Shown here: positions 1 through 64,000 of the stretch, piece by piece
Layout: every line of letters starts with the position of its first letter
Position numbering within the stretch: the first letter of the stretch is position 1
Notes under the pieces: model-generated
Databases searched by the model: none
What the model saw: the letters and a program-made list of their open reading frames with translations, nothing else
Told to the model about the DNA's origin: nothing
Source of the DNA: Leishmania martiniquensis
Taxonomy: Eukaryota > Euglenozoa > Kinetoplastea > Trypanosomatida > Trypanosomatidae
Direction: 5' to 3'
Assembly: GCF_017916325.1 (NCBI RefSeq)
Contig: NC_090161.1
Location: 707,001 to 771,000, forward strand
DNA length: 64,000 nucleotides
Made by a program: the position numbers and the translations under genes

Positions 1-1
1 C

Positions 2-670
2 GGTGAGACATCTATTACGGAGCCGCCGAGCGCTGCTGCCACCATCTTTCCCGCTCTTGCCAACAGCTCCCTGACAACTTCCGTGCTGAACGCATCAGCA
101 GCGAACAAGGCGCGGCTCATCTCCCCGACCACGGATTCAAGGTTCTTGGGAAAGCTGCTGGAGAGCCATCGCATGAGGAGCTACGGCTTTCGATCTGTCA
201 CAGGCATTCACACCCTACTCGTGACTGTAGGTGGTGAAGCGCCGGCGGATGCGATGGTGCCGCTTTGCCGCGCCGTTTACGAGTGCTCCTCTGCGGCGTT
301 GTGCAATCCGTTTCGCTCTCCAGCTCAATACTGGCGCGCTCAGGAGCAGCTGCTCTGGCGAACGCAGCCATCCGCGCTTCACGGTGAGGCGACCGGCGCG
401 GCGGCATTGCAGCTCGCAGAAGAGGCGGAAGGCAACTGCGAAGGCCAGAGGTATCCTCTGCGTGCTCACGGTAGAGCTGCTGGGGCCCCCTCAACCTGGC
501 CTTCCCTTCCACCCGGAACGGCGGAGTGGAGTTGGCCGCGGCCGGCCCCGGCCTCCGTTTCCGCTCTCTCCGCGGAGCCGACGCTGGCGCTGTCGCGCAC
601 ATTCAATAACCAGCTCGAGGCGTTGCTTTCGAGCTTCACTGTCACGGCACGAAGCTGCATCGTTCAGTAA
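2..670 (+). CDS. 3' end of an unrecognised protein with a CaaX-like C-terminus (5' partial)
   Basis: The second reading frame is open from the window edge to a TAA at 668-670 (222 residues visible); the other two forward frames stop within about the first 75 bases. There is no ATG near the left edge, so the gene must begin upstream. Codons favour G/C at the third position, as in the neighbouring genes. I recognise no domain: the visible part is rich in Ala, Ser and Pro. The protein ends in CIVQ, which fits a CaaX prenylation box (Cys, two aliphatic residues, X). If real, the product would be farnesylated and membrane-attached. Part of the overlapping arginine-rich frame is also open, but its composition is typical of a shadow frame. 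I am moderately sure this is coding and not sure of any function. Confidence 0.55.
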   Translation, partial: GETSITEPPSAAATIFPALANSSLTTSVLNASAANKARLISPTTDSRFLGKLLESHRMRSYGFRSVTGIHTLLVTVGGEAPADAMVPLCRAVYECSSAALCNPFRSPAQYWRAQEQLLWRTQPSALHGEATGAAALQLAEEAEGNCEGQRYPLRAHGRAAGAPSTWPSLPPGTAEWSWPRPAPASVSALSAEPTLALSRTFNNQLEALLSSFTVTARSCIVQ

Positions 671-1761
671 GGGCGCTCGATGTGCTGCTGGCGCTCTCAC
701 CGTGTCGTCCCGCTACTTCTTCCACCGTGGCCGCTCGTTGTCTTCTCGATCCTCACGGTGGCTGTGGTGGAAGGGGGCAGGCAGCAGGGAGCGACAATAT
801 GGAGGGTGGAGCGCAGGGCTGCCAGTGCGAGGCCTCATATCTCCATCCGCGTCGTTGCGTGCGTGTGTTCTCCAGCGGAAAGACGGCATTCAGGCGAAGT
901 TGACGGGGCTCAGCGTTTTCTTTGGTATTGTGCATACGTGCGCATGCTCCCCTCCCTTGCGTAGAAGAGCTGAATGCGTGCGCCGTGGACGCGGTGAATC
1001 TGGTGAGGTGTCGATGACTTCTTGGCGGTCAAAGGAGGGGTGGCGGACGGTGGCTGTGCGGCCGCCATGCTCCCTCTCCGCCGCAACGCCGCGCTCGTGC
1101 CATCCAAAGTGCCATCTGATGCGGCGCGTTGCTCTGTATGGTAGACACACACACACAAATAGAGCGTTGCTCCAGTAGGACGAGCCCAACGGAGTGGATG
1201 TCTCTACTGCAGGTGCCGAGGCTGTACCTCGCGCTCCCTTGCCGTAGACTGAGTCCCCCTCCCTCTCCCCCTCTCTCATTGCTGATGTCTTGGGCATAGG
1301 GGGCCGCCTCGTTTGCTTTGCCGCCAACCGCTTCTGTGACTTGCGTGTCTCACCACGTTCCCCCCTTTTCTTTGCCTGTACGGGTGCGTGTGGGACGGTG
1401 TGCCATCACCGCGCTACACGAGGCGGGTGCGGGGGCAGGAGCACACACGGCGCGCTCGAGAACGCTTCTCGTTCATATTTTCCGCGCCCCCTTCATGTGA
1501 GCGCCCTTTTGCATCGCAGACGCGCGTGCACACACACACACACACACAGGGGTAAAAGGGGCGAGTACAGGCGCTCCTTGGGCTCGTATTCTATACACAT
1601 TCCCCCCCCCCACACCAACACATACACACACACAGACAAGCGAGCAGACATTCGTGTTGAATGAAAATAGGACCCCAGTGACTCCGCGACGCACCCCCAT
1701 ACAACCCACCCACCCACACAAACGCACGTGCGCGCCCACAAACGAAATACGCGGGAGGGAA
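671..1761 (+). other. Spacer upstream of the exportin gene
   Basis: No convincing gene. The stretch holds pyrimidine tracts and CA repeats (a clean run at 1529-1548, a C-run at about 1602-1611 and more CA at 1620-1634). Candidate trans-splice acceptor AGs are at 1518-1519, after a C/T-rich tract, and 1634-1635; I cannot choose between them. Arginine-rich open frames across 231-1178 look like shadows. Confidence 0.6.
1529..1548. repeat. (CA)n microsatellite
   Basis: Uninterrupted CA dinucleotides in the 5' spacer of the exportin gene. Similar runs occur in most spacers of this window. Confidence 0.9.
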
Positions 1762-4700
1762 ATGGGTTCCGTAGAGGAGATCGACTCCCTGGCGGAGTCC
1801 ATGTACGCCAATCCGGACCCGGAGGCTCGCCGGCACGCACAGGAGCGTCTCACTGCTCTCACACAAGAGAGCGCAGATGTCGCACCGCTGGAGGCGATCT
1901 TTGCGCGGTCGAACAATCAGTATGCGCTAATGTTTGTGTCACAGGGCGTGGTCACGTGGTTCAAAGCAAATCGAAAGTGGCTCTCAAACGAGCAGCGCTT
2001 CGAGGTGGTGGTGAACATGTGCGGCACTTGCGTGCAGAGGGTCAGTCTTGCCGGAGCCCCACGTCACGTAACTCTAGGCCTCATGAGTGCATACGCCAAG
2101 CTGACGAAGCTGTGCTTCGAGAAGGGCACGCTCATGATGGAGGCCGTTGCATTCGCGCTTCAGATGCTGCACGACGCTTCACCTTCGTACGCGAAGAGCG
2201 TTGCCCACAACGGTGGCTGCGGCACAGCCGCCGGCTCGCACGAGGTCGGCAGCGACAGCGCCCGTATCACCGACTCGGCTAACGGCGCCGCGCCTTCTTC
2301 GGTGGTGAGTGTCGGCGCGGGTAGCATGGCTGCCAGTGGCGGTGGTGCGAGCGGCAGCGACGGCGGCCCGCTTGGGTATGGTATTATTCGGCACTCTCGC
2401 TTTGCCCCGACCGGCTACCGCAGCGAGGAGGAGCGCCGCACCGCCTACCACATCGCCCTGCTGCTGCTCACCACCCTCGTTAATGAGTTTAGCAAGTACG
2501 ACTCGGCCAAGTCGCAGATGTACATGAACTTCTCCGCCCACCGCCGCTGCAGCAACAACTTCCGTGACGAGTGCATGCTGGACATCTTCGTCGCTAGCAT
2601 GGCCGAGTTGGAAGGCGTCAGCAGCGCGTCTCCCATGCTGCTGCAGGTAACGGAATTTGTGCGGGACTGCCTCACGTACGACTTCATGGCGATCATGGTG
2701 GATGAGACTGAGGAGGCGCTCTCCGCCCAGTTCCCGAGCTCGTGGAAGGGGGTGCTGCTTGCGCCGCACACGTGGGATGTGTTGTGGGGCCAGCACGCTA
2801 CACTGCCCTATCCCCACTGTGCTACGCTGCTCACTGGCCTGACAAGCATGTGTGGCATCCGTCGCACCTTCTTCGAGTCCACCGAGGAGCGTGTCCAATA
2901 CCTGAACGGTGCCCTGACCCACCTTGTTCATGCAATGCAGCTGAGTGACGGACGACTGAAGGTGCCGCACTACGTGACAGTGCTGGCGGAGGCGTGCCAC
3001 CGCTTCGTCTCCCCGTTCGGCTATCGCGATCTACACCTGAGTTCCGTCTTTCAGGCGTGGATATCGGCACTCCGTGCCGTGTCACTGGACGTCTTCCGCA
3101 TTCCATTCGGCCAGTCTGGCTCCTTCACCACGGCGACGACCCTTCTCAACTTCTGGAGCCGGTTGGCCACCTCGAGGCGCATGTACAGCATGTCTGAAGA
3201 GTCCCCAAAGGATTTAGAGCTCATCTCGCCCGAGCTTGTTATGCGCTTCTTCGAAGCCCGCGTATACGTCGCAGGCGGCAGTGGCCAGCAGGGGCCAGTG
3301 CACCGTAACACAAATAACGCAAACGGCGACCTTGAGGGAATGGAGTACAACATGGAGACCGACGAGGACTTCGAGGCCACAATGGAGTCGATTCTCGCAC
3401 AGTCGGACGCCGCCGCAAACCTCGCGCTGCTGGAGCACACCGAGGCGATGAGGATGCTGGCAAACTACGTCCACAATGGACTAGGGTCGAATGTGCTGAC
3501 GAGCCCCAGTGCCACCACTTGGCTGTTCTACCTCGCCGGTGGGCTCGTGCGGCACGTGCTGAGTGCCGTCGAGGAGTCAGCGGTGGAGGCGTGCTCGGGC
3601 TTCTTCATGTTCTGTGTGGATTGCGCGAACCATCGCCGCAGCGCCGCTGCGGCGCCGCCGAGGTCGTCTCTCTACAGCTCCTACGTGGAGCGGGCGCTCC
3701 TACACTTCTTGACGATGGTGCAGAGTGTGCTCAGCTCCTCGCGCCTGCACGAGGCACTCAACACCGTCGTCACGAACGTCTTCCAGTCTCGGGTGGCGCT
3801 GTTTCAGTTCATACTGAACAATACCGGGCACAACATCATGCGCGGGATCACCGGTGACCGCACCACCGACGAAGAAACGTCGCACATCATCCGCGAGTCC
3901 ATCGAGCTTATCCGCAATGCGTGCATGGATGTCCCGCACTCCATGCTAGGAGAGCTGCACCTTGAGCTGCCTCCCGTGGTGGAACTGCCCCTGGCACAGT
4001 CGGTTCAAACCTACAAGCTGCGCACGAACCTCTCCGCGGTGCTGTGGCGGCTCTTCAGTGTGGCGCCGTACTCGCAGGCTAACCTGAAGGGGTTTCTGCA
4101 GCCGATCGAGCTGTGCATGCAGAACACGCTCAGCGGCGGCGGCGGCAATGACGCGCTTTTCACGGCTGGGTGGATGCGTGACCTGCGCGGCGTTGTTCTG
4201 GCGTTGCGGGACAGTGCGGATGGGCTCAGCGACCTTGTGGAGTGGGTGTGCGACCACGCCAGCTCCTTTCACGAGGTGCTGCACCGGTCCGCGGCGCAGC
4301 ACAGCATTGTAATCGTTTCCTTCCTGCGCTTCCTGGAAGAGCTCGTCTCGCAAATGGGAGGCCGCTGCACGCTGCCGTGCTGCACAGCGCACAGCTCTTG
4401 CGGACTCATGCTTTTCAAGCACATGTGCTCTCTTATGCAGAGCATAATCGAGCAGTGCATCACAGACGAGCACATTCAGCGTGTCAGCACTGTCGGCGGA
4501 GGCGGTATGGTGGATGGCGCCTACGACATGATGCTGAAACCACTGGCACTCTCCCTGAGTGTCTTGAGGAGGTCGATCCAGGGCGGCTTCGTGCCACTCG
4601 GCGCCATGACCTTCTACCACGATGAGACGTACGACAACGTCCTCCTCGGTCTGCTGCGCATGGTCGGTGTGTTTCCGTTCCTTTACTTCAAGGAGTACCC

Positions 4701-5421
4701 GAAAGTGCCCTACGCGGTGGTGAATATGCTGCGCACGGTGACGGAGGAGTTTGCCTATCGCCCTCTGATGAGCCTCGACGCTGGCGAGCTGGAGAAGCTC
4801 ATTTCCTTTGTCGTGTACCTCTGCGAGGACGTCGACACGCAGACCGGCACGCTGCTGCACGGGCTCTCCTTCCTCAGCTTTGTCGCTGGCCTTATTAGAG
4901 AGGTCAAGGCGCTCTCCACGCAGGCGGTGTCACCGGCGCTAGAGGCGCGCCCGCACGGCACCCCTCCACCGTCCCCGATGCAGCTGCCTTCCTTCTACGC
5001 GAGCCCCTCAGGCCGCCTTTCCGGCACACCAGGCAGCCTTGGTGCTCGCAGCGGCGGCGGTGCAGGCGGCCGCTCTGGCGTTGGCGCCTCGGCGCCGCGG
5101 GCGACGCGGCTGGCCAGGGAGGCGCTGGCTCGCACACTAGAGCCGTTCAACTCGCTGTGGGAGCGACTCATCTCTGTTGCCATGAACGTCATTGTGTGCC
5201 AGGACCGCGCCCTGAGTGTCAGCTGCGCGGTGGTGTACCCTATCTTTGAGGTACACCCGCCGTTCTGGTACTCCTTCGTGGAGAACTTTGTGTGCACCTA
5301 CCCAGAGCGGAAGCAGCCGATGGTGCGGGAGGCGCTCTCCACCCTATCGCATGCCGCCGAGTCGCAAGACAAGTTTTTCTCTGAGGTGTTTACCTTTCGT
5401 CAGACAATGCGCAGTCTTTGA
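1762..5421 (+). CDS. Exportin-7 (RanBP16)-like nuclear transport receptor
   Basis: A 1219-residue alpha-helical protein. Its start is the first in-frame ATG (MGSVEEID); the 36 codons upstream contain only an in-frame GTG. Residues about 15-95 resemble the importin-beta N-terminal repeat of karyopherins: a helix with ARRHAQERL, then FARSNNQYALMFVSQGV, then a Trp-rich helix (TWFKANRKWLS). The remainder is HEAT-like, with a low-complexity Gly/Ser insert near residues 170-215 and a Gly/Ala-rich one near 1090-1120. The end, EVFTFRQTMRSL, fits the conserved end of exportin-7. Human exportin-7 is about 1090 residues, so the extra length is explained by the inserts. The family carries cargo through nuclear pores with Ran-GTP. 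Another large exportin of the same superfamily (exportin-4 type) is the main alternative. Confidence 0.72.
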   Translation: MGSVEEIDSLAESMYANPDPEARRHAQERLTALTQESADVAPLEAIFARSNNQYALMFVSQGVVTWFKANRKWLSNEQRFEVVVNMCGTCVQRVSLAGAPRHVTLGLMSAYAKLTKLCFEKGTLMMEAVAFALQMLHDASPSYAKSVAHNGGCGTAAGSHEVGSDSARITDSANGAAPSSVVSVGAGSMAASGGGASGSDGGPLGYGIIRHSRFAPTGYRSEEERRTAYHIALLLLTTLVNEFSKYDSAKSQMYMNFSAHRRCSNNFRDECMLDIFVASMAELEGVSSASPMLLQVTEFVRDCLTYDFMAIMVDETEEALSAQFPSSWKGVLLAPHTWDVLWGQHATLPYPHCATLLTGLTSMCGIRRTFFESTEERVQYLNGALTHLVHAMQLSDGRLKVPHYVTVLAEACHRFVSPFGYRDLHLSSVFQAWISALRAVSLDVFRIPFGQSGSFTTATTLLNFWSRLATSRRMYSMSEESPKDLELISPELVMRFFEARVYVAGGSGQQGPVHRNTNNANGDLEGMEYNMETDEDFEATMESILAQSDAAANLALLEHTEAMRMLANYVHNGLGSNVLTSPSATTWLFYLAGGLVRHVLSAVEESAVEACSGFFMFCVDCANHRRSAAAAPPRSSLYSSYVERALLHFLTMVQSVLSSSRLHEALNTVVTNVFQSRVALFQFILNNTGHNIMRGITGDRTTDEETSHIIRESIELIRNACMDVPHSMLGELHLELPPVVELPLAQSVQTYKLRTNLSAVLWRLFSVAPYSQANLKGFLQPIELCMQNTLSGGGGNDALFTAGWMRDLRGVVLALRDSADGLSDLVEWVCDHASSFHEVLHRSAAQHSIVIVSFLRFLEELVSQMGGRCTLPCCTAHSSCGLMLFKHMCSLMQSIIEQCITDEHIQRVSTVGGGGMVDGAYDMMLKPLALSLSVLRRSIQGGFVPLGAMTFYHDETYDNVLLGLLRMVGVFPFLYFKEYPKVPYAVVNMLRTVTEEFAYRPLMSLDAGELEKLISFVVYLCEDVDTQTGTLLHGLSFLSFVAGLIREVKALSTQAVSPALEARPHGTPPPSPMQLPSFYASPSGRLSGTPGSLGARSGGGAGGRSGVGASAPRATRLAREALARTLEPFNSLWERLISVAMNVIVCQDRALSVSCAVVYPIFEVHPPFWYSFVENFVCTYPERKQPMVREALSTLSHAAESQDKFFSEVFTFRQTMRSL

Positions 5422-6892
5422 GTGGGTGGTGACCGTGGGCGAGTCTGTGCGTGCAGCTTAGGCATGGATGCTGCCGTGTTCTCGTAGTCTTCGTAGAAGT
5501 CGCGCCGGCTCATGGCGCCGCCGATGGTGAGGTCGACAGGGTGATGGGATCGGGCGGCAACTATGGCGTGGGCTTCTGTAGTCTCATGGTTGGCTGATGG
5601 CACTTGGGACGAGGAGCGGTGCGACTTGTGCCGCTGTCTCGCCGCCTTCGGGCGTGCCGCGCGCGCTTTACGGAGGATATGAATCATGCCGGCCGTCCAT
5701 GTGTGCAGCAGGGGTGGTGGTAGTGGTGGTGGACGTCCAGCAGTGTGTGTATGTGTGTGTGTGTGCGTGTGCTGTGCGTGCGCTGTACCGGGTCTTCCTC
5801 TGCCCTGTGCGCGCGTGCTTCTCCCTTTATTATGGATAACGTAGTGGTTGCGTATAAAGCGTCTCAGCGTTCGTTGACCCGGCTGAAGGAGCGAGCGCAA
5901 AGGGAGTTGGTGGGTGGGTGGTGGCGGTGGGGGAAGGGAAGGGAGGAGAGGGGGGAGGAGAGGGGCAAGAGGGAGGCTGGCACACGCGCCTGTACGCAAC
6001 CACTTCCTCGCCTGCGGTGCACATTTGCGATCGGCCCGTTTTCTCCCCCGCGTCTCCCTTTTCGGGGATGCTCTCCTCCCACCATGCGACAGGCCGCTGA
6101 GGGCTAGGCGAGGCGCCCATCGCTAGCACCCGTCATTCGTGCTCTGCACACGCACACGCGTCACGTAATTGGAGCACAAATCGCCAACACCCGAACTCAG
6201 TGCCACGCGCAAGCGAAGATGTGCGCTGACCGCCATTTCCGTTGAATTTTGTTTGCGGCGGTCGATAGCCTTTTTTCAGATACAGCAGCCTTCGACGACG
6301 ACAGGGGCAGGAGCGCGAGGGACGGAAACAAAAAAGCGTTCACCACACCGTTGCATCAAACGCAGAACAAGGAGGTGTGCGCGCGGGTGTGTCTGCGCGT
6401 CTCTCTCTCTCTCTTTTTCTGTGTGTGTGCGGGCTGGCTGGCTCCGTCTGTAACGCATAGCTATGCGCACATCCCTTACGCGCCCGCCTGGGATAGGTGC
6501 GCTTCGCACGTGAGCGTTTTTCCCCTCCCTCCCTCTCTGCGCGTGCGCATTGCCGCACAGCACAATGCGCGCAACGCCACAACTGTGTCTCCGCGGTGCA
6601 CCATCTTCTCTCGCTCTCGTATCATTCGTGCGGGGTCTCTCTTGCCTCTTCTAAGGTGCTTACGGCTCGTTTGTGCGTGTGCTTGCAGACGATTGCCCGC
6701 CTTTCACCGGTGCGGGACACCCCATCTCACGCACAGCAGCTGCGTCCACACATACAAGCAAATAACGTGACTCAACTCCGTTTTGCTGCGCCGCCTGCGA
6801 AAGGGCGGACGGAGAGGTGAGGCAACGCCGCCAACGCTATCGTGGAAGCAAAGCCATCAACGAGTGACCAGAAACCAAGCGTACTAGTCATC
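5422..6892 (+). other. Spacer between exportin and DOHH genes
   Basis: No gene supported. It contains a TGG-type run followed by a TG microsatellite (5743-5772), a purine-rich block at 5884-5980, a CT run near 6400-6418 and TG at 6420-6430. The pyrimidine tract 6601-6653 precedes AG at 6654-6655, with a second AG at 6687-6688; either could be the trans-splice acceptor of the next gene. Confidence 0.6.
5743..5772. repeat. (TG)n microsatellite
   Basis: TG dinucleotides with a few interruptions, just after a GGT/GGA-rich stretch (5711-5733). It lies in the 3' spacer of the exportin gene. Confidence 0.8.
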
Positions 6893-7867
6893 ATGGCCGA
6901 TTCTACCAGCCGCACCGTCGAGGAAGTCCGCAAGGACTACGCGAAGCTGCTGGACCCGCGGGAGCCATTGGACAGCCGCCTGCGCGAGCTGTACCGGCTC
7001 AAGGAAGACTGTCTCAAGACTGTCGCCGGGGTAAAGGTAATTCTGGAGGCGATCGCTACCACCAACTCAGTCCTACTGCAGCACGAGCTTGTTTACAACG
7101 CTGGCCAGAGCGGCTGCGAGGGGGCCGTGCCGGAGCTGGAGCGTATTCTGCGTACTGCTAGCTACGATGTCGTGACACGGCATGAGGCGGCTGAGGCGCT
7201 TGGCGCCATTGGCTCGCCGCTTGCGCTACAGGTGCTCAAGACGCACAGTGACCCCACCATTGAGCCAGAGGTGCCGATCCGAGAGACCTGCGAGCTTGCG
7301 CTGGCCCGAATCGCTATGAAGGAGACGAGGGGTGAGGTAGCCGTGGCCCCGCCGAGGGGTTGTAAGTTCGTGTCTGTAGACCCGTCTCCGGCGTTTAGTC
7401 CACTCTGCTGCGGCACTGACGGGCCATTGCCGCAGACTGTGGAGGAGCTGGAGGCGATGCTGCTGGACACGTCGGGCCGTACACGACTCTTCCGCCGCTA
7501 TATGGCCATGTTCACCTTGCGCAACATGGGGACGGAGGCAGCGGTGGCCGCGCTCTGCCGCGGCCTACGCCAGGACACCGCCTCGGCGCTGTTCCGCCAC
7601 GAGGTTGCTTTTGTTCTTGGGCAACTCGAACGCCCGAGCAGCCAGCCGGCTCTCATTGCGGCTCTCAGAGACGAGGAAGAGGCGCCCATGGTGCGGCATG
7701 AGGCTGCTGAGGCGCTCGGCGCTATCGCCGATCCGGCGACGCTGCCAGTGCTGGAGAGCTATGCGACTCACCACGAGCCGATCGTCCGCGACAGCTGCAA
7801 GGTGGCGCTCGAGATGCATAAGTATTGGGCCAACTTCAACAATCTTGGCCATCAGCAGCAGGCGTAA
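6893..7867 (+). CDS. DOHH: Deoxyhypusine hydroxylase
   Basis: A 324-residue HEAT-repeat (PBS-lyase type) protein. DOHH is a di-iron enzyme that hydroxylates deoxyhypusine on eIF5A, the last step of hypusine synthesis, in the cytosol. All four His-Glu metal-ligand pairs are visible: H64-E65 ([10 protein letters not shown]), H97-E98 ([11 protein letters not shown]), H236-E237 ([11 protein letters not shown]) and H269-E270 ([13 protein letters not shown]). Spacings are 33, 139 and 33; the human enzyme has 33, 118 and 33, so the linker between the two halves is about 21 residues longer. The ATG in ATCATGGCC is the start; an in-frame GTG upstream is not used. All ligand residues are intact, so an active enzyme is expected. 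Confidence 0.93.
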
Positions 7868-9540
7868 GTGCGGGAGGCTGGAGGTGTGAGAGGGTTATGA
7901 GAAGGGAGCGAAGCGTGGCGGCGACAGGGTGTCGTCTTGCACAGCGCGCTGCCTATCCGGCACTCCTCCTCTCGACCTCTTTTGCCCTCCTACTTGAGTT
8001 GCCGTTGCTGACTTGGAGGCCGCCAACGTGATCCTCATGCTCGATGCCGCCTGCGAGGCCGACTTCCCATCACCTCTGTGCGCACGTGGGGCATATCTTG
8101 CCCGCTCCACGAGAGTGAAGCGGTGTGCTATCACTAAACATAAAGAAACCTTACGAACTAACGAAGTGTTGACGTAATGCGACTCCCTTCCCTCTCCCCC
8201 TTTCCCTTCCTAAAGAAAAGACAGCGATGGTGTGAGTGGCCAGGCGTACATGTGTCTGCTCTGTCTTATCGCCACGCTCCAGTTCAGAGGTGGTTGTGGG
8301 ATGGGGCATGCACACCCGAGCTTACGGTTGAAGGTGTGCGGCTAGTGCGGAGGGGGCGTGCTGCGCGATACCCCAACCACCCGCTTCTGCTGCTTTTTTT
8401 CTGTCATGGTTGCTGCTCCCTGCCTTGCCTCTCTCTCTCTCCCCGTCCCTCTTCGAGCAGCTGGTAATGGCGGCGAATGGCCATGCGCATGTGTGCGGGG
8501 AGTGTAGGTGCTCTGATGGTGACTGTAAGGAGAGGGTGCAGGGTACAAGATGATGAGAGCCCGCCTATCTTCCATCTTCCCCCCTCTTTCTCGTGACTCC
8601 CTCGATCCACCCCCATGTCACAGACAAGAGGTGGAACATCGAAGGACACTGACACTTCATTCGGTGAAGATGATCTCTTCCGTGCGGCTTCTCTGGCGGC
8701 CGCCGTCGCTGCAGCGCCTCCCCCCTTTCACCCATTTCAGCCGTCTTGGTCTTGCGGATGTGTGCATCGTCGACTGCACCACCGGTGTGAATGTGGTTGT
8801 TCTGGCTGGGCCTTCTTGCGAGCGCACGCCCCGCTCAACAGCCGCTGCTGGCTTCAACTGTGCGCCATCTCAATGCACTCCCTACTCCTCCCAGATGAAT
8901 TCCCTCAAAGGCCACTGAGTCAGTGTGCGAGGCCCTGCGGGCGCACGCGTTGCCCTCTCCTTGTCGGATCCGTTTACACATATATGTGTGTGTGTGTAAG
9001 CGCTGCTAGCCGGGCAGAGGAGGAGGAGGGGGGGCGAGTGGGGGCACAGCGGTGCGGCGAGTCGGATCGCCGACTGCGTTTGCGCTCTTCTTTCGTTGCG
9101 CAGGTCGAGTCGCCGCCTTTGCGGTACCGCTCAGCGTCACGTGCTGCTTGCACTTCCTTTGAGAGCGTGCTTTGGCGGCCTGATGGTGTGCCCTCTGTCC
9201 GTCTGTCTCGCCATAATGACTGGCCGTGCCTCCCGTGCTGGACCTGCCCACGCGGCCCCCCTCGCGTCTCTCACTCGGCGGGAGAGCAAGCTGGAGGAGC
9301 AGGCGGCCCGCACTCCTGTCCGTGGCGCAAAGACATCATATACGCGTGTCTGTGGGCTTGCTGGGTGCTGCACTCTTGCACCCACGGCGACGGCCTCGGC
9401 GTCAGCGGCGCGGGCGAACACCGGCCTCGAGGCCGGACCGATTACGAGCGCTGTGCGGACTTGCTGATGGCATCGGACCTCATCTCCGTTCTCTTCTCCC
9501 CCCTCTCTTGCTCAAGTCGTAAGCAAAGGTATACATCCTC

Positions 9541-9562
9541 ATATATATGTGTGTGTGTGTGT
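9541..9562. repeat. (TA)n/(TG)n microsatellite
   Basis: ATATATAT followed directly by a TG run in the 5' spacer of the TLC-domain gene. Confidence 0.85.
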
Positions 9563-9684
9563 ACGTATGTGCTCACCTACAGCCAACACAACACCCGAAA
9601 CGCGACACAACAACGCGACGCCCTCACGCGTATCGGTACGCGCAAGCAGAGCGACATCAGCACCTCGCGCAGCAGCGCACGTTG

Positions 9685-9715
9685 CCATCTCTCCCACTGC
9701 TGTTTTCTCTATCAG
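9685..9715 (+). promoter_or_regulatory. Probable trans-splice acceptor of the TLC-domain gene
   Basis: A pyrimidine-rich tract ending TGTTTTCTCT is followed by the first AG at 9714-9715, about 310 bases before the ATG. This is the usual arrangement for spliced-leader addition; the exact site is an inference. Confidence 0.5.
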
Positions 9716-10024
9716 TATATCAATTTGTTTTGCTGTCGTCGTCTGAGGCTCTCTTTGGCATCACTGCGCTGGCCGCAAGGTAAGACAGAGGCGCACGGGG
9801 CGAGGGACCGTTAGAGAGAGAGAGGCCGGCATGGAGAGAGCGAGGGCGCAAGTCGGTCTTACTCTCTTTGTGTGCGTGTGTGGCTGCCTGAGATTTTTGG
9901 AGGCGTGGGCCTGCACAATTGCAGCCGGTGAGCGGGGCGACGCCCGAGGGTCAGCGTATTCTGTGCCAGAGCTGCACATACCATCGCACTCGGTCAGGGG
10001 GAAAGAGGCAGCGAGCCAGCAGCA

Positions 10025-10939
10025 ATGGGGTTCGCAACCGCGTATGATACGTGGGTAACACCCATGGCCCGCGAGGCTGTCATCTTCGTCCCTATGGTTT
10101 CCTTCTGGTTCTCTCTGCAGTACGCGCTCACGCGATTACTGCCGTCGTGCATACCGAACTGGAGGCGGCTGGCGAGGGCGCAACAGGACGACATGGTTGT
10201 GCGGTGTTGCAGCATCGCGAACGGCTGCCTGATGTCCTTCTCCGCTGTTCTCTTCTTTACCAACCTCCTACAGAATGGCGGTGTGCTACCGAGTGACCTG
10301 TACTCAGCGGTGCCACACTACCGCTTCAGCCGGGTGGCCATCACTGCGTACTTCTTGTGGGATATTGTTGTGTGCTTTTACTACAAGTGGGCCCTGGCAT
10401 GGAAGGTGCATGGGCTCTGCAGCTTCGTGGGGTCCTACATTCTCCTCTTCCCCTTCTCCGAGAGCTACGCCGGGTACTATACCGGCTGCTTCGAACTGAG
10501 CAACGGCTTCCTGCATGTTTCTGTGATGCTGCGCACCTTGTCGGCCATCGCAGATCAGACGACCCAGTGGCCTCTTATCAAAAGCCTCGACAGCTGCGCC
10601 GCCGTCTGCGAATACACCTTCGGCGGCCTCTACGCTCTTATTCGCGTGATTGGCGGCACCTACGTGACCTGCAGCTGGCTGCATAATGTGCTGAGCACGT
10701 GGCGGTCTGACATCGTCCACGGTGGCGAGCCTGGGTACGTGCCGAAACTGCACAATGAGGTGGCAGCGGGCATCGCCGTAGCCGCTTTATCTGCTTTACA
10801 ACTGCTGCAGTACTTCTGGTTCGTTGAGATCCTCAGGCGTGCGATCGGTAGCGGTGGCCGCACTGAGGTCAGGAAGGGGGCTGCTTCTGGGGCTGCTGCT
10901 GCTGGCGAGTCGAAGACGAAGGGCAAGAAGAGGAGCTGA
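10025..10939 (+). CDS. TLC-domain (TRAM/LAG1/CLN8-type) multi-pass membrane protein with KKxx tail
   Basis: A 304-residue protein with about six or seven hydrophobic segments, roughly at residues 17-37, 58-80, 102-125, 132-152, 158-178, 200-222 and 245-270. The order of segments and the conserved polar or aromatic positions inside them (for example FLWDIVVCFYYKW and ELSNGFLHVSVM) fit the TLC superfamily. That group includes ceramide synthases and the TMEM56/TLCD lipid-sensing or transport proteins. I do not see the His pair of ceramide synthases, so a TLCD-like role is likelier than N-acyl transfer. The C-terminus is GKKRS, a KKxx di-lysine ER-retrieval signal. ATG follows AGCA and is the first in frame. 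Function within lipid metabolism is inferred only. Confidence 0.68.
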   Translation: MGFATAYDTWVTPMAREAVIFVPMVSFWFSLQYALTRLLPSCIPNWRRLARAQQDDMVVRCCSIANGCLMSFSAVLFFTNLLQNGGVLPSDLYSAVPHYRFSRVAITAYFLWDIVVCFYYKWALAWKVHGLCSFVGSYILLFPFSESYAGYYTGCFELSNGFLHVSVMLRTLSAIADQTTQWPLIKSLDSCAAVCEYTFGGLYALIRVIGGTYVTCSWLHNVLSTWRSDIVHGGEPGYVPKLHNEVAAGIAVAALSALQLLQYFWFVEILRRAIGSGGRTEVRKGAASGAAAAGESKTKGKKRS

Positions 10940-12408
10940 TGCCCACATCAGGGAGGCCGCTTCCCATTGCCCTCTCTGTTCTTTCCACTCCTCCTTTTTT
11001 CCCCACGTATGTGCACGTGATGGCCACACGTGCGCGCTGTGTAGCCACGTGGCGCTTACTGAGATGTGCAGGTATGCGGGCAGAGGAAGATGGGACATGG
11101 GCGTTTTTTTTTGTGCTGCGTGCGGAGTGGGCACCGACGTGGAGGGAGGGGAGAGAGGAAGGAGCGAGGCGTCGTGAGGACAGCACCTCATGATGAAGCG
11201 TCTGTGTCTCTCTTTGTGCTTGTGTGCGTGTGCGTGTGTGGCAGAGGAGGCGAGTCGGAGTGGTGAAGGTCGCGCACCGGGGTGGCCCGCGGAGAGGGAA
11301 TGCACAGATGTGGATGAGGCGAGGCACGCGCGTGTGCGCCTTGCGTGCATGCCCGTTTCGAGAAGCGCGGACGGCGCACGGAGGCGAGGATGAGTGCACC
11401 GGACAGCTTTCGTCCTCTCTCGTCCCTCTACCCATCACCTCTCCAGCCACCTCTTCGCCCCGCAGTTTCTTGGCAGAGCGTGCTGACTGATTTGCTTGTT
11501 GGCAGCTCCCTTCGCCTCTCTGCTCTCTGCTCTCTCCTCACACCTTAGCGCCGATCGAGGACCGTGAAGATGAACTGTGGGGAGAGTGGGGCGGGGGCCG
11601 ACTTTGTGTGTGTGTGTGCCTCGCGCGCCTCTATCGATCGCTATGCTTCTCTCGCTCTCTCTCCCCACTCCTCCTCTTTGCAGTCGATCGCGGCGCACGA
11701 TGGCGACACGACAGGCGCTGACGTACTCTCATATGTGTGTCCGCGCCCACAGACACATACCGCTGGGCCGGCGGCCGTTGAGGTGGTGAGCGGCGCGCCA
11801 GCGTGGCGGAGCAGAGGCACGCACTTGTGAGGCCGGTCGGCCGGCTCACTGAACGGGGGGAGAGGGAGGCCTCCTCTCCCCCTCTTTCCATTTCGTTTGA
11901 GCGAAAGGGAAAGGCACGCGTCCACGCGTTCATGACGTCCATTTTCGTTTGCAGCTGCTCCGCTTTCGACCCCGCCTCTTTCCTCTTTATTGTAGCGTCA
12001 CTCTCTTCTCATTTCGCCCCCTCAACGCGCCGAGATACATCCAATGACCCACCTCCCTCCCCCACATCCACGGACTCCCATGAAATTTCGCTAAAGTGCT
12101 CTTCTCCGCGCGTCTCGGGGCCTTTACGCGAAGGCGGATGGGTGCGCATATATCGACTAATCAGACGGAATAGGTGTGTTGCGAAGCAGTGAAGCGGGGA
12201 GGGAAGGGTAGGAGGGAGGGGTGAGGCAAGGCGTCTCTCCCTCTCTCTTCCACCACCACCACCACCAGGCGGCAAGCGGGATCAGTTCCGCCCCAGCACG
12301 GATGCCCTGGCAAAGCGTCGGGCTTCGTGGCATGTCGCGGCCAGCGAGCTGATTCGCTCTTCTCTGAGTGTTTCTTTGGGATACCCCTCCCCCTCCCCCC
12401 ACATACAG

Positions 12409-12470
12409 ACGTACACACGTATGTATGTATACATATATATGCATATACATATATATGCGTGTATGTATGT
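12409..12470. repeat. Alternating TA/TG/CA simple-sequence block
   Basis: A purine-pyrimidine alternating run built from GTATGTATAC, ATATATATGC and similar pieces. It is one of the few AT-rich patches in this GC-rich window and is largely self-complementary. Confidence 0.8.
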
Positions 12471-13005
12471 GTCTGCTGCTGTTTTCTTCCTCACCCCTTC
12501 CCCCCTCTCTTCGCATCGCAAAAGTACTCCGCCCTCGTGTCTGTGCGTCTCCACCACTTCTGTTTCGGGGGAGGGGTGTACGTCAACGACGTACGGGGAA
12601 ACGCATACATGTTTACCTAAATGTATAAGTAAACGCATAGATGCATGTGTACACGTGTTGCGCCCACCCCCTTCTCTCTCACCCTTTCTCCTGCTGAGGA
12701 GGATGTGGAAATTTTTTTCTTTTACCACTCGTGCGCTCAAGTCAGCCTCACCGCCACCACCTGCCATCATGTCAGCCGCCGAGGGACGCGTTCGAACAGC
12801 GAAGCGGTGTGCCCTGCACCTTCATGCGTGTGTGTGTGGGGGGTAGTTCCCAAGCTAAAAAGCGATCTTGTATGAGCGGAGCACAGAATTCCTCTCCCCC
12901 GCCCTCCCTGTGGCGATGCTCGACAGGTTGGGTGCCATCACCCATAAAAGCGTGGAAACAGCAGATGGGAACTCGCCACCTCTACCATTACGCGCTCTCC
13001 TTCAC

Positions 13006-13048
13006 ATCTCTCTCTCCCTCCCTTTTTTGTCGTTCTCTTCAATCTCAG
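13006..13048 (+). promoter_or_regulatory. Probable trans-splice acceptor of the thioesterase gene
   Basis: A long T/C tract (CTCTCTCCCTCCCTTTTTTG and on) is followed by the first AG at 13047-13048, 238 bases before the ATG. Typical of spliced-leader acceptors in trypanosomatids. Confidence 0.6.
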
Positions 13049-13286
13049 ACTACCGAGAGAAGAAGGCGCTTTCAGGCATACACCCACCCACACACTTATC
13101 CAAGCAGTCCAGCGTAGAGGGTGAGAGCAGAGAGGAGGCGAAGGGACGCAGGGCAGGGCAGGGCACAGTGCGGCGTGACAACGGTGGATATCTGATATAT
13201 ATATGCCTGTGCGTGTGCATGTATCGCCTCCCTCGCCAGCCTTCGCTTCCTGACGTAGCCGCCGCCAATACGCGAAGAGAACGACA

Positions 13287-14336
13287 ATGGTGCTCGCACA
13301 TTTTCTTCGCTGTCAGCGCTTTCTGTGGCGTGGCCTTCGTGACCGCGTCATAGTGAGCAAGATGATTAGCGGCATTGTGCCTATCCCCCCCACCGATGCG
13401 GCGACATTGGTGGTGCCGGTGAGGGCCATTCGTGCGGCCGCGGCGAACGAGGCGGCCGCGACAGGTGCGGCACCACTTCAACAGGCGTCACGACCGCTGC
13501 CGCCGAGATTTGTCTGGCCATGGCTTCGCCAACTGCCGTTTGATCGTGCGTTTGTTCGATTCATCGCCCAGCCTATCGTCGTCCCTGTGTACTGCGGTCT
13601 GCGCATGATCGATGAGTTCGGCCATGTCAACAACTCCAAGTACCTTGAAATCTGCGAACTGGCAAGATGGCATCAGCTCTCATTCCTTGGTTTGGGCGCC
13701 ATGATGGCGCGGCGTCGCGTGGCGTTCGTTGTCTCTGACCTCTCCATCATCTACCAGCGCGAAATCGGCCCGCGGAGTACGGTGTTGGTGGCTACACAAA
13801 TTCTTCTCCCGCCTTCCCGCACCGCGTGCGCCAGCGAGCCGTCGCCATCTTCGGTGGCATCTTCATCCTCAGAGAAGAGACGAGTGTACATCGAGCACCA
13901 GATATGGAGCAGCGATGGGCGTAAGCTTCACGCTGCGTTGACTCTCGCGGCAGCACTCATCGGGCCTATGGAGTACGAGCAGGAGCTGACCCGTCGCTAC
14001 GATCCGACTGCTGCAGATGCAGCCGCGGAGTCGACTCTCTCTTCTGCAGGAAAGCGTACCCGCCAGCGTACAACATTGAACTGTGAGCACGCCATTGCCG
14101 ACGCGATGGGCCTTGAGTCCGTGGCGGAACTGCACAAACTGTTCAACCCTGCTGAACATATGTGCACGCCCATGGCGGACGATGATGTCACCACCGCCCC
14201 TGCCACGGGCAAAGTCGGTGGGGCACTGGACCAGGAGAGCGCGGAGAGGCAGGAGCGCGTCGCGACTCTGACACGCATCTGGCGCACATCACGTGATCGC
14301 CTACGTCATAAGTCGCTTGTCCCTCCTTCGTCGTAG
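13287..14336 (+). CDS. Hotdog-fold thioesterase-like protein (4HBT_2/THEM6 type)
   Basis: A 349-residue protein. Residues about 95-230 form a hotdog thioesterase-like domain. The signature helix is GHVNNSKYLEICELARW, the classic GHVNN...Y...E.AR pattern of acyl-thioesterases of the THEM6/4HBT_2 kind. Later come strands with VSDLSIIYQREIGPRS and a second-half motif, IEHQIWSSDGRKLHAAL. The N-terminal ~90 residues are Arg/Ala-rich and could be a targeting sequence, possibly mitochondrial. A second in-frame Met lies at residue 26. A low-complexity Ser/Pro insert interrupts the domain near residue 180. The expected reaction is hydrolysis of an acyl-CoA; the substrate cannot be read from sequence. 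Confidence 0.75.
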   Translation: MVLAHFLRCQRFLWRGLRDRVIVSKMISGIVPIPPTDAATLVVPVRAIRAAAANEAAATGAAPLQQASRPLPPRFVWPWLRQLPFDRAFVRFIAQPIVVPVYCGLRMIDEFGHVNNSKYLEICELARWHQLSFLGLGAMMARRRVAFVVSDLSIIYQREIGPRSTVLVATQILLPPSRTACASEPSPSSVASSSSEKRRVYIEHQIWSSDGRKLHAALTLAAALIGPMEYEQELTRRYDPTAADAAAESTLSSAGKRTRQRTTLNCEHAIADAMGLESVAELHKLFNPAEHMCTPMADDDVTTAPATGKVGGALDQESAERQERVATLTRIWRTSRDRLRHKSLVPPSS

Positions 14337-14480
14337 TCGTCCTCTACGACATTCCACTGCAAGACGGACACGAAAAGCTATGATGCTCGCACCTTGGGCA
14401 GTGCGTACGCGCCAAACAACGCGTCGAGCAGGGTAGGGGGCGGGGCCTCTCTGCCTAGCTTCGCGCTGACACACACACAC

Positions 14481-14508
14481 ACACACATGCATATGCGCGC
14501 ATGTGTGT
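14481..14508. repeat. Perfect 10-bp inverted repeat with 8-nt loop
   Basis: The left arm ACACACATGC (14481-14490) is the exact reverse complement of the right arm GCATGTGTGT (14499-14508), separated by ATATGCGC. It sits at the end of a CA run about 145 bases after the thioesterase stop. It could fold in RNA or simply reflect microsatellite growth. Confidence 0.75.
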
Positions 14509-16930
14509 TCTGTCGCCTCCCCCCGCCCCTCAGTGCGCATCGAAGAGATCCCTCAATGCTGCGATAGTTGTCATCCTTTGCTTTACCTTCATAGTACAGC
14601 GCTTGACGAAACACAGAAGACAGAGTCTGTGAGTGAGCGCGCGCGCGACAAAAGCGAACAGGCGCTGCGAGCACATCATACCCGCACCCCATGCGCACAC
14701 GTATGAAATGCCCAAGGCGAACCTTGCTCCCCGCCGCTCGCGTGCATCGCCACGCTCGTGAGTGGGTGTGCGCATGTCTTCTTCCGCGCTGTGCGCCTCT
14801 TTTTCGGCCACTTCCCCCTCTCCTTCCTGAGCAGGGCGGGCGTGCACCTCATGCTGTGCGCCGCTCTCCCCTGTTGGCCTCTTCTCCCCTCTTCCTTTCA
14901 TGCGCGCTTGCTCACCTCTCCGCTCCGTCGTCTTCCCCTTTCCCTTCTCCCTCGCTCTCCTTGATCGCGCGCTTCATACGGCGCCCCATGGCGAACCAAA
15001 CACGCATGAGCCAACGCACGCTGTTTTGCCCCCCCCCCCCCCAATGCAGAGAGTACTCATACCGCAGCCGTTGAGTCGCCCCCATCGCCCCACCCCACCT
15101 CACCCCCAAAGTTCAGCGAGAAAGAAGCGCATTGTTTAGAAAAGAGGGCAAACGAACGGCGGGTCGAGACAATAGCGCATCCTCCCTATCGCAGCGCCTC
15201 GACACGATTACCATTAGCCTCTCTTTCTGTATCACGCGGCTCACCATCATTTTTTCTTTTTATAGGCGCGTCAGCATCTTTTTCATTGTCTGTTACATCA
15301 CCGATTTCTCGTCTGTCTGTGGCTCTTTCTCTCTCTCTTTCACTTCCTGGTGGCATATATTTGCCTTCCCAACATTGTCTTCTCTCTGTGCGCCGCTGTG
15401 TATGTGTGTGTGCGTGCGTCTTTGTGGGCAGATTTCTTCGCCGTGGACTCTTTTTGGGTTCTCTCTCCCTCTCCACTCTGCCCTCTCCTCTCCCCCTCCC
15501 CTCTCTCTCATCTCCTTTCTCTGAGTTACACACCCATTCAACGGACGCCGAACGTTGGCTCATTGGCTCGGTAAAACGGCAGTGGGGCCGATCATAGTGC
15601 AGAAAGGTATATCACTTCCACATATACGTGAGGGCAACGCACAACGATTGAAAAGGCGCGTGCTCTCCTCTTTGCGTGTCGTGTTCGCCCGTCTGCACGC
15701 CGCACGCCGCCCCTCTCCACTCATCACCGATTTCCGTTTTTTTTTCTTTTCGCCTGTGCGTTTGCCTCTCCGAGCTGCCCGCCCACCCAACGCGGGGCAT
15801 TGAGCACAGTAACCTTATCTGTGCTCGTGTTGGCCTCTTCGCCCCAGCGCTCGCCCCTTCCCCTCCCTTCCTCCCTCTTCTCTCTCTCCTCCCGTGCTTG
15901 TGGTCTTTGTTGGCTTGCTTTCGACCGTGCAGCGTGTGCGCGGACGCCCTCCTGCTGCTGCTCCATCGCGAACAACCCTTCCCTCTCCTTCTCTTCCTTG
16001 CTCCCTTTTCTTTGTCCCACACGCACGCCTTTTCCTACTTGCATACAGGCCCCGCCTCACGCACGTTTGTATCAAGTGCTGCGGCCCTACCCGTCCGCTT
16101 CCACATCGTTGCCGACAAGGAGTTGAGCGCTCCCCCTCTCCTCGTTTCGGTCTGTCTTTGCTTTCGCACGCGTCAGCGCGGGGAGGGGAGGGGGTGAAGA
16201 GGAAACGAACTAAAACCGGGGACGACGACACGGGGCACACCCGAGACCGCACGCAACACAGCACAGCTGCACACACAGACAGACCGGCATACCGACAGGC
16301 TCTCACTTTCACACGCTTTCACGGCTCCCTCTTCCGCCCCTACCCAAAGGCGAGAGCACAACTACGGAGCGGTGGCAGTGCATCGCGTAGAATACTTTGC
16401 AGAAACACTGCCAGCTCACCTTCTGTATGTAATTGTATGCATGTGCGGCCTCTCTTTTCGTCTTGTGATTTGATTTTTCTTCGTCTTCGCTGAGGTCACC
16501 GTTTCCTTTCACTCTCTCTGTGTACTCTTCAACGTCTTCGTCAGTTCGGCCTGTGATTTATCGTTTCGCCTTCTCCTCCTCCCCCCTCCTCCCTGTCCCC
16601 CCCTTCCACACTCTCTCTACTCCCCCTCCTGTAGTGCGTAAGCAAGTGTGTGATTGCACTTCACCGTATTCCATCTCTCTCACTCTCTCACTTTCCTGCG
16701 CGTGCTCCCGTTTTGGCATTCCTGCACCCGTTCACCCCCTTCCTGTACCTTTTGTTTTCTTCGTCCGTGAGCCGTGCCGTATCTCTCACACCCCTCCTCC
16801 CCTACCCTCCCAGCACCGCCACCACTCATATGCGGGCGTGTGTGTGGATCTTCGGGCGGTCCTGTTAAATTCTCCGAGCATTGTGGCGGTCGCTTAGCGG
16901 TCCATCATCGAAGTCAGTGGATTTCACGAG

Positions 16931-16955
16931 CGCCGTCTCTATCTTTTTTTTTCAG
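16931..16955 (+). promoter_or_regulatory. Strong trans-splice acceptor fixing the start of the giant gene
   Basis: CGCCGTCTCTATC, then an unbroken run of T's and CAG, with AG at 16954-16955. It lies 61 bases before the ATG at 17017. The frame is open for 81 codons further upstream, but those codons contain only an in-frame GTG start and mostly lie before this acceptor, so they would be removed from the mRNA. Confidence 0.7.
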
Positions 16956-17016
16956 CACTGCGCCGCAGCTTCGCGTCCTTCCAGAGAGTCCCGTGGCACA
17001 ACCTCCTCCTGGAGCC

Positions 17017-20000
17017 ATGACCACAGTTACCGTGAGCGAGAATGCGCTGATGTACCTCAGCGTGGGTGACTTCGTTGCCATCGTCACTCATCACATGAAG
17101 GATGGCAAGCTGCACTGGACCTTGGGCACCGTCGAGACGCCGCCGTACGTGCGGGACGTTGAGGTACGCCTTTGGGAGAAACAGCGGTATGAGTACTACG
17201 ACGAGGATGACACCCCGGCGAACCCAGAAACCGCAGAGCTTATGGCGCGCATTGCCCAGGTGAAGCAGGACCTTCAGGCGAGCATCGACCAGGCCGAGGC
17301 CCTGACGCAGCAGCTGCGCGAACGCCGCGCTGCCATTATAAAGCAGATCGGCGAGGCCGAAACCTATGTGGCGGAGTCGAAGGCCGTCTGCGAAGCTGCT
17401 TGCGAGGACGTCGAGAGCATCTCTGATCGCTACTGGCAGGAGCTGAAGTCGTACCGCATACCACCTAAGATGGTGTCAGTAGTGATTCGAGCCGTTATGT
17501 TGCTGCTCTCTGAGGATGACGCCCGCCTGTGGCCACAGATGCAGCGGGTGCTGCGTGACTTCGACTTCAAGCGCCGCATTACGAGCTACAACCCAAGTCA
17601 CCAGCTTTCGACTGAGCGCCGCGACTACATTCTTCAAGAGTGCGTGAGCAAGAAGAGCTTTCGCTACGACCGCGCTATGCAGGGAAGCGTGGCGGTGGGC
17701 CCAATCTATTACTGGGTGCTGGCGCAGCTCGACAGCGGTGAGGCTCAGTCGCAGAAGGACCGCGTTGACCAGGAGAGGGTTGCCCGGCAGAAGGAACTGC
17801 GCCTCGTGCTGCAGCAAATCAGTGAACAGCAGAGACGCATAACAGAGTATCAGGAGCTCATGGAAGACCTGGATGATCAGCTGCGCCTGTGCAACCAGCG
17901 CAACAGCAATGGCAGCTCCGTTGGTGTACGCTCGCAGAGCCAGAGCGTGTCGCGTTCTCGCCGCCGCATCTGGTCCAGCGACCGCTACAACGAGAGCTTT
18001 GCCGGTCGCGAGGGGAAGCAGTACCTTCGACCGGCCTTCTACACATGGAAGCCGACAGACCGCGTCATAATTGTGCTTCGGAAGAACATCGTTTGTAACT
18101 TCGGCGCCGTCACCTCGCAGGAGCAGGAGGAGGGGTATACGATGAGTGAGCCTCAGATCCGCATGCTGGATGCAGCTCTCATAAGCTGCCAGCAAGCCCT
18201 TGAGATGATGAGCGGCGGCGACGAGGAGCGTGAGGATGAGGCCCTTGAGGAGGACATGTTCAGGCAAAACAACGACGAGGTCGGCGGCACGATGCGCAAC
18301 GATGAGGAGATACTCCATGCGCGCCGGATGAGCGCTACCGCCGGCAAGCCGACGCCAATGCCAACGCCGCAAGCCGACGGCACAGACACGTTCGGCATGG
18401 GCGCCGCCACGGCGACCTCGAAGCTGGAGCGCACGTTTGAGGGAAAGAATTGGCATCGCGTTCTCGACCGCAAGCGCGACGCCATTGAGGCCGCTTTCAC
18501 AGAGGAGTCCGCGGTGTGCCTGGAGGTGCCCGTGTACTACATCTCCATCGACGACCTCAAGCTCGGGAGCCTCATTGTCTGCTTCTCGGCCCTGCACGAT
18601 GGCCAGCGCTCCGATGTAGAGCTGCAGGGCCGCGTGAATGCGTACGGGTACCCGAAGGTTATGCTGCTCTACGAGGAGGGCGAGGAGTACTACGAAGGCC
18701 CGGAGCATCAGGTCAAGTTCTGCGGCGACCGCTGGGTGGACCTCACCCCCTTGCACCGTGACGAGATCGAGGCCGCTTTCCTGGAAGACACGAGCGTCGC
18801 GACCGGTGCGCAGCGGGAGGAGATCAGTGTTCAAAGCATTCGCGCCGATGAGGACGAAGGGCTCACGGTGGACTACTCCATGCTGGACAGGAACCGCGAT
18901 CCTGAGGAAGTGCAGGAGCAGGTGGACGCCTACGCTTACCCTGCCATGTGGGACCTGTATCAGCGGCTGACTGGGCTGAACGAGGCGGGGCCGATTCACC
19001 AGGTGCGTTTCCGCGGCGAGCGGTGGGCGGACATTATACCCGGCGCAGAGGAGGCGATCAAGCAGGCGTTTGCCGAGGACACCGCTAACGCGCTTGGCAT
19101 CGCACCACGGCAAGTGGTCCCCGAAGAGATCCGCTACGAGATCGGGCTCACAGTGCCCTACACCGTCTTCGGCTGCTTGCTGGACGGCGACGAGGTGGAT
19201 GCCAAGGCGGAGGACTACACTTACCCAAAGACGTGGGCGCTGTACGACCGCCTCGTGGCGGAGGCCGTCGGCGCGGCCTACCAGAAGAGCTTCGAGGGCG
19301 AGCACTGGGAAGCGGTGCTGCATGCGGCGCGGCCTGAAGTGTCGGAGGCTTTCTGCACGGACACAGCAAACGCCGTCAACTCCAAAATCAGCGAGGTCGA
19401 ACCCCGCTCGATCGATGCAGATCAGGACCGCCTGCTCATCTCCTACAACGTTGGCAACTCCCGGCAGGGTGCCGACACGGTGCGTGAGAGCACCCGGGCG
19501 TATCCCTACCCGGAAGTGTGGGCGGTGTACCAGCTGGTCACGGCGGAGGAAGCGGAGGGCACGCAACATTTGTCCCAGACGTTCGACGGAGAGTCGTGGG
19601 AGGCGATCAACGCGAGGATGCCAGAGCGGGTGCGAGAGGCCTTCACGGAGGATGTAGCGGCTGCCACTCGCGTCCGCCTGGCGTGCGTGGCCATCCACGA
19701 CATCAAGACGAGCAGGAAGGGTATGGCGGTGGAATACGGCATGGCTCGTGAGGGGGGCCAGTCCTCGTATGCGACGCGCAAGGCGGCGAAGGAGTTTCAC
19801 TATCCGGCCATGTGGAGCCTGTACGAAGCAAACAGGGAGCGATCGCCGGTGCGCGTCTTGGGCGACAGCGAGTCAGGCATCCTGCAGCGCTGCTTCGAGG
19901 GCGACGACTGGGACATTGTTCTCGATGCGTGCCCAGAGGATCTTGATGATGCCTTCTGCACCGATGCGGCGCGGGTGCTGGGCGTGCCCAAAGCGAACGT

Positions 20001-23000
20001 GCGCATCATCAGTGCCACGTTAGGCAGCTTGATCGTCACGTACCAGATCGTGTGCCCGCCATGCGAGGACAGCGAGATTCAGCGGCGCGCGGATGAGGAC
20101 GAGTTCCCTACAGTGATGGGCCTGTACCGCCGCCGCGTGCGCGGCGGTGACGAGGGCGCCGCCTTGCAGAGGCACGCGGCGCCGGTGCTGCATAACCTCG
20201 AGGGCATGCTGCCGAAGGTTTTTGATGGAGACGAATGGGGCTGTGTGCTGGCGAGGCAATCCGCGGTACTGGAGCAGGCGTTTGCGGAAGACACCGCTGA
20301 TGCTCTCGGTGTGAGCGTGGGACAGGTGCTTGCGAAGCAGCTGAAGGCGAGCGCGTACGCGCTTCAGGTACAGTACAGCGTTCGCGACTGCCCATCCGAC
20401 GGGCCAGCGGCGCAGGCGGCTGTGGAGGACTACGCATACCCGCTGGTGTGGGGGCTATACCAAACGGAGAAGGATCTGGGCAAGTATCTGAAGACGTTTG
20501 ACGGCCCTGCCTGGAAGGGCCTCGCCGCCTCCCGCGAGGGGGCGTTAAAAGAGGCCTTCGTGAAAGACACCGCTGACGCCCTCAAGACGGACGAGCGGAG
20601 TGTGTTTGTCAAAGCCGTCGGCGCTCATGCCGAGAGCCTTTCGGTGCGCTACGGTCTGCTCGACAACAGAGTCTATGCCGATGAGCAGGTGGCGGAGATT
20701 CAGCAGAAGCACGCGTACCCGAACATGTGGGTGCTCTACGCTGCGGAGGAGAGGCGCCGTTTGGTGACGACGTCCCACCAGGTCGGCTTCGACGGCGACG
20801 ACTGGGTGTACGTCCTGCGGGACAAGATGACGGAGCTGCAGGAAGCGTTTGTCAGCTGCACCGCCGACACGTTCAATGTGTGTACGGAGAACGTCAAGAA
20901 CACGAAGTATACGCTGGGCGGCCTCATCGTGGACTTCGAGCTCACGCACCCGGCATGGCTGACCGAGAAAGAGATCGATGAGCGGCTCATCGCGTGCTCG
21001 TACGAGCGCGTGTGGGACCTCTACGGCTACCATCCCTGGGACCCGACGAAGGTCACGGAGACGTCGCACGAGGTGTGCTTTGATGGACCGGGCTGGGCAG
21101 CCGTGCTCGAGTTTCACCGCAAGGAGCTGGAGGAGTGCTTTCAGCAGGACACGGCGACGGCGCTCGAGGTCCAGCCGAGCGACGTGCGCATCGACGGGGC
21201 CAATTACGCCAAGGAGCGCCTGTTCATGCGTGCGACCGTCACCCACCACATCTTCCAGGATAACGAGCTGATGCAGGAGCAACTCCGCCGCTACCCATAC
21301 GAGGCGGTTTGGAAGCTCTATGCTGAGGATCCGAACCAGGGCTGGGCGACGACGTCGCATCAGGTCGGCTTCGACGGCGACGACTGGGTGTACGTCCTGT
21401 CTGCCCGCAAGAAGGCGCTGGAGGAGGCCTTTCGCACATGCACGTCTGGGTCTCTGGGGCTGACGGATGCGCATATCACGAACGTCGTCTTAGCGGCCAA
21501 TGAGAGGGCGCTGCTGGCTACGTGCGAGGTGCAGCACCCGAAGAGGCAGTCGGTGGAGGAGGTGAACAGCAGGCTCGCCGAATGCGACTACGTGCTGCTG
21601 TGGGAGCTGTACATAGATCACCCCTACAACCCGGATGAGCAGGAAACAACTTCGCATGAGATCGGCTTCGAGGGGGAGGAGTGGAACAAGGTGGTAGAGA
21701 CGCAGCCGCAGCAGCTCGAGGAGGCCGTCATGCTCGACACGGCCGAGGCGCTGGAGGTGACGCCGAACGATATCACGTCGATCAAGACCAGCTTCGAAGG
21801 CGGCAACCTACTCCTTGTCCATCTCGATATTCGGCACCCCCTCCTGCAGGACCAGGAGCTCATGAAGGAGCAGCTGGGCCGCTACCCGTACGAGCGCGTG
21901 TGGGCTCTATACGAAGACGCACCGATAACCCCTCTAAACAAGGATCAAGCGGGCGGCTTTGGCAACTCTGGCGACAGCGAGTCAGGCATCCTGCAGCGCT
22001 GCTTCGAGGGCGACGACTGGGACATTGTTCTCGATGCGTGCCCAGAGGATCTTGATGATGCCTTCTGCACCGATGCGGCGCGGGTGCTGGGCGTGCCCAA
22101 AGCGAACGTGCGCATCATCAGTGCCACGTTAGGCAGCTTGATCGTCACGTACCAGATCGTGTGCCCGCCATGCGAGGACAGCGAGATTCAGCGGCGCGCG
22201 GATGAGGACGAGTTCCCTACAGTGATGGGCCTGTACCGCCGCCGCGTGCGCGGCGGTGACGAGGGCGCCGCCTTGCAGAGGCACGCGGCGCCGGTGCTGC
22301 ATAACCTCAAGGTAACGACGCTGCAGGACTGCGGATTCGAAGGCGAGGACTGGGACTACGTGTGGTCCATCAAGCAGGAGGCGATGTGCAGCGCCTTCGC
22401 GCAAGGCGCCGCGGATGCGCTGGGGATCGATCCAGCGGACATCGAGAACATCAACATGGAGAAGTCGGAGGACGGCATTGTGCTCGGCGCGAGCGTGAGT
22501 CACCCGCTGACGCAGGACTACGAGACAATCCAGAAGGCGCTGAAGGACCACCCGTTCAGGGAGCTGTGGGCGCTCTACGAGACGCGCCCGTATGATCCGA
22601 ACAAGTTCGTGAGCACGGAGCACGTCATCTCCTTCGAGGGCGATGAGTGGGGCCCTGTGATGGCACAAAAAAACGAGGAGGTGGTGGGGGCGATCCGCAA
22701 GGACACGGCGTGCGCGCTGGACGTGCCAGAAGACGACGTGACAGACGTGCATACGAGAGTAGAGCCTGCCGGGCTGATCGCCACAATCGTGGTTAGCCAC
22801 TCGCCGCTGCAGGATAATGAGCTGACCCAGGAGGAGCTAGCCAAGTACGAGTACGAGCGCGTGTGGGCGCTGTACTGCCCTGAGGGTGTGGCGCGACGCG
22901 GCACGAAGCACTTCGATGGCTTAAACTGGGCGAAGGTGATGGAGTGTGACAAGGAGGGTGTGACGCAGGCGTTCTGCAAGGACACGGCAGCTGCCATGAA

Positions 23001-26000
23001 CGCCCGTCCAGAGGATGTGGAGGTGGGCGACATTCGCACGACGGACGATCGCATGGAGGTGGACTACGCGGTGAGCCACACTAGCGCAAGCGAGGGGGAT
23101 GTGTGGCGCACGCTGCACACGTATCCGTACCCGAACGTGTGGGACTACTACCGCGTCGAAGAAGAGAAGGTAACGACGCTGCAGGACTGCGGATTCGAAG
23201 GCGAGGACTGGGACTACGTGTGGTCCATCAAGCAGGAGGCGATGTGCAGCGCCTTCGCGCAAGGCGCCGCGGATGCGCTGGGGATCGATCCAGCGGACAT
23301 CGAGAACATCAACATGGAGAAGTCGGAGGACGGCATTGTGCTCGGCGCGAGCGTGAGTCACCCGCTGACGCAGGACTACGAGACAATCCAGAAGGCGCTG
23401 AAGGACCACCCGTTCAGGGAGCTGTGGGCGCTCTACGAGACGCGCCCGTATGATCCGAACAAGTTCGTGAGCACGGAGCACGTCATCTCCTTCGAGGGCG
23501 ATGAGTGGGGCCCTGTGATGGCACAAAAAAACGAGGAGGTGGTGGGGGCGATCCGCAAGGACACGGCGTGCGCGCTGGACGTGCCAGAAGACGACGTGAC
23601 AGACGTGCATACGAGAGTAGAGCCTGCCGGGCTGATCGCCACAATCGTGGTTAGCCACTCGCCGCTGCAGGATAATGAGCTGACCCAGGAGGAGCTAGCC
23701 AAGTACGAGTACGAGCGCGTGTGGGCGCTGTACTGCCCTGAGGGTGTGGCGCGACGCGGCACGAAGCACTTCGATGGCTTAAACTGGGCGAAGGTGATGG
23801 AGTGTGACAAGGAGGGTGTGACGCAGGCGTTCTGCAAGGACACGGCAGCTGCCATGAACGCCCGTCCAGAGGATGTGGAGGTGGGCGACATTCGCACGAC
23901 GGACGATCGCATGGAGGTGGACTACGCGGTGAGCCACACTAGCGCAAGCGAGGGGGATGTGTGGCGCACGCTGCACACGTATCCGTACCCGAACGTGTGG
24001 GACTACTACCGCGTCGAAGAAGAGAAGGTAACGACGCTGCAGGACTGCGGATTCGAAGGCGAGGACTGGGACTACGTGTGGTCCATCAAGCAGGAGGCGA
24101 TGTGCAGCGCCTTCGCGCAAGGCGCCGCGGATGCGCTGGGGATCGATCCAGCGGACATCGAGAACATCAACATGGAGAAGTCGGAGGACGGCATTGTGCT
24201 CGGCGCGAGCGTGAGTCACCCGCTGACGCAGGACTACGAGACAATCCAGAAGGCGCTGAAGGACCACCCGTTCAGGGAGCTGTGGGCGCTCTACGAGACG
24301 CGCCCGTATGATCCGAACAAGTTCGTGAGCACGGAGCACGTCATCTCCTTCGAGGGCGATGAGTGGGGCCCTGTGATGGCACAAAAAAACGAGGAGGTGG
24401 TGGGGGCGATCCGCAAGGACACGGCGTGCGCGCTGGACGTGCCAGAAGACGACGTGACAGACGTGCATACGAGAGTAGAGCCTGCCGGGCTGATCGCCAC
24501 AATCGTGGTTAGCCACTCGCCGCTGCAGGATAATGAGCTGACCCAGGAGGAGCTAGCCAAGTACGAGTACGAGCGCGTGTGGGCGCTGTACTGCCCTGAG
24601 GGTGTGGCGCGACGCGGCACGAAGCACTTCGATGGCTTAAACTGGGCGAAGGTGATGGAGTGTGACAAGGAGGGTGTGACGCAGGCGTTCTGCAAGGACA
24701 CGGCAGCTGCCATGAACGCCCGTCCAGAGGATGTGGAGGTGGGCGACATTCGCACGACGGACGATCGCATGGAGGTGGACTACGCGGTGAGCCACACTAG
24801 CGCAAGCGAGGGGGATGTGTGGCGCACGCTGCACACGTATCCGTACCCGAACGTGTGGGACTACTACCGCGTCGAAGAAGAGAAGGTAACGACGCTGCAG
24901 GACTGCGGATTCGAAGGCGAGGACTGGGACTACGTGTGGTCCATCAAGCAGGAGGCGATGTGCAGCGCCTTCGCGCAAGGCGCCGCGGATGCGCTGGGGA
25001 TCGATCCAGCGGACATCGAGAACATCAACATGGAGAAGTCGGAGGACGGCATTGTGCTCGGCGCGAGCGTGAGTCACCCGCTGACGCAGGACTACGAGAC
25101 AATCCAGAAGGCGCTGAAGGACCACCCGTTCAGGGAGCTGTGGGCGCTCTACGAGACGCGCCCGTATGATCCGAACAAGTTCGTGAGCACGGAGCACGTC
25201 ATCTCCTTCGAGGGCGATGAGTGGGGCCCTGTGATGGCACAAAAAAACGAGGAGGTGGTGGGGGCGATCCGCAAGGACACGGCGTGCGCGCTGGACGTGC
25301 CAGAAGACGACGTGACAGACGTGCATACGAGAGTAGAGCCTGCCGGGCTGATCGCCACAATCGTGGTTAGCCACTCGCCGCTGCAGGATAATGAGCTGAC
25401 CCAGGAGGAGCTAGCCAAGTACGAGTACGAGCGCGTGTGGGCGCTGTATGCAGCGGACACGCACAGCGGTGATGAGGCTGAAGAGGAGGCCTTGCGCAGC
25501 CGCACAATGAAGGGAGACGAAGTCATCGCGGTCGACGTGGTCGATGAGGATGAGGTGCCGGAGGGCTACACGCGTGTCGCACTGAGTGTTAGCTTCGAAG
25601 GGGAGTTGTGGGAAGGGATAGTGCGGAGGCGCACGAAGGAGGTGGCGGATGCCTTCCGCGCTGAGACGGCGCATTGTATCGGCGCAGCGGGCGAGGGCAT
25701 CTACATTCGTGAGTGCGTCGTAAGTGCGGAGGGCATGCTGGTGCACTTCAGTGCCCTTTGTGAGGAGACGATGGCCGAGGAGGAGCTTAGAGATAGGATC
25801 GACGAGCACCCCTACGAAAATGTTTGGGCCCTCTACGAGAAAGAGGAGCGCGTCTCGGCCGCCATGTCGAAGGTCATGGTGAAGCACTTTGAGGGGTTAT
25901 ACTGGGACGTAGCAATGAAAAGGTGCCCGGAACTTGTGGAGAAGTCCTTCAAGGAGGACACGGCGGATGTGCTGCAGGTAGATGCAGCGAAGGTGCTCGT

Positions 26001-26361
26001 TGAGGGCACCTCTCTGGGCAGCCTCATCGTGTATTTTCGCGTACAGGGCCTGAAAATCTCGGAGGCAAAGGCGACGCAGCTGACGCAGAAGTACGCCTAC
26101 CCGAAGGTTTGGGCGCTGTACATCTCACGCAATGAGGGGGGTCACCACACCTCGGCGAGCAACCGCACGAACGGCTGCACGGATGGCAATGGAAGTCGCC
26201 CGTCGCACCGTCGTGCGGAGCAGCTCGTGGCGGAGGAGGGCGTGGAGTCCCAGGAAACACTCACATACCTGCGCAAGGCCCTCGCTGAGGCCCGCCGCGA
26301 GCGTGATATGTACATGGAGCAGGTCGAGGAGGTGCAGCGCTCAAGCAGACATAAAAAATGA
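17017..26361 (+). CDS. Giant FAZ1-domain repeat protein with a dynein-stalk-like N-terminus
   Basis: A 3114-residue protein. Residues ~10-52 form a small conserved start domain (VGDFVAI ... LHWTLGTV). Residues ~70-140 and ~245-290 are predicted coiled coils flanking a helical head at ~145-240. The head reads like a dynein microtubule-binding domain: IPPKMVSVVIRAVMLLL, then W, then VLRDFDFKRRI, then YYWVLAQL. No AAA+ or Walker motif is present. A further conserved block has NFGAVTSQEQEEGY. From residue ~470 to ~3040 there are 26 copies by my count of a ~95-residue domain with the pattern F-G-x2-W, then a helix ending AF-x2-DTA-x-AL, then YPxVW-x-LY. This matches the kinetoplastid FAZ1 conserved domain as I recall it. 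The C-terminus is a short charged helix ending RHKK. Likely cytoskeletal, at the flagellum attachment zone or subpellicular array; that placement is inference. Confidence 0.85.
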   Translation: MTTVTVSENALMYLSVGDFVAIVTHHMKDGKLHWTLGTVETPPYVRDVEVRLWEKQRYEYYDEDDTPANPETAELMARIAQVKQDLQASIDQAEALTQQLRERRAAIIKQIGEAETYVAESKAVCEAACEDVESISDRYWQELKSYRIPPKMVSVVIRAVMLLLSEDDARLWPQMQRVLRDFDFKRRITSYNPSHQLSTERRDYILQECVSKKSFRYDRAMQGSVAVGPIYYWVLAQLDSGEAQSQKDRVDQERVARQKELRLVLQQISEQQRRITEYQELMEDLDDQLRLCNQRNSNGSSVGVRSQSQSVSRSRRRIWSSDRYNESFAGREGKQYLRPAFYTWKPTDRVIIVLRKNIVCNFGAVTSQEQEEGYTMSEPQIRMLDAALISCQQALEMMSGGDEEREDEALEEDMFRQNNDEVGGTMRNDEEILHARRMSATAGKPTPMPTPQADGTDTFGMGAATATSKLERTFEGKNWHRVLDRKRDAIEAAFTEESAVCLEVPVYYISIDDLKLGSLIVCFSALHDGQRSDVELQGRVNAYGYPKVMLLYEEGEEYYEGPEHQVKFCGDRWVDLTPLHRDEIEAAFLEDTSVATGAQREEISVQSIRADEDEGLTVDYSMLDRNRDPEEVQEQVDAYAYPAMWDLYQRLTGLNEAGPIHQVRFRGERWADIIPGAEEAIKQAFAEDTANALGIAPRQVVPEEIRYEIGLTVPYTVFGCLLDGDEVDAKAEDYTYPKTWALYDRLVAEAVGAAYQKSFEGEHWEAVLHAARPEVSEAFCTDTANAVNSKISEVEPRSIDADQDRLLISYNVGNSRQGADTVRESTRAYPYPEVWAVYQLVTAEEAEGTQHLSQTFDGESWEAINARMPERVREAFTEDVAAATRVRLACVAIHDIKTSRKGMAVEYGMAREGGQSSYATRKAAKEFHYPAMWSLYEANRERSPVRVLGDSESGILQRCFEGDDWDIVLDACPEDLDDAFCTDAARVLGVPKANVRIISATLGSLIVTYQIVCPPCEDSEIQRRADEDEFPTVMGLYRRRVRGGDEGAALQRHAAPVLHNLEGMLPKVFDGDEWGCVLARQSAVLEQAFAEDTADALGVSVGQVLAKQLKASAYALQVQYSVRDCPSDGPAAQAAVEDYAYPLVWGLYQTEKDLGKYLKTFDGPAWKGLAASREGALKEAFVKDTADALKTDERSVFVKAVGAHAESLSVRYGLLDNRVYADEQVAEIQQKHAYPNMWVLYAAEERRRLVTTSHQVGFDGDDWVYVLRDKMTELQEAFVSCTADTFNVCTENVKNTKYTLGGLIVDFELTHPAWLTEKEIDERLIACSYERVWDLYGYHPWDPTKVTETSHEVCFDGPGWAAVLEFHRKELEECFQQDTATALEVQPSDVRIDGANYAKERLFMRATVTHHIFQDNELMQEQLRRYPYEAVWKLYAEDPNQGWATTSHQVGFDGDDWVYVLSARKKALEEAFRTCTSGSLGLTDAHITNVVLAANERALLATCEVQHPKRQSVEEVNSRLAECDYVLLWELYIDHPYNPDEQETTSHEIGFEGEEWNKVVETQPQQLEEAVMLDTAEALEVTPNDITSIKTSFEGGNLLLVHLDIRHPLLQDQELMKEQLGRYPYERVWALYEDAPITPLNKDQAGGFGNSGDSESGILQRCFEGDDWDIVLDACPEDLDDAFCTDAARVLGVPKANVRIISATLGSLIVTYQIVCPPCEDSEIQRRADEDEFPTVMGLYRRRVRGGDEGAALQRHAAPVLHNLKVTTLQDCGFEGEDWDYVWSIKQEAMCSAFAQGAADALGIDPADIENINMEKSEDGIVLGASVSHPLTQDYETIQKALKDHPFRELWALYETRPYDPNKFVSTEHVISFEGDEWGPVMAQKNEEVVGAIRKDTACALDVPEDDVTDVHTRVEPAGLIATIVVSHSPLQDNELTQEELAKYEYERVWALYCPEGVARRGTKHFDGLNWAKVMECDKEGVTQAFCKDTAAAMNARPEDVEVGDIRTTDDRMEVDYAVSHTSASEGDVWRTLHTYPYPNVWDYYRVEEEKVTTLQDCGFEGEDWDYVWSIKQEAMCSAFAQGAADALGIDPADIENINMEKSEDGIVLGASVSHPLTQDYETIQKALKDHPFRELWALYETRPYDPNKFVSTEHVISFEGDEWGPVMAQKNEEVVGAIRKDTACALDVPEDDVTDVHTRVEPAGLIATIVVSHSPLQDNELTQEELAKYEYERVWALYCPEGVARRGTKHFDGLNWAKVMECDKEGVTQAFCKDTAAAMNARPEDVEVGDIRTTDDRMEVDYAVSHTSASEGDVWRTLHTYPYPNVWDYYRVEEEKVTTLQDCGFEGEDWDYVWSIKQEAMCSAFAQGAADALGIDPADIENINMEKSEDGIVLGASVSHPLTQDYETIQKALKDHPFRELWALYETRPYDPNKFVSTEHVISFEGDEWGPVMAQKNEEVVGAIRKDTACALDVPEDDVTDVHTRVEPAGLIATIVVSHSPLQDNELTQEELAKYEYERVWALYCPEGVARRGTKHFDGLNWAKVMECDKEGVTQAFCKDTAAAMNARPEDVEVGDIRTTDDRMEVDYAVSHTSASEGDVWRTLHTYPYPNVWDYYRVEEEKVTTLQDCGFEGEDWDYVWSIKQEAMCSAFAQGAADALGIDPADIENINMEKSEDGIVLGASVSHPLTQDYETIQKALKDHPFRELWALYETRPYDPNKFVSTEHVISFEGDEWGPVMAQKNEEVVGAIRKDTACALDVPEDDVTDVHTRVEPAGLIATIVVSHSPLQDNELTQEELAKYEYERVWALYAADTHSGDEAEEEALRSRTMKGDEVIAVDVVDEDEVPEGYTRVALSVSFEGELWEGIVRRRTKEVADAFRAETAHCIGAAGEGIYIRECVVSAEGMLVHFSALCEETMAEEELRDRIDEHPYENVWALYEKEERVSAAMSKVMVKHFEGLYWDVAMKRCPELVEKSFKEDTADVLQVDAAKVLVEGTSLGSLIVYFRVQGLKISEAKATQLTQKYAYPKVWALYISRNEGGHHTSASNRTNGCTDGNGSRPSHRRAEQLVAEEGVESQETLTYLRKALAEARRERDMYMEQVEEVQRSSRHKK
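19861..20199 (+). repeat. Exact 339-bp duplication, copy A
   Basis: Encodes one FAZ1-type domain beginning GDSESGILQRCFEG. By eye it is base-for-base identical to 21970-22308, 2109 bp downstream and in the same frame. After CATAACCTC the two copies diverge at once (GAG here). Confidence 0.9.
20779..20817 (+). repeat. 39-bp identical segment, copy A
   Basis: Encodes QVGFDGDDWVYVL at the start of one FAZ1-type domain and is identical to 21361-21399. The offset of 582 bp is two domains, which suggests an older two-domain duplication or local gene conversion. Confidence 0.85.
21361..21399 (+). repeat. 39-bp identical segment, copy B
   Basis: Second copy of 20779-20817. Flanking codons have diverged, so only this core has stayed identical or been converted. 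Confidence 0.85.
21970..22308 (+). repeat. Exact 339-bp duplication, copy B
   Basis: Identical to 19861-20199. Its right end coincides exactly with the left end of the 858-bp tandem array (AAG at 22309), which marks a recombination junction. Confidence 0.9.
22309..25448 (+). repeat. 858-bp tandem array, 3.66 copies, inside the giant gene
   Basis: Copies begin at 22309, 23167, 24025 and 24883; the fourth stops after 566 bp. Each full unit is 286 codons and encodes three FAZ1-type domains. I see no base difference among copies: translations in other reading frames are also identical from copy to copy, so synonymous sites agree. Because the unit is long and identical, the number of copies in an assembly may be wrong. 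Confidence 0.95.
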
Positions 26362-27710
26362 CGCACCTCCGTTTGGTTGGCTTGCTCGGTTGTCTCAGGA
26401 GGCGTGAGACTTGCGCATATGCATGTGAGGGAGCGTGCGCGGCTTGTGGTGCCCCGGCAGCCTCCTCCCATTGCCGGGCGCTCAGGACTTTCCCATGACA
26501 CCCCGCCGGGGCTTGTGGCCAACTACTTTTCGCTTCCATAGGGATGCCACATACATCCGTCCCGGCAGGGGGTCTTCCTCGCTCACACCACAGGTGTGCT
26601 AATGCACCCTCTTCACCCCCCCGCTTTGGCCTACCACCCTATCTAACCTGATTCTGTGAGCCGATGGGCCGGGAGGGCGAGGGACTCGGAAGAGGCGGTG
26701 TGGCGTTGCGTACACGTGTGGCCTTGTAGAAGGAAGCCACGCCAGCCCTTACCGGCACGACTCGGCTGTTGTTCCTCCTCCCTCACCCTTTAGCGACGCT
26801 GTTTCCTAAAGAAAAGTGGTCTCTCTCTCTCTGTGCTTATGTGAGTGTTTGTATGCGTGCGTGGCTCTTTGTCGGTTGATGGACGGACGCAGCGCGAGCT
26901 TTGGCATGAGCGGCAGCGGCTGTGTGCGTGTGTCTTAGCAGTTTTTTTACATCTTCGCTTGCCCCCCTCTCTCTCTCCCTCCCTCCCTCTAACTGCGTGT
27001 TATCCCCCAATTTTTTCGTCAGTGATGATGCGCTGTATCTGTGCCCCCGCCCCCCTCTTCCCTCCGATTCTTTCGCACCTGTGCTTCACGTCGTGCTTTG
27101 ACGACGCCGCCATCGTCTGCGGTTTCGCCGGGGCTGTGCGTGCGAATGGGCATGAACAGCGCGGTAATGCCGAATAGAGAGAGGGGCAGCACCACACGGT
27201 CGGCGATGATGCTCGTGACGTAACGCAAGCGCTTCGTCGACAAGGCGACCACCACCAGCAGCCAGGCCACCCGTTCTCTCAATTCACCCACAACGAAAAG
27301 CAGCAAAGCAGCTGCCGTTGCCCCGTTCTTCCTTCCCTCCTGTGCAAGCCTCCAGAGACTTACAGTACATATATATATATATACCTGCAGTGCACAGGAG
27401 CCGAGTGAGCTGTAAAGGACACAGGAGCAGACGACAAAGGGGAACGTGCGCGGAAGTGAGCGACAGGGGGGGAGCGGGGGCAGACTGCGATGCTCTGTCC
27501 TCTCTCTTTGTGCTGGTGGTGTGTGTATGTGTGCCTCGTCTTTTATGTGCCCTATCAAGTGCCCCTTTCTCTCACCATGACCGCAACGAACATCGCCTTG
27601 CCGTACCATTCCTCTTGCCATCACGACTCGTTCACTGCGCACCATGAGGACTCCATCGCCGCGCCCCACGACGAATTCGCTGTGCCAACCCATCTGTGAT
27701 ATGTATATGT

Positions 27711-27735
27711 TTTCTCTTTCCTTCACCTCTTGCAG
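27711..27735 (+). promoter_or_regulatory. Probable trans-splice acceptor of the 842-residue paralogue
   Basis: TTTCTCTTTCCTTCACCTCT then TGCAG, with AG at 27734-27735, 319 bases before the ATG. A weaker alternative is AG at 28028-28029, only 25 bases before the ATG. Confidence 0.5.
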
Positions 27736-27936
27736 AGTCACATCCCCGCCCCCCTCTCTCACCTCTCACCCCCCCTCACTCCTCAACGCACACGTGTGCG
27801 CGGCTCGGCGCTCCTCCTTCTCGTTTCGGTGATTCGCTCATCAAATAACGCAATACAAAGAGTTCAACGAGACAAGCAACTGAGCGCCAACGAGAAGCGA
27901 ATCCAACCGAACAGAGAGGCTCGTGCATAGACCTCT

Positions 27937-27970
27937 ACACACACACACACACACAGACAGACAGACAGAC
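27937..27970. repeat. (CA)n followed by (CAGA)n microsatellite
   Basis: A CA run passes directly into tetranucleotide CAGA repeats, in the probable 5' UTR of the next gene. Confidence 0.85.
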
Positions 27971-28053
27971 GGGAGACCGCTGGACAACCCTATCCTCTCT
28001 TCACTTTCCATACAAACGCACGTACACAGGGTGAGGCGCCAGCCGACCTAACA

Positions 28054-30582
28054 ATGTCTGACTACCAGTCTAGCGATCTGCAGTTTGAGGTGGCGCCTTC
28101 CACTACGGAGGCAACTTCGGCCGGCACTTTGGTACTGGGCGACTGCTCTGACCTGCACATCGGAGACTATGTCGGGTTCCAGTGCATTGATCCAAGCAAG
28201 GATTGGAAGCTGTCCCTTGGCAGGGTGACCTCCTTCCCATCGCTGTGCACCGTCAAGGTCTCGGTCTACGACGCCGTCAATGACACGGCGGTGACGCGGG
28301 ACCCCCTCTCCGAGGTGGAGCTCCGCGAGAAGGCGGGGGCAGCGAATAAGATGGAGGTGTGGCACAACCGCGAGGCACTGCGGGAGGACCTCATCCTGGA
28401 GCAGACCAAGGAGCAGGCCGCGACGCAACGCCTCTTCGCTGCCCGCGAGAAGACGGCGGCGCGTCAGATAACCATTGGCGACAGAGTGACCAAGTCACTG
28501 GAGAAGCTCGACAAAGCCCGTATCGATCTCCAAGAGATCCCGCCGAAGGAGTGGCGCGACCTGCGCAGCCCCTGCCTCCCGCCCGATGAGGTGATCGGCA
28601 TGCTGCGCTCCGTGATGCTCATCATTTACGAAGACGGCGTCACTGTGTGGGAAGAAATTCAGGAGGTGCTTCGCCGATCCGATTTTATGGACCGCGTGAT
28701 GAGCTGGGACTGCACTGTCACTCCCATGTCGCTCACGCGCCGCAGGAGGATTGTCGCTCTGTGCGCCGGCGAGGATGTCGGTGGCCTTTACCTGAAGAAG
28801 CGCCGCCGCTCCGGCTCCCGCGGTGTGGCCCCGACTGGCCCTCTCGTCGTCTCGGCGAAGAGCTCGAACCCAAGCAACGTGGCTGTTCTCGATGAGTGCA
28901 TGCGTGCCTGGATTAACGCGCAGCTGGCGTGCTCTGAGGCTGCTCGTGAGCAGGAGGTAATGATCAACAAGTGCTTCGCTGAGCAGCAGGAGCAGCGCGT
29001 GCTTCTGCGCGAGATCAACGACATGCGCGTGGGCATCGCTTCCATGGAGATGCAGATGCTGGAGATGAAGAGCACCATCCTTGGCGTTGATAACACACCG
29101 AAGCCGATCATGCCGCTCGAGGCGTACCCGACCGACACGGTCTTCTACAGGCGCACCTACCCGGGCTTGGCGGGCCGCTTAGTGGAAGATGTCATTCTGC
29201 GCAACGCCATCATTTTCAACTTTGGCGCCATCACCTCAGAGGATCAGGAGGGATACATCCGCCTGAACGCCACTCAGGCGGACTTCCTGCGCAGCGCCGT
29301 CATCGCCGCCAACGTGCGCCATGACGCGGATGAGATGGAGGAGCTGCTGGCCCGCAAGGAGCGCGAAGAGCAGGAGATGGCGGACCTCAAGGCTCGCATC
29401 GAGGAACTGCGCAGCAGGCCATCGCTGACGGCGGAGGAGGAGGAGGAGCTAGCGCAGCTGCAGAGGCTCTACGCCGATGCCGAGCGCCGCCACCTCGTGA
29501 CACTGTCTCGCATTGCCGACTTGTATGCCTGCGGCCGCGGCGCGCGGGAGATTACGCTGGCGATCAAACGCCCCGAGTTCTGCTACACCCGTCTCCACTG
29601 CAAGATGTCCGGTGACTGGGACGTAATCTTGCAAGACCCGGCGCGCTACTCGGAAATGCTCGCCGCGTTCTGCGAAGACGTGTCCGGCTTACTGAACATT
29701 CCGGCCAGCTACGTGCTGGACATCGATGCCAGCTCCGGCTCCCTGCTAATCGACTTCACCGTGAAACACAGCGGTGACCTCGACGATGAGGAGCTGCAGA
29801 ACCTCATCAACAAGGGCCCCTTCTCCGCACTCTGCATGTTCTATGAGAAAGTAACGTTAAAGAAAACGTCGCCCCTGAACACGAGCCAGCAACAGGAGAT
29901 GTACGACCTTGAGCAGCGCCACGCCATGCTACTGCCGATCTCTGGTATGGGCATTAAGCAGACGCTGGCGGACTACTACAACGCGGACGGTTCGCTGGAC
30001 GATGAGTTCAGTGACGATGTGAGAGCGAGTCCGTACTATTGCCGGCCCAGTATCACGATACAGATTCTCCGAGAGGACTACGATGATGTGATGGTGCGTG
30101 GTCCCTTCGAGCAGCACGCCAGGGGTGCCGGCAAGGGGCCAAATATGGATATGGAGGCGAGCACCATGGCGCCGATCGAAGGCGCGTACGAGAGCAAAGA
30201 AGAAGATGGGTCGGCTGGCGTAACGCAGGCGACTTCGGGTCTCACTGAGACAGGGGACGGTGCGCACGATATGGAGTCGGAGCCACCGACAGAGGTGCGT
30301 GGCCGCACCACGACTCTGGGCGATGAGGTGCCACCCGCCGAGGCAGCCGTCACCGTCTCTGCCCCAATTGAAGAGGAGGATAAGGCTGCAGCTGATGGGA
30401 ATACGGATTCGCGAGAGGACGCTGCGACTGTCGGCAAGGGAGCAGACGCTGCTCGCCCCGGGGGCAAAGCCTCGTCCTCCACGACCTCGTCCACATCGTC
30501 TTCCGCTTCAAAGAAGAAATCGCCCAAGGCATCTTCGTCGAAGAGGTCGTCCAAGGGGTCTTCGACGAACAGGAAGCCGTAG
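28054..30582 (+). CDS. FAZ1-domain protein with dynein-stalk-like N-terminus, paralogue of the giant protein
   Basis: An 842-residue protein with the architecture of the giant neighbour but only one FAZ1-type domain. Residues ~28-75 repeat the start domain (LHIGDYVGF ... WKLSLGRV). Coiled coil at ~95-165 and ~300-350 flanks a head with LPPDEVIGMLRSVMLIIYED, then W, then VLRRSDFMDRVMSWD, then MRAWINAQLAC, the pattern of a dynein microtubule-binding domain. A basic insert (KKRRRSGSRG) breaks the head. A block with NFGAITSEDQEGY matches NFGAVTSQEQEEGY of the giant protein. A charged coiled coil follows at ~425-490, then the FAZ1-type domain at ~505-600 (MSGDWDVIL ... LIDFTV). The end is Ser/Lys-rich low complexity. 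A cytoskeletal role is inferred. Confidence 0.82.
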   Translation: MSDYQSSDLQFEVAPSTTEATSAGTLVLGDCSDLHIGDYVGFQCIDPSKDWKLSLGRVTSFPSLCTVKVSVYDAVNDTAVTRDPLSEVELREKAGAANKMEVWHNREALREDLILEQTKEQAATQRLFAAREKTAARQITIGDRVTKSLEKLDKARIDLQEIPPKEWRDLRSPCLPPDEVIGMLRSVMLIIYEDGVTVWEEIQEVLRRSDFMDRVMSWDCTVTPMSLTRRRRIVALCAGEDVGGLYLKKRRRSGSRGVAPTGPLVVSAKSSNPSNVAVLDECMRAWINAQLACSEAAREQEVMINKCFAEQQEQRVLLREINDMRVGIASMEMQMLEMKSTILGVDNTPKPIMPLEAYPTDTVFYRRTYPGLAGRLVEDVILRNAIIFNFGAITSEDQEGYIRLNATQADFLRSAVIAANVRHDADEMEELLARKEREEQEMADLKARIEELRSRPSLTAEEEEELAQLQRLYADAERRHLVTLSRIADLYACGRGAREITLAIKRPEFCYTRLHCKMSGDWDVILQDPARYSEMLAAFCEDVSGLLNIPASYVLDIDASSGSLLIDFTVKHSGDLDDEELQNLINKGPFSALCMFYEKVTLKKTSPLNTSQQQEMYDLEQRHAMLLPISGMGIKQTLADYYNADGSLDDEFSDDVRASPYYCRPSITIQILREDYDDVMVRGPFEQHARGAGKGPNMDMEASTMAPIEGAYESKEEDGSAGVTQATSGLTETGDGAHDMESEPPTEVRGRTTTLGDEVPPAEAAVTVSAPIEEEDKAAADGNTDSREDAATVGKGADAARPGGKASSSTTSSTSSSASKKKSPKASSSKRSSKGSSTNRKP

Positions 30583-33558
30583 GAGAGTCGCGTGGGCGAT
30601 CTCCTATTGTTTTGTAGACGCGTGAGAAGCGGAACATGCGAGGAGCACGGGCGAACGTACAGTTGCGCGGGGTAGCGAAGGGCTGTCGGGCCCACGAATG
30701 TGCGCCAAGGAAGCTATGACTTCGATGTCTCATCGCGGAGACTTTCGTTTCTTTTTTTTTTTCGTTTGAATGGAGGTTCTTGTGTTGGCTGTCACTCCTG
30801 CGAAACGGCGATTAGGGTGTCTGCCTGTCTGTCTCCACGCTTGACCGCACTTGCCTCTCTGCCACTCCCTTTCTCCCTCGGCGCAGGGCAAACATCACGA
30901 ATCGGGCGTCTGCCATACCGCGTGTGTGCCTGGACGTCATTTATTTATTTCTCTCTTCCCTCGATTTCCTGTATCGGTGATTTCATTCCGTTTTTTTTTC
31001 TCAGTTCGTTGTTGTTAGCTGATAGGGGTTTCTTTCCATTTCTCCTCACGTCAGGTTATGTGCGGCCTCGCGTGAGCTCTCGTCTCTCCCCCTCTCGTGC
31101 CCCCTTTTCTCCGTTTGAAAGAATATATATCTGGCCGCTTCGTTGTCTTGTACCCCCCTCCTCCCTCTCTCACGCTAACCCTCACTTTCGTACCGGCGTG
31201 CTCTCTTCTCTCTGCACGCTTCTTCAGCTTTTACGTTTGTATGCGGCGGCGCTCTTTCTCTTAGTTCACGGGAGGCTCTTCGCCGAGACTGTTCCACCTG
31301 CCCTCCCCCTCCCTCCCTCCCCCACTATCATCGTGGTGGTGGGCACTCCGCGCGGGCGGCAGAAGGGGGGAAGCGAGACAAGGCGGGCGCTCCCTCCTCT
31401 CCTCTCTGGCCTTCCCCATCGTCCTCCCTTCATCCACATATATTTCTCCCGATAGAGTCGTTTCCGTCTGCGTGCAGATTCGCTGTTGTCTCCTTTCGCC
31501 CCCCTCTTTTTCTTCACTCGAAAGGGGACTGGGCATGAGCCGTAGACCGGCTTGTGCGCGGCTGTCTGTTGATGCGTGTGCCTCCGCGAAGCGAAAGGGG
31601 CACAGAGGGACAAAACAGCGAGAGACTGCCAGCACTACCATCATCTGGCAGCTCTGCCAGCCATCCCGTTCCCCTCCCCGGCACACGCTCGCACACATGC
31701 ACACCTATGTTCTCACAAAATCGTTGGATGATACGCTGAACCTGTACCCGAATGTTTCCGCCCCCTCCCCCCTCCTCCCCCTCTTTTTGCTGTGCCTTCA
31801 CTCCTCTCCCCCATCAGTGACTATTTTAGGCTCGTAACTCTTTGTATGTCTCTCTCTGTTGATGTCCTCGGCGCTTTGGGTTTGTTTCTCGCTTCCTTTT
31901 TTTTGTGTGTGCGTGTCTTGAACGAATCTGGCAGTCACACAGACGTACGCCTTGCGCATTTCGCACGCACCGCCATCACTGACGACAGCGGTGACCTCTC
32001 GCTCCCCCCTCTCCTCTGGCAGACGGTCTCGAAGGCCTTTTCCTTCTCATGCCCCCTCCTCTGCGCGTATGTTTCCTGCATTGCTCTTATGTCTGTGTGT
32101 GTGTCTCTCTTTTAGTACACGTGCGGTGACGAGCTCTCTCCTTTGCTCCGTGCTCCCGCAGCGCACACACACATATGCAGACGCCACAAAGCGATCACTC
32201 CCCTAAAAAAAAAGAAAATATATGCGGTGATGTTGGACAGAAAAGCTGAGGGAGTCAACCACGGACGCATGAGAGGGGCTGATGAGTTGAGAGCACACCA
32301 ACGAGCAAAGTGTGCGCGCGTCTGCTTTTGAGGTTTTCTTTGATTTCGGGAAGAGTGGGGATGGGGATGGCGGTGGTGAGTGGGGGTGGCACGGCGCGTG
32401 AGGTGAGAGGGTGGTGGGGGGCGAAAAAGCGAGACTGGCTCCTCTCATCCCTCTGGCGGCGTCGGCGAGAGGGCCAAGGAATGGGGGACGCGAGGGAGCT
32501 GCGGTGGCCGTGATGGTGGTTGTGGTTGTGGGAAGAAGTCCTCGGGAGGAGGGGCCGAGGAGGACCAGGCGGTAGGCCTCGGCTCCCCTCTCTCGGCTAC
32601 CGCGTGCGGTTGCCATGGCGCTTCGGAGGCTTGGACTGCACTTATCCACTCCCTGCCCTTCGACTCCTCGGCCTCCGCTGTCAAACGCACCCACGGCCTT
32701 ATCTCTGTCTAGTGTGCTCATCAGGCCACCGTGTCAGTATGTACTCCCTACTCCCCCAACACGCCGCCCCCACTTGTCGCTAAGGCGGGGTGGGCGACAC
32801 AGACAACAGTGAAAGAGGGCGGCCAATCAGGTATGCACGTCGGCGCTGATGTCTTTGGCCAGCGGTACGGCTTGCCCAACTCCACTTCCATCTCCTTCCC
32901 TCCGTTTTCCCCCCTCTTGCCCCCCCTCAACGGCTCTTTTGCTCGTTGCCGTCTTGTGCTTGCATATGCGTTGCCGCATCAGAGAAGCGAGGGCGACAAT
33001 TCGCATCACGCAGAGCTCCCGTCTCTATAGCTTCGGCGGCTGGCACAGCTGTCGCTGCAGCCCGCCCTCCCCCTTCTCTCCTTTCTGTTTCCCGGGTACT
33101 GCGCATCTGTCTTTGTCGTCTTGGGCGTTGCCGCATCACTCCATACGCGGTCAGCAACCAACAGTCAGGCACACACGAACTTATTTAAACATCTTTGTAA
33201 ATCGCCTATGCTCAGTGGCATCAGCGCTGCCGCCGCCTAAAAGAAGCGAAAAAGGGAAGCACGCCGGCCCTCCGCCTCCCCCCTCCCCCCAATTGGAAGG
33301 GGCTAAGTGGACCCTATGCTCCTTCGAGGACCTGTCTCACTCCGCCGGCTCGGCGAAAGATGCCGTGCAGGGCTCGTCGTGCTTGCTGGCGCACCTCTTG
33401 CTCCGTGTAGCTCCTTGCGAAGGTGCAGCGCGAGCACCAGGCCTCGCATCGCACTGAAAAGAGTCGATTCTCCGGCCACTGCTCTCCAGTGCGTCTCGCT
33501 CCACTGTGAAAGGCGCCGCGCGCTGATCGGGACTGCGCCGTCGAAGCGATCGTGCACG
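30583..33558 (+). other. Long spacer upstream of the SCO1 gene
   Basis: About 3 kb. 30700-32200 is heavily C/T-biased with poly-T runs; a 251-codon open frame there (30700-31455) is Phe/Ser/Leu-rich and is rejected. 32330-32900 is instead G-rich and then mixed. No RNA gene recognised. A tract of C's at 33265-33290 is followed by AG at 33298-33299. Confidence 0.55.
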
Positions 33559-34611
33559 ATGACCAGGCACGCCTTCTCTGGCAGCTGGCGGCACGCCTCC
33601 AACACTGCTCGCAGCGGTGGCAAGGACATCGACATCGTAGACCAGGAGAAGCCGACTCATATCCGTGTCGCGGAGCAGAAGGACAGCCAAATTTACACGT
33701 ACAATGAGTACGTTGAGAAGCATGAGCTGGAGGAGCGCGCGGGGCGGACGATGAGCCAGGCCGTTGATGAGATGCGCGACAACCCGGTGTGGATGCTGTG
33801 GGCGCTGGGATTTCTATCGCTCGGCGTCATGACCGTCGTTGTATCGATTCGCATTCGCCGGGAGCAGCTGCGCTTCGACCCAAAGCTGCGCGCCGTGCAA
33901 TCCTTCGATAGCCCAGAGGGGCCCAGCATTGGCGGGCCGTTCAGCTTAGTCAATGTCAAGACAGGCAAGCGTGTCACGGATGGGGACCTGAAGGGAAAGT
34001 GGCTTTACATCTATTTTGGGTTCACGAACTGCCCTGACGTGTGCCCGGAGGAGATGGCCAAGATGGCCCGCGTCATCAAGCACCTCGACAAGAAGGTGGG
34101 CAGGGACTACTGGCAGCCCATTTTCATCTCCCTCGACCCGAAGCGCGACACACCGGAAAAGGTACGCGAGTACCTGAGCGACTTCTCGCCGCGCATCATG
34201 GGCCTGGTGGGGACGCAGGCGGAGGTCGAGGAGGCGGCCCGCCAGTATCGCGTCTACTTTGCCATCCCAGATGCGGAGGCCATGTCCGAAGACGACTACC
34301 TGGTGGACCACTCCATCATCATGTACCTCATGGACCCTGAGGGGCGCTTCTCCGACTACACGACAAAGGAGTTCCAGTGGTTCGAAAGCTACAGTAAGCT
34401 GCTGCGACGCATGATGGACTACGAGCGCCATAGGGCGACCGCGGAGCAGCGACGGGTGCAGCGCGGTGAGGCACCGCTCGCTGATGGCGAGTCGCCCGCC
34501 AACTTGAAGATCGCGAATTTGGCGTCGATGCTCGACAACACGGAAGCCCAGGAGTCGCAGGAGGCGGCGCTGCGGAATCAGCCGAGGCGCTTGCCGACGC
34601 ACCGATCGTGA
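33559..34611 (+). CDS. SCO1: SCO1/SenC copper chaperone for cytochrome c oxidase
   Basis: A 350-residue inner-mitochondrial-membrane protein that delivers copper to the CuA site of cytochrome oxidase subunit 2. A single membrane segment lies at residues 75-98. The thioredoxin-like SCO domain follows, with copper ligands C158 and C162 (FTNCPDVCPEE) and H251 (VDHSIIMYLMDP). Other family motifs are FISLDPKRDTPEKV and YFAIPD. The N-terminal residues MTRHAFSGSWRHASNTARSG look like a mitochondrial presequence. The frame stays open upstream and contains an earlier ATG at 33316, giving 81 more residues, but that part is Arg/Cys-rich like a non-coding frame. I prefer 33559. The gene lies inside the FAZ1-domain cluster without functional connection that I can see. 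The ~90-residue C-terminal tail is variable. Confidence 0.93.
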   Translation: MTRHAFSGSWRHASNTARSGGKDIDIVDQEKPTHIRVAEQKDSQIYTYNEYVEKHELEERAGRTMSQAVDEMRDNPVWMLWALGFLSLGVMTVVVSIRIRREQLRFDPKLRAVQSFDSPEGPSIGGPFSLVNVKTGKRVTDGDLKGKWLYIYFGFTNCPDVCPEEMAKMARVIKHLDKKVGRDYWQPIFISLDPKRDTPEKVREYLSDFSPRIMGLVGTQAEVEEAARQYRVYFAIPDAEAMSEDDYLVDHSIIMYLMDPEGRFSDYTTKEFQWFESYSKLLRRMMDYERHRATAEQRRVQRGEAPLADGESPANLKIANLASMLDNTEAQESQEAALRNQPRRLPTHRS

Positions 34612-35314
34612 GGCGGCCAACCAGAGCAGTACCAGAAAAGGGAAAAGAAGGTGGTGCCCTCAAGCACACTTACACACACAGCGAGAGCCCGATCCGGGCA
34701 AGAAAGGCGCTGCGCTGCGTAGGGCGCCGATGGCGGTGCGAGTCCTCGAGGCTGCTCCACGTGCCATGCACTTGTACGTGTGCGGCGTACGTGATACGCC
34801 AGGGGTATATATTGCCGTCATCACCTCACGTGCACGCGAAAGGCGCGTAGCCATAAACAGGATAGCAGACAGGCGCCCTCGCACTGACGCACGGATGCAC
34901 ACACGCACCTATCCCGATGTGTGTACATGTCTGAGCGTGCGCCTGGACATGCCACCCACCCCTTTGCGCAAGATGTGTGCACCTTCTCCCCTCTCCGGCA
35001 CACCGAATTCTCCCTCTTCGCCCCCCCTGCCCCTTTCCCCTGCGGCTCATCATTCTTCGACCCCCCTCCCCCTCAGGATGCAGTCCTTCTGCCCCTGACT
35101 CACTCTCTCGAAACGCGCGCGCCATCCTCTCTCTCTCTCACTGTCTTACCCCGCTGACGTATTTTTGTCTTCCCTCTGATAGGAACAGGCTGCCTTTTTT
35201 TTTCCTCCCCCACCAGACATTCGTTGCACCAATACTCATCGCACTATTTTGTGTGCCTTCATCGCGAACACTTCTTCTCAGCTCGTTTGTGCATTCCAAC
35301 AGAACCACATCACG
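34612..35314 (+). other. Spacer upstream of the 220-residue FAZ1-domain gene
   Basis: No gene. Pyrimidine-rich in its second half, ending with a strong acceptor at 35215-35216. Confidence 0.65.
35191..35216 (+). promoter_or_regulatory. Strong trans-splice acceptor of the 220-residue gene
   Basis: TGCC, a run of T's, then CCTCCCCCACCAG, with AG at 35215-35216. It lies 98 bases before the ATG at 35315, the first in-frame ATG after it. Confidence 0.7.
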
Positions 35315-35977
35315 ATGTCCCGCCGTGAGAGCTGTGTCTGGCACCCAATGCCCGAGGAGGTGCGTCGTTCCTCCGTCCAGTCGCGCCGCGCGTCGCTGGC
35401 CGCTGGCCGCCGCAAGAGCCTGAATGCGAATGAGCCCGACTGGGATGTGGAGGCCCCGCCAACCCCCTTTCACTACGAGTATAGCACGCGTGAAAACGCA
35501 GCGGAGACGGAGCACACCCTACACGAGGCCGCCGCGCCACCGGCGAAGTCCCCTAAGGGGTTGCAGGGTGCCGAAGAGTCGACCCTCGCAGAGGTAACGC
35601 AGGTCGCTATCATCTCCGAGTCGCCGTCCATGGAGGACGAGGAGGCGGCAGCGGCGGCGCAGCCAATTGATGCGGCCGTGGTGGACTCCAGAACGAATCG
35701 CACCCGCCATACCGTGCGCTTTCACGGCGAAAAGTGGGCGAAGGTACTGCGCAAGCGCCGCACAGAGATCGAGGCGTCCTTCATGGAGGACATCCGGGAC
35801 GGCGCGTCCATCATGGCACATGAGGCGAAGCGGCTGAAGATCAAAATGAACGACTGTATGGAGGTGACGTTTGTCATGTACAGCGATAGCCGCGCGCGGC
35901 AGAAGGAGATTCATGTGGCGCTGCAGAATTACAACTTCCCCAAGACATGCCAGCGGTACATCAATTTCGAGGCGTGA
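35315..35977 (+). CDS. Small single FAZ1-domain protein
   Basis: A 220-residue protein starting MSRRESCVWHPMPEE. The first ~130 residues are polar and low in predicted structure. The last ~85 hold one FAZ1-type domain: TVRFHGEKWAKVLRKRRTEI, then ASFMEDIRDGA, then a strand with MEVTFVMYSD, then NFPKTCQRYINFEA. Compared with the repeats of the giant protein, the DTA motif has become DIR and the final VWxLY has become TCQRYI, so it is a diverged member. There is no coiled coil or membrane segment. It lies in the same cluster and orientation as its larger relatives, which suggests an old tandem duplication. Confidence 0.78.
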   Translation: MSRRESCVWHPMPEEVRRSSVQSRRASLAAGRRKSLNANEPDWDVEAPPTPFHYEYSTRENAAETEHTLHEAAAPPAKSPKGLQGAEESTLAEVTQVAIISESPSMEDEEAAAAAQPIDAAVVDSRTNRTRHTVRFHGEKWAKVLRKRRTEIEASFMEDIRDGASIMAHEAKRLKIKMNDCMEVTFVMYSDSRARQKEIHVALQNYNFPKTCQRYINFEA

Positions 35978-36683
35978 GATGAGTACAGGGCGACGCACGC
36001 GCACACCCACATTTCTGTGGGCTTACTCTTTACTGACGTCTTCCTACGGTGTCGCCACACCGACACAGAGAGGGGAACAAAAAGACATGTGGTGATGGTG
36101 GTGGTGGACGAACGAGTCAGATGGGGTGCCAGAAGACACTCACACCTGGTACACCGATACACATGACCACGTGGGTGCTCGGCCATGAATGCCAGCTGCC
36201 CCCCTTCCCATCCTCGTATAGATGCGTACCCACCGATGCGCAGAAAGGGGAAGGCAAGAGCACACGAGGCCTCCCCCCACCTCACATTTACTGAGAACAA
36301 CGAAGAAAAACGGTGAAGAATGGCGCGTTTCGGTAGAGAAAGAAACGTTCTTAGGCGGAAGGGAGAGGAGCTGAAAGGCTTCTCAATAGCAGAGGAAGTA
36401 TGCGCAATCGCTGCATTGAAGCGTACGTGGTGTGCCTTGGCTGGAGTCATAACGAGGTGAAGGGGTGAGATGTAACGAAGAGTTGATTTGGGTAGGGGAG
36501 GCAACGACGGCGCTGGCAGAGGACGACAAGGAAAAAAAAGTCGACACATGCAAAGAAGTGAAAGCGAGGCGAATCCGCGCATGTGACTGCGCTTGTCGAA
36601 TGTGCACTTCTTTTTGTGTCCCGCTTTTTTTTCCTTTCGTGCTCGCTGCGCTATTGTGTGTATGCACATCTCTCTCTCTGAGC

Positions 36684-36702
36684 GTGTGTGTGTGTGTGTG
36701 TG
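36684..36702. repeat. (TG)n microsatellite
   Basis: Uninterrupted TG run after a CT run, inside the gene-poor 5.5-kb stretch. Confidence 0.85.
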
Positions 36703-39700
36703 CGTGTGCTGATTCGACTCGTTGACGCCACTTTCCTATTCACCCGCCGCCCCTCGCTCCCTCTCTGTCTCTTCCCTTTTTATCTGTGTCCACTCTCGTC
36801 TTCGCCATTTCTGTTGGTACACCACCTCCTCTTGGGACTGTATGCGAACGGAATGCGCGAGCCTGCGTCTGCGCATTTCTCCCGTCTCTTTCTCGCCCTC
36901 CCCTTTTTTGCGAAGGCCCCAGCAGAGGCCCCATTGCCACCTGCAGCGGAGCCCTTAATCGCTTTTGGTTTCCTTCCTTTACTGATGTCCTTTTGCTTCT
37001 CGCTGCCTTCGTTGCGACTTCACTCCATCATGCCGACTGCCCATCTTTTTTTTCTTTAGCATGTGGGTGTGCCAGTATGTGTATGTGTGTGCGTCTGTGT
37101 ATGTCTGTTTAAAACGTGCTTTTACCTTTTCCTCTCGACCTGTTCAAGGCAGTGAGCTCATGTTCGATGGTCTTCTCCATCGCTCTCTTCCTTACATCTG
37201 TGCCTGAGTCAAGGTGCGTGCATGGTACGCAGCACGAGTGCCGAGGTGCCTGCAGGTCCGGTTTGTTGCTCCTCTTATGTGGCGTCACCCCTCGCTCTTA
37301 CGCTCTCTCTTCTATCGGCAGTGCACACCCGCTGCTGTTCAGACACACACACACACACGCACACACTGACACACCCACATTTATGCATGCAAGCGTATCG
37401 GTTACTCCATCGTCATCACCCGAAGAAGTAAAAGAGGGGTAGTGGAGGAACGTGGCGAAAAAAGCACAACAGGGGATGCGAGGTGCCCCTTTCTGCCCAC
37501 CCTCCCCCTCCCCTCCCTCTTTGCACTTCGTTTTTTTTTTTTGTGCTGGTATCGCCTCACCTCTTTTTGAGTGGCTTCTTCGGCCTGCCCTCATTTTTGT
37601 GCTGCCTTACTTACTTTGGCGTGACTCTGTCTTGTCGGGGGTGCCCTCCCCCCTCGCCATGCTATCTCTTTGCCCTTTCTCTCTACATCCGTCTAAGCGT
37701 GTGTGCGTGCGGAACGCCTGCGCTGATATCTGAAGCCCCTCCCTCCGCCCTCTCCGTTCCCTCTCTTCTGCTCCGGTTCTTCCGGCCCTGCGGCGCTTCT
37801 CGTCTCTTAGGTGCCATGCTGTATTTTTTTCGGGCCCTCACGCTTCTGTTTGCCAGCAGCAGCAGCAGCACCCCCCCCCTCACCCATCACCCCCTTTTTT
37901 TCATATGCGAGCCTTTTTCTCTCTCGCTCTATGTGTGCGTACGTGCGCGTGTGCGTGTGTATGTGTGTGTTCGTTTGTTTCGATCTCTCCGATGCACGTT
38001 GGAAGCCACAGGAAAATAATCACGCACACGCACAGAGAGAGGGAGAGTGAAGGAAAGCTGAGGCAGCGCGCAAGACGATTGCGGCGCTTTTGAGGAGGGC
38101 GGATGTGCGAGAGAGCGGCAAAGCGAAGCGGAGCAGAGAAATGAGGCGATATTTCTCTCTGTCTCTGTTTCTCTTTGCGTCTTCTGCATTTATCTTCTCG
38201 CCCCCCTCTCTCTCTCGCGCGCGCGCGGTTTTCTTCGTCACCATCTACACCGTAATCGTCACCTTCACTGTACCACTTGTTCTCCTGTTCTATTTTTCTC
38301 TTTCCCCTTTTCGCGCTCTCGCTCTTTTCGCTTTCGTTGCCATTGATTCTCCGGCGTCTCATCACCCGCACTCAGATGGACAGCTGTACGCACCGCCGTC
38401 GGTGACGGTATGTGCGTCTAAGTGTGTGCAGCCTTGTTTGATGTTATGTCTACGCACACACGCACACTTCTTTCTTTTGTCCTTTCCCCCTTTTTTCTCT
38501 ATCGCTGCGGTTCCGGCCGGTGGCGAGAATTCCGCACATTTTGTACGCGCCTCTGTGGGACGTGGCGCGTCGTGCATTTTTTTCTCTTCTCTCTGGTGGT
38601 TGCCCACGAAGCTGCTTGCATGCACACTTGCTTGCTTGCGAGAGTGAGAGAGAGCGAGAGGGCTGAGAGGTGAAAGGAGGCAAGATCTGCATGCGTGTGC
38701 GCGCTCGGACAAGCTCAGCTCACATTGCCTATGCAAATTCTTAGGCATCCCATGCCCTCCCTTCCCATCGTCGTTGCCGCCTGTAGGAGGCGAGGAGGCA
38801 GGGGACGAGGCTGCCGCAACAAAAGAAAGGAAAGCAGGACGCACGCATCGGAATCTGCGTACACATACACACGCACACACGGGTACACAGGGGTATGGTA
38901 TGTGTTGTGTGCGTGCTGGTGGTGCCTGTGGCGCTCTCTTCCTCCGCTCTCCCTGCGCTCGCTCCTCCTCTTTCTCTCCTTTGCGTCCTTCTTGCGTGCG
39001 ACACTGATGAAGAGCGTTGCCTCCTTCGTCTACCCGTCCCGCTTCTCTGCCTGTCGACTGCACAGATTTCGTTAGCCTCTCTCCTCTCTGTATGTGTGTA
39101 TGCGGTGGCCGCTGAACAACTCCGCCACTCCTCCGCCTTTTTTGTTGCGTTACTTTATGTGGTCTCTCTCATTTTTTTTGCTAAATTTGTGTTTACGCCT
39201 CTTTGCCGTCTCGAGATGGAGGGCGCTCGCGCTCCGCACACGCAGAAGAAGAAAAGAAGAAGACGCCCTCGAGTCGGTGTGTTTTTTTCCTGCACTCATG
39301 TCCGCATGTTCTTCTCTGCGAAGGCGAATACGTGCAGCCGCTGTTTTTTTTCTGCATTCCCCTTTTTCTTTCTCGTGTGCATGCTGAGGCGTGCGTGCTT
39401 GCTCAGCAGATATGTGTGTGCTTCCGCAGTGTCGCTCTCTCGATCATTCTCTCTCTCCACCGCTTCATGTGGCCTCCCTCCTGCGCGCATTTGGGCCCCT
39501 ATTGCGACTGTGTCTGGAGCACCTTGCCACTCCCTTTCATCCCCCTTCCCCCCCTGAGTCTCTCTCTCTCTTCTTCCTGTGTTGCGTGTTCTCGGCGGTC
39601 GCGAACCGGCGCTCCATCCGATGACGCGAGGCCTGGCGGACGGAGGTGAGTCACAAAAAAAAAGGGACGCATGCCGTCGCCAAAGCGAGCCAGCAAGCGG

Positions 39701-40232
39701 ACAGGAGACGGAGGCAAATGGGCCGAGAGAGGGGGTGGGAGCATATGTGACATGGGGCGCAGATGAGGGGGGGCGGTATGCGGTGAGGAAGCGGGGAAAA
39801 AAGAGGGGTACACGCACACACACAGACAGACAGACGCACATGTGTGTGTGTGTGCGAAGAGGAGCACCTGCACGCACAGATTCCATTTCCCTCTTGTCTC
39901 AGCGTGTGGCCAACACACCACCACAACAGCCAAAAAGGGGGCGGAGCATAGAATGCATCGTCCATCTGCTTTCTCACAGCCGTTGCGCGCGTTATGCCGC
40001 CTTGCCTTCCTCTCCCCTCCTCCGTAGACACATTCGCGAACTTCAGGAACGAAAGAAAGAGGGAGGCCTGATAAGCACAAGAGCGAAGGGGGAGGGGTGA
40101 CAGCGGCACCTGCAGCGACGAGGCTGTCCACGGCAGGGCAGCAACCGCACCAATAACAAAAGGAGGGAAAAGTAATCGACATCGCAGTGGGACGGCAAAC
40201 CGGACGATGACGGGGGCGGGTGTTGGTGGGGA

Positions 40233-40252
40233 GGCACACACACACACACACA
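40233..40252. repeat. (CA)n microsatellite
   Basis: CA run in the gene-poor stretch, following a GGGCGGGTGTTGGTGGGG segment. Confidence 0.85.
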
Positions 40253-41320
40253 ATAGAGGCGGCTGCTACGAGCTTGTTGAGTGTGGGTGCGTGCGGCTGC
40301 GACTAGGGGGGGTCTTTTCTGTATCTGCGTACGTGCGGAGTCAAGTAAACTCCACGCAGCCACAAGGGGGGGCGTGCGTGCGAGGCGCAAGGTAACGCAA
40401 AGAGGCGACATCGGCGGTGAAGGAGCTGCACGCATTCGCTCTCGCACTCTTTCCCTGCTTGCGTCGCTCTTTTCCCTCCAGTCTATTGCCATCTTCCCAA
40501 CTTTCCTCGTCGCTCGCTCTTTCGCCAACACCGCTGCTGCCGCCTTGTTCTAGCCGAGAAGCTCTAAGGAGAAACAGAGCCTTCAACGCCATTCGCTGTA
40601 TACGTAAGCTCGAGAAAAATAAGCCGTGCATTGGCAGGGGCCGAAGCTGATGAGCACACCATCGCACAGTCGCACCTACGGGGACGCGCACGCGCCCGCC
40701 CGCCATCGCGACTGCGCGCGTGCGTGCCTCGATGAGTGAGTAACACAGGTGGATAGGCCGTCACAGAGGCGTGTGGGAGAGGAAATGAAAAGCGAACTGC
40801 TGCTGAAGTCTACGAAAGAGAGAGAGAGCGATGGGGTGATCGGCAACACGTACACGTGTGGGGCGGATGCACAGGTGATCGTGCACTCCCTCAAAGGCGG
40901 CAGCCGCAGCAGACTTCTCTCTCTCTTCGTGCTCTACGTCGCGCTCCCCTCGCTCATCCCCAAACTTCTCCTCAGCGACCGCCGTTGTTCTCTCCAGTCT
41001 GCGCGTGTGCCAGAGACGGACCCCGCTAAACCGCGAGGGCCATAATCTCTGCCCCCTCCCCCTCCCCCTGCTTGCACTGTGAGGTTAGCCCCCCACCCCC
41101 TCCCCTCTTCTGCCCAACGCTCACCCTCCGGCCACCCCTTTTCTCTGTCTCCTCGTAATGCGTTTTTTTGTGTTCGCACGCGCCACAAACGAATTCGCCG
41201 ATGAAACGTACGACGCGCGAGAGAAATCTGCATCAAAAGCGCCTTACAAAAACGCCTTCCACACCGCACCGTCATCATTTCGGGGGCGGGACAAACACAA
41301 ACAAGCACACACATTCGCAT

Positions 41321-41378
41321 CTTTGCTGTTTTTTTTTCTTCCGCTGCGAACACCCCTCCCCCACCCCCCTCACCCCAG
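41321..41378 (+). promoter_or_regulatory. Probable trans-splice acceptor of the 226-residue gene
   Basis: A T-run (41329-41338) and a C-rich tract are followed by the first AG at 41377-41378. No AG occurs between the T-run and this site. The ATG is 115 bases further on. Confidence 0.65.
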
Positions 41379-41493
41379 GCCTGGACCCCTAAGCGAGGGA
41401 TCCATTCTCGTCACTGTCGCCTACCCCAGGTTACTTCCCCTCCTTCCTCTTCGTGTCAAGCCATCCACACCAAAAGCTGCCCCCCTGTGAACC

Positions 41494-42174
41494 ATGCCGA
41501 CTTCTGTGCGCAGTGCCAACAGTGAGAACCGCAAGAGAACGGCTGGGAGTAGCGACGGCGAAGGCAGTGATCGCATCATCGACGGGCTCCGCTACCCCCG
41601 GCCGGAGCGCCAGATCGATCAGTTTGGGTTCGAACTGACCACCCACCGGTTGCATTTTCACGGCCGTGATTGGGATATCCCGCTGACGCGGAAGCGCGAT
41701 GAGCTGACCAAAGCCTTCTTACTCGATGCCGCGGCCGCTGCGAACGAGCCGGACAACAACATCCGCAACCTTCGCTTCATCGTGACGCCGACGCACCTCG
41801 ACGCGAAGATGATGGTGCGCCACAAAGCCCACGTATCGAAGTACGAGGTGCAGAAAATGTTGTCCACCGCCAAGTGGTCGCATGTGAAGGCGCTCTATGA
41901 GCCGAGAAAGAAAATGCGGAGGCCAAATAGGCTCGCTGTAGCCGGCAACCGCAATGGAGGAGCCCAAGACGACCAGCCGATGCTTGGTGCGAACCGGCGG
42001 ACGGCGTCGCACAACCTTAGCTTCTTCGGTCGCGCGAATGTCGGTGCCGAGGGGCCTGAATTCGAGGACCACGCAGACGCTGACGAGGAGCCCGTCGCTT
42101 ACGAGCATCAGCAGGACGCAAAGGAGAGGCGCACAACGAGCCATCTCTTCATCTCTGTCGGCCTCGCCGCGTAG
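41494..42174 (+). CDS. Small single FAZ1-domain protein
   Basis: A 226-residue protein starting MPTSVRSANSENRKR. Residues ~48-138 carry one diverged FAZ1-type domain: HRLHFHGRDWDIPLTRKRDE, then KAFLLDAAAAANEPD, then strands and a final helix, ending WSHVKALYEPRKK. This parallels F-G-x2-W, AF-x2-D-x-A and VWxLY of the giant repeat protein. The N-terminus and the C-terminal ~85 residues are polar and probably disordered, with an acidic patch (DHADADEEP). It is the last member of the cluster that begins at 17017. Function unknown; likely shares location with its paralogues. Confidence 0.76.
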   Translation: MPTSVRSANSENRKRTAGSSDGEGSDRIIDGLRYPRPERQIDQFGFELTTHRLHFHGRDWDIPLTRKRDELTKAFLLDAAAAANEPDNNIRNLRFIVTPTHLDAKMMVRHKAHVSKYEVQKMLSTAKWSHVKALYEPRKKMRRPNRLAVAGNRNGGAQDDQPMLGANRRTASHNLSFFGRANVGAEGPEFEDHADADEEPVAYEHQQDAKERRTTSHLFISVGLAA

Positions 42175-44351
42175 ATAGGAGGTTGCCGTGGGGGAGGAAT
42201 AGAAACACGCACACCTAAGAGGTATAGGTTTGAGGAACAACAACCAAAAAAGGGTGAAGCGCGTGGGGGAAGGTCCGAAGAAAGTCGGTGACGCTGATGC
42301 TGGCTCCTCCGTGAGCAATGCCATGTGCACATGATGTAGTACGTATTGATGCCACTGACCTTCCCTGACAGTTCGCGTGTAATGAGCTCCTCATCCCAAC
42401 CCCCAACCCCCCTTTCTTTCTCTGCGTACTCGCACTCGGAGACGCTTTCATGCACCCGTACAGGGCGTCGCTCTGTGGTGCATGCGCAGGTGTATTATAA
42501 AGCCCCTCCCCTCCCCTCCTCTAGCTTCGCCTCTCGGCGTGGCTCGGCATTCATGCGCTTCCCTCCGTCTCGAAAGAGGAGATAAAGGCACGCTTACACA
42601 GACTTACACTTCTGTATGGAGAGCGTCCCCCCGCTGCGTTTCAGTTATTGATTCGCTCTCTCTCTCTCTGTGCGCATGTGTGTGCGTGTGTGTGTGTGGG
42701 GCCGGTGGTACAGTTTGCGAGTGCCTCTTACCGCATTCCCCCCTCCCCCCTCCCCCCATCCGCCTCCGTTTCTTGTGCCGGGTGTTCCGCTCCGTCTCAT
42801 TCGCTTTCACGTCTTTTCCCTCTCGCCCCCCTTCTCCTCACTTGCCGACAGTTTTGCTTTGCGTCTTTGGTTGTGCCTAATGGTCGCGGCTACGAGTTGT
42901 GTTGCTGCCACGCGGTGGCGGCGTGTGGGCCCTCCTCCCCTCCCCTCCCCCGACGAACCCCTCACACTCGCTCAGCCTCTGTGATCGCTTCCCTTTAGTG
43001 TACCCCCCTTTTTTCTTTCCTTCATTGCCGCCGCCCACATCACCTTCCCCGCGCCCTCACTGACACGCCCTTCCCTTTCGTGGACGGAAAAAATGCGGTC
43101 GTCAGCAAATGGTGATGATCTCGCGCACGTGTGCCAGCCCGCTTTCTTACGCCCCACGTCACTTACATGGTGTCACGGACTTGTTGGATGCGCCGTCTCC
43201 GTCGAGCGCTGGCAGCGGCGTGTCGCCTCCCTGCCGTGCACCTCTGCCTTCTCCAACCCCCTCCCCTCCACTCCCCTACCACTCAGGCTTGCGGCTGGCT
43301 TGTGCGTGCTAGAGCTCATCTACGTGTCTCTGATGACGTTGTGTGTCTGACATGCAACGGTGTACACTTACAGGGGAAAGGGAGGCGGGGAGAGAGGGAC
43401 GCTCAGGCATGCAAAGCCGCGCTCACCTGTAGCCCGAGAGAGTGCCAGTGATCTCGCCTCCAGTGACAGGAGCGAAGCAGCGTAACCGTGAGGGGGAAAA
43501 AGGCATATAAGGACGGATCGAGCGGAGAGGACACGCGCACCCTGCAAGAATGCGGGCGAGGGAAAAAGGGGACGCGTCGTATCGCGTACTGAGGAGGTAC
43601 GGAAGAAGATATGTGGCAAGGGTGTCTTTGCATGACGACCTTTCGCTTCACTTCTTCTCCCAAGGCCGGCCGCTTTTTCCTCCTGCTTTGGGCGCTCTGT
43701 ATTCATGTGCGAAGAGGTGTTGCCCTCACGGAGCGGATCTTGAGAGGCGCTCGCGGTGTGCGCGCGTGAAGCTGTGCGCCCCCCCGGTGGGGGGTAGCGA
43801 TTCAGTTTGAACTCAAAGTAAACCCAGCGCCACCCATCGTCATGCCATCGGGGGCGCACTGCTCTACCGCCTTTTTTGGGAGGTCGCCTCCTTTCCACCG
43901 CCACTCTTCAGCATCCTCTTCACCCTTTTTCGCGTACACTTCCACAATGGTCGCCGAGGCATATGCACAGCCTTATCCTGCACAAGGACGCTTCGTTACA
44001 TTCACGCACACGTCGCCTATACAGCCAAGCAACACATCACAACGGTTGTGAGGCGACCATAAAAGGGACGGCTGCCACCACACGCACATGCAGACGCTCG
44101 ATCAGTAGATGATACATAACTACATATAAATATATCGTTGGCTGCATCCCCATTCTCAGGCACAGGCCACCGACTCGTACTTCCTGCGGGCTCCCGTGTA
44201 GTCATACAGGAGAGAGTTTCTACCTTACTCCCCCTTCCACTGTGCTGCAGGGGCCCGTCGCCAATCGCCGGTCCGCACGTCACGGCATCGGCGGTGGTAT
44301 TGTGTGTGAGGGTGTGCCTTTCGCGCCGGCACTTGGGCTCAAGCCGCAGCA
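42175..44351 (+). other. Spacer upstream of the OvoA-like methyltransferase gene
   Basis: About 2.2 kb without a supported gene. It has a CT/TG run at 42655-42698 and C/T-rich tracts to about 43080, and is more mixed after that. A small AT-rich patch lies at 44108-44137. The best acceptor is at 44249-44250. Confidence 0.6.
44222..44250 (+). promoter_or_regulatory. Probable trans-splice acceptor of the methyltransferase gene
   Basis: ACCTTACTCCCCCTTCCACT then GTGCTGCAG, with AG at 44249-44250, 101 bases before the ATG. Confidence 0.6.
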
Positions 44352-45410
44352 ATGCAGCAGCTGCAAGCACGGCTCTCCAACAAGCTCGATGAGCTGACGA
44401 AGGGCTGGGCGCCCGAGCAGCGGAGGCTATACGGCGCTGTGGCCATCACGGCCGTCGTCGCCTCTGGCGCCACGTTGATTGGTGTCAGCGTGGCGCGCCG
44501 GTGCTGTTGCAGGGGTGGTGGCCGTGGGGCGGCTAGTGCGGACCCCGTCCTCTTGGAGAGTCATTCGAAAAGCTCTGACATCTACGAAAGCGATGCATCG
44601 GCGCGCCAGTACATGGAGTTCCACTACACCCCGTCACGTGAGAGCTACACTCAGCGGCTGCGGTCTGTGAGCGAGGCGTACGACTTCCCCACGCGCGTCG
44701 CCTGCAAGTTCCGCACCTACGTGCAGCCAGGCAAGCGCAAGCTGCGCGGGCTCGACATCGGCTGCGCCACTGGCGCCTCGGTGCTGGAAATGTCCAAGCT
44801 GTTCGACGGCGGTGTCATTGGCATAGACTACTCAGAGGTGTTTATTCATCTTGCTAAGGAGGTGGTGAGCCAGCCGGCCTCGGGCAAGAAGGTGGCTTAC
44901 ACCGCCCCCGTTCAGGGCGAGATCACGGAGGCGCGCGAGCTGGAGCTGTCCCCTGCCGTGCGGCCAGAGCGTTGCGATTTCTACGCCGGCGACGCCATGA
45001 ACATGTTCGAGGAGGACCAAAAGATCTCAGTGACGACGTCGCGTCTCTACCCTGAGGTAAAGTACTGGCAGGCGAAGAAGGGCGAGACATTCGACGGCAT
45101 ATTATGCCTTAATCTGATTGACCGCGTGCCAGACCCGCAGCGCCTGCTCGACAGCTTTCCGCGGCTGCTGGCGAAGGACGGCATCCTTATCCTCGCAGAC
45201 CCATACTCGTGGTGGGAGGACGCGACGGAGAAGTCACGCTGGCTAGGCGGCCGCAAAAAAGACGGCGTGCGCAGCGAGGAGGCGGTGAAGACGGCCTTGG
45301 CGGGGAAGCTGGAGCTCCTGAGCGAATCGGAGGAGGCTTTCCTCATCCGCGATCACATTCGCCACTATCAGCTGGGCTTCTCCCACTGCACCGTGTGGCG
45401 CAAGAGGTAG
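44352..45410 (+). CDS. Membrane-anchored stand-alone homologue of the OvoA C-terminal (4-mercaptohistidine N1-) methyltransferase
   Basis: A 352-residue protein. Residues ~26-48 form one hydrophobic segment, followed by CCCRGG, which would place a membrane anchor ahead of the enzyme. From residue ~75 it is a class I SAM-dependent methyltransferase: motif I is LDIGCATGASVLEM (134-147) and the acidic strand end is GVIGIDYSE. Several motifs match the methyltransferase half of OvoA, the ovothiol A synthase: YESDASARQYMEFHY, LNLIDRVPDP (253 on), ADPYSWWEDAT (282 on), then RWLGGRKKDG, FLIRDHIRHYQLGFSH and a final TVWRKR. OvoA normally also carries an N-terminal iron sulfoxide-synthase domain; none is present here. 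Ovothiol occurs in trypanosomatids, so a role in ovothiol N-methylation is plausible. Activity on another imidazole or thiol is possible. Confidence 0.8.
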   Translation: MQQLQARLSNKLDELTKGWAPEQRRLYGAVAITAVVASGATLIGVSVARRCCCRGGGRGAASADPVLLESHSKSSDIYESDASARQYMEFHYTPSRESYTQRLRSVSEAYDFPTRVACKFRTYVQPGKRKLRGLDIGCATGASVLEMSKLFDGGVIGIDYSEVFIHLAKEVVSQPASGKKVAYTAPVQGEITEARELELSPAVRPERCDFYAGDAMNMFEEDQKISVTTSRLYPEVKYWQAKKGETFDGILCLNLIDRVPDPQRLLDSFPRLLAKDGILILADPYSWWEDATEKSRWLGGRKKDGVRSEEAVKTALAGKLELLSESEEAFLIRDHIRHYQLGFSHCTVWRKR

Positions 45411-46600
45411 TGCCGGTGGATGCGCGCACAAATGGCGGCAACGACGGCTGTTCATGGCAGCTGACGCTCCTCTTCTTGGTGCTTTCCCCCTGCTGTGCCC
45501 CTTGTCTTCTCCACCTTTCAGAAGCTCTCAAAAGCGCGCGCGGGGGGATTTCTGGTGGGTACTGAGCGCCGGGGTTGGCCCGCCCGCAACATCGCCACCG
45601 CCGCCTACGTACACACATGGGTCTGAGACGCCGTCTCTCCACTCGAGATGTTTCGCTACTTTTGTTTTCTCCGTTGACGGCACACGCGTGCTGGACGGCT
45701 TCAGACTCAGAGGCACATGCGCACAGGCCCGTACGTGTACTGCCCCCCGGCCTCTCTCCCTCTCCTCACGCCATATCGTCCTTCCACATTCCTTCAGTCC
45801 CACTTTTCCAATAGCAGCAAGCCTACCATCTACGCCTACACGCTTGTGCACACACACATATATATATCTATAAAGTTCACCCGAGTACCCCTCCTCCCAA
45901 ACCCTCGCGCACACTCAGTCACTCAGAAGACGATAACGTAACGCGAAAAATGAAAGGCAAATCAGTAACGGCGAAGGGCTTTCTGTGAAGCATGCGGAGG
46001 AGGCGAAGAGAAACAATGTGGCCGAAAGGGGACTCTGGGGTCTGACCACCCCTTGGCCCTACGCTGCCTCTTCTTCTGGTCGGCTAGCGTCGATGCTCCT
46101 GGACAGCGGGAGAGGATGAGCCCCCCCGTGTGCAGCACACACACACACACACACAGGTCAAGGTTGCCTCACTCACCGCTGCTTTGACATTCCTCTCCAA
46201 ATGCATCGGCCACAATGAAGAGCCTCTGCCTGGTGGGTGCCCTGCACCAGCGTTGCTGGTATCCGATACTGCATAGCTAGAAGAAAAAAAAGGCTGCATG
46301 TCTACCTACCTCGCCCCATCTTGTTCTCCTGGTGTGTCCTTCCATCTCGGCTTTTGGCATCATCGTCGCGCGTGTGCGTTCTTTATCGCCTCCACCAGTG
46401 GCCGTCTCTCGTCTACTCCGTCGACTTGGCCGCCTGCTGGTGAGCTCCCCCTTCCCCATCGCCCTCGCACGGCTTCCAGAGGCGAAGCAGGAGCGTGAAG
46501 AGAGCGAGCGCCTATCGTCGTGGATGGAAGCAGAGGCGAGTCGATCGGTGAAAGGTACACACCCACACCCACACGTGCACTCGAGTACTTCCAGGCGTCG
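45411..46600 (+). other. Spacer upstream of the PHD-finger gene
   Basis: No gene supported. CA/TA run at 45850-45866 and a clean CA run at 46136-46155. The pyrimidine tract 46298-46396 ends with AG at 46397-46398, a candidate acceptor. Confidence 0.6.
46136..46155. repeat. (CA)n microsatellite
   Basis: Uninterrupted CA dinucleotides in the spacer upstream of the PHD-finger gene. Confidence 0.9.
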
Positions 46601-48745
46601 ATGTCGGGGCTGTCGAATCGGCAGTGGAGAGCGCTGGCACAGGCGTACCCCTTTTACCTCGCTGATGACGCGGGTACGGAAGATACTGCTGGTGATCGTA
46701 CACTGGACCGCCACGCGGGCCCGACTCAAAGCGAGTCGGCAGCCTCATCGATATCCTCCGTGGCGGAGTTTGTGCAGTGCGTTGTCCCACGCGTAGCGAA
46801 GGTGTTCCCTGAGGAGCTGCAGGCCTACGAAAGGGGCGGCGAGGGCGGGGGCGCACAAGCGCATCCCAACGGCAATGACTTAGGCCCTGCGTCGCCTTGT
46901 TCCGTCGCTGAAGCTGTGGATGCGCTGCTCGTGTACTTGTTCGGTTGCGCCACATCCGCGCTCTCGAAATGGCCACTGACGAAGCAGCGGAGAACCTTCG
47001 CCTCCGCCTGCTTTGCGCCGCTCATCGCGCCCCTCTCATGCAGTGAGCAGCAGCTGCTAGGGCTCTACCACCGTAAGCAAGAACAGTACACATACGTCTT
47101 GAGAGCTCAGCAGTACCTGCTTGCGGCGTCTCAGCTCGCTGTGCAGACGTTGCAAGATGTGAGCGGCCCAATTCTAGCAGACGCGCCAAGAGGCAGGGGT
47201 GTGTCGCAACAGGGTGTCAGAGAGGCCCTGACCCTCTCCAACTGCGCACACTCCCTTTTTACTGCTGCGCCACAGACAGCATCGTGGCCGCCGCCGCCAG
47301 CGCATGCAGCGGCCAGTGACAACGGCACCTCTGCATGTGCTGCAGACTTCGCCCCGCCTGCCCGCGCCCCCGGTGCGGGTCGCACGAACGGCTGCAGCAC
47401 CATTCCCCTTTTCACGAGGGTACTTTCCAGCGCCCCGAACGCGAGCCACCCACCCGAGGTGTTGGCAGCGGCGGCGCTGCCCGTGGGCGATAGTGGAGCG
47501 ATCTCTGCCTCGCCTCGATACCGCACGAGTGCCGCGCCGTCGCTAATCGTTACAAACCGCTGCGCCGGCTGCCAGGACGCGGGCGGTGATCTTCTTCTCT
47601 GTACCCAATGCGGGGAGGTGCGCCATGAAGCCTGCGGCGGGCCGCACCCGCCACAGCCGCATAGGGTTGACGGGAGGACGGCGACGGTAAATATGTGCAA
47701 GCGTTGCGCTAAGGAGCTTAACTTGTCCAGCAGCTCGTCGAGCCTTCGCAGCACCACCTCCTCAAGCGAGCGTGCGGAGTTGGACGAGTATTTCGGCTTC
47801 GACGACGACGCCAGCAGCCTCTCCGGCTTCATCGTGAATAGCAGCGATGAGGAGGAGGAGGACGGCCTGAGCGCTGACGACGACGGCGGCATTGATGTCA
47901 GCAGTGCTGGTGACAATGGAAAAGGTGAGAGGCGCCGTTCGAAGGGCGCCCCACCGCCGCGGCGGAAAGGCAAGGGCGCTGTTGACGAGCGAATGAGGAG
48001 GCCCGCCACAACCGCCATGGGCGTGGCGCCGGAGGTGCCGCTGGGGTCTTCGGCTTCCCCCACCTCTTCAGCTTCCTCGGGGTCGTCATCGCAGCTGTGG
48101 AGCCGCTCTGCCTCTCTCGACCGCGCCCTCACAGGGGCCGCAACGAGAAAGCGTGAAAAGCGCGGATCCTCAAAGAAGGTGATTACCCGCAGTGACGACG
48201 AGGGTAGTGCCGGGGCTGCAGCGCCGCGGCATGAAGGACGTGGGGAACGTCAGCGAAAGCGGCGCCGCGGGGGCATCGAGGATGCGGAGAAGAAAAATAG
48301 TCAGCGGCCGCGGAAGCGCTCTGGTGGTGACGCTAGCGCTGCCTCTTCCCTGGTGCCAAGCACGCCCTCGACCTCGTCATCCCTACCGACCAAGGAGGCC
48401 TTTTCGCAGCAGCAGACCAGCACACGGGTGCCATCATCATTGCAGAGGCAGGTGCAGGCAAGGCGGGTACCCACGCCCGCTGGTATGAAGAGTACGGCAC
48501 ATTTGCCTCTCGATTGCTGCGGAGCTGATGCGCTGCTGACTCAGCCGCGCCGCACAATGATGCTGGAGTACGAAGAGGAGCTCGGGACGCTTGGCATCGC
48601 TTCGCCTTCGGCATCGGTGGCGCCGAAGGTATCACCACCGTCGTTTTCCCAGCAGTGCCAGGGAGGCAGCGCGAACCGAAGCGCGGGCCGAAAGGGGGCC
48701 ATGAACGTTGCGTCCTCTTCGTCCTCAAGCGATGACAGTGACTGA
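46601..48745 (+). CDS. PHD-type zinc-finger protein
   Basis: A 714-residue protein starting MSGLSNRQWRALAQAYPFYL. The 27 codons before it contain only an in-frame GTG, so 46601 is the first ATG. Residues 321-369 hold a complete C4HC3 PHD finger. Its spacing is C-x2-C-x9-C-x2-C-x4-H-x2-C-x20-C-x2-C, at C321, C324, C334, C337, H342, C345, C366 and C369. Residues before it are mostly helical. After it comes a long disordered part: an acidic stretch (DEEEEDGLSADDDGGID), basic runs such as RKREKRGSSKK and RKRRRGG that could be nuclear-localisation signals, and a final Ser/Asp tail. PHD fingers usually read histone-tail modifications, so a chromatin role in the nucleus is likely. No catalytic domain is visible. 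Confidence 0.75.
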   Translation: MSGLSNRQWRALAQAYPFYLADDAGTEDTAGDRTLDRHAGPTQSESAASSISSVAEFVQCVVPRVAKVFPEELQAYERGGEGGGAQAHPNGNDLGPASPCSVAEAVDALLVYLFGCATSALSKWPLTKQRRTFASACFAPLIAPLSCSEQQLLGLYHRKQEQYTYVLRAQQYLLAASQLAVQTLQDVSGPILADAPRGRGVSQQGVREALTLSNCAHSLFTAAPQTASWPPPPAHAAASDNGTSACAADFAPPARAPGAGRTNGCSTIPLFTRVLSSAPNASHPPEVLAAAALPVGDSGAISASPRYRTSAAPSLIVTNRCAGCQDAGGDLLLCTQCGEVRHEACGGPHPPQPHRVDGRTATVNMCKRCAKELNLSSSSSSLRSTTSSSERAELDEYFGFDDDASSLSGFIVNSSDEEEEDGLSADDDGGIDVSSAGDNGKGERRRSKGAPPPRRKGKGAVDERMRRPATTAMGVAPEVPLGSSASPTSSASSGSSSQLWSRSASLDRALTGAATRKREKRGSSKKVITRSDDEGSAGAAAPRHEGRGERQRKRRRGGIEDAEKKNSQRPRKRSGGDASAASSLVPSTPSTSSSLPTKEAFSQQQTSTRVPSSLQRQVQARRVPTPAGMKSTAHLPLDCCGADALLTQPRRTMMLEYEEELGTLGIASPSASVAPKVSPPSFSQQCQGGSANRSAGRKGAMNVASSSSSSDDSD

Positions 48746-49635
48746 GGAATGAGCGATGAAGAGGGGGCAAGCTTCGCTACTCGATGGCTCCGTGAGGAAG
48801 GTATTCTAAGCCTTTCTTGCTAAAGGCACACCCACACACCTACACGCATGCACACCACATAGGCACGTGCACCTGCCCGAGGTTCGCAGAGCGCAGCGGG
48901 AAGCGGAGTGACATAAGTTCTTGTGAAGCTGCGTCGCAACGGCTTTCTCGCGCCCCTGTGGGATATGTGAGGCCCATGGAGGGTGGTTGAGCTTCCAGTG
49001 TCTGCCACTGAGCAGGTAATGGAGTTGTGTTCAGTACCGCGCCAGCTATTTCAACCACCCACACCCACACCCACACACACAAACACACACTTGCCTTGCG
49101 TTCTCGCGGACGCGAAGAAACGCACAGAAACATCCATGCGCAGCCACCTCGATAGAGATAGAGGGAGAGGCGGTACTCCAGCACCGCCTCGAATGGGCAA
49201 CAGGGCGCGTGTCGGCTTCGCGAACATGCGTGCGCCACTCCCTCGCTCTCCTTGCAGCGGCTTTTTCCTGGCTGCCATCGACTAGGCCACCTGCAGAATG
49301 AGCAGGCGCTTGCTTGACAACTGCGCAACTCTACGCTGTCTTTCGCTTAGCGCTTCTCTCAGCCTGTGCACGACTTTCATCTCCTCATCCCACTCACCCG
49401 TACGAGAAGGGGAAGTGTCCGACTACACGACCAGCTCGATCCGCTTCTTACGCGCTTCCACGTGTGCGTGCGTTCGTGCGCGTCACCCCTCACCTCTCTT
49501 TCGTGGTTGTCCGCACTGCACACGCTTCCACCCGCGCCATCACGCGGCCCCTTTCCTCTTCCTGACCTCTTTTGCTCGCAGTCGCCCTCTCCGCTCCATC
49601 GCCACCCGTACCCCTTCTTTGGCGTTTGTGGCGGG
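48746..49635 (+). other. Spacer upstream of the small basic-protein gene
   Basis: No gene. CA-rich patch at 49058-49090, mixed sequence, then C/T-rich sequence leading to the acceptor at 49580-49581. Confidence 0.65.
49550..49581 (+). promoter_or_regulatory. Strong trans-splice acceptor fixing the start of the small basic protein
   Basis: CTTTCCTCTTCCTGACCTCT, then TTTGCTCGCAG, with AG at 49580-49581, 54 bases before the ATG at 49636. The frame is open for 90 codons upstream of that ATG, but most of that lies before the acceptor. Confidence 0.7.
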
Positions 49636-49920
49636 ATGGGGCGCAGCAACAATCAGCTGCGGCGCAGCGCCAAGGCGCATGGGAAGTCGTTCATTCCAAA
49701 GATGGTGAAGAGCAAGGTGCGCAATCAGAACCGCCGTGTGAAGATTATGGCGGTCAAGAAGGACCCCCGACTGCACAAAAAGCTCTCCTACGACAAGGTT
49801 CACACCAAGTCAGGCAAGATCAGAAGACGCAGGTTTCAGTCCGGCGGCTACAACCACAGCGGCCAGTTTGGGAAAGCTGCTGGGGCAAAGCGGAACGCTG
49901 CGAAGGGGCGGGCGAAGTAG
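49636..49920 (+). CDS. Small, very basic conserved-looking protein (94 aa)
   Basis: A 94-residue protein beginning MGRSNNQLRRSAKAHGKSFI, with about a third Lys plus Arg and almost no acidic residues. Segments such as KSKVRNQNRRVKIMAVKKDP and the tail AGAKRNAAKGRAK suggest RNA or ribosome binding and a nuclear or nucleolar location. I do not recognise a named ribosomal protein; a weak resemblance to small nucleolar proteins of the DUF2423/LLPH kind is possible. The start is supported by the acceptor 54 bases upstream. Codon use matches neighbouring genes. Confidence that this is a real gene is fair; function is unknown. Confidence 0.65.
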   Translation: MGRSNNQLRRSAKAHGKSFIPKMVKSKVRNQNRRVKIMAVKKDPRLHKKLSYDKVHTKSGKIRRRRFQSGGYNHSGQFGKAAGAKRNAAKGRAK

Positions 49921-50808
49921 TGGCTCCGCCACACAGTAATACACCGCAGTGGCCTCCACGCTCGGGTGCGGTCTGCTGTGCGGATTCGGGAGCGCCTATT
50001 GCGGCTCGTTGGCGCGTCACTTGCTCTCTCGCTCTCCGCCGTCCCGTGCCGCTTCTTTTGGGGGATGAACAGACACTGCTGCTGAGGGTCGTCCCGGCGG
50101 TGGGTAGGGAGAGAAAAAAAAGACGAAGCAGAGGAAGTCCGACGACGGCAGGCGGCGACGTTTATTTTCACATGAGTGCATGACGCGTAACCCTCACCCC
50201 CTTTGCAACGGAAAGTAAACGAAAGGCGACGTACACCGCCATGGCGAGGGAGGGCGGAGGAAAGGGCCGAGGGCCGTGGGACAGGGTGGCCCAATGGGAG
50301 CCAATGAGGAAGGGAGAGCGCACGAGGACGAGGGAGGGGGCAGATGAGAAGGGAAAGACCTCGCTTGCACCGACACACGGGCCCACCGCAAGGGCGGCTG
50401 CTGGGCTGTGGGCGAAAGGAGAGGTAGGGCTGTGACTGCATCCCTTTTTTGCGTCTCGTTTGCCCTTCTCTCGTCACCCCTCTCGTCGCCCCTTCCCTTC
50501 CGTCGATGGGATGTGTGCATCGATGGGGCAGTGACAGCTTCTTTTACTGCCGTCCGTATTCGCTCCAGGGGCATTCCGAATCGGCTCCCTCTTCCCGGCG
50601 AAATTTCGTACCTTCTCTCTATTTTGTGCACGCGCGCTCTCACAGAATGCGGCGCCCGTGACCTCTTGTCTCCCTACTCCTCCCTACTCTTCCCTATGCC
50701 TCTCTCTCTTCCTCCAGACGCAGAGGGAGAGCCACGTGCACCCAGCCCACTTACGCACTCACAAGCCCACCCGCTACCCTGAGAAACGCTCTCTCGACTG
50801 AGCTGACG
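49921..50808 (+). other. Spacer upstream of the armadillo-like gene
   Basis: No gene. Mixed sequence with a purine-rich patch at 50110-50145, then C/T tracts from 50445 to the acceptor at 50716-50717. Confidence 0.65.
50665..50717 (+). promoter_or_regulatory. Probable trans-splice acceptor of the armadillo-like gene
   Basis: A tract of CTCCTCCCTACTCTTCCC and TCTCTCTCTTCCTCC ends with AG at 50716-50717, 91 bases before the ATG. There is no AG inside the tract. Confidence 0.65.
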
Positions 50809-53040
50809 ATGCTCCGTCGCACGCGGCTGCAACTCATCTCCTTGGCGGAGGCGCAGCACATGGTACTCGATGCGCAGGGACAGCAGGCCCCCACTCCACG
50901 AGCGCCGCTCCCACAGTTGCTCGCAGCACTGAGGGAGCATTATCGAGCTGGCTGTGAGGCGTTCACCAAGGCGGCGCTGCACCACGTCGTGCAGCTTGAT
51001 CAGTCGAACGAGGACACGAAGCACATCGCAGCTGCGCGCCTTGCGGCACCTTTGCCGTCAAGGCGTCCCCTTGCAGACGCCGCTGGCGCGCAGTTGGACA
51101 CCACTGCGTCGTCACGAGCGGCGCCGCACTTGATCACAGAGCTGCTGCGCACTTACCCTCACACACCAGAAGTGCGCGAGCGGTGTTGCCGCTGCCTTGC
51201 GAACATGTGCCAGCTCACCACTGACGGCGCCACCGGCAGTGAGCTTGTTTCCACTAGCAATCATAATGGTACTCCTGCAGCCAACGCGCTGCCTCTGGCC
51301 GATGCCCTTGTCGAGGAGGGTGCTGTGGAGCTGGTGCTCGGGACTCTTGCAATGGCAGGCCGTCTCAGCTCCAAGGGCCGCTGCTGGGTAGCTGTAGCGA
51401 TGCTCAACCTCACGTGCATTTCTAACAACGGCGCCGCACGTGCCACTGCGGCTGGCGCTGTTGATCGCCTGGCTGAGTTCACTTTGTTTCTGTTGGAGGA
51501 CGCGTCGACGGCCTCTGCTGCGGCACCCATCCGCGGGCTTGCCGAGGAAACGGCCATCGCCCTCGACGCCGCTCTTGGGGCGCTGGCTGGGGTGGTGGCG
51601 GCCGAGGCGCCAGAGAACGCGCGAGGCGTCTCGTTCAACTACGAGGCAGTAAGCTATGCAGCCGTCGACGCCATAGTGCGATCGCTGCTGTTCGCGTCCG
51701 CGCTGATGGTTCGCGATGGCCGAAACGACGGCGTGTACGGCGCCTCGCTCTCGTTGCGCCGCTACGGGGCGGTGCGTTTGACGAGCGCGTCAGAGAGGCA
51801 GCAGACGGCTGTTGTTGTGCTGCTGCCGCTTCTGCACAAGGCGTGGATGGCGCTGCAGGCGGTCTGCAGCTGCCCGGCCAACCTGCCGATGGTCTTCGAC
51901 GTCATCTATGAGGCAGCCAACGCTAACCAGGAGAGCATGGTGGTGGCGAGCGATGCCGACGGCAGCACAGAGGAGGTCTTACAAGTGACAGGACAGACGG
52001 AGCGGCAGTACGTCGCAGCGCTGTCGTGCCTCGTTGATGCGGCGTTGTTCATGACGACAGAGCTCGAGGGGCTGGGAGCGATTGCCGGGGACAAGCTGGC
52101 GCACCTCCAAGACGATGTCCGACTGTACGTGATGGACGTCATGCAAGCCATGACGGCGTCGCGGAAGGATCTCCCCCAAAGAGACGGCGCCACCGCTGCA
52201 TCAGGTGCTCGCGGCGCTGGCGAGGACGCCGAAGGAGGGCAGCGGGGCAGTGCAACGACCGACGTATCCGGGGTGTATCCGACGGCGGCTGCGATAAACG
52301 TGACAGACGTGCTGGCGGCTGGCACGGTCAGTAACATGGCGCTGGCGTGTGCCGTTCGCCTCCACATCGATCACCAGGATCGCCATGGCGCCTATAACGC
52401 GCATTCGAAGGGCCGTCGCTGCACACTTGCCCCGTACGCCGCCCACGACTTTACTCTGCTTTCAAGGTCGCTTGCGGTCTTGGCTAATTTGGCGGAGATC
52501 GGTGACGAGACGGCGACGTCAGCGAACGTGGTGGCGGCGCTGCAGGCGATCTTGCAAGATGCGGCAGAGGGCGTCATGTCCTTACCGCTGGCTTACGAGA
52601 CCGAGCTGGCGGAGCTCTTCCGCCCTACCGGGAACGTAGAGGGTAACGCCGATGTGTGTGGGGGCTCATGCATTCACCCAGAGGACCGGCTCTCTTTCCT
52701 GCAACAAGCAGCGATCGTGGGGCAGACGTATGCGGTGCTCTGGTGCACGTTACGCACCGCTCAAGGGGTGGCGACGGTGTCGCAGATGCGTGTGCTGCAG
52801 ACAGCCAAAGGCGTGCAGTCGTCCCTTCGTGAGCTGTATCTGCCAGCGCTGGCGGCGGCGAGAGAGCGTTTTGGCGGTCGCCCGGCTGCAGACGCGGGTG
52901 ACGGCTCGGCGAAGCCTGCAGCTGCTCCATGGGTAGCGAACACGGCTGAGGAGACGGTAACCCGGCTGCTGAAGCTTTCCGACGAGCTCATCAGCAACAT
53001 GCAGAAGGTGTCTTCCAGTACGCAACACATCCCGGCCTGA
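50809..53040 (+). CDS. Armadillo/HEAT-like helical repeat protein of unknown function
   Basis: A 743-residue protein, predicted mostly alpha-helical. Segments such as TPEVRERCCRCLANMCQLTT, then VEEGAVELVLGTLAMAGR with WVAVAMLNLTCISNNGAARA, follow the armadillo pattern of a short helix and two longer ones with a Gly turn. A similar LAVLANLAEIGDETA appears near residue 560. A low-complexity Gly/Ala insert (GARGAGEDAEGGQRG) lies near residue 470. No signal peptide, membrane segment or catalytic motif is seen. The start is the first ATG after the acceptor. Armadillo proteins are usually protein-binding scaffolds, and many in flagellates are axonemal, but nothing here proves that. Confidence 0.7.
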   Translation: MLRRTRLQLISLAEAQHMVLDAQGQQAPTPRAPLPQLLAALREHYRAGCEAFTKAALHHVVQLDQSNEDTKHIAAARLAAPLPSRRPLADAAGAQLDTTASSRAAPHLITELLRTYPHTPEVRERCCRCLANMCQLTTDGATGSELVSTSNHNGTPAANALPLADALVEEGAVELVLGTLAMAGRLSSKGRCWVAVAMLNLTCISNNGAARATAAGAVDRLAEFTLFLLEDASTASAAAPIRGLAEETAIALDAALGALAGVVAAEAPENARGVSFNYEAVSYAAVDAIVRSLLFASALMVRDGRNDGVYGASLSLRRYGAVRLTSASERQQTAVVVLLPLLHKAWMALQAVCSCPANLPMVFDVIYEAANANQESMVVASDADGSTEEVLQVTGQTERQYVAALSCLVDAALFMTTELEGLGAIAGDKLAHLQDDVRLYVMDVMQAMTASRKDLPQRDGATAASGARGAGEDAEGGQRGSATTDVSGVYPTAAAINVTDVLAAGTVSNMALACAVRLHIDHQDRHGAYNAHSKGRRCTLAPYAAHDFTLLSRSLAVLANLAEIGDETATSANVVAALQAILQDAAEGVMSLPLAYETELAELFRPTGNVEGNADVCGGSCIHPEDRLSFLQQAAIVGQTYAVLWCTLRTAQGVATVSQMRVLQTAKGVQSSLRELYLPALAAARERFGGRPAADAGDGSAKPAAAPWVANTAEETVTRLLKLSDELISNMQKVSSSTQHIPA

Positions 53041-53949
53041 TATACATCCGCTGCCGCACTCTTCCCCCCCTCTCCCTCAAGCCGCTGCTGGAGTGTGTCT
53101 CGCGCGTGCACGGGCTTTCTCTGTCTCAGTTTCGTCTCTTCCGTTCCCGTTGGCGTCTTTTGGCGCACTCAGGGCCATTCCGCCTCCTCCCTCATGGGCC
53201 TCTGCGGCGCATCACACACTCGTGCGTGAAGGCGAAGTGGGGGAGGCGCGTCAACGCAGTAACGTGTAAATGGCAACCGAAAGAGTTTAAGCAGAGTGCG
53301 CGCAGCTACTCTGACCTTAACCATCACACACACACACACACTTAGCACCTGTGAGAGGGACGCACCATATGCGCATGGAGGGGGTTGGAGGGAGGATGGG
53401 GTGGGGGTGGGGCCTGCAGACCGGCAGGAGAGGCTGCGGGCAACGTGTGCCCTCTTCTCTCAGCTTTCCCTTCCGGATCTGTCTGCGTCTGCGTGCGCGT
53501 TCGGGTGGGAAGAAAAGAGAAATTAGAAAGGGAGGGAGCGGCGAGTGTGTCTCTGCCCAGGCGCTCGCCGTCCTCTTTCATGGTCTTTCCCCTCTCTTCC
53601 CCTCTCTTGTGGCCCCGCCGCGATTGTTCACCTTTCCCTCTGCTTCTTTCGGCCTCCCCAGCAACCTCCCTCTCCGTGCGAGTGTGCGTATACAAGCCCA
53701 CTGTCGTTTCATGCGATTCAGTCATCATCACCACTGCGTCTCTTTCATCGATCCGCTCCTTTTTCCCACTTGGGTGCTGTCTTTCATTCACACGCACGCG
53801 TACACACACACACACACAGTCCACACCTTTGATGCTTGTGTAGGTTCTGCACACCTGTGTGGCGACGCAAACAGTAGTGCCTCTCTCTCTTTTTCTCGCA
53901 GTTGAAACGCGCTCGCACGCATACATACCCCCACGTGCGCACGCAAAGA
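53041..53949 (+). other. Spacer upstream of the PQ-loop gene
   Basis: No gene. CA runs at 53325-53341 and 53802-53818, G-rich patch at 53378-53420, C/T-rich sequence from 53560 onward, and a strong acceptor at its end. Confidence 0.65.
53879..53901 (+). promoter_or_regulatory. Strong trans-splice acceptor of the PQ-loop gene
   Basis: CTCTCTCTCTTTTTCTCGCAG with AG at 53900-53901; the first in-frame ATG follows 48 bases later. This rules out the longer open frame that begins at a TTG next to the acceptor. Confidence 0.7.
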
Positions 53950-55017
53950 ATGGAGGTGGCTCGGATCTGCTTCGAGGTTGGCCTCGTTATCGCACCGCAC
54001 ATTGGATACGGGGCTCAGTATGTTGAGATTCACCGCACCCGCTCGATTGCAGGCTATGCCCCCATCGTCTCGCTAATCCTGCTGACGAGCAACACGCTGC
54101 GCGTCTACTACTACATTGGCCACCGCTTTCTCTTCGCCCTCCTCTGCCAGGCGCTTGTCGGCATAGCCGTGCACGGGGCACTGTTGCTGAAGGTGCTGGA
54201 GGTGCACTTGCAAGAGGTGCTGCGCAACCAGATCGCGGACCTGTATAACGTGCACAGCGCCGTTGTCATCTCGGCGGCGGGTGCGGAAGCACCTACTGAA
54301 GAAGCACCGCCTACTGTGGCCTTCGGCGGCGCAGCAGGAAAGCAAGACCCGGTCACTGGTGACGGAGACGCCACGGCGCTGTCACCGCAGGCCGAAGTGT
54401 CTCCTGTGGAGTGGCCGACCCCGTCGGGTGATGGGTTCAGCGGACTTGGGGGTATGGAGGGCACGCCGCCATCGCCTGCACCAGAAAGCGGCCTCAAATG
54501 CGTCGTCGCAAAGTTTCTGCGGCTCCTCTTCTCCATCGAGGACTTCTTAGAGGCCCACCTGCTGCGTCAGACCCCGCTTCAGTTCGCCTGCGGCTACGTC
54601 ATTGCAGCTGCCTTTGCGCTGGGGGTGGTGCTGCTGTACTACATCTCCATCGGCCGCGTCTGGAAGCACGCCGCAGATGTAGTGGGGTACGCAGCACTCG
54701 GTCTCGAGTCGCTGCTGGTGCTACCGCAGATTCTTCGCAACGCTCGACGGCGCAGCACCGAGGGCCTCACTATGCTGCTCATACTCACGTGGGTGGGCGG
54801 AGATGCTATTAAGGTAGCGTACTTCATCTATGCAAGGCAGTCGCTGCCCTTCATTTTGTGTGGCTGCTTCCAGGCGTTTCTGGACGTTGTAGTTGTAGTG
54901 CAGCTCGTGTACTACCGCTTTATTGTGAAGCGAGATACCGAGGTGCGCTTAGAGGAGGAAGGCGACGCTAACGGTGGCTACCCCGAGGGGGCCGTGCCGG
55001 CAGTGGCGCCAACGTAG
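53950..55017 (+). CDS. PQ-loop repeat membrane protein (SLC66-like)
   Basis: A 355-residue multi-pass protein with two PQ-loop-type repeats. The first spans residues ~10-60 (YGAQYVEIHRTRSIAGYAPI, with AQ in place of PQ). The second spans ~250-300 (LLVLPQILRNARRRSTEGLT, with P258-Q259), followed by GGDAIKVAYFIYAR. Seven hydrophobic segments can be drawn. Between the third and fourth there is a ~90-residue hydrophilic, Pro/Gly-rich insert (about residues 110-185). Members of this family export cationic amino acids or cystine from lysosomes, or act in membrane-trafficking (PQLC1/SLC66A2). The RSxxGxx segments fit the second group slightly better. Substrate unknown. Confidence 0.75.
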   Translation: MEVARICFEVGLVIAPHIGYGAQYVEIHRTRSIAGYAPIVSLILLTSNTLRVYYYIGHRFLFALLCQALVGIAVHGALLLKVLEVHLQEVLRNQIADLYNVHSAVVISAAGAEAPTEEAPPTVAFGGAAGKQDPVTGDGDATALSPQAEVSPVEWPTPSGDGFSGLGGMEGTPPSPAPESGLKCVVAKFLRLLFSIEDFLEAHLLRQTPLQFACGYVIAAAFALGVVLLYYISIGRVWKHAADVVGYAALGLESLLVLPQILRNARRRSTEGLTMLLILTWVGGDAIKVAYFIYARQSLPFILCGCFQAFLDVVVVVQLVYYRFIVKRDTEVRLEEEGDANGGYPEGAVPAVAPT

Positions 55018-55284
55018 TCGCAAAGCACGCCTCAGGTCGAGGGATCTGCAAAATCTGAACGACACGAAGGAGCGAGATGAGGGGAGCGCAGGACAGCTCG
55101 GTGGCACGCGGGCGTTGGATGACACGGGCGACGAGCAAGCAAGCTAGCAACCCCTCTATCCCTCAGTTCTTCGGTGCCCGTAGTGCTGACTGTGTATGCT
55201 GCACCAGCACGCTTTCTCGTACGATTCTCCGCCCTGATACCTCTCCTTCGTTGCTTTCACGCAAACGTCAGCTGCATCACTCAG

Positions 55285-55350
55285 ACACACACACACACAC
55301 ACACGCCTATAACTATATATGTGTGTGTGTCTATGTATATGCATGTCAGT
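55285..55350. repeat. (CA)n, (TA)n and (TG)n compound microsatellite
   Basis: A CA run, then CTATAACTATATAT, then a TG run and a TATG-rich segment, in the 3' spacer of the PQ-loop gene. Confidence 0.85.
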
Positions 55351-56184
55351 GTATAGACGTACAGCCACACACACACACAGATTAATGCATTCTGTTGCTC
55401 ATCTCTTCTGCATGTAGTTTCCTCCTCCTCTTCCTGTTGTCGTTGCCGCTATCGATGTGCGCCTTTTTTTTCGTTATGCTGCAGTGTCTGAGGCGGCGGT
55501 GGCCGCCGCCGCTGCCTTCATCCCTCCCCCCTCTCTCTTTGCGTTTCGTTCTTTTTTTCTTCTGTGCCCTCTCGACGCCTCCTGCCGCCCTGTCCTTCGG
55601 CGCCTTTCTTTTTGTTTTCGCCTCCCTGTGCGCCTTCATCTGGTCTCATTGATTGCACCTCTAGCGCGCATGCACCCCCTCACCCCCCCATCTCTCACCC
55701 CCCTTCAAAAGCTGATGAGCTCTTCGCCAGCGCGGGGGTCTGGTTGCCAATCTCAATTCCTACTCTGTTAGCCAGCCAGCTTTGTTTCGCGCTTCACGCC
55801 CGCTCGCGCTTGCTTTTAGCCCCTCATCCCCCTTCCCTCCCCTTCCTCACCCCTCTGTCGGCTATATCGCGAGCATCTGCGTGGGGCGCTGCTACCGTGT
55901 GCCGAGGCGTTTTGTGCTTCTCTTGGTCTGCCTGCTGTGCTTTGGGTTCACCCCTTCCTCCTGTCCTGGCGCCACTGTATAGCAAATACAAGCACAAGGG
56001 CGAGAGCGCTGCGGGCACGCGGGAATGCCTCCCTGTGCGCGTGGACTGAGGGAACCGAGCGGGCCGTGAGAGTGGAGTGGTGGAGTTGCCCGACTCAAAA
56101 CCGTGCCCTTTCCCCTCCGCTGCCTGAGTCTCATCGGGGCGAAGAGGCGCACATCCGGAATGAGCTGTGACAATGCGCCCGCCT

Positions 56185-56240
56185 GCGCATGCTGAAGCAC
56201 ACACGATGACGCGCGCACCCTTGTGCGCTTCAGCATGCGC
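56185..56240. repeat. Perfect 14-bp inverted repeat with 28-nt loop
   Basis: The left arm GCGCATGCTGAAGC (56185-56198) and the right arm GCTTCAGCATGCGC (56227-56240) are exact reverse complements. A stable GC-rich hairpin could form in the RNA. It is not simple-sequence and lies about 1.2 kb after the PQ-loop stop. Confidence 0.85.
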
Positions 56241-56578
56241 GTTCTCGTTGCCCCAATCGCTGCTTGTCTCCTTCACGGGCAGGCTCGCACCTTAAACACG
56301 CACTAGCGCACACTTACATGCATGCACAGGTGTCTCGCCGATACGCGGTGGTGGAACACGGCAGCTCTCTTGCTTCAGCCTTTCTCTTCTCCCTCTCTGC
56401 TTTTCTACCCTCGCCACGTATGTAACGCCGCTCGTACTCACAGAGGCACCATCAAAGAGCGCCATCCGCGACTTGGGATGCGAAAGCAAGCATGCAAGGA
56501 AGCGAGTGACGTGTCTGTATTTATGTGTTTGTGTGTGTGCGGGGGGGGAAGGGGCGGAACTCAGTCCAACACGGCCAA

Positions 56579-56606
56579 GTCTCTCTCCCATCCTTTTTCG
56601 CGCTAG
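56579..56606 (+). promoter_or_regulatory. Probable trans-splice acceptor of the 891-residue gene
   Basis: GTCTCTCTCCCATCCTTTTT then CGCGCTAG, with AG at 56605-56606, 29 bases before the ATG in CCACCATGG. It favours the ATG at 56636 over an upstream non-ATG start. Confidence 0.55.
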
Positions 56607-56635
56607 TCGCCAACTCCTTCTTCTTCCTCGCCACC

Positions 56636-59311
56636 ATGGAGAGTGTGCTTAAAAACGTGGAGCGCGGCATCTGCAACGCACAGCAGCACCTCATCGATAC
56701 GCGTGCCCGCTTGGCGACTCATCGTGCCACTCTCGATGGCAATAGACGCGCGCTGGTGCGCGCCATGTCCTCGCTTCTCCTACTGCATCCTGATGAAGTT
56801 GTATCGCCAATGCCCTCCACTTCTTTGTATGGCGCCTCGGACACACTTCTTACGCCGCTGCGTAGTGGCCCGTCGGCCAGCACATCTGCTGCGGCTGGCA
56901 GCTCTCCCAGCCCCGATGCCCTCTTTTCCGTGGATGACTTTGCCGACGATGTCGAAGCCACTATTATCATCAATCCTGCCGCTTTGAGCTTGGCGACCGC
57001 GTCTGCTGCCGCTGCTGCGCGAGCCGGAGCACCACCAGCCCCGCCCCTGCTCCAACTACAGCCGCCACCACTGGTCTCTTCGGTGCCTGCTTTTCCTGCA
57101 ACATGGACTTCTGCTGGCTTCTACGCAGCTGTGGCGGCACGCACGCAGCAGCTGGAGGCGGAGCGCTTCCGTTACCGCCACGAACACGGGATGCGCACGG
57201 CCAAGCTTTGGATGGCACACGCGTGGGTGCGAGAGGTACTGCCGTGGTTTGAGGCGGTGGCGCATCGCTCTTTTTTCACGAACGTGGTGCAACGGCTCGA
57301 CGCCCTCGATCGAAGGGTGGCGCGGCTTTGCCGGCGGATAGATCTGGATAGGCCCCAGTATACACCCACCTGCTGCCGCACTATGCAACTGCAAAGAGGT
57401 ACGGAGACACCAGATGAATTGGCGGGCAAGGCGAGGCACCTTCCTTGTCATCAACTCCGCGCCCGATGGTGCCCTTGTCTCACGGAAACCGTGTGCCAGA
57501 GGATGCCAGTCGATGAGGGGCCCGGTACCGGTGAAGAGGCTCGCACAGGCGGTGATGATGGCGGCGAGCGAGAGGCGGTGCAGCCGCAGAGCTGCGGCTG
57601 CACCGAAGCGTTGACGCGCTTTTCGGTGCCACCAAGCCAGCAGCGGAGCGCCGGCGACGCCACTCGCGCGTTTGGCAGCGTAGGAGGCAGCCACCATTCA
57701 GTGTGCCCTCTGTGGTGCCAGTATGATCGTGTGATTTCGCAGACAGATACCTCGGGTGACGAGCAGCTTCGGGCCTGTGAGCCGGGCCTCCCCACACCGC
57801 TGCCGGCCACAGGACTTCCAGTACCGCTCCTGCGTACGCCTCGTTCCCTCCGACATGTTTGGCATGTCATTATGGAAGGCTTAACTAGCAGTGATGTCGT
57901 CGCGGGCAGCGGCGCTGTGGCAGCGGAGCCCGTTACAGCTCCTCCTGCCACCGACGGCGACGCCGCCGGTGCCATGGTGCGGCAACTAGGACATGGATCG
58001 TACCAGCTCGGTCACAGCGACGCGCTAATGCAGAACCTTAGCAGCCTTGTGAGGCAGTGCTTCGAACTTCGTTCTTCATCGCCACGCCCGCAGCCGAGAC
58101 TGCCGCCCTGCAACAATCCTGAACACCACTATGAAACGGGATGCTGCGGCGGACGCGGTGGCGCTGCCGGCGATGGACGTCGCGATGCGATTCCTTTAGT
58201 GCAAGTGCGCTTGCCCTCGGGCGCCAGCCCTCCCACGGAGGACGTCTTCCACTCTCACACGTGCGCCCTGCTCTGCTGCGCGATGCAACTCTGTACTCTC
58301 GCAGAGCCGTGCCACCCAATGCATGCTGCCCAGCTTCTACACGATGGAGCGGCGCTACCCCAGCTTGTCTATGATGAGGGTACGGGGGCTCGCGCTGAAG
58401 ACGACACTGCTGAAGGTGACTGCGTCGGTCGAACGGAAATGGAGCCAGGCGGCTCACGCAAGCCCATCGCTGTGCTCGCTGAGACCACTGGCGACCACTT
58501 TATGGGCCAGCGCACGCCGGAGCAACGGATTGTGGAAGCCTTGGCTGCGGTCTACCACGCCGTACCTCGCCTGCTCTCGCACCTCCAACTTGTATTACAG
58601 ACACAAAGCGGCCGGCGCGAAGACGGCAGTGGTGCGTGGCAGGGAAGAAGGGGCGAGACAGAGGCCATTCAAGTCGATGCGTCCGCGCGCCCTCGGCCTT
58701 GTGCGATATCGGCGGAGATGGACTGCACTTGTGTGACGAATAGCGCCGTCGACGCCGCACGCTACTCGACTGTCGGGGACGCGGCGCGCGATGGTGACGC
58801 CTTTGCTCAGCGGTGGCTGTCGCTTTCTCCACCGTCGATCACAACCGCGGCATCGCCTCCAGACGCTTCCCTAATGGCGGACGTGCCCTTTGTATACGCT
58901 CGTGCACTGCGTGTTGGGTCCATGTTCCGCTTTTTCGTGGATGCCGTTGAGGACGAGTGCGGCGAACGACTTCATCCGCCTCCTGGCGGGGCAGCGGCGG
59001 CGCTGCCCTCCCCAGCACTGCCGAGCCCTCACACCACCATGCACGCGGATGCGTCGACAATGGCCATAGGTCATCTTCACCTCGCGCAGCTCAGCACCGC
59101 TGCTGCTCATCGTGTCAATGCTATCGCTCCCAAGGCGTTGCCTCCACTCTCCGCGTCAGCGCGGCTTAGCTCGCTGCGTCAGACGGATCTGCAGGCGCGT
59201 CAGCAATGGCAGTCGATCGAGACACGTCTTTCCGTTGCCCGCTCCATGGCAGCTGCAGCCCTCAGGCGGGCTGCGCTGGGTGACAGCGAGGCGCATGGGC
59301 TACCAGGCTGA
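56636..59311 (+). CDS. Large protein of unknown function
   Basis: An 891-residue protein starting MESVLKNVERGICNAQQHLI. Residues 1-50 form a likely coiled-coil helix. Residues ~165-245 are a second helical, Arg-rich region (ARTQQLEAERFRYRHEHGMR, then HAWVREVLPWFEAV, then VQRLDALDRRVARLC). The centre (~255-480) is Cys-, Gly- and Pro-containing low complexity. Shorter ordered parts appear near 625-665 (RIVEALAAVYHAVPRLLSHL) and 745-780 (FVYARALRVGSMFRFFVDAV). The C-terminal ~60 residues are again helical. No catalytic motif, membrane segment or signal peptide is seen, and I do not recognise a family. Codon use is that of a real gene, and the start has a good context and acceptor. Confidence 0.7.
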   Translation: MESVLKNVERGICNAQQHLIDTRARLATHRATLDGNRRALVRAMSSLLLLHPDEVVSPMPSTSLYGASDTLLTPLRSGPSASTSAAAGSSPSPDALFSVDDFADDVEATIIINPAALSLATASAAAAARAGAPPAPPLLQLQPPPLVSSVPAFPATWTSAGFYAAVAARTQQLEAERFRYRHEHGMRTAKLWMAHAWVREVLPWFEAVAHRSFFTNVVQRLDALDRRVARLCRRIDLDRPQYTPTCCRTMQLQRGTETPDELAGKARHLPCHQLRARWCPCLTETVCQRMPVDEGPGTGEEARTGGDDGGEREAVQPQSCGCTEALTRFSVPPSQQRSAGDATRAFGSVGGSHHSVCPLWCQYDRVISQTDTSGDEQLRACEPGLPTPLPATGLPVPLLRTPRSLRHVWHVIMEGLTSSDVVAGSGAVAAEPVTAPPATDGDAAGAMVRQLGHGSYQLGHSDALMQNLSSLVRQCFELRSSSPRPQPRLPPCNNPEHHYETGCCGGRGGAAGDGRRDAIPLVQVRLPSGASPPTEDVFHSHTCALLCCAMQLCTLAEPCHPMHAAQLLHDGAALPQLVYDEGTGARAEDDTAEGDCVGRTEMEPGGSRKPIAVLAETTGDHFMGQRTPEQRIVEALAAVYHAVPRLLSHLQLVLQTQSGRREDGSGAWQGRRGETEAIQVDASARPRPCAISAEMDCTCVTNSAVDAARYSTVGDAARDGDAFAQRWLSLSPPSITTAASPPDASLMADVPFVYARALRVGSMFRFFVDAVEDECGERLHPPPGGAAAALPSPALPSPHTTMHADASTMAIGHLHLAQLSTAAAHRVNAIAPKALPPLSASARLSSLRQTDLQARQQWQSIETRLSVARSMAAAALRRAALGDSEAHGLPG

Positions 59312-61868
59312 CGCGCGGCGGCGGATGCCGTTCGCTTCCTTATCAGGGATCTCACGCATGCGTGCTCTGCGCTGGTCTTGTGTGCTCTCCAACGCATCCC
59401 GGATAGGCTTACCGCGCCTTTTTTTCTCCCTTCTCCCCTCGCCTTCTGCAGCAATAGCTGCCTGCTTCCCCTTCGCTTTCCAGCTCCCTCCGCCCTGCTA
59501 TCCTCCGTGTATGCTCTCGAGCACGCACCATACATGAAGCGACTAGAAAAAAAAAGAGCAGCAACAGATTTCGCTCTTGTTGCGAGATTATTGTGCCGAT
59601 GAGCTCATCAGCAGGCGGCTTCATGGGATGGTGTATCGCCCCCCACTCCGCCCGCTGGTCTTCCAGAGCGCATGCCTTTCGCCGTTTTCTCCACCCTGGC
59701 TGAGTTACGTGACAATCGCCATCATCTCTTCTCCTCATACATGTCTACACTTCGCGCGCCCTCACCCCTTCATCGGTTTACCTCTCACGCGTTAGCCTGC
59801 GCGCACCCGCCCTCACTATTGCTGTGTGCCTCCTTTCCCGTTTCCCTTTCTCTGTCACCCCCCTCTGTGCGGGCCTGCGGCGCACCGCGCTGTGCTCCAC
59901 CGTATCTCACCTCCAGCGAAGTCGCTGGCTGCTACTGCTTTGGCTGGAGTCCCGGCTGTGGGCAGCCGCCATCACTCCTCTCCCACCCTCCACACACACA
60001 TACACACACACATACGTATATACACAAGGCATCTCGAACAACACCAACGATTCAGTTTCTTGCGTGCGCGCGAGCTCGTTTGCTTATCCGTCCTGTCGCA
60101 TCGCCTTTCCTGCCCCGCTTCCGCACACCTGCAGGCAAAGAAACCGCTGCGCCCCTCTCAGTAATCTCCGCGCATCTGCCCTTTCTCCGTCCCAATACAC
60201 TCTTCGTCTCGGCGTGTCAGCAGGAGGGGAGGGGGTAGGCGGCGGCGACGACTGTGCTCACAACACGATTGCGTCACCGCGTGCTGTCAAAGAACGGGGC
60301 GCAGAAGTTAGGAAACGAAAGTTTGTGCCTCGTCGCGCATCAGCGCACTAAAAAAAACTCCTGCAGTTGTGTGCATGTGCGTGTTCATCTCACGTTAACA
60401 GCGAAAGGAAGTGCAGTAGAGCGAAAAGGGAGGCAGATGGTGGAGGCCTCACAGCGGGGACGCGGCACCTTTTTCCCCCTTCACACACCGCTAACGTGCA
60501 GGCAGCTCAGCTCGAAAGAGCACTCGGTGTGACGCTGTTGTGGCGCTCTAACATCCTTTCGTCCCGTCTCTCCTCCTTCACATTTCAGTTGCACTCACCG
60601 CCAGGGTCGCCTTCATTCCGATCTGCAATTCGCGTCTCGTCTCCTCTCCTCTACCCCCCCCCTACACACACACACAGAGGAGGATAGTGACGGAAGATTG
60701 GCAGTGCCATCGGTGAAGCGCCAGCCCCTTTTTTTTCAAGGCGTGCAACGCGGAGCGTCGACAGCAATTGGAACTTGCCTGTGGCGCAGCATACCACTCC
60801 TTCTCCCTTTTCTTACCTTCTCTTCAATTTTGCGCGCTTTTCTTTCGTCGGTCTGGTGCGTACGCTGGTTCCTCTTTGCCCCGGGCTCTTCAGGGGCCGC
60901 CGTGGTCGTAACCGATTCTCTTCAAGGGTTGCGCGCGCATCGGGGATGCGAGTGCCCCGCCCCTTCTTTCTGTTTCTGTGCAGCTTATCCGGGACACATA
61001 TTCGGTCGATCCCCCGCGCCGCTTCTCTCTAACACCCGTGTGCCACGAGGGCACTTTGGTGGAGATAAGGACAGCCACAAGTGTGCAGAGGTGCCCTCTA
61101 GCGAACCGCGACAAGCACCGCCATACGCTGCACACACACACACACACATACAGACATACATAGGCGTTCACTTTTTCAGACACTACCACCAAGCGCACCC
61201 TTTGCTTGTTTCTCTGCTTGGGATCTCTGTCTGTGTGCTCATCACCGGTAGCACCTAGGCAAGGAGCAGAAGGGGGGGCGGGTGCTGGTGCTCGCTAGTC
61301 TTCTCTATGTGAATTGATAGGCAACGCAGCGTGCGCCGTTGCGAGTGAGGCGAGCTCCAGCTCTCGGGTCTCTGCTTCCCCTAGTCCTCTCCCTCTCTCC
61401 CCATTCAACAGCGTACTGCCTGGGCGACGCTATCCTCCTCTCTTCTCTTTTTTTTGCCTTCACCGTTTCATTCTCCAGACGTTTGCGCCTCTCTGTGTCG
61501 TCCTCCTCACACCCCTCATTCTGCATGTGTGTGTGTATCTCAGAGGATGTGTATCTCCGACTGTCTGTCTGCGTATTTCTCTTTGAAGTCTCCTTTTTCG
61601 TTGCTCGCTGGTGCTCCCTTTTTTTAGTTGTGGTTGCCTCCCCCCCCACCCACACACCCACACACGCACGCAACCCCTTTTTGCTGTCCTCTCCCTCTCT
61701 GTTGGCACGTCTAATTCTCTCTCCTCTTCGCGTATTTGCCCTCTTCGCGCGTGGGCGTCGCCTCAGTCGCTTGCGCCTCACTGCCTCTCTCACGGCTCCC
61801 CCATCGTTGGTGGAGAGGCTGGCGTGAACGCCGCAAGAGTGGGACGCCACCCGTATGGCTGAGGCATT
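59312..61868 (+). other. Long spacer upstream of the kinase-like gene
   Basis: About 2.6 kb with no supported gene. CA repeats near 59993-60015, 60663-60676 and 61131-61148; C/T-rich tracts throughout. Candidate acceptor AG at 61765-61766, 103 bases before the ATG. A 186-codon frame at 60698-61258 runs through a CA repeat and is rejected. Confidence 0.6.
61131..61148. repeat. (CA)n microsatellite
   Basis: CA run in the spacer upstream of the kinase-like gene. Confidence 0.85.
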
Positions 61869-64000
61869 ATGGGGTGCAACAGCTCCAAAGTACAGTATGG
61901 CATTCTGCACCGCTGCGATATCGGCGGCGGCGGCGGCCCGGCGGAGAAGGTGCCTAATGGAAAGAAGGCGTCGGATGCAAGGAGGCTCAACGGTATTGCA
62001 GTCAACGGCGGCCGAGGTGCACCGGCGGTGAAGAACGGCAGGGTGGTCTGCAGCGGCATCGCGGCCTACTGCCCTGATGCGGAGACGGCCAAGGCCTATT
62101 TCGAGCAGGTGAAGGAGCTGCGGCGTGTTGGGGTGGCGCAGGGCATTCTCTCCGCTGCGACCGACGGCTCTCCTCTGCTACCGGATTTGGCTTGTGGCAA
62201 GCAGGACGCTCACACGAGGAGAAAAGGCACCAGCGACACGGTGTTGCAGAGCAGCCAAAGTCACCGTGCGGCGGCTACCGACATGGCCGTAGACATCAGT
62301 CCGCCGGCGCGAACGCTCACAGTGTACCAGTGCCAACCACTGGCTGGTGACACGATTGTCGCGAAAGGCATGTACAGCACGGTTCACGTGGCGCGGCTCT
62401 CCGTTTTCACTGGGCCCCTAGAGGGGGAGGTGAGCGCCACAGTGCCGCGCCATGCACCTGCACGGCGAGGCAACACTAGCAGCGCGGCCGGCGGCGCCGG
62501 CCTCTGCGACCGCTCCTCCATCAGCTTTTCAGTGGACGTGATCTCGCCGAAAAGTCACGCTTCCGGCTGCGGCAGCGCCGATATGACCTCCGTCCGGGTT
62601 GCCAGCCCGGCGGAAACACCTGTTCCAACCTCGTCCCCCACAGAGACGCCGTCAGGTGCGCCCACATGCACAAATGCGGCCCACTACATCATCGCAATGA
62701 AAGAGATCACTCTGTACCCCACCTGCGCCACCAGCTTTGTGCTGGAGCAAGTCTGCCTCGAGGTGCGGCGGTGGACACGGCTGTCAACGTACTGCCCGCG
62801 CCTCCTTCGCTGCTATCAGCTGGAGTACTCCATTTCTGAAGGCGTCTCCATGGCGTTGCCGGAGGCGTCCTACCAGTTTTTTCCTGGACAGGCCCACAAC
62901 GGCAGTGGTCGTGGCATTGGCGCGGGCAGGCTCTCTCCTTGCAGCAACCTGCCCACGGGCGGCGTTGGCCGTGCGGAGGATCACCAGAAGCCCTTTTCTC
63001 GCAGTCTACCCCATTTGTTCGCGAACTCTTCGATCCGCTCACCGAACGCCAGTTCGATCTCACAGCAGCCACAGGAGGCGCTTGGTGGCACTCCGAAGAA
63101 ACTGCGCCTGTACCTGGAGTACGCTAAGCACGGTACGCTGCGCGGGTTCCAGGTGAAGGAGATGCAGGAGCGCTTTGGTCGGCGGCGACTGCATGAGCTG
63201 ACTGCGCGCGCCTACATGCGAGATGTCCTACTGGCGCTGTTGCAGCTGCATGACGGTGGCGAGCTGCAGTACGATCTGTGCGCCAAGGCAATCTTCCTCC
63301 ACAAGCCCATCCTGAGGGTCTACCACACACACTTTCCCGCCTACATATCGGACTTGCCGACGGGCGACTTGACGAGTGTGACGTCGTCGCAGCTGACCAA
63401 GGCGCTGGGATCGCTGAACCCACCGCCGCCTCCACCGCCTCCACCGCCTCCACCGCCTCCACCGCCGCCGCTGAAGAGCGAGAGCGCGTATAATGAGCCG
63501 ATCAATGACGCTAGGTCGCTGCACTTGAGGCACCACCGTAGAAGCCCTGACGCGCGGCGGAACACCGTGTCATCCTCGGCGCAGCGCGCCAGACACCCTG
63601 TCGGCGTCGAGTCCTGCCTCACACGCAACGTTTCCTCACCGATTCCTGACACCAGTTGTGCGCTGCAGATGTCTGTGATCGATGTCCGCCCCGTTGGGAT
63701 TACCGGCACCGCAGGCGTGAGCGGTGCAGGGGCCAAGAGGGTCCTTGAGCAGCGGAATGGCAACACGGCTACGGCAGACCACGAAGCCACTCCAACGATG
63801 GATCGCGGCAACATCGCCTTCTGCGCAAGTCCGATGGATCTCGGCTCCTTCGCGTCTCCATCGTGGACACTGTCCGCCACTGAGAGCGGCTTTTTCGGGG
63901 GCCTGGGGGTCTCCACTAGCCCAGCGAAGGCGCCCGCAAGAGCAGGCAGCTCTACCGGCCGTGGTTCTCGACCGCCCAAAAGGCAAAGCAGCGCCAACAG
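61869..64000 (+). CDS. N-myristoylated, divergent protein-kinase-like protein (3' truncated by window)
   Basis: 710 complete codons are open from ATG to the window end with no stop. The protein begins MGCNSSK, a classic N-myristoylation signal with a palmitoylatable Cys3, so membrane or flagellar-membrane attachment is expected. Residues ~160-500 follow the layout of a protein kinase but with losses. The glycine loop is AKGMYSTVHVARL (one Gly). The beta-3 lysine is K278 (IAMKEITLY), about 110 residues later because of a long insert. YLEYAKHGTLRGF marks the hinge and RAYMRDVLLALLQLH helix E. The catalytic loop is LQYDLCAKAIFL, keeping D469 but not the Lys and Asn. YISDLPTG, with D495, stands where DFG should be. 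A 17-proline run (63420-63470) follows. Probably a pseudokinase; weak activity cannot be excluded. Confidence 0.7.
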   Translation, partial: MGCNSSKVQYGILHRCDIGGGGGPAEKVPNGKKASDARRLNGIAVNGGRGAPAVKNGRVVCSGIAAYCPDAETAKAYFEQVKELRRVGVAQGILSAATDGSPLLPDLACGKQDAHTRRKGTSDTVLQSSQSHRAAATDMAVDISPPARTLTVYQCQPLAGDTIVAKGMYSTVHVARLSVFTGPLEGEVSATVPRHAPARRGNTSSAAGGAGLCDRSSISFSVDVISPKSHASGCGSADMTSVRVASPAETPVPTSSPTETPSGAPTCTNAAHYIIAMKEITLYPTCATSFVLEQVCLEVRRWTRLSTYCPRLLRCYQLEYSISEGVSMALPEASYQFFPGQAHNGSGRGIGAGRLSPCSNLPTGGVGRAEDHQKPFSRSLPHLFANSSIRSPNASSISQQPQEALGGTPKKLRLYLEYAKHGTLRGFQVKEMQERFGRRRLHELTARAYMRDVLLALLQLHDGGELQYDLCAKAIFLHKPILRVYHTHFPAYISDLPTGDLTSVTSSQLTKALGSLNPPPPPPPPPPPPPPPPPLKSESAYNEPINDARSLHLRHHRRSPDARRNTVSSSAQRARHPVGVESCLTRNVSSPIPDTSCALQMSVIDVRPVGITGTAGVSGAGAKRVLEQRNGNTATADHEATPTMDRGNIAFCASPMDLGSFASPSWTLSATESGFFGGLGVSTSPAKAPARAGSSTGRGSRPPKRQSSAN
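63420..63470 (+). repeat. CCN codon repeat encoding 17 consecutive prolines
   Basis: In-frame CCA/CCG/CCT codons inside the kinase-like gene, mostly a CCACCGCCT nonamer. A polyproline stretch could bind SH3, WW or profilin-type partners, and the DNA repeat is prone to slippage. Confidence 0.9.

Follow-up and report, generated by a model that had tools for sequence, protein, structure and literature searches.

A dynein-type stalk and head without a detectable motor at the N-terminus of a GB4-type repeat protein of Leishmania martiniquensis

The N-terminus of a GB4-type giant protein of L. martiniquensis is genuinely related to the stalk and microtubule-binding domain (MTBD) of the dynein heavy chain. 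This is borne out by computed homology, predicted fold, the lack of a detectable motor, conservation of the head across the GB4 family and the presence of further motorless copies in the genome. A dynein-related stalk flanked by predicted beta segments and devoid of a detectable AAA+ motor, the module probably acts as a static clamp that ties or caps the posterior ends of the subpellicular microtubules. This suggests that, in a giant protein of the cytoskeleton of Leishmania and related organisms, the moving part of a motor has been reused as a fixed microtubule anchor.

The protein is encoded in the window (the whole 64,000-nucleotide stretch of DNA analysed) by an ORF with its ATG at 17017, i.e., C26 position 724017, and a stop codon ending at 26361; the region studied, 17017..18150, corresponds to residues 1-378. 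Upstream of this ATG, the closest in-frame stop begins at 16768, 249 bases away, with no further in-frame ATG in between. The features referred to below are as follows.

17017..26361, + strand: GB4-type protein, 3114 aa; intact ORF with three Leishmania homologues named Gb4 (P0006-P0008).
17044..17181, + strand: N-terminal beta segment, residues 10-55 (predicted strands 18-24, 33-39 and 47-55; AF2); matches the C31 paralogue.
17224..17415, + strand: stalk helix CC1, residues 70-133 (AF2); aligned with dynein stalk 5ayh.
17425..17694, + strand: dynein-type microtubule-binding head, residues 137-226, the last helix of which continues into CC2.
17695..17916, + strand: last head helix plus stalk helix CC2, residues 227-300 (AF2; fold comparison with the dynein stalk).
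18043..18210, + strand: beta segment and helix at the C-terminal end of the module, residues 343-398 (AF2); matches the C31 paralogue.
18415..26127, + strand: array of FAZ1_cons (PF23398) domains, 26 stretches (Pfam).
28054..30582, + strand: second motorless stalk gene, 842 aa, with the same module plus one FAZ1_cons; head-like match at 28516-28836.

The original prediction had recognized a dynein-stalk order of coiled coil, head and coiled coil from a few landmarks, all of which were located in the head region: the Pro-Pro start (IPPKMV, residues 148-153), W172, VLRDFDFKRRI (178-188) and WVLAQL (233-238). In a phmmer search against the PDB, 41 sequences matched at E<=1 with a best E of 3.6e-12, and most of them carry the name dynein heavy chain. 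With a 133-aa head piece as the query, all 22 sequences at E<=0.001 were either dyneins or constructs of a dynein MTBD, the lowest E being 6.6e-13. The 111-aa head scored 146 against yeast and 126 against mouse, while the maxima of 5000 shuffles were 53 and 54, respectively. The profile evidence was weaker: Pfam PF12777 (MT) matched residues 1-378 with 17.1 bits (E, 0.0029) and the whole 3114 aa with 14 bits (E, 0.026), both below the cut-off of 24. Of the proposed checks, those by sequence and fold thus favour a dynein stalk, and the Pfam one is sub-threshold. The C31 paralogue exceeded the same cut-off (28.6 bits). A convergent helical hairpin and head with no descent from dynein is strongly disfavoured by the E-values of the head alone, the shuffle control and the colinear landmarks, and we regard it as highly improbable.

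The structural prediction agrees with the sequence matches. An AF2 model of the module, built from 18 GB4 sequences with no dynein included, has helices at residues 70-133 and 227-300 with the helical head between them (mean pLDDT, 81.8; pTM, 0.63). The predicted stalk aligns with the dynein stalk structure 5ayh and sits between two small predicted beta segments. The check was also favourable for the C31 paralogue. A significant match to solved MTBDs and the same predicted fold place the module in the dynein stalk/MTBD family; the earlier dynein-stalk interpretation is, overall, supported by sequence comparison and modeling.

The absence of an AAA+ motif, also anticipated, was confirmed in that neither AAA+ nor any other dynein motor family was among the 10 Pfam families matching the whole 3114 aa at E<=1, and no dynein linker or tail family was found at the same threshold. 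PreAtp-grasp and DUF4390 scored above their own cut-offs on the whole protein; no single stretch passes, and these matches look like repeat artefacts. The first FAZ1_cons begins at residue 467. Net charge is +5 for residues 140-240, -2 for 66-305 and -255 for 400-3114. Further FAZ1_cons matches occur in short frames at window positions 35699-35950 and 41638-41907, and GB4 thus belongs to a cluster of FAZ1-domain sequences in this region.

The homologue search returned 20 proteins, i.e., 18 GB4-type sequences and two dyneins (E, 8.8e-7 and 2.3e-4). The former come from Leishmania, Novymonas, Porcisia, Trypanosoma melophagium (P0013), Phytomonas and others, one being identical to the window's protein. 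The three Leishmania records named Gb4 share 77-81% identity over residues 1-380 (L. infantum, 81%). P0013 was among the matches of the homologue searches; T. brucei GB4 was not. The FAZ1-domain array of the original prediction was matched by Pfam in 26 stretches; the family is that of GB4, whose T. brucei member is reportedly linked, by the title of Rindisbacher 1993, with posterior microtubule ends and not with the FAZ. Because of that title, and because microtubule plus ends face posterior according to passages of PMC3261199 and PMC13071381, GB4 is presumed to lie at the posterior pole.

Other literature passages bear on the naming. L. infantum Lci6/LinJ.26.1950 is termed the orthologue of T. 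brucei GB4 in a passage of PMC5619722, and the name Gb4 is applied both to it and to the Crithidia gene CfaC1_33_0870, numbered to chromosome 33 (passage of PMC4263474). A T. cruzi Gb4 epitope in a passage of PMC10070320 is similar, by eye, to CC1 of P0013. PFAMB506, which part of PMC4406125 describes as common to four FAZ proteins and GB4, probably corresponds to today's FAZ1_cons; a discussion passage of PMC8625193 calls the function of the GB4 repeats unknown.

Within the family, conservation is higher over most of the head than in the coiled coils and beta segments. Among the eight GB4 rows that are most distant, identity is 66-82% in head blocks 141-180 and 201-240, 50% in block 181-200 and 29-49% in the coiled coils. 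Yeast dynein makes six contacts to tubulin (passage of PMC7042235), three of which are charge-conserved in the GB4-type head: the E3122 position is E and the R3124 position is K in 18/18 GB4 rows, while R3159, where the contact alignment is one column off for mouse, corresponds to R in 16/18 and Q in 2/18. The other three are lost, with no basic residue in any of the 18 rows at the K3117 and R3152 positions and Q in 14, K in 3 and H in 1 at R3201. These losses, together with the diverged, insertion-bearing head of the neighbouring paralogue at 28054-30582, could mean that this true dynein-stalk homologue no longer binds microtubules and is a docking head or spacer, e.g., for FAZ1-domain proteins. 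We consider this unlikely, though a serious contender, in view of the conservation of most of the head and of the E3122 and R3159 positions. Motor dyneins, too, are without several contacts: in 11 rows (9 of this genome plus 2 others), a basic residue is present at K3117 in 4, at R3152 in 1 and at R3201 in 5, the alignment being loose at these positions.

The motorless head was predicted correctly and has company, as this genome also encodes other stalks without a motor. The head of the second gene, 1.7 kb downstream of GB4, is more diverged, and its final portion carries an insertion. The C31 paralogue is 100% identical to L. martiniquensis LSCM1_01422, and its module matches that of GB4 over 374 columns, both beta segments included. 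L012 (C9, 1282-2928), a 548-aa motorless stalk protein, is nearest to the motor dyneins (E, 7.4e-20) and has lysine where yeast dynein has K3117 and R3201; by its sequence, it is a good candidate within the family for real microtubule binding. The stalk module of L013 (C34, 1237-3090), a protein of 617 aa, is weak and may be degenerate. In their records, P0039 and P0040, both relatives of the C31 paralogue, bear the name dynein heavy chain, cytosolic, as might be expected if the module were a decayed, functionless piece of a dynein heavy-chain gene. This is scarcely credible given the intact ORF, the conservation of the module in 18 GB4 rows from several genera and, from a passage of PMC11493278, the quantification in proteome work of a T. 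cruzi protein that goes by the name Gb4.

As a static clamp, the GB4 head would dock, dynein-like, in the groove between alpha- and beta-tubulin; that it grips microtubules we infer by analogy. Lacking an ATPase that could shift CC1 relative to CC2, the stalk would stay in one fixed register. Binding of partners or self-association may fall to the FAZ1-domain array together with the C-terminal coiled coil, and the combination with the clamp would allow GB4 to tie or cap subpellicular microtubule ends at the posterior (plus-end) pole. More tentatively, and rather doubtful as a whole, at least four, perhaps five, trypanosomatid motorless stalk proteins may share one origin, with the stalk inserted in a split beta domain whose grip on both ends of the coiled coil fixes a register which in dynein is switched by the ATPase; GB4's locked high-affinity head and FAZ1 scaffold would then both cap and tie plus ends in the subpellicular corset. 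A dynein head on GB4 would itself show that the dynein stalk, a motor's moving lever, is reusable as a static microtubule anchor, and would offer a natural case in which a factor other than an ATPase sets the stalk register. Passages of the open-licence literature yielded no report linking a dynein stalk or head with GB4 or FAZ, and those on GB4's grip on posterior microtubule ends offer no molecular explanation; a dynein head would be a direct, testable one.

Compared with the dynein heavy chain (cytoplasmic dynein 1; PF12777), the GB4-type protein shares the antiparallel coiled coil, helical head, landmarks and fold, but differs in that neither an AAA+ ring nor a linker or tail was detected, predicted beta segments flank the stalk and three tubulin contacts are lost. 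With FAZ1 and other FAZ1_cons proteins it has the repeat domain in common; the long FAZ1_cons frames of C22, C33 and C34 account for none of the 11 best-candidate head matches of this genome. With LinJ.26.1950, the L. infantum orthologue of T. brucei GB4, described in part of PMC5619722 as having ~450 non-repetitive N-terminal residues plus 21 repeats, it shares a unique N-terminus of about that length followed by repeats. Short trypanosomatid proteins of 576 to 870 aa have the module as in GB4 and, unlike GB4, no FAZ1_cons match; in the 19 scanned, no motor family was among the families matched. They are recorded as "Dynein heavy chain coiled coil stalk..." or "Microtubule-binding stalk of dynein motor," and for them the dynein-stalk label is already in the database annotation.
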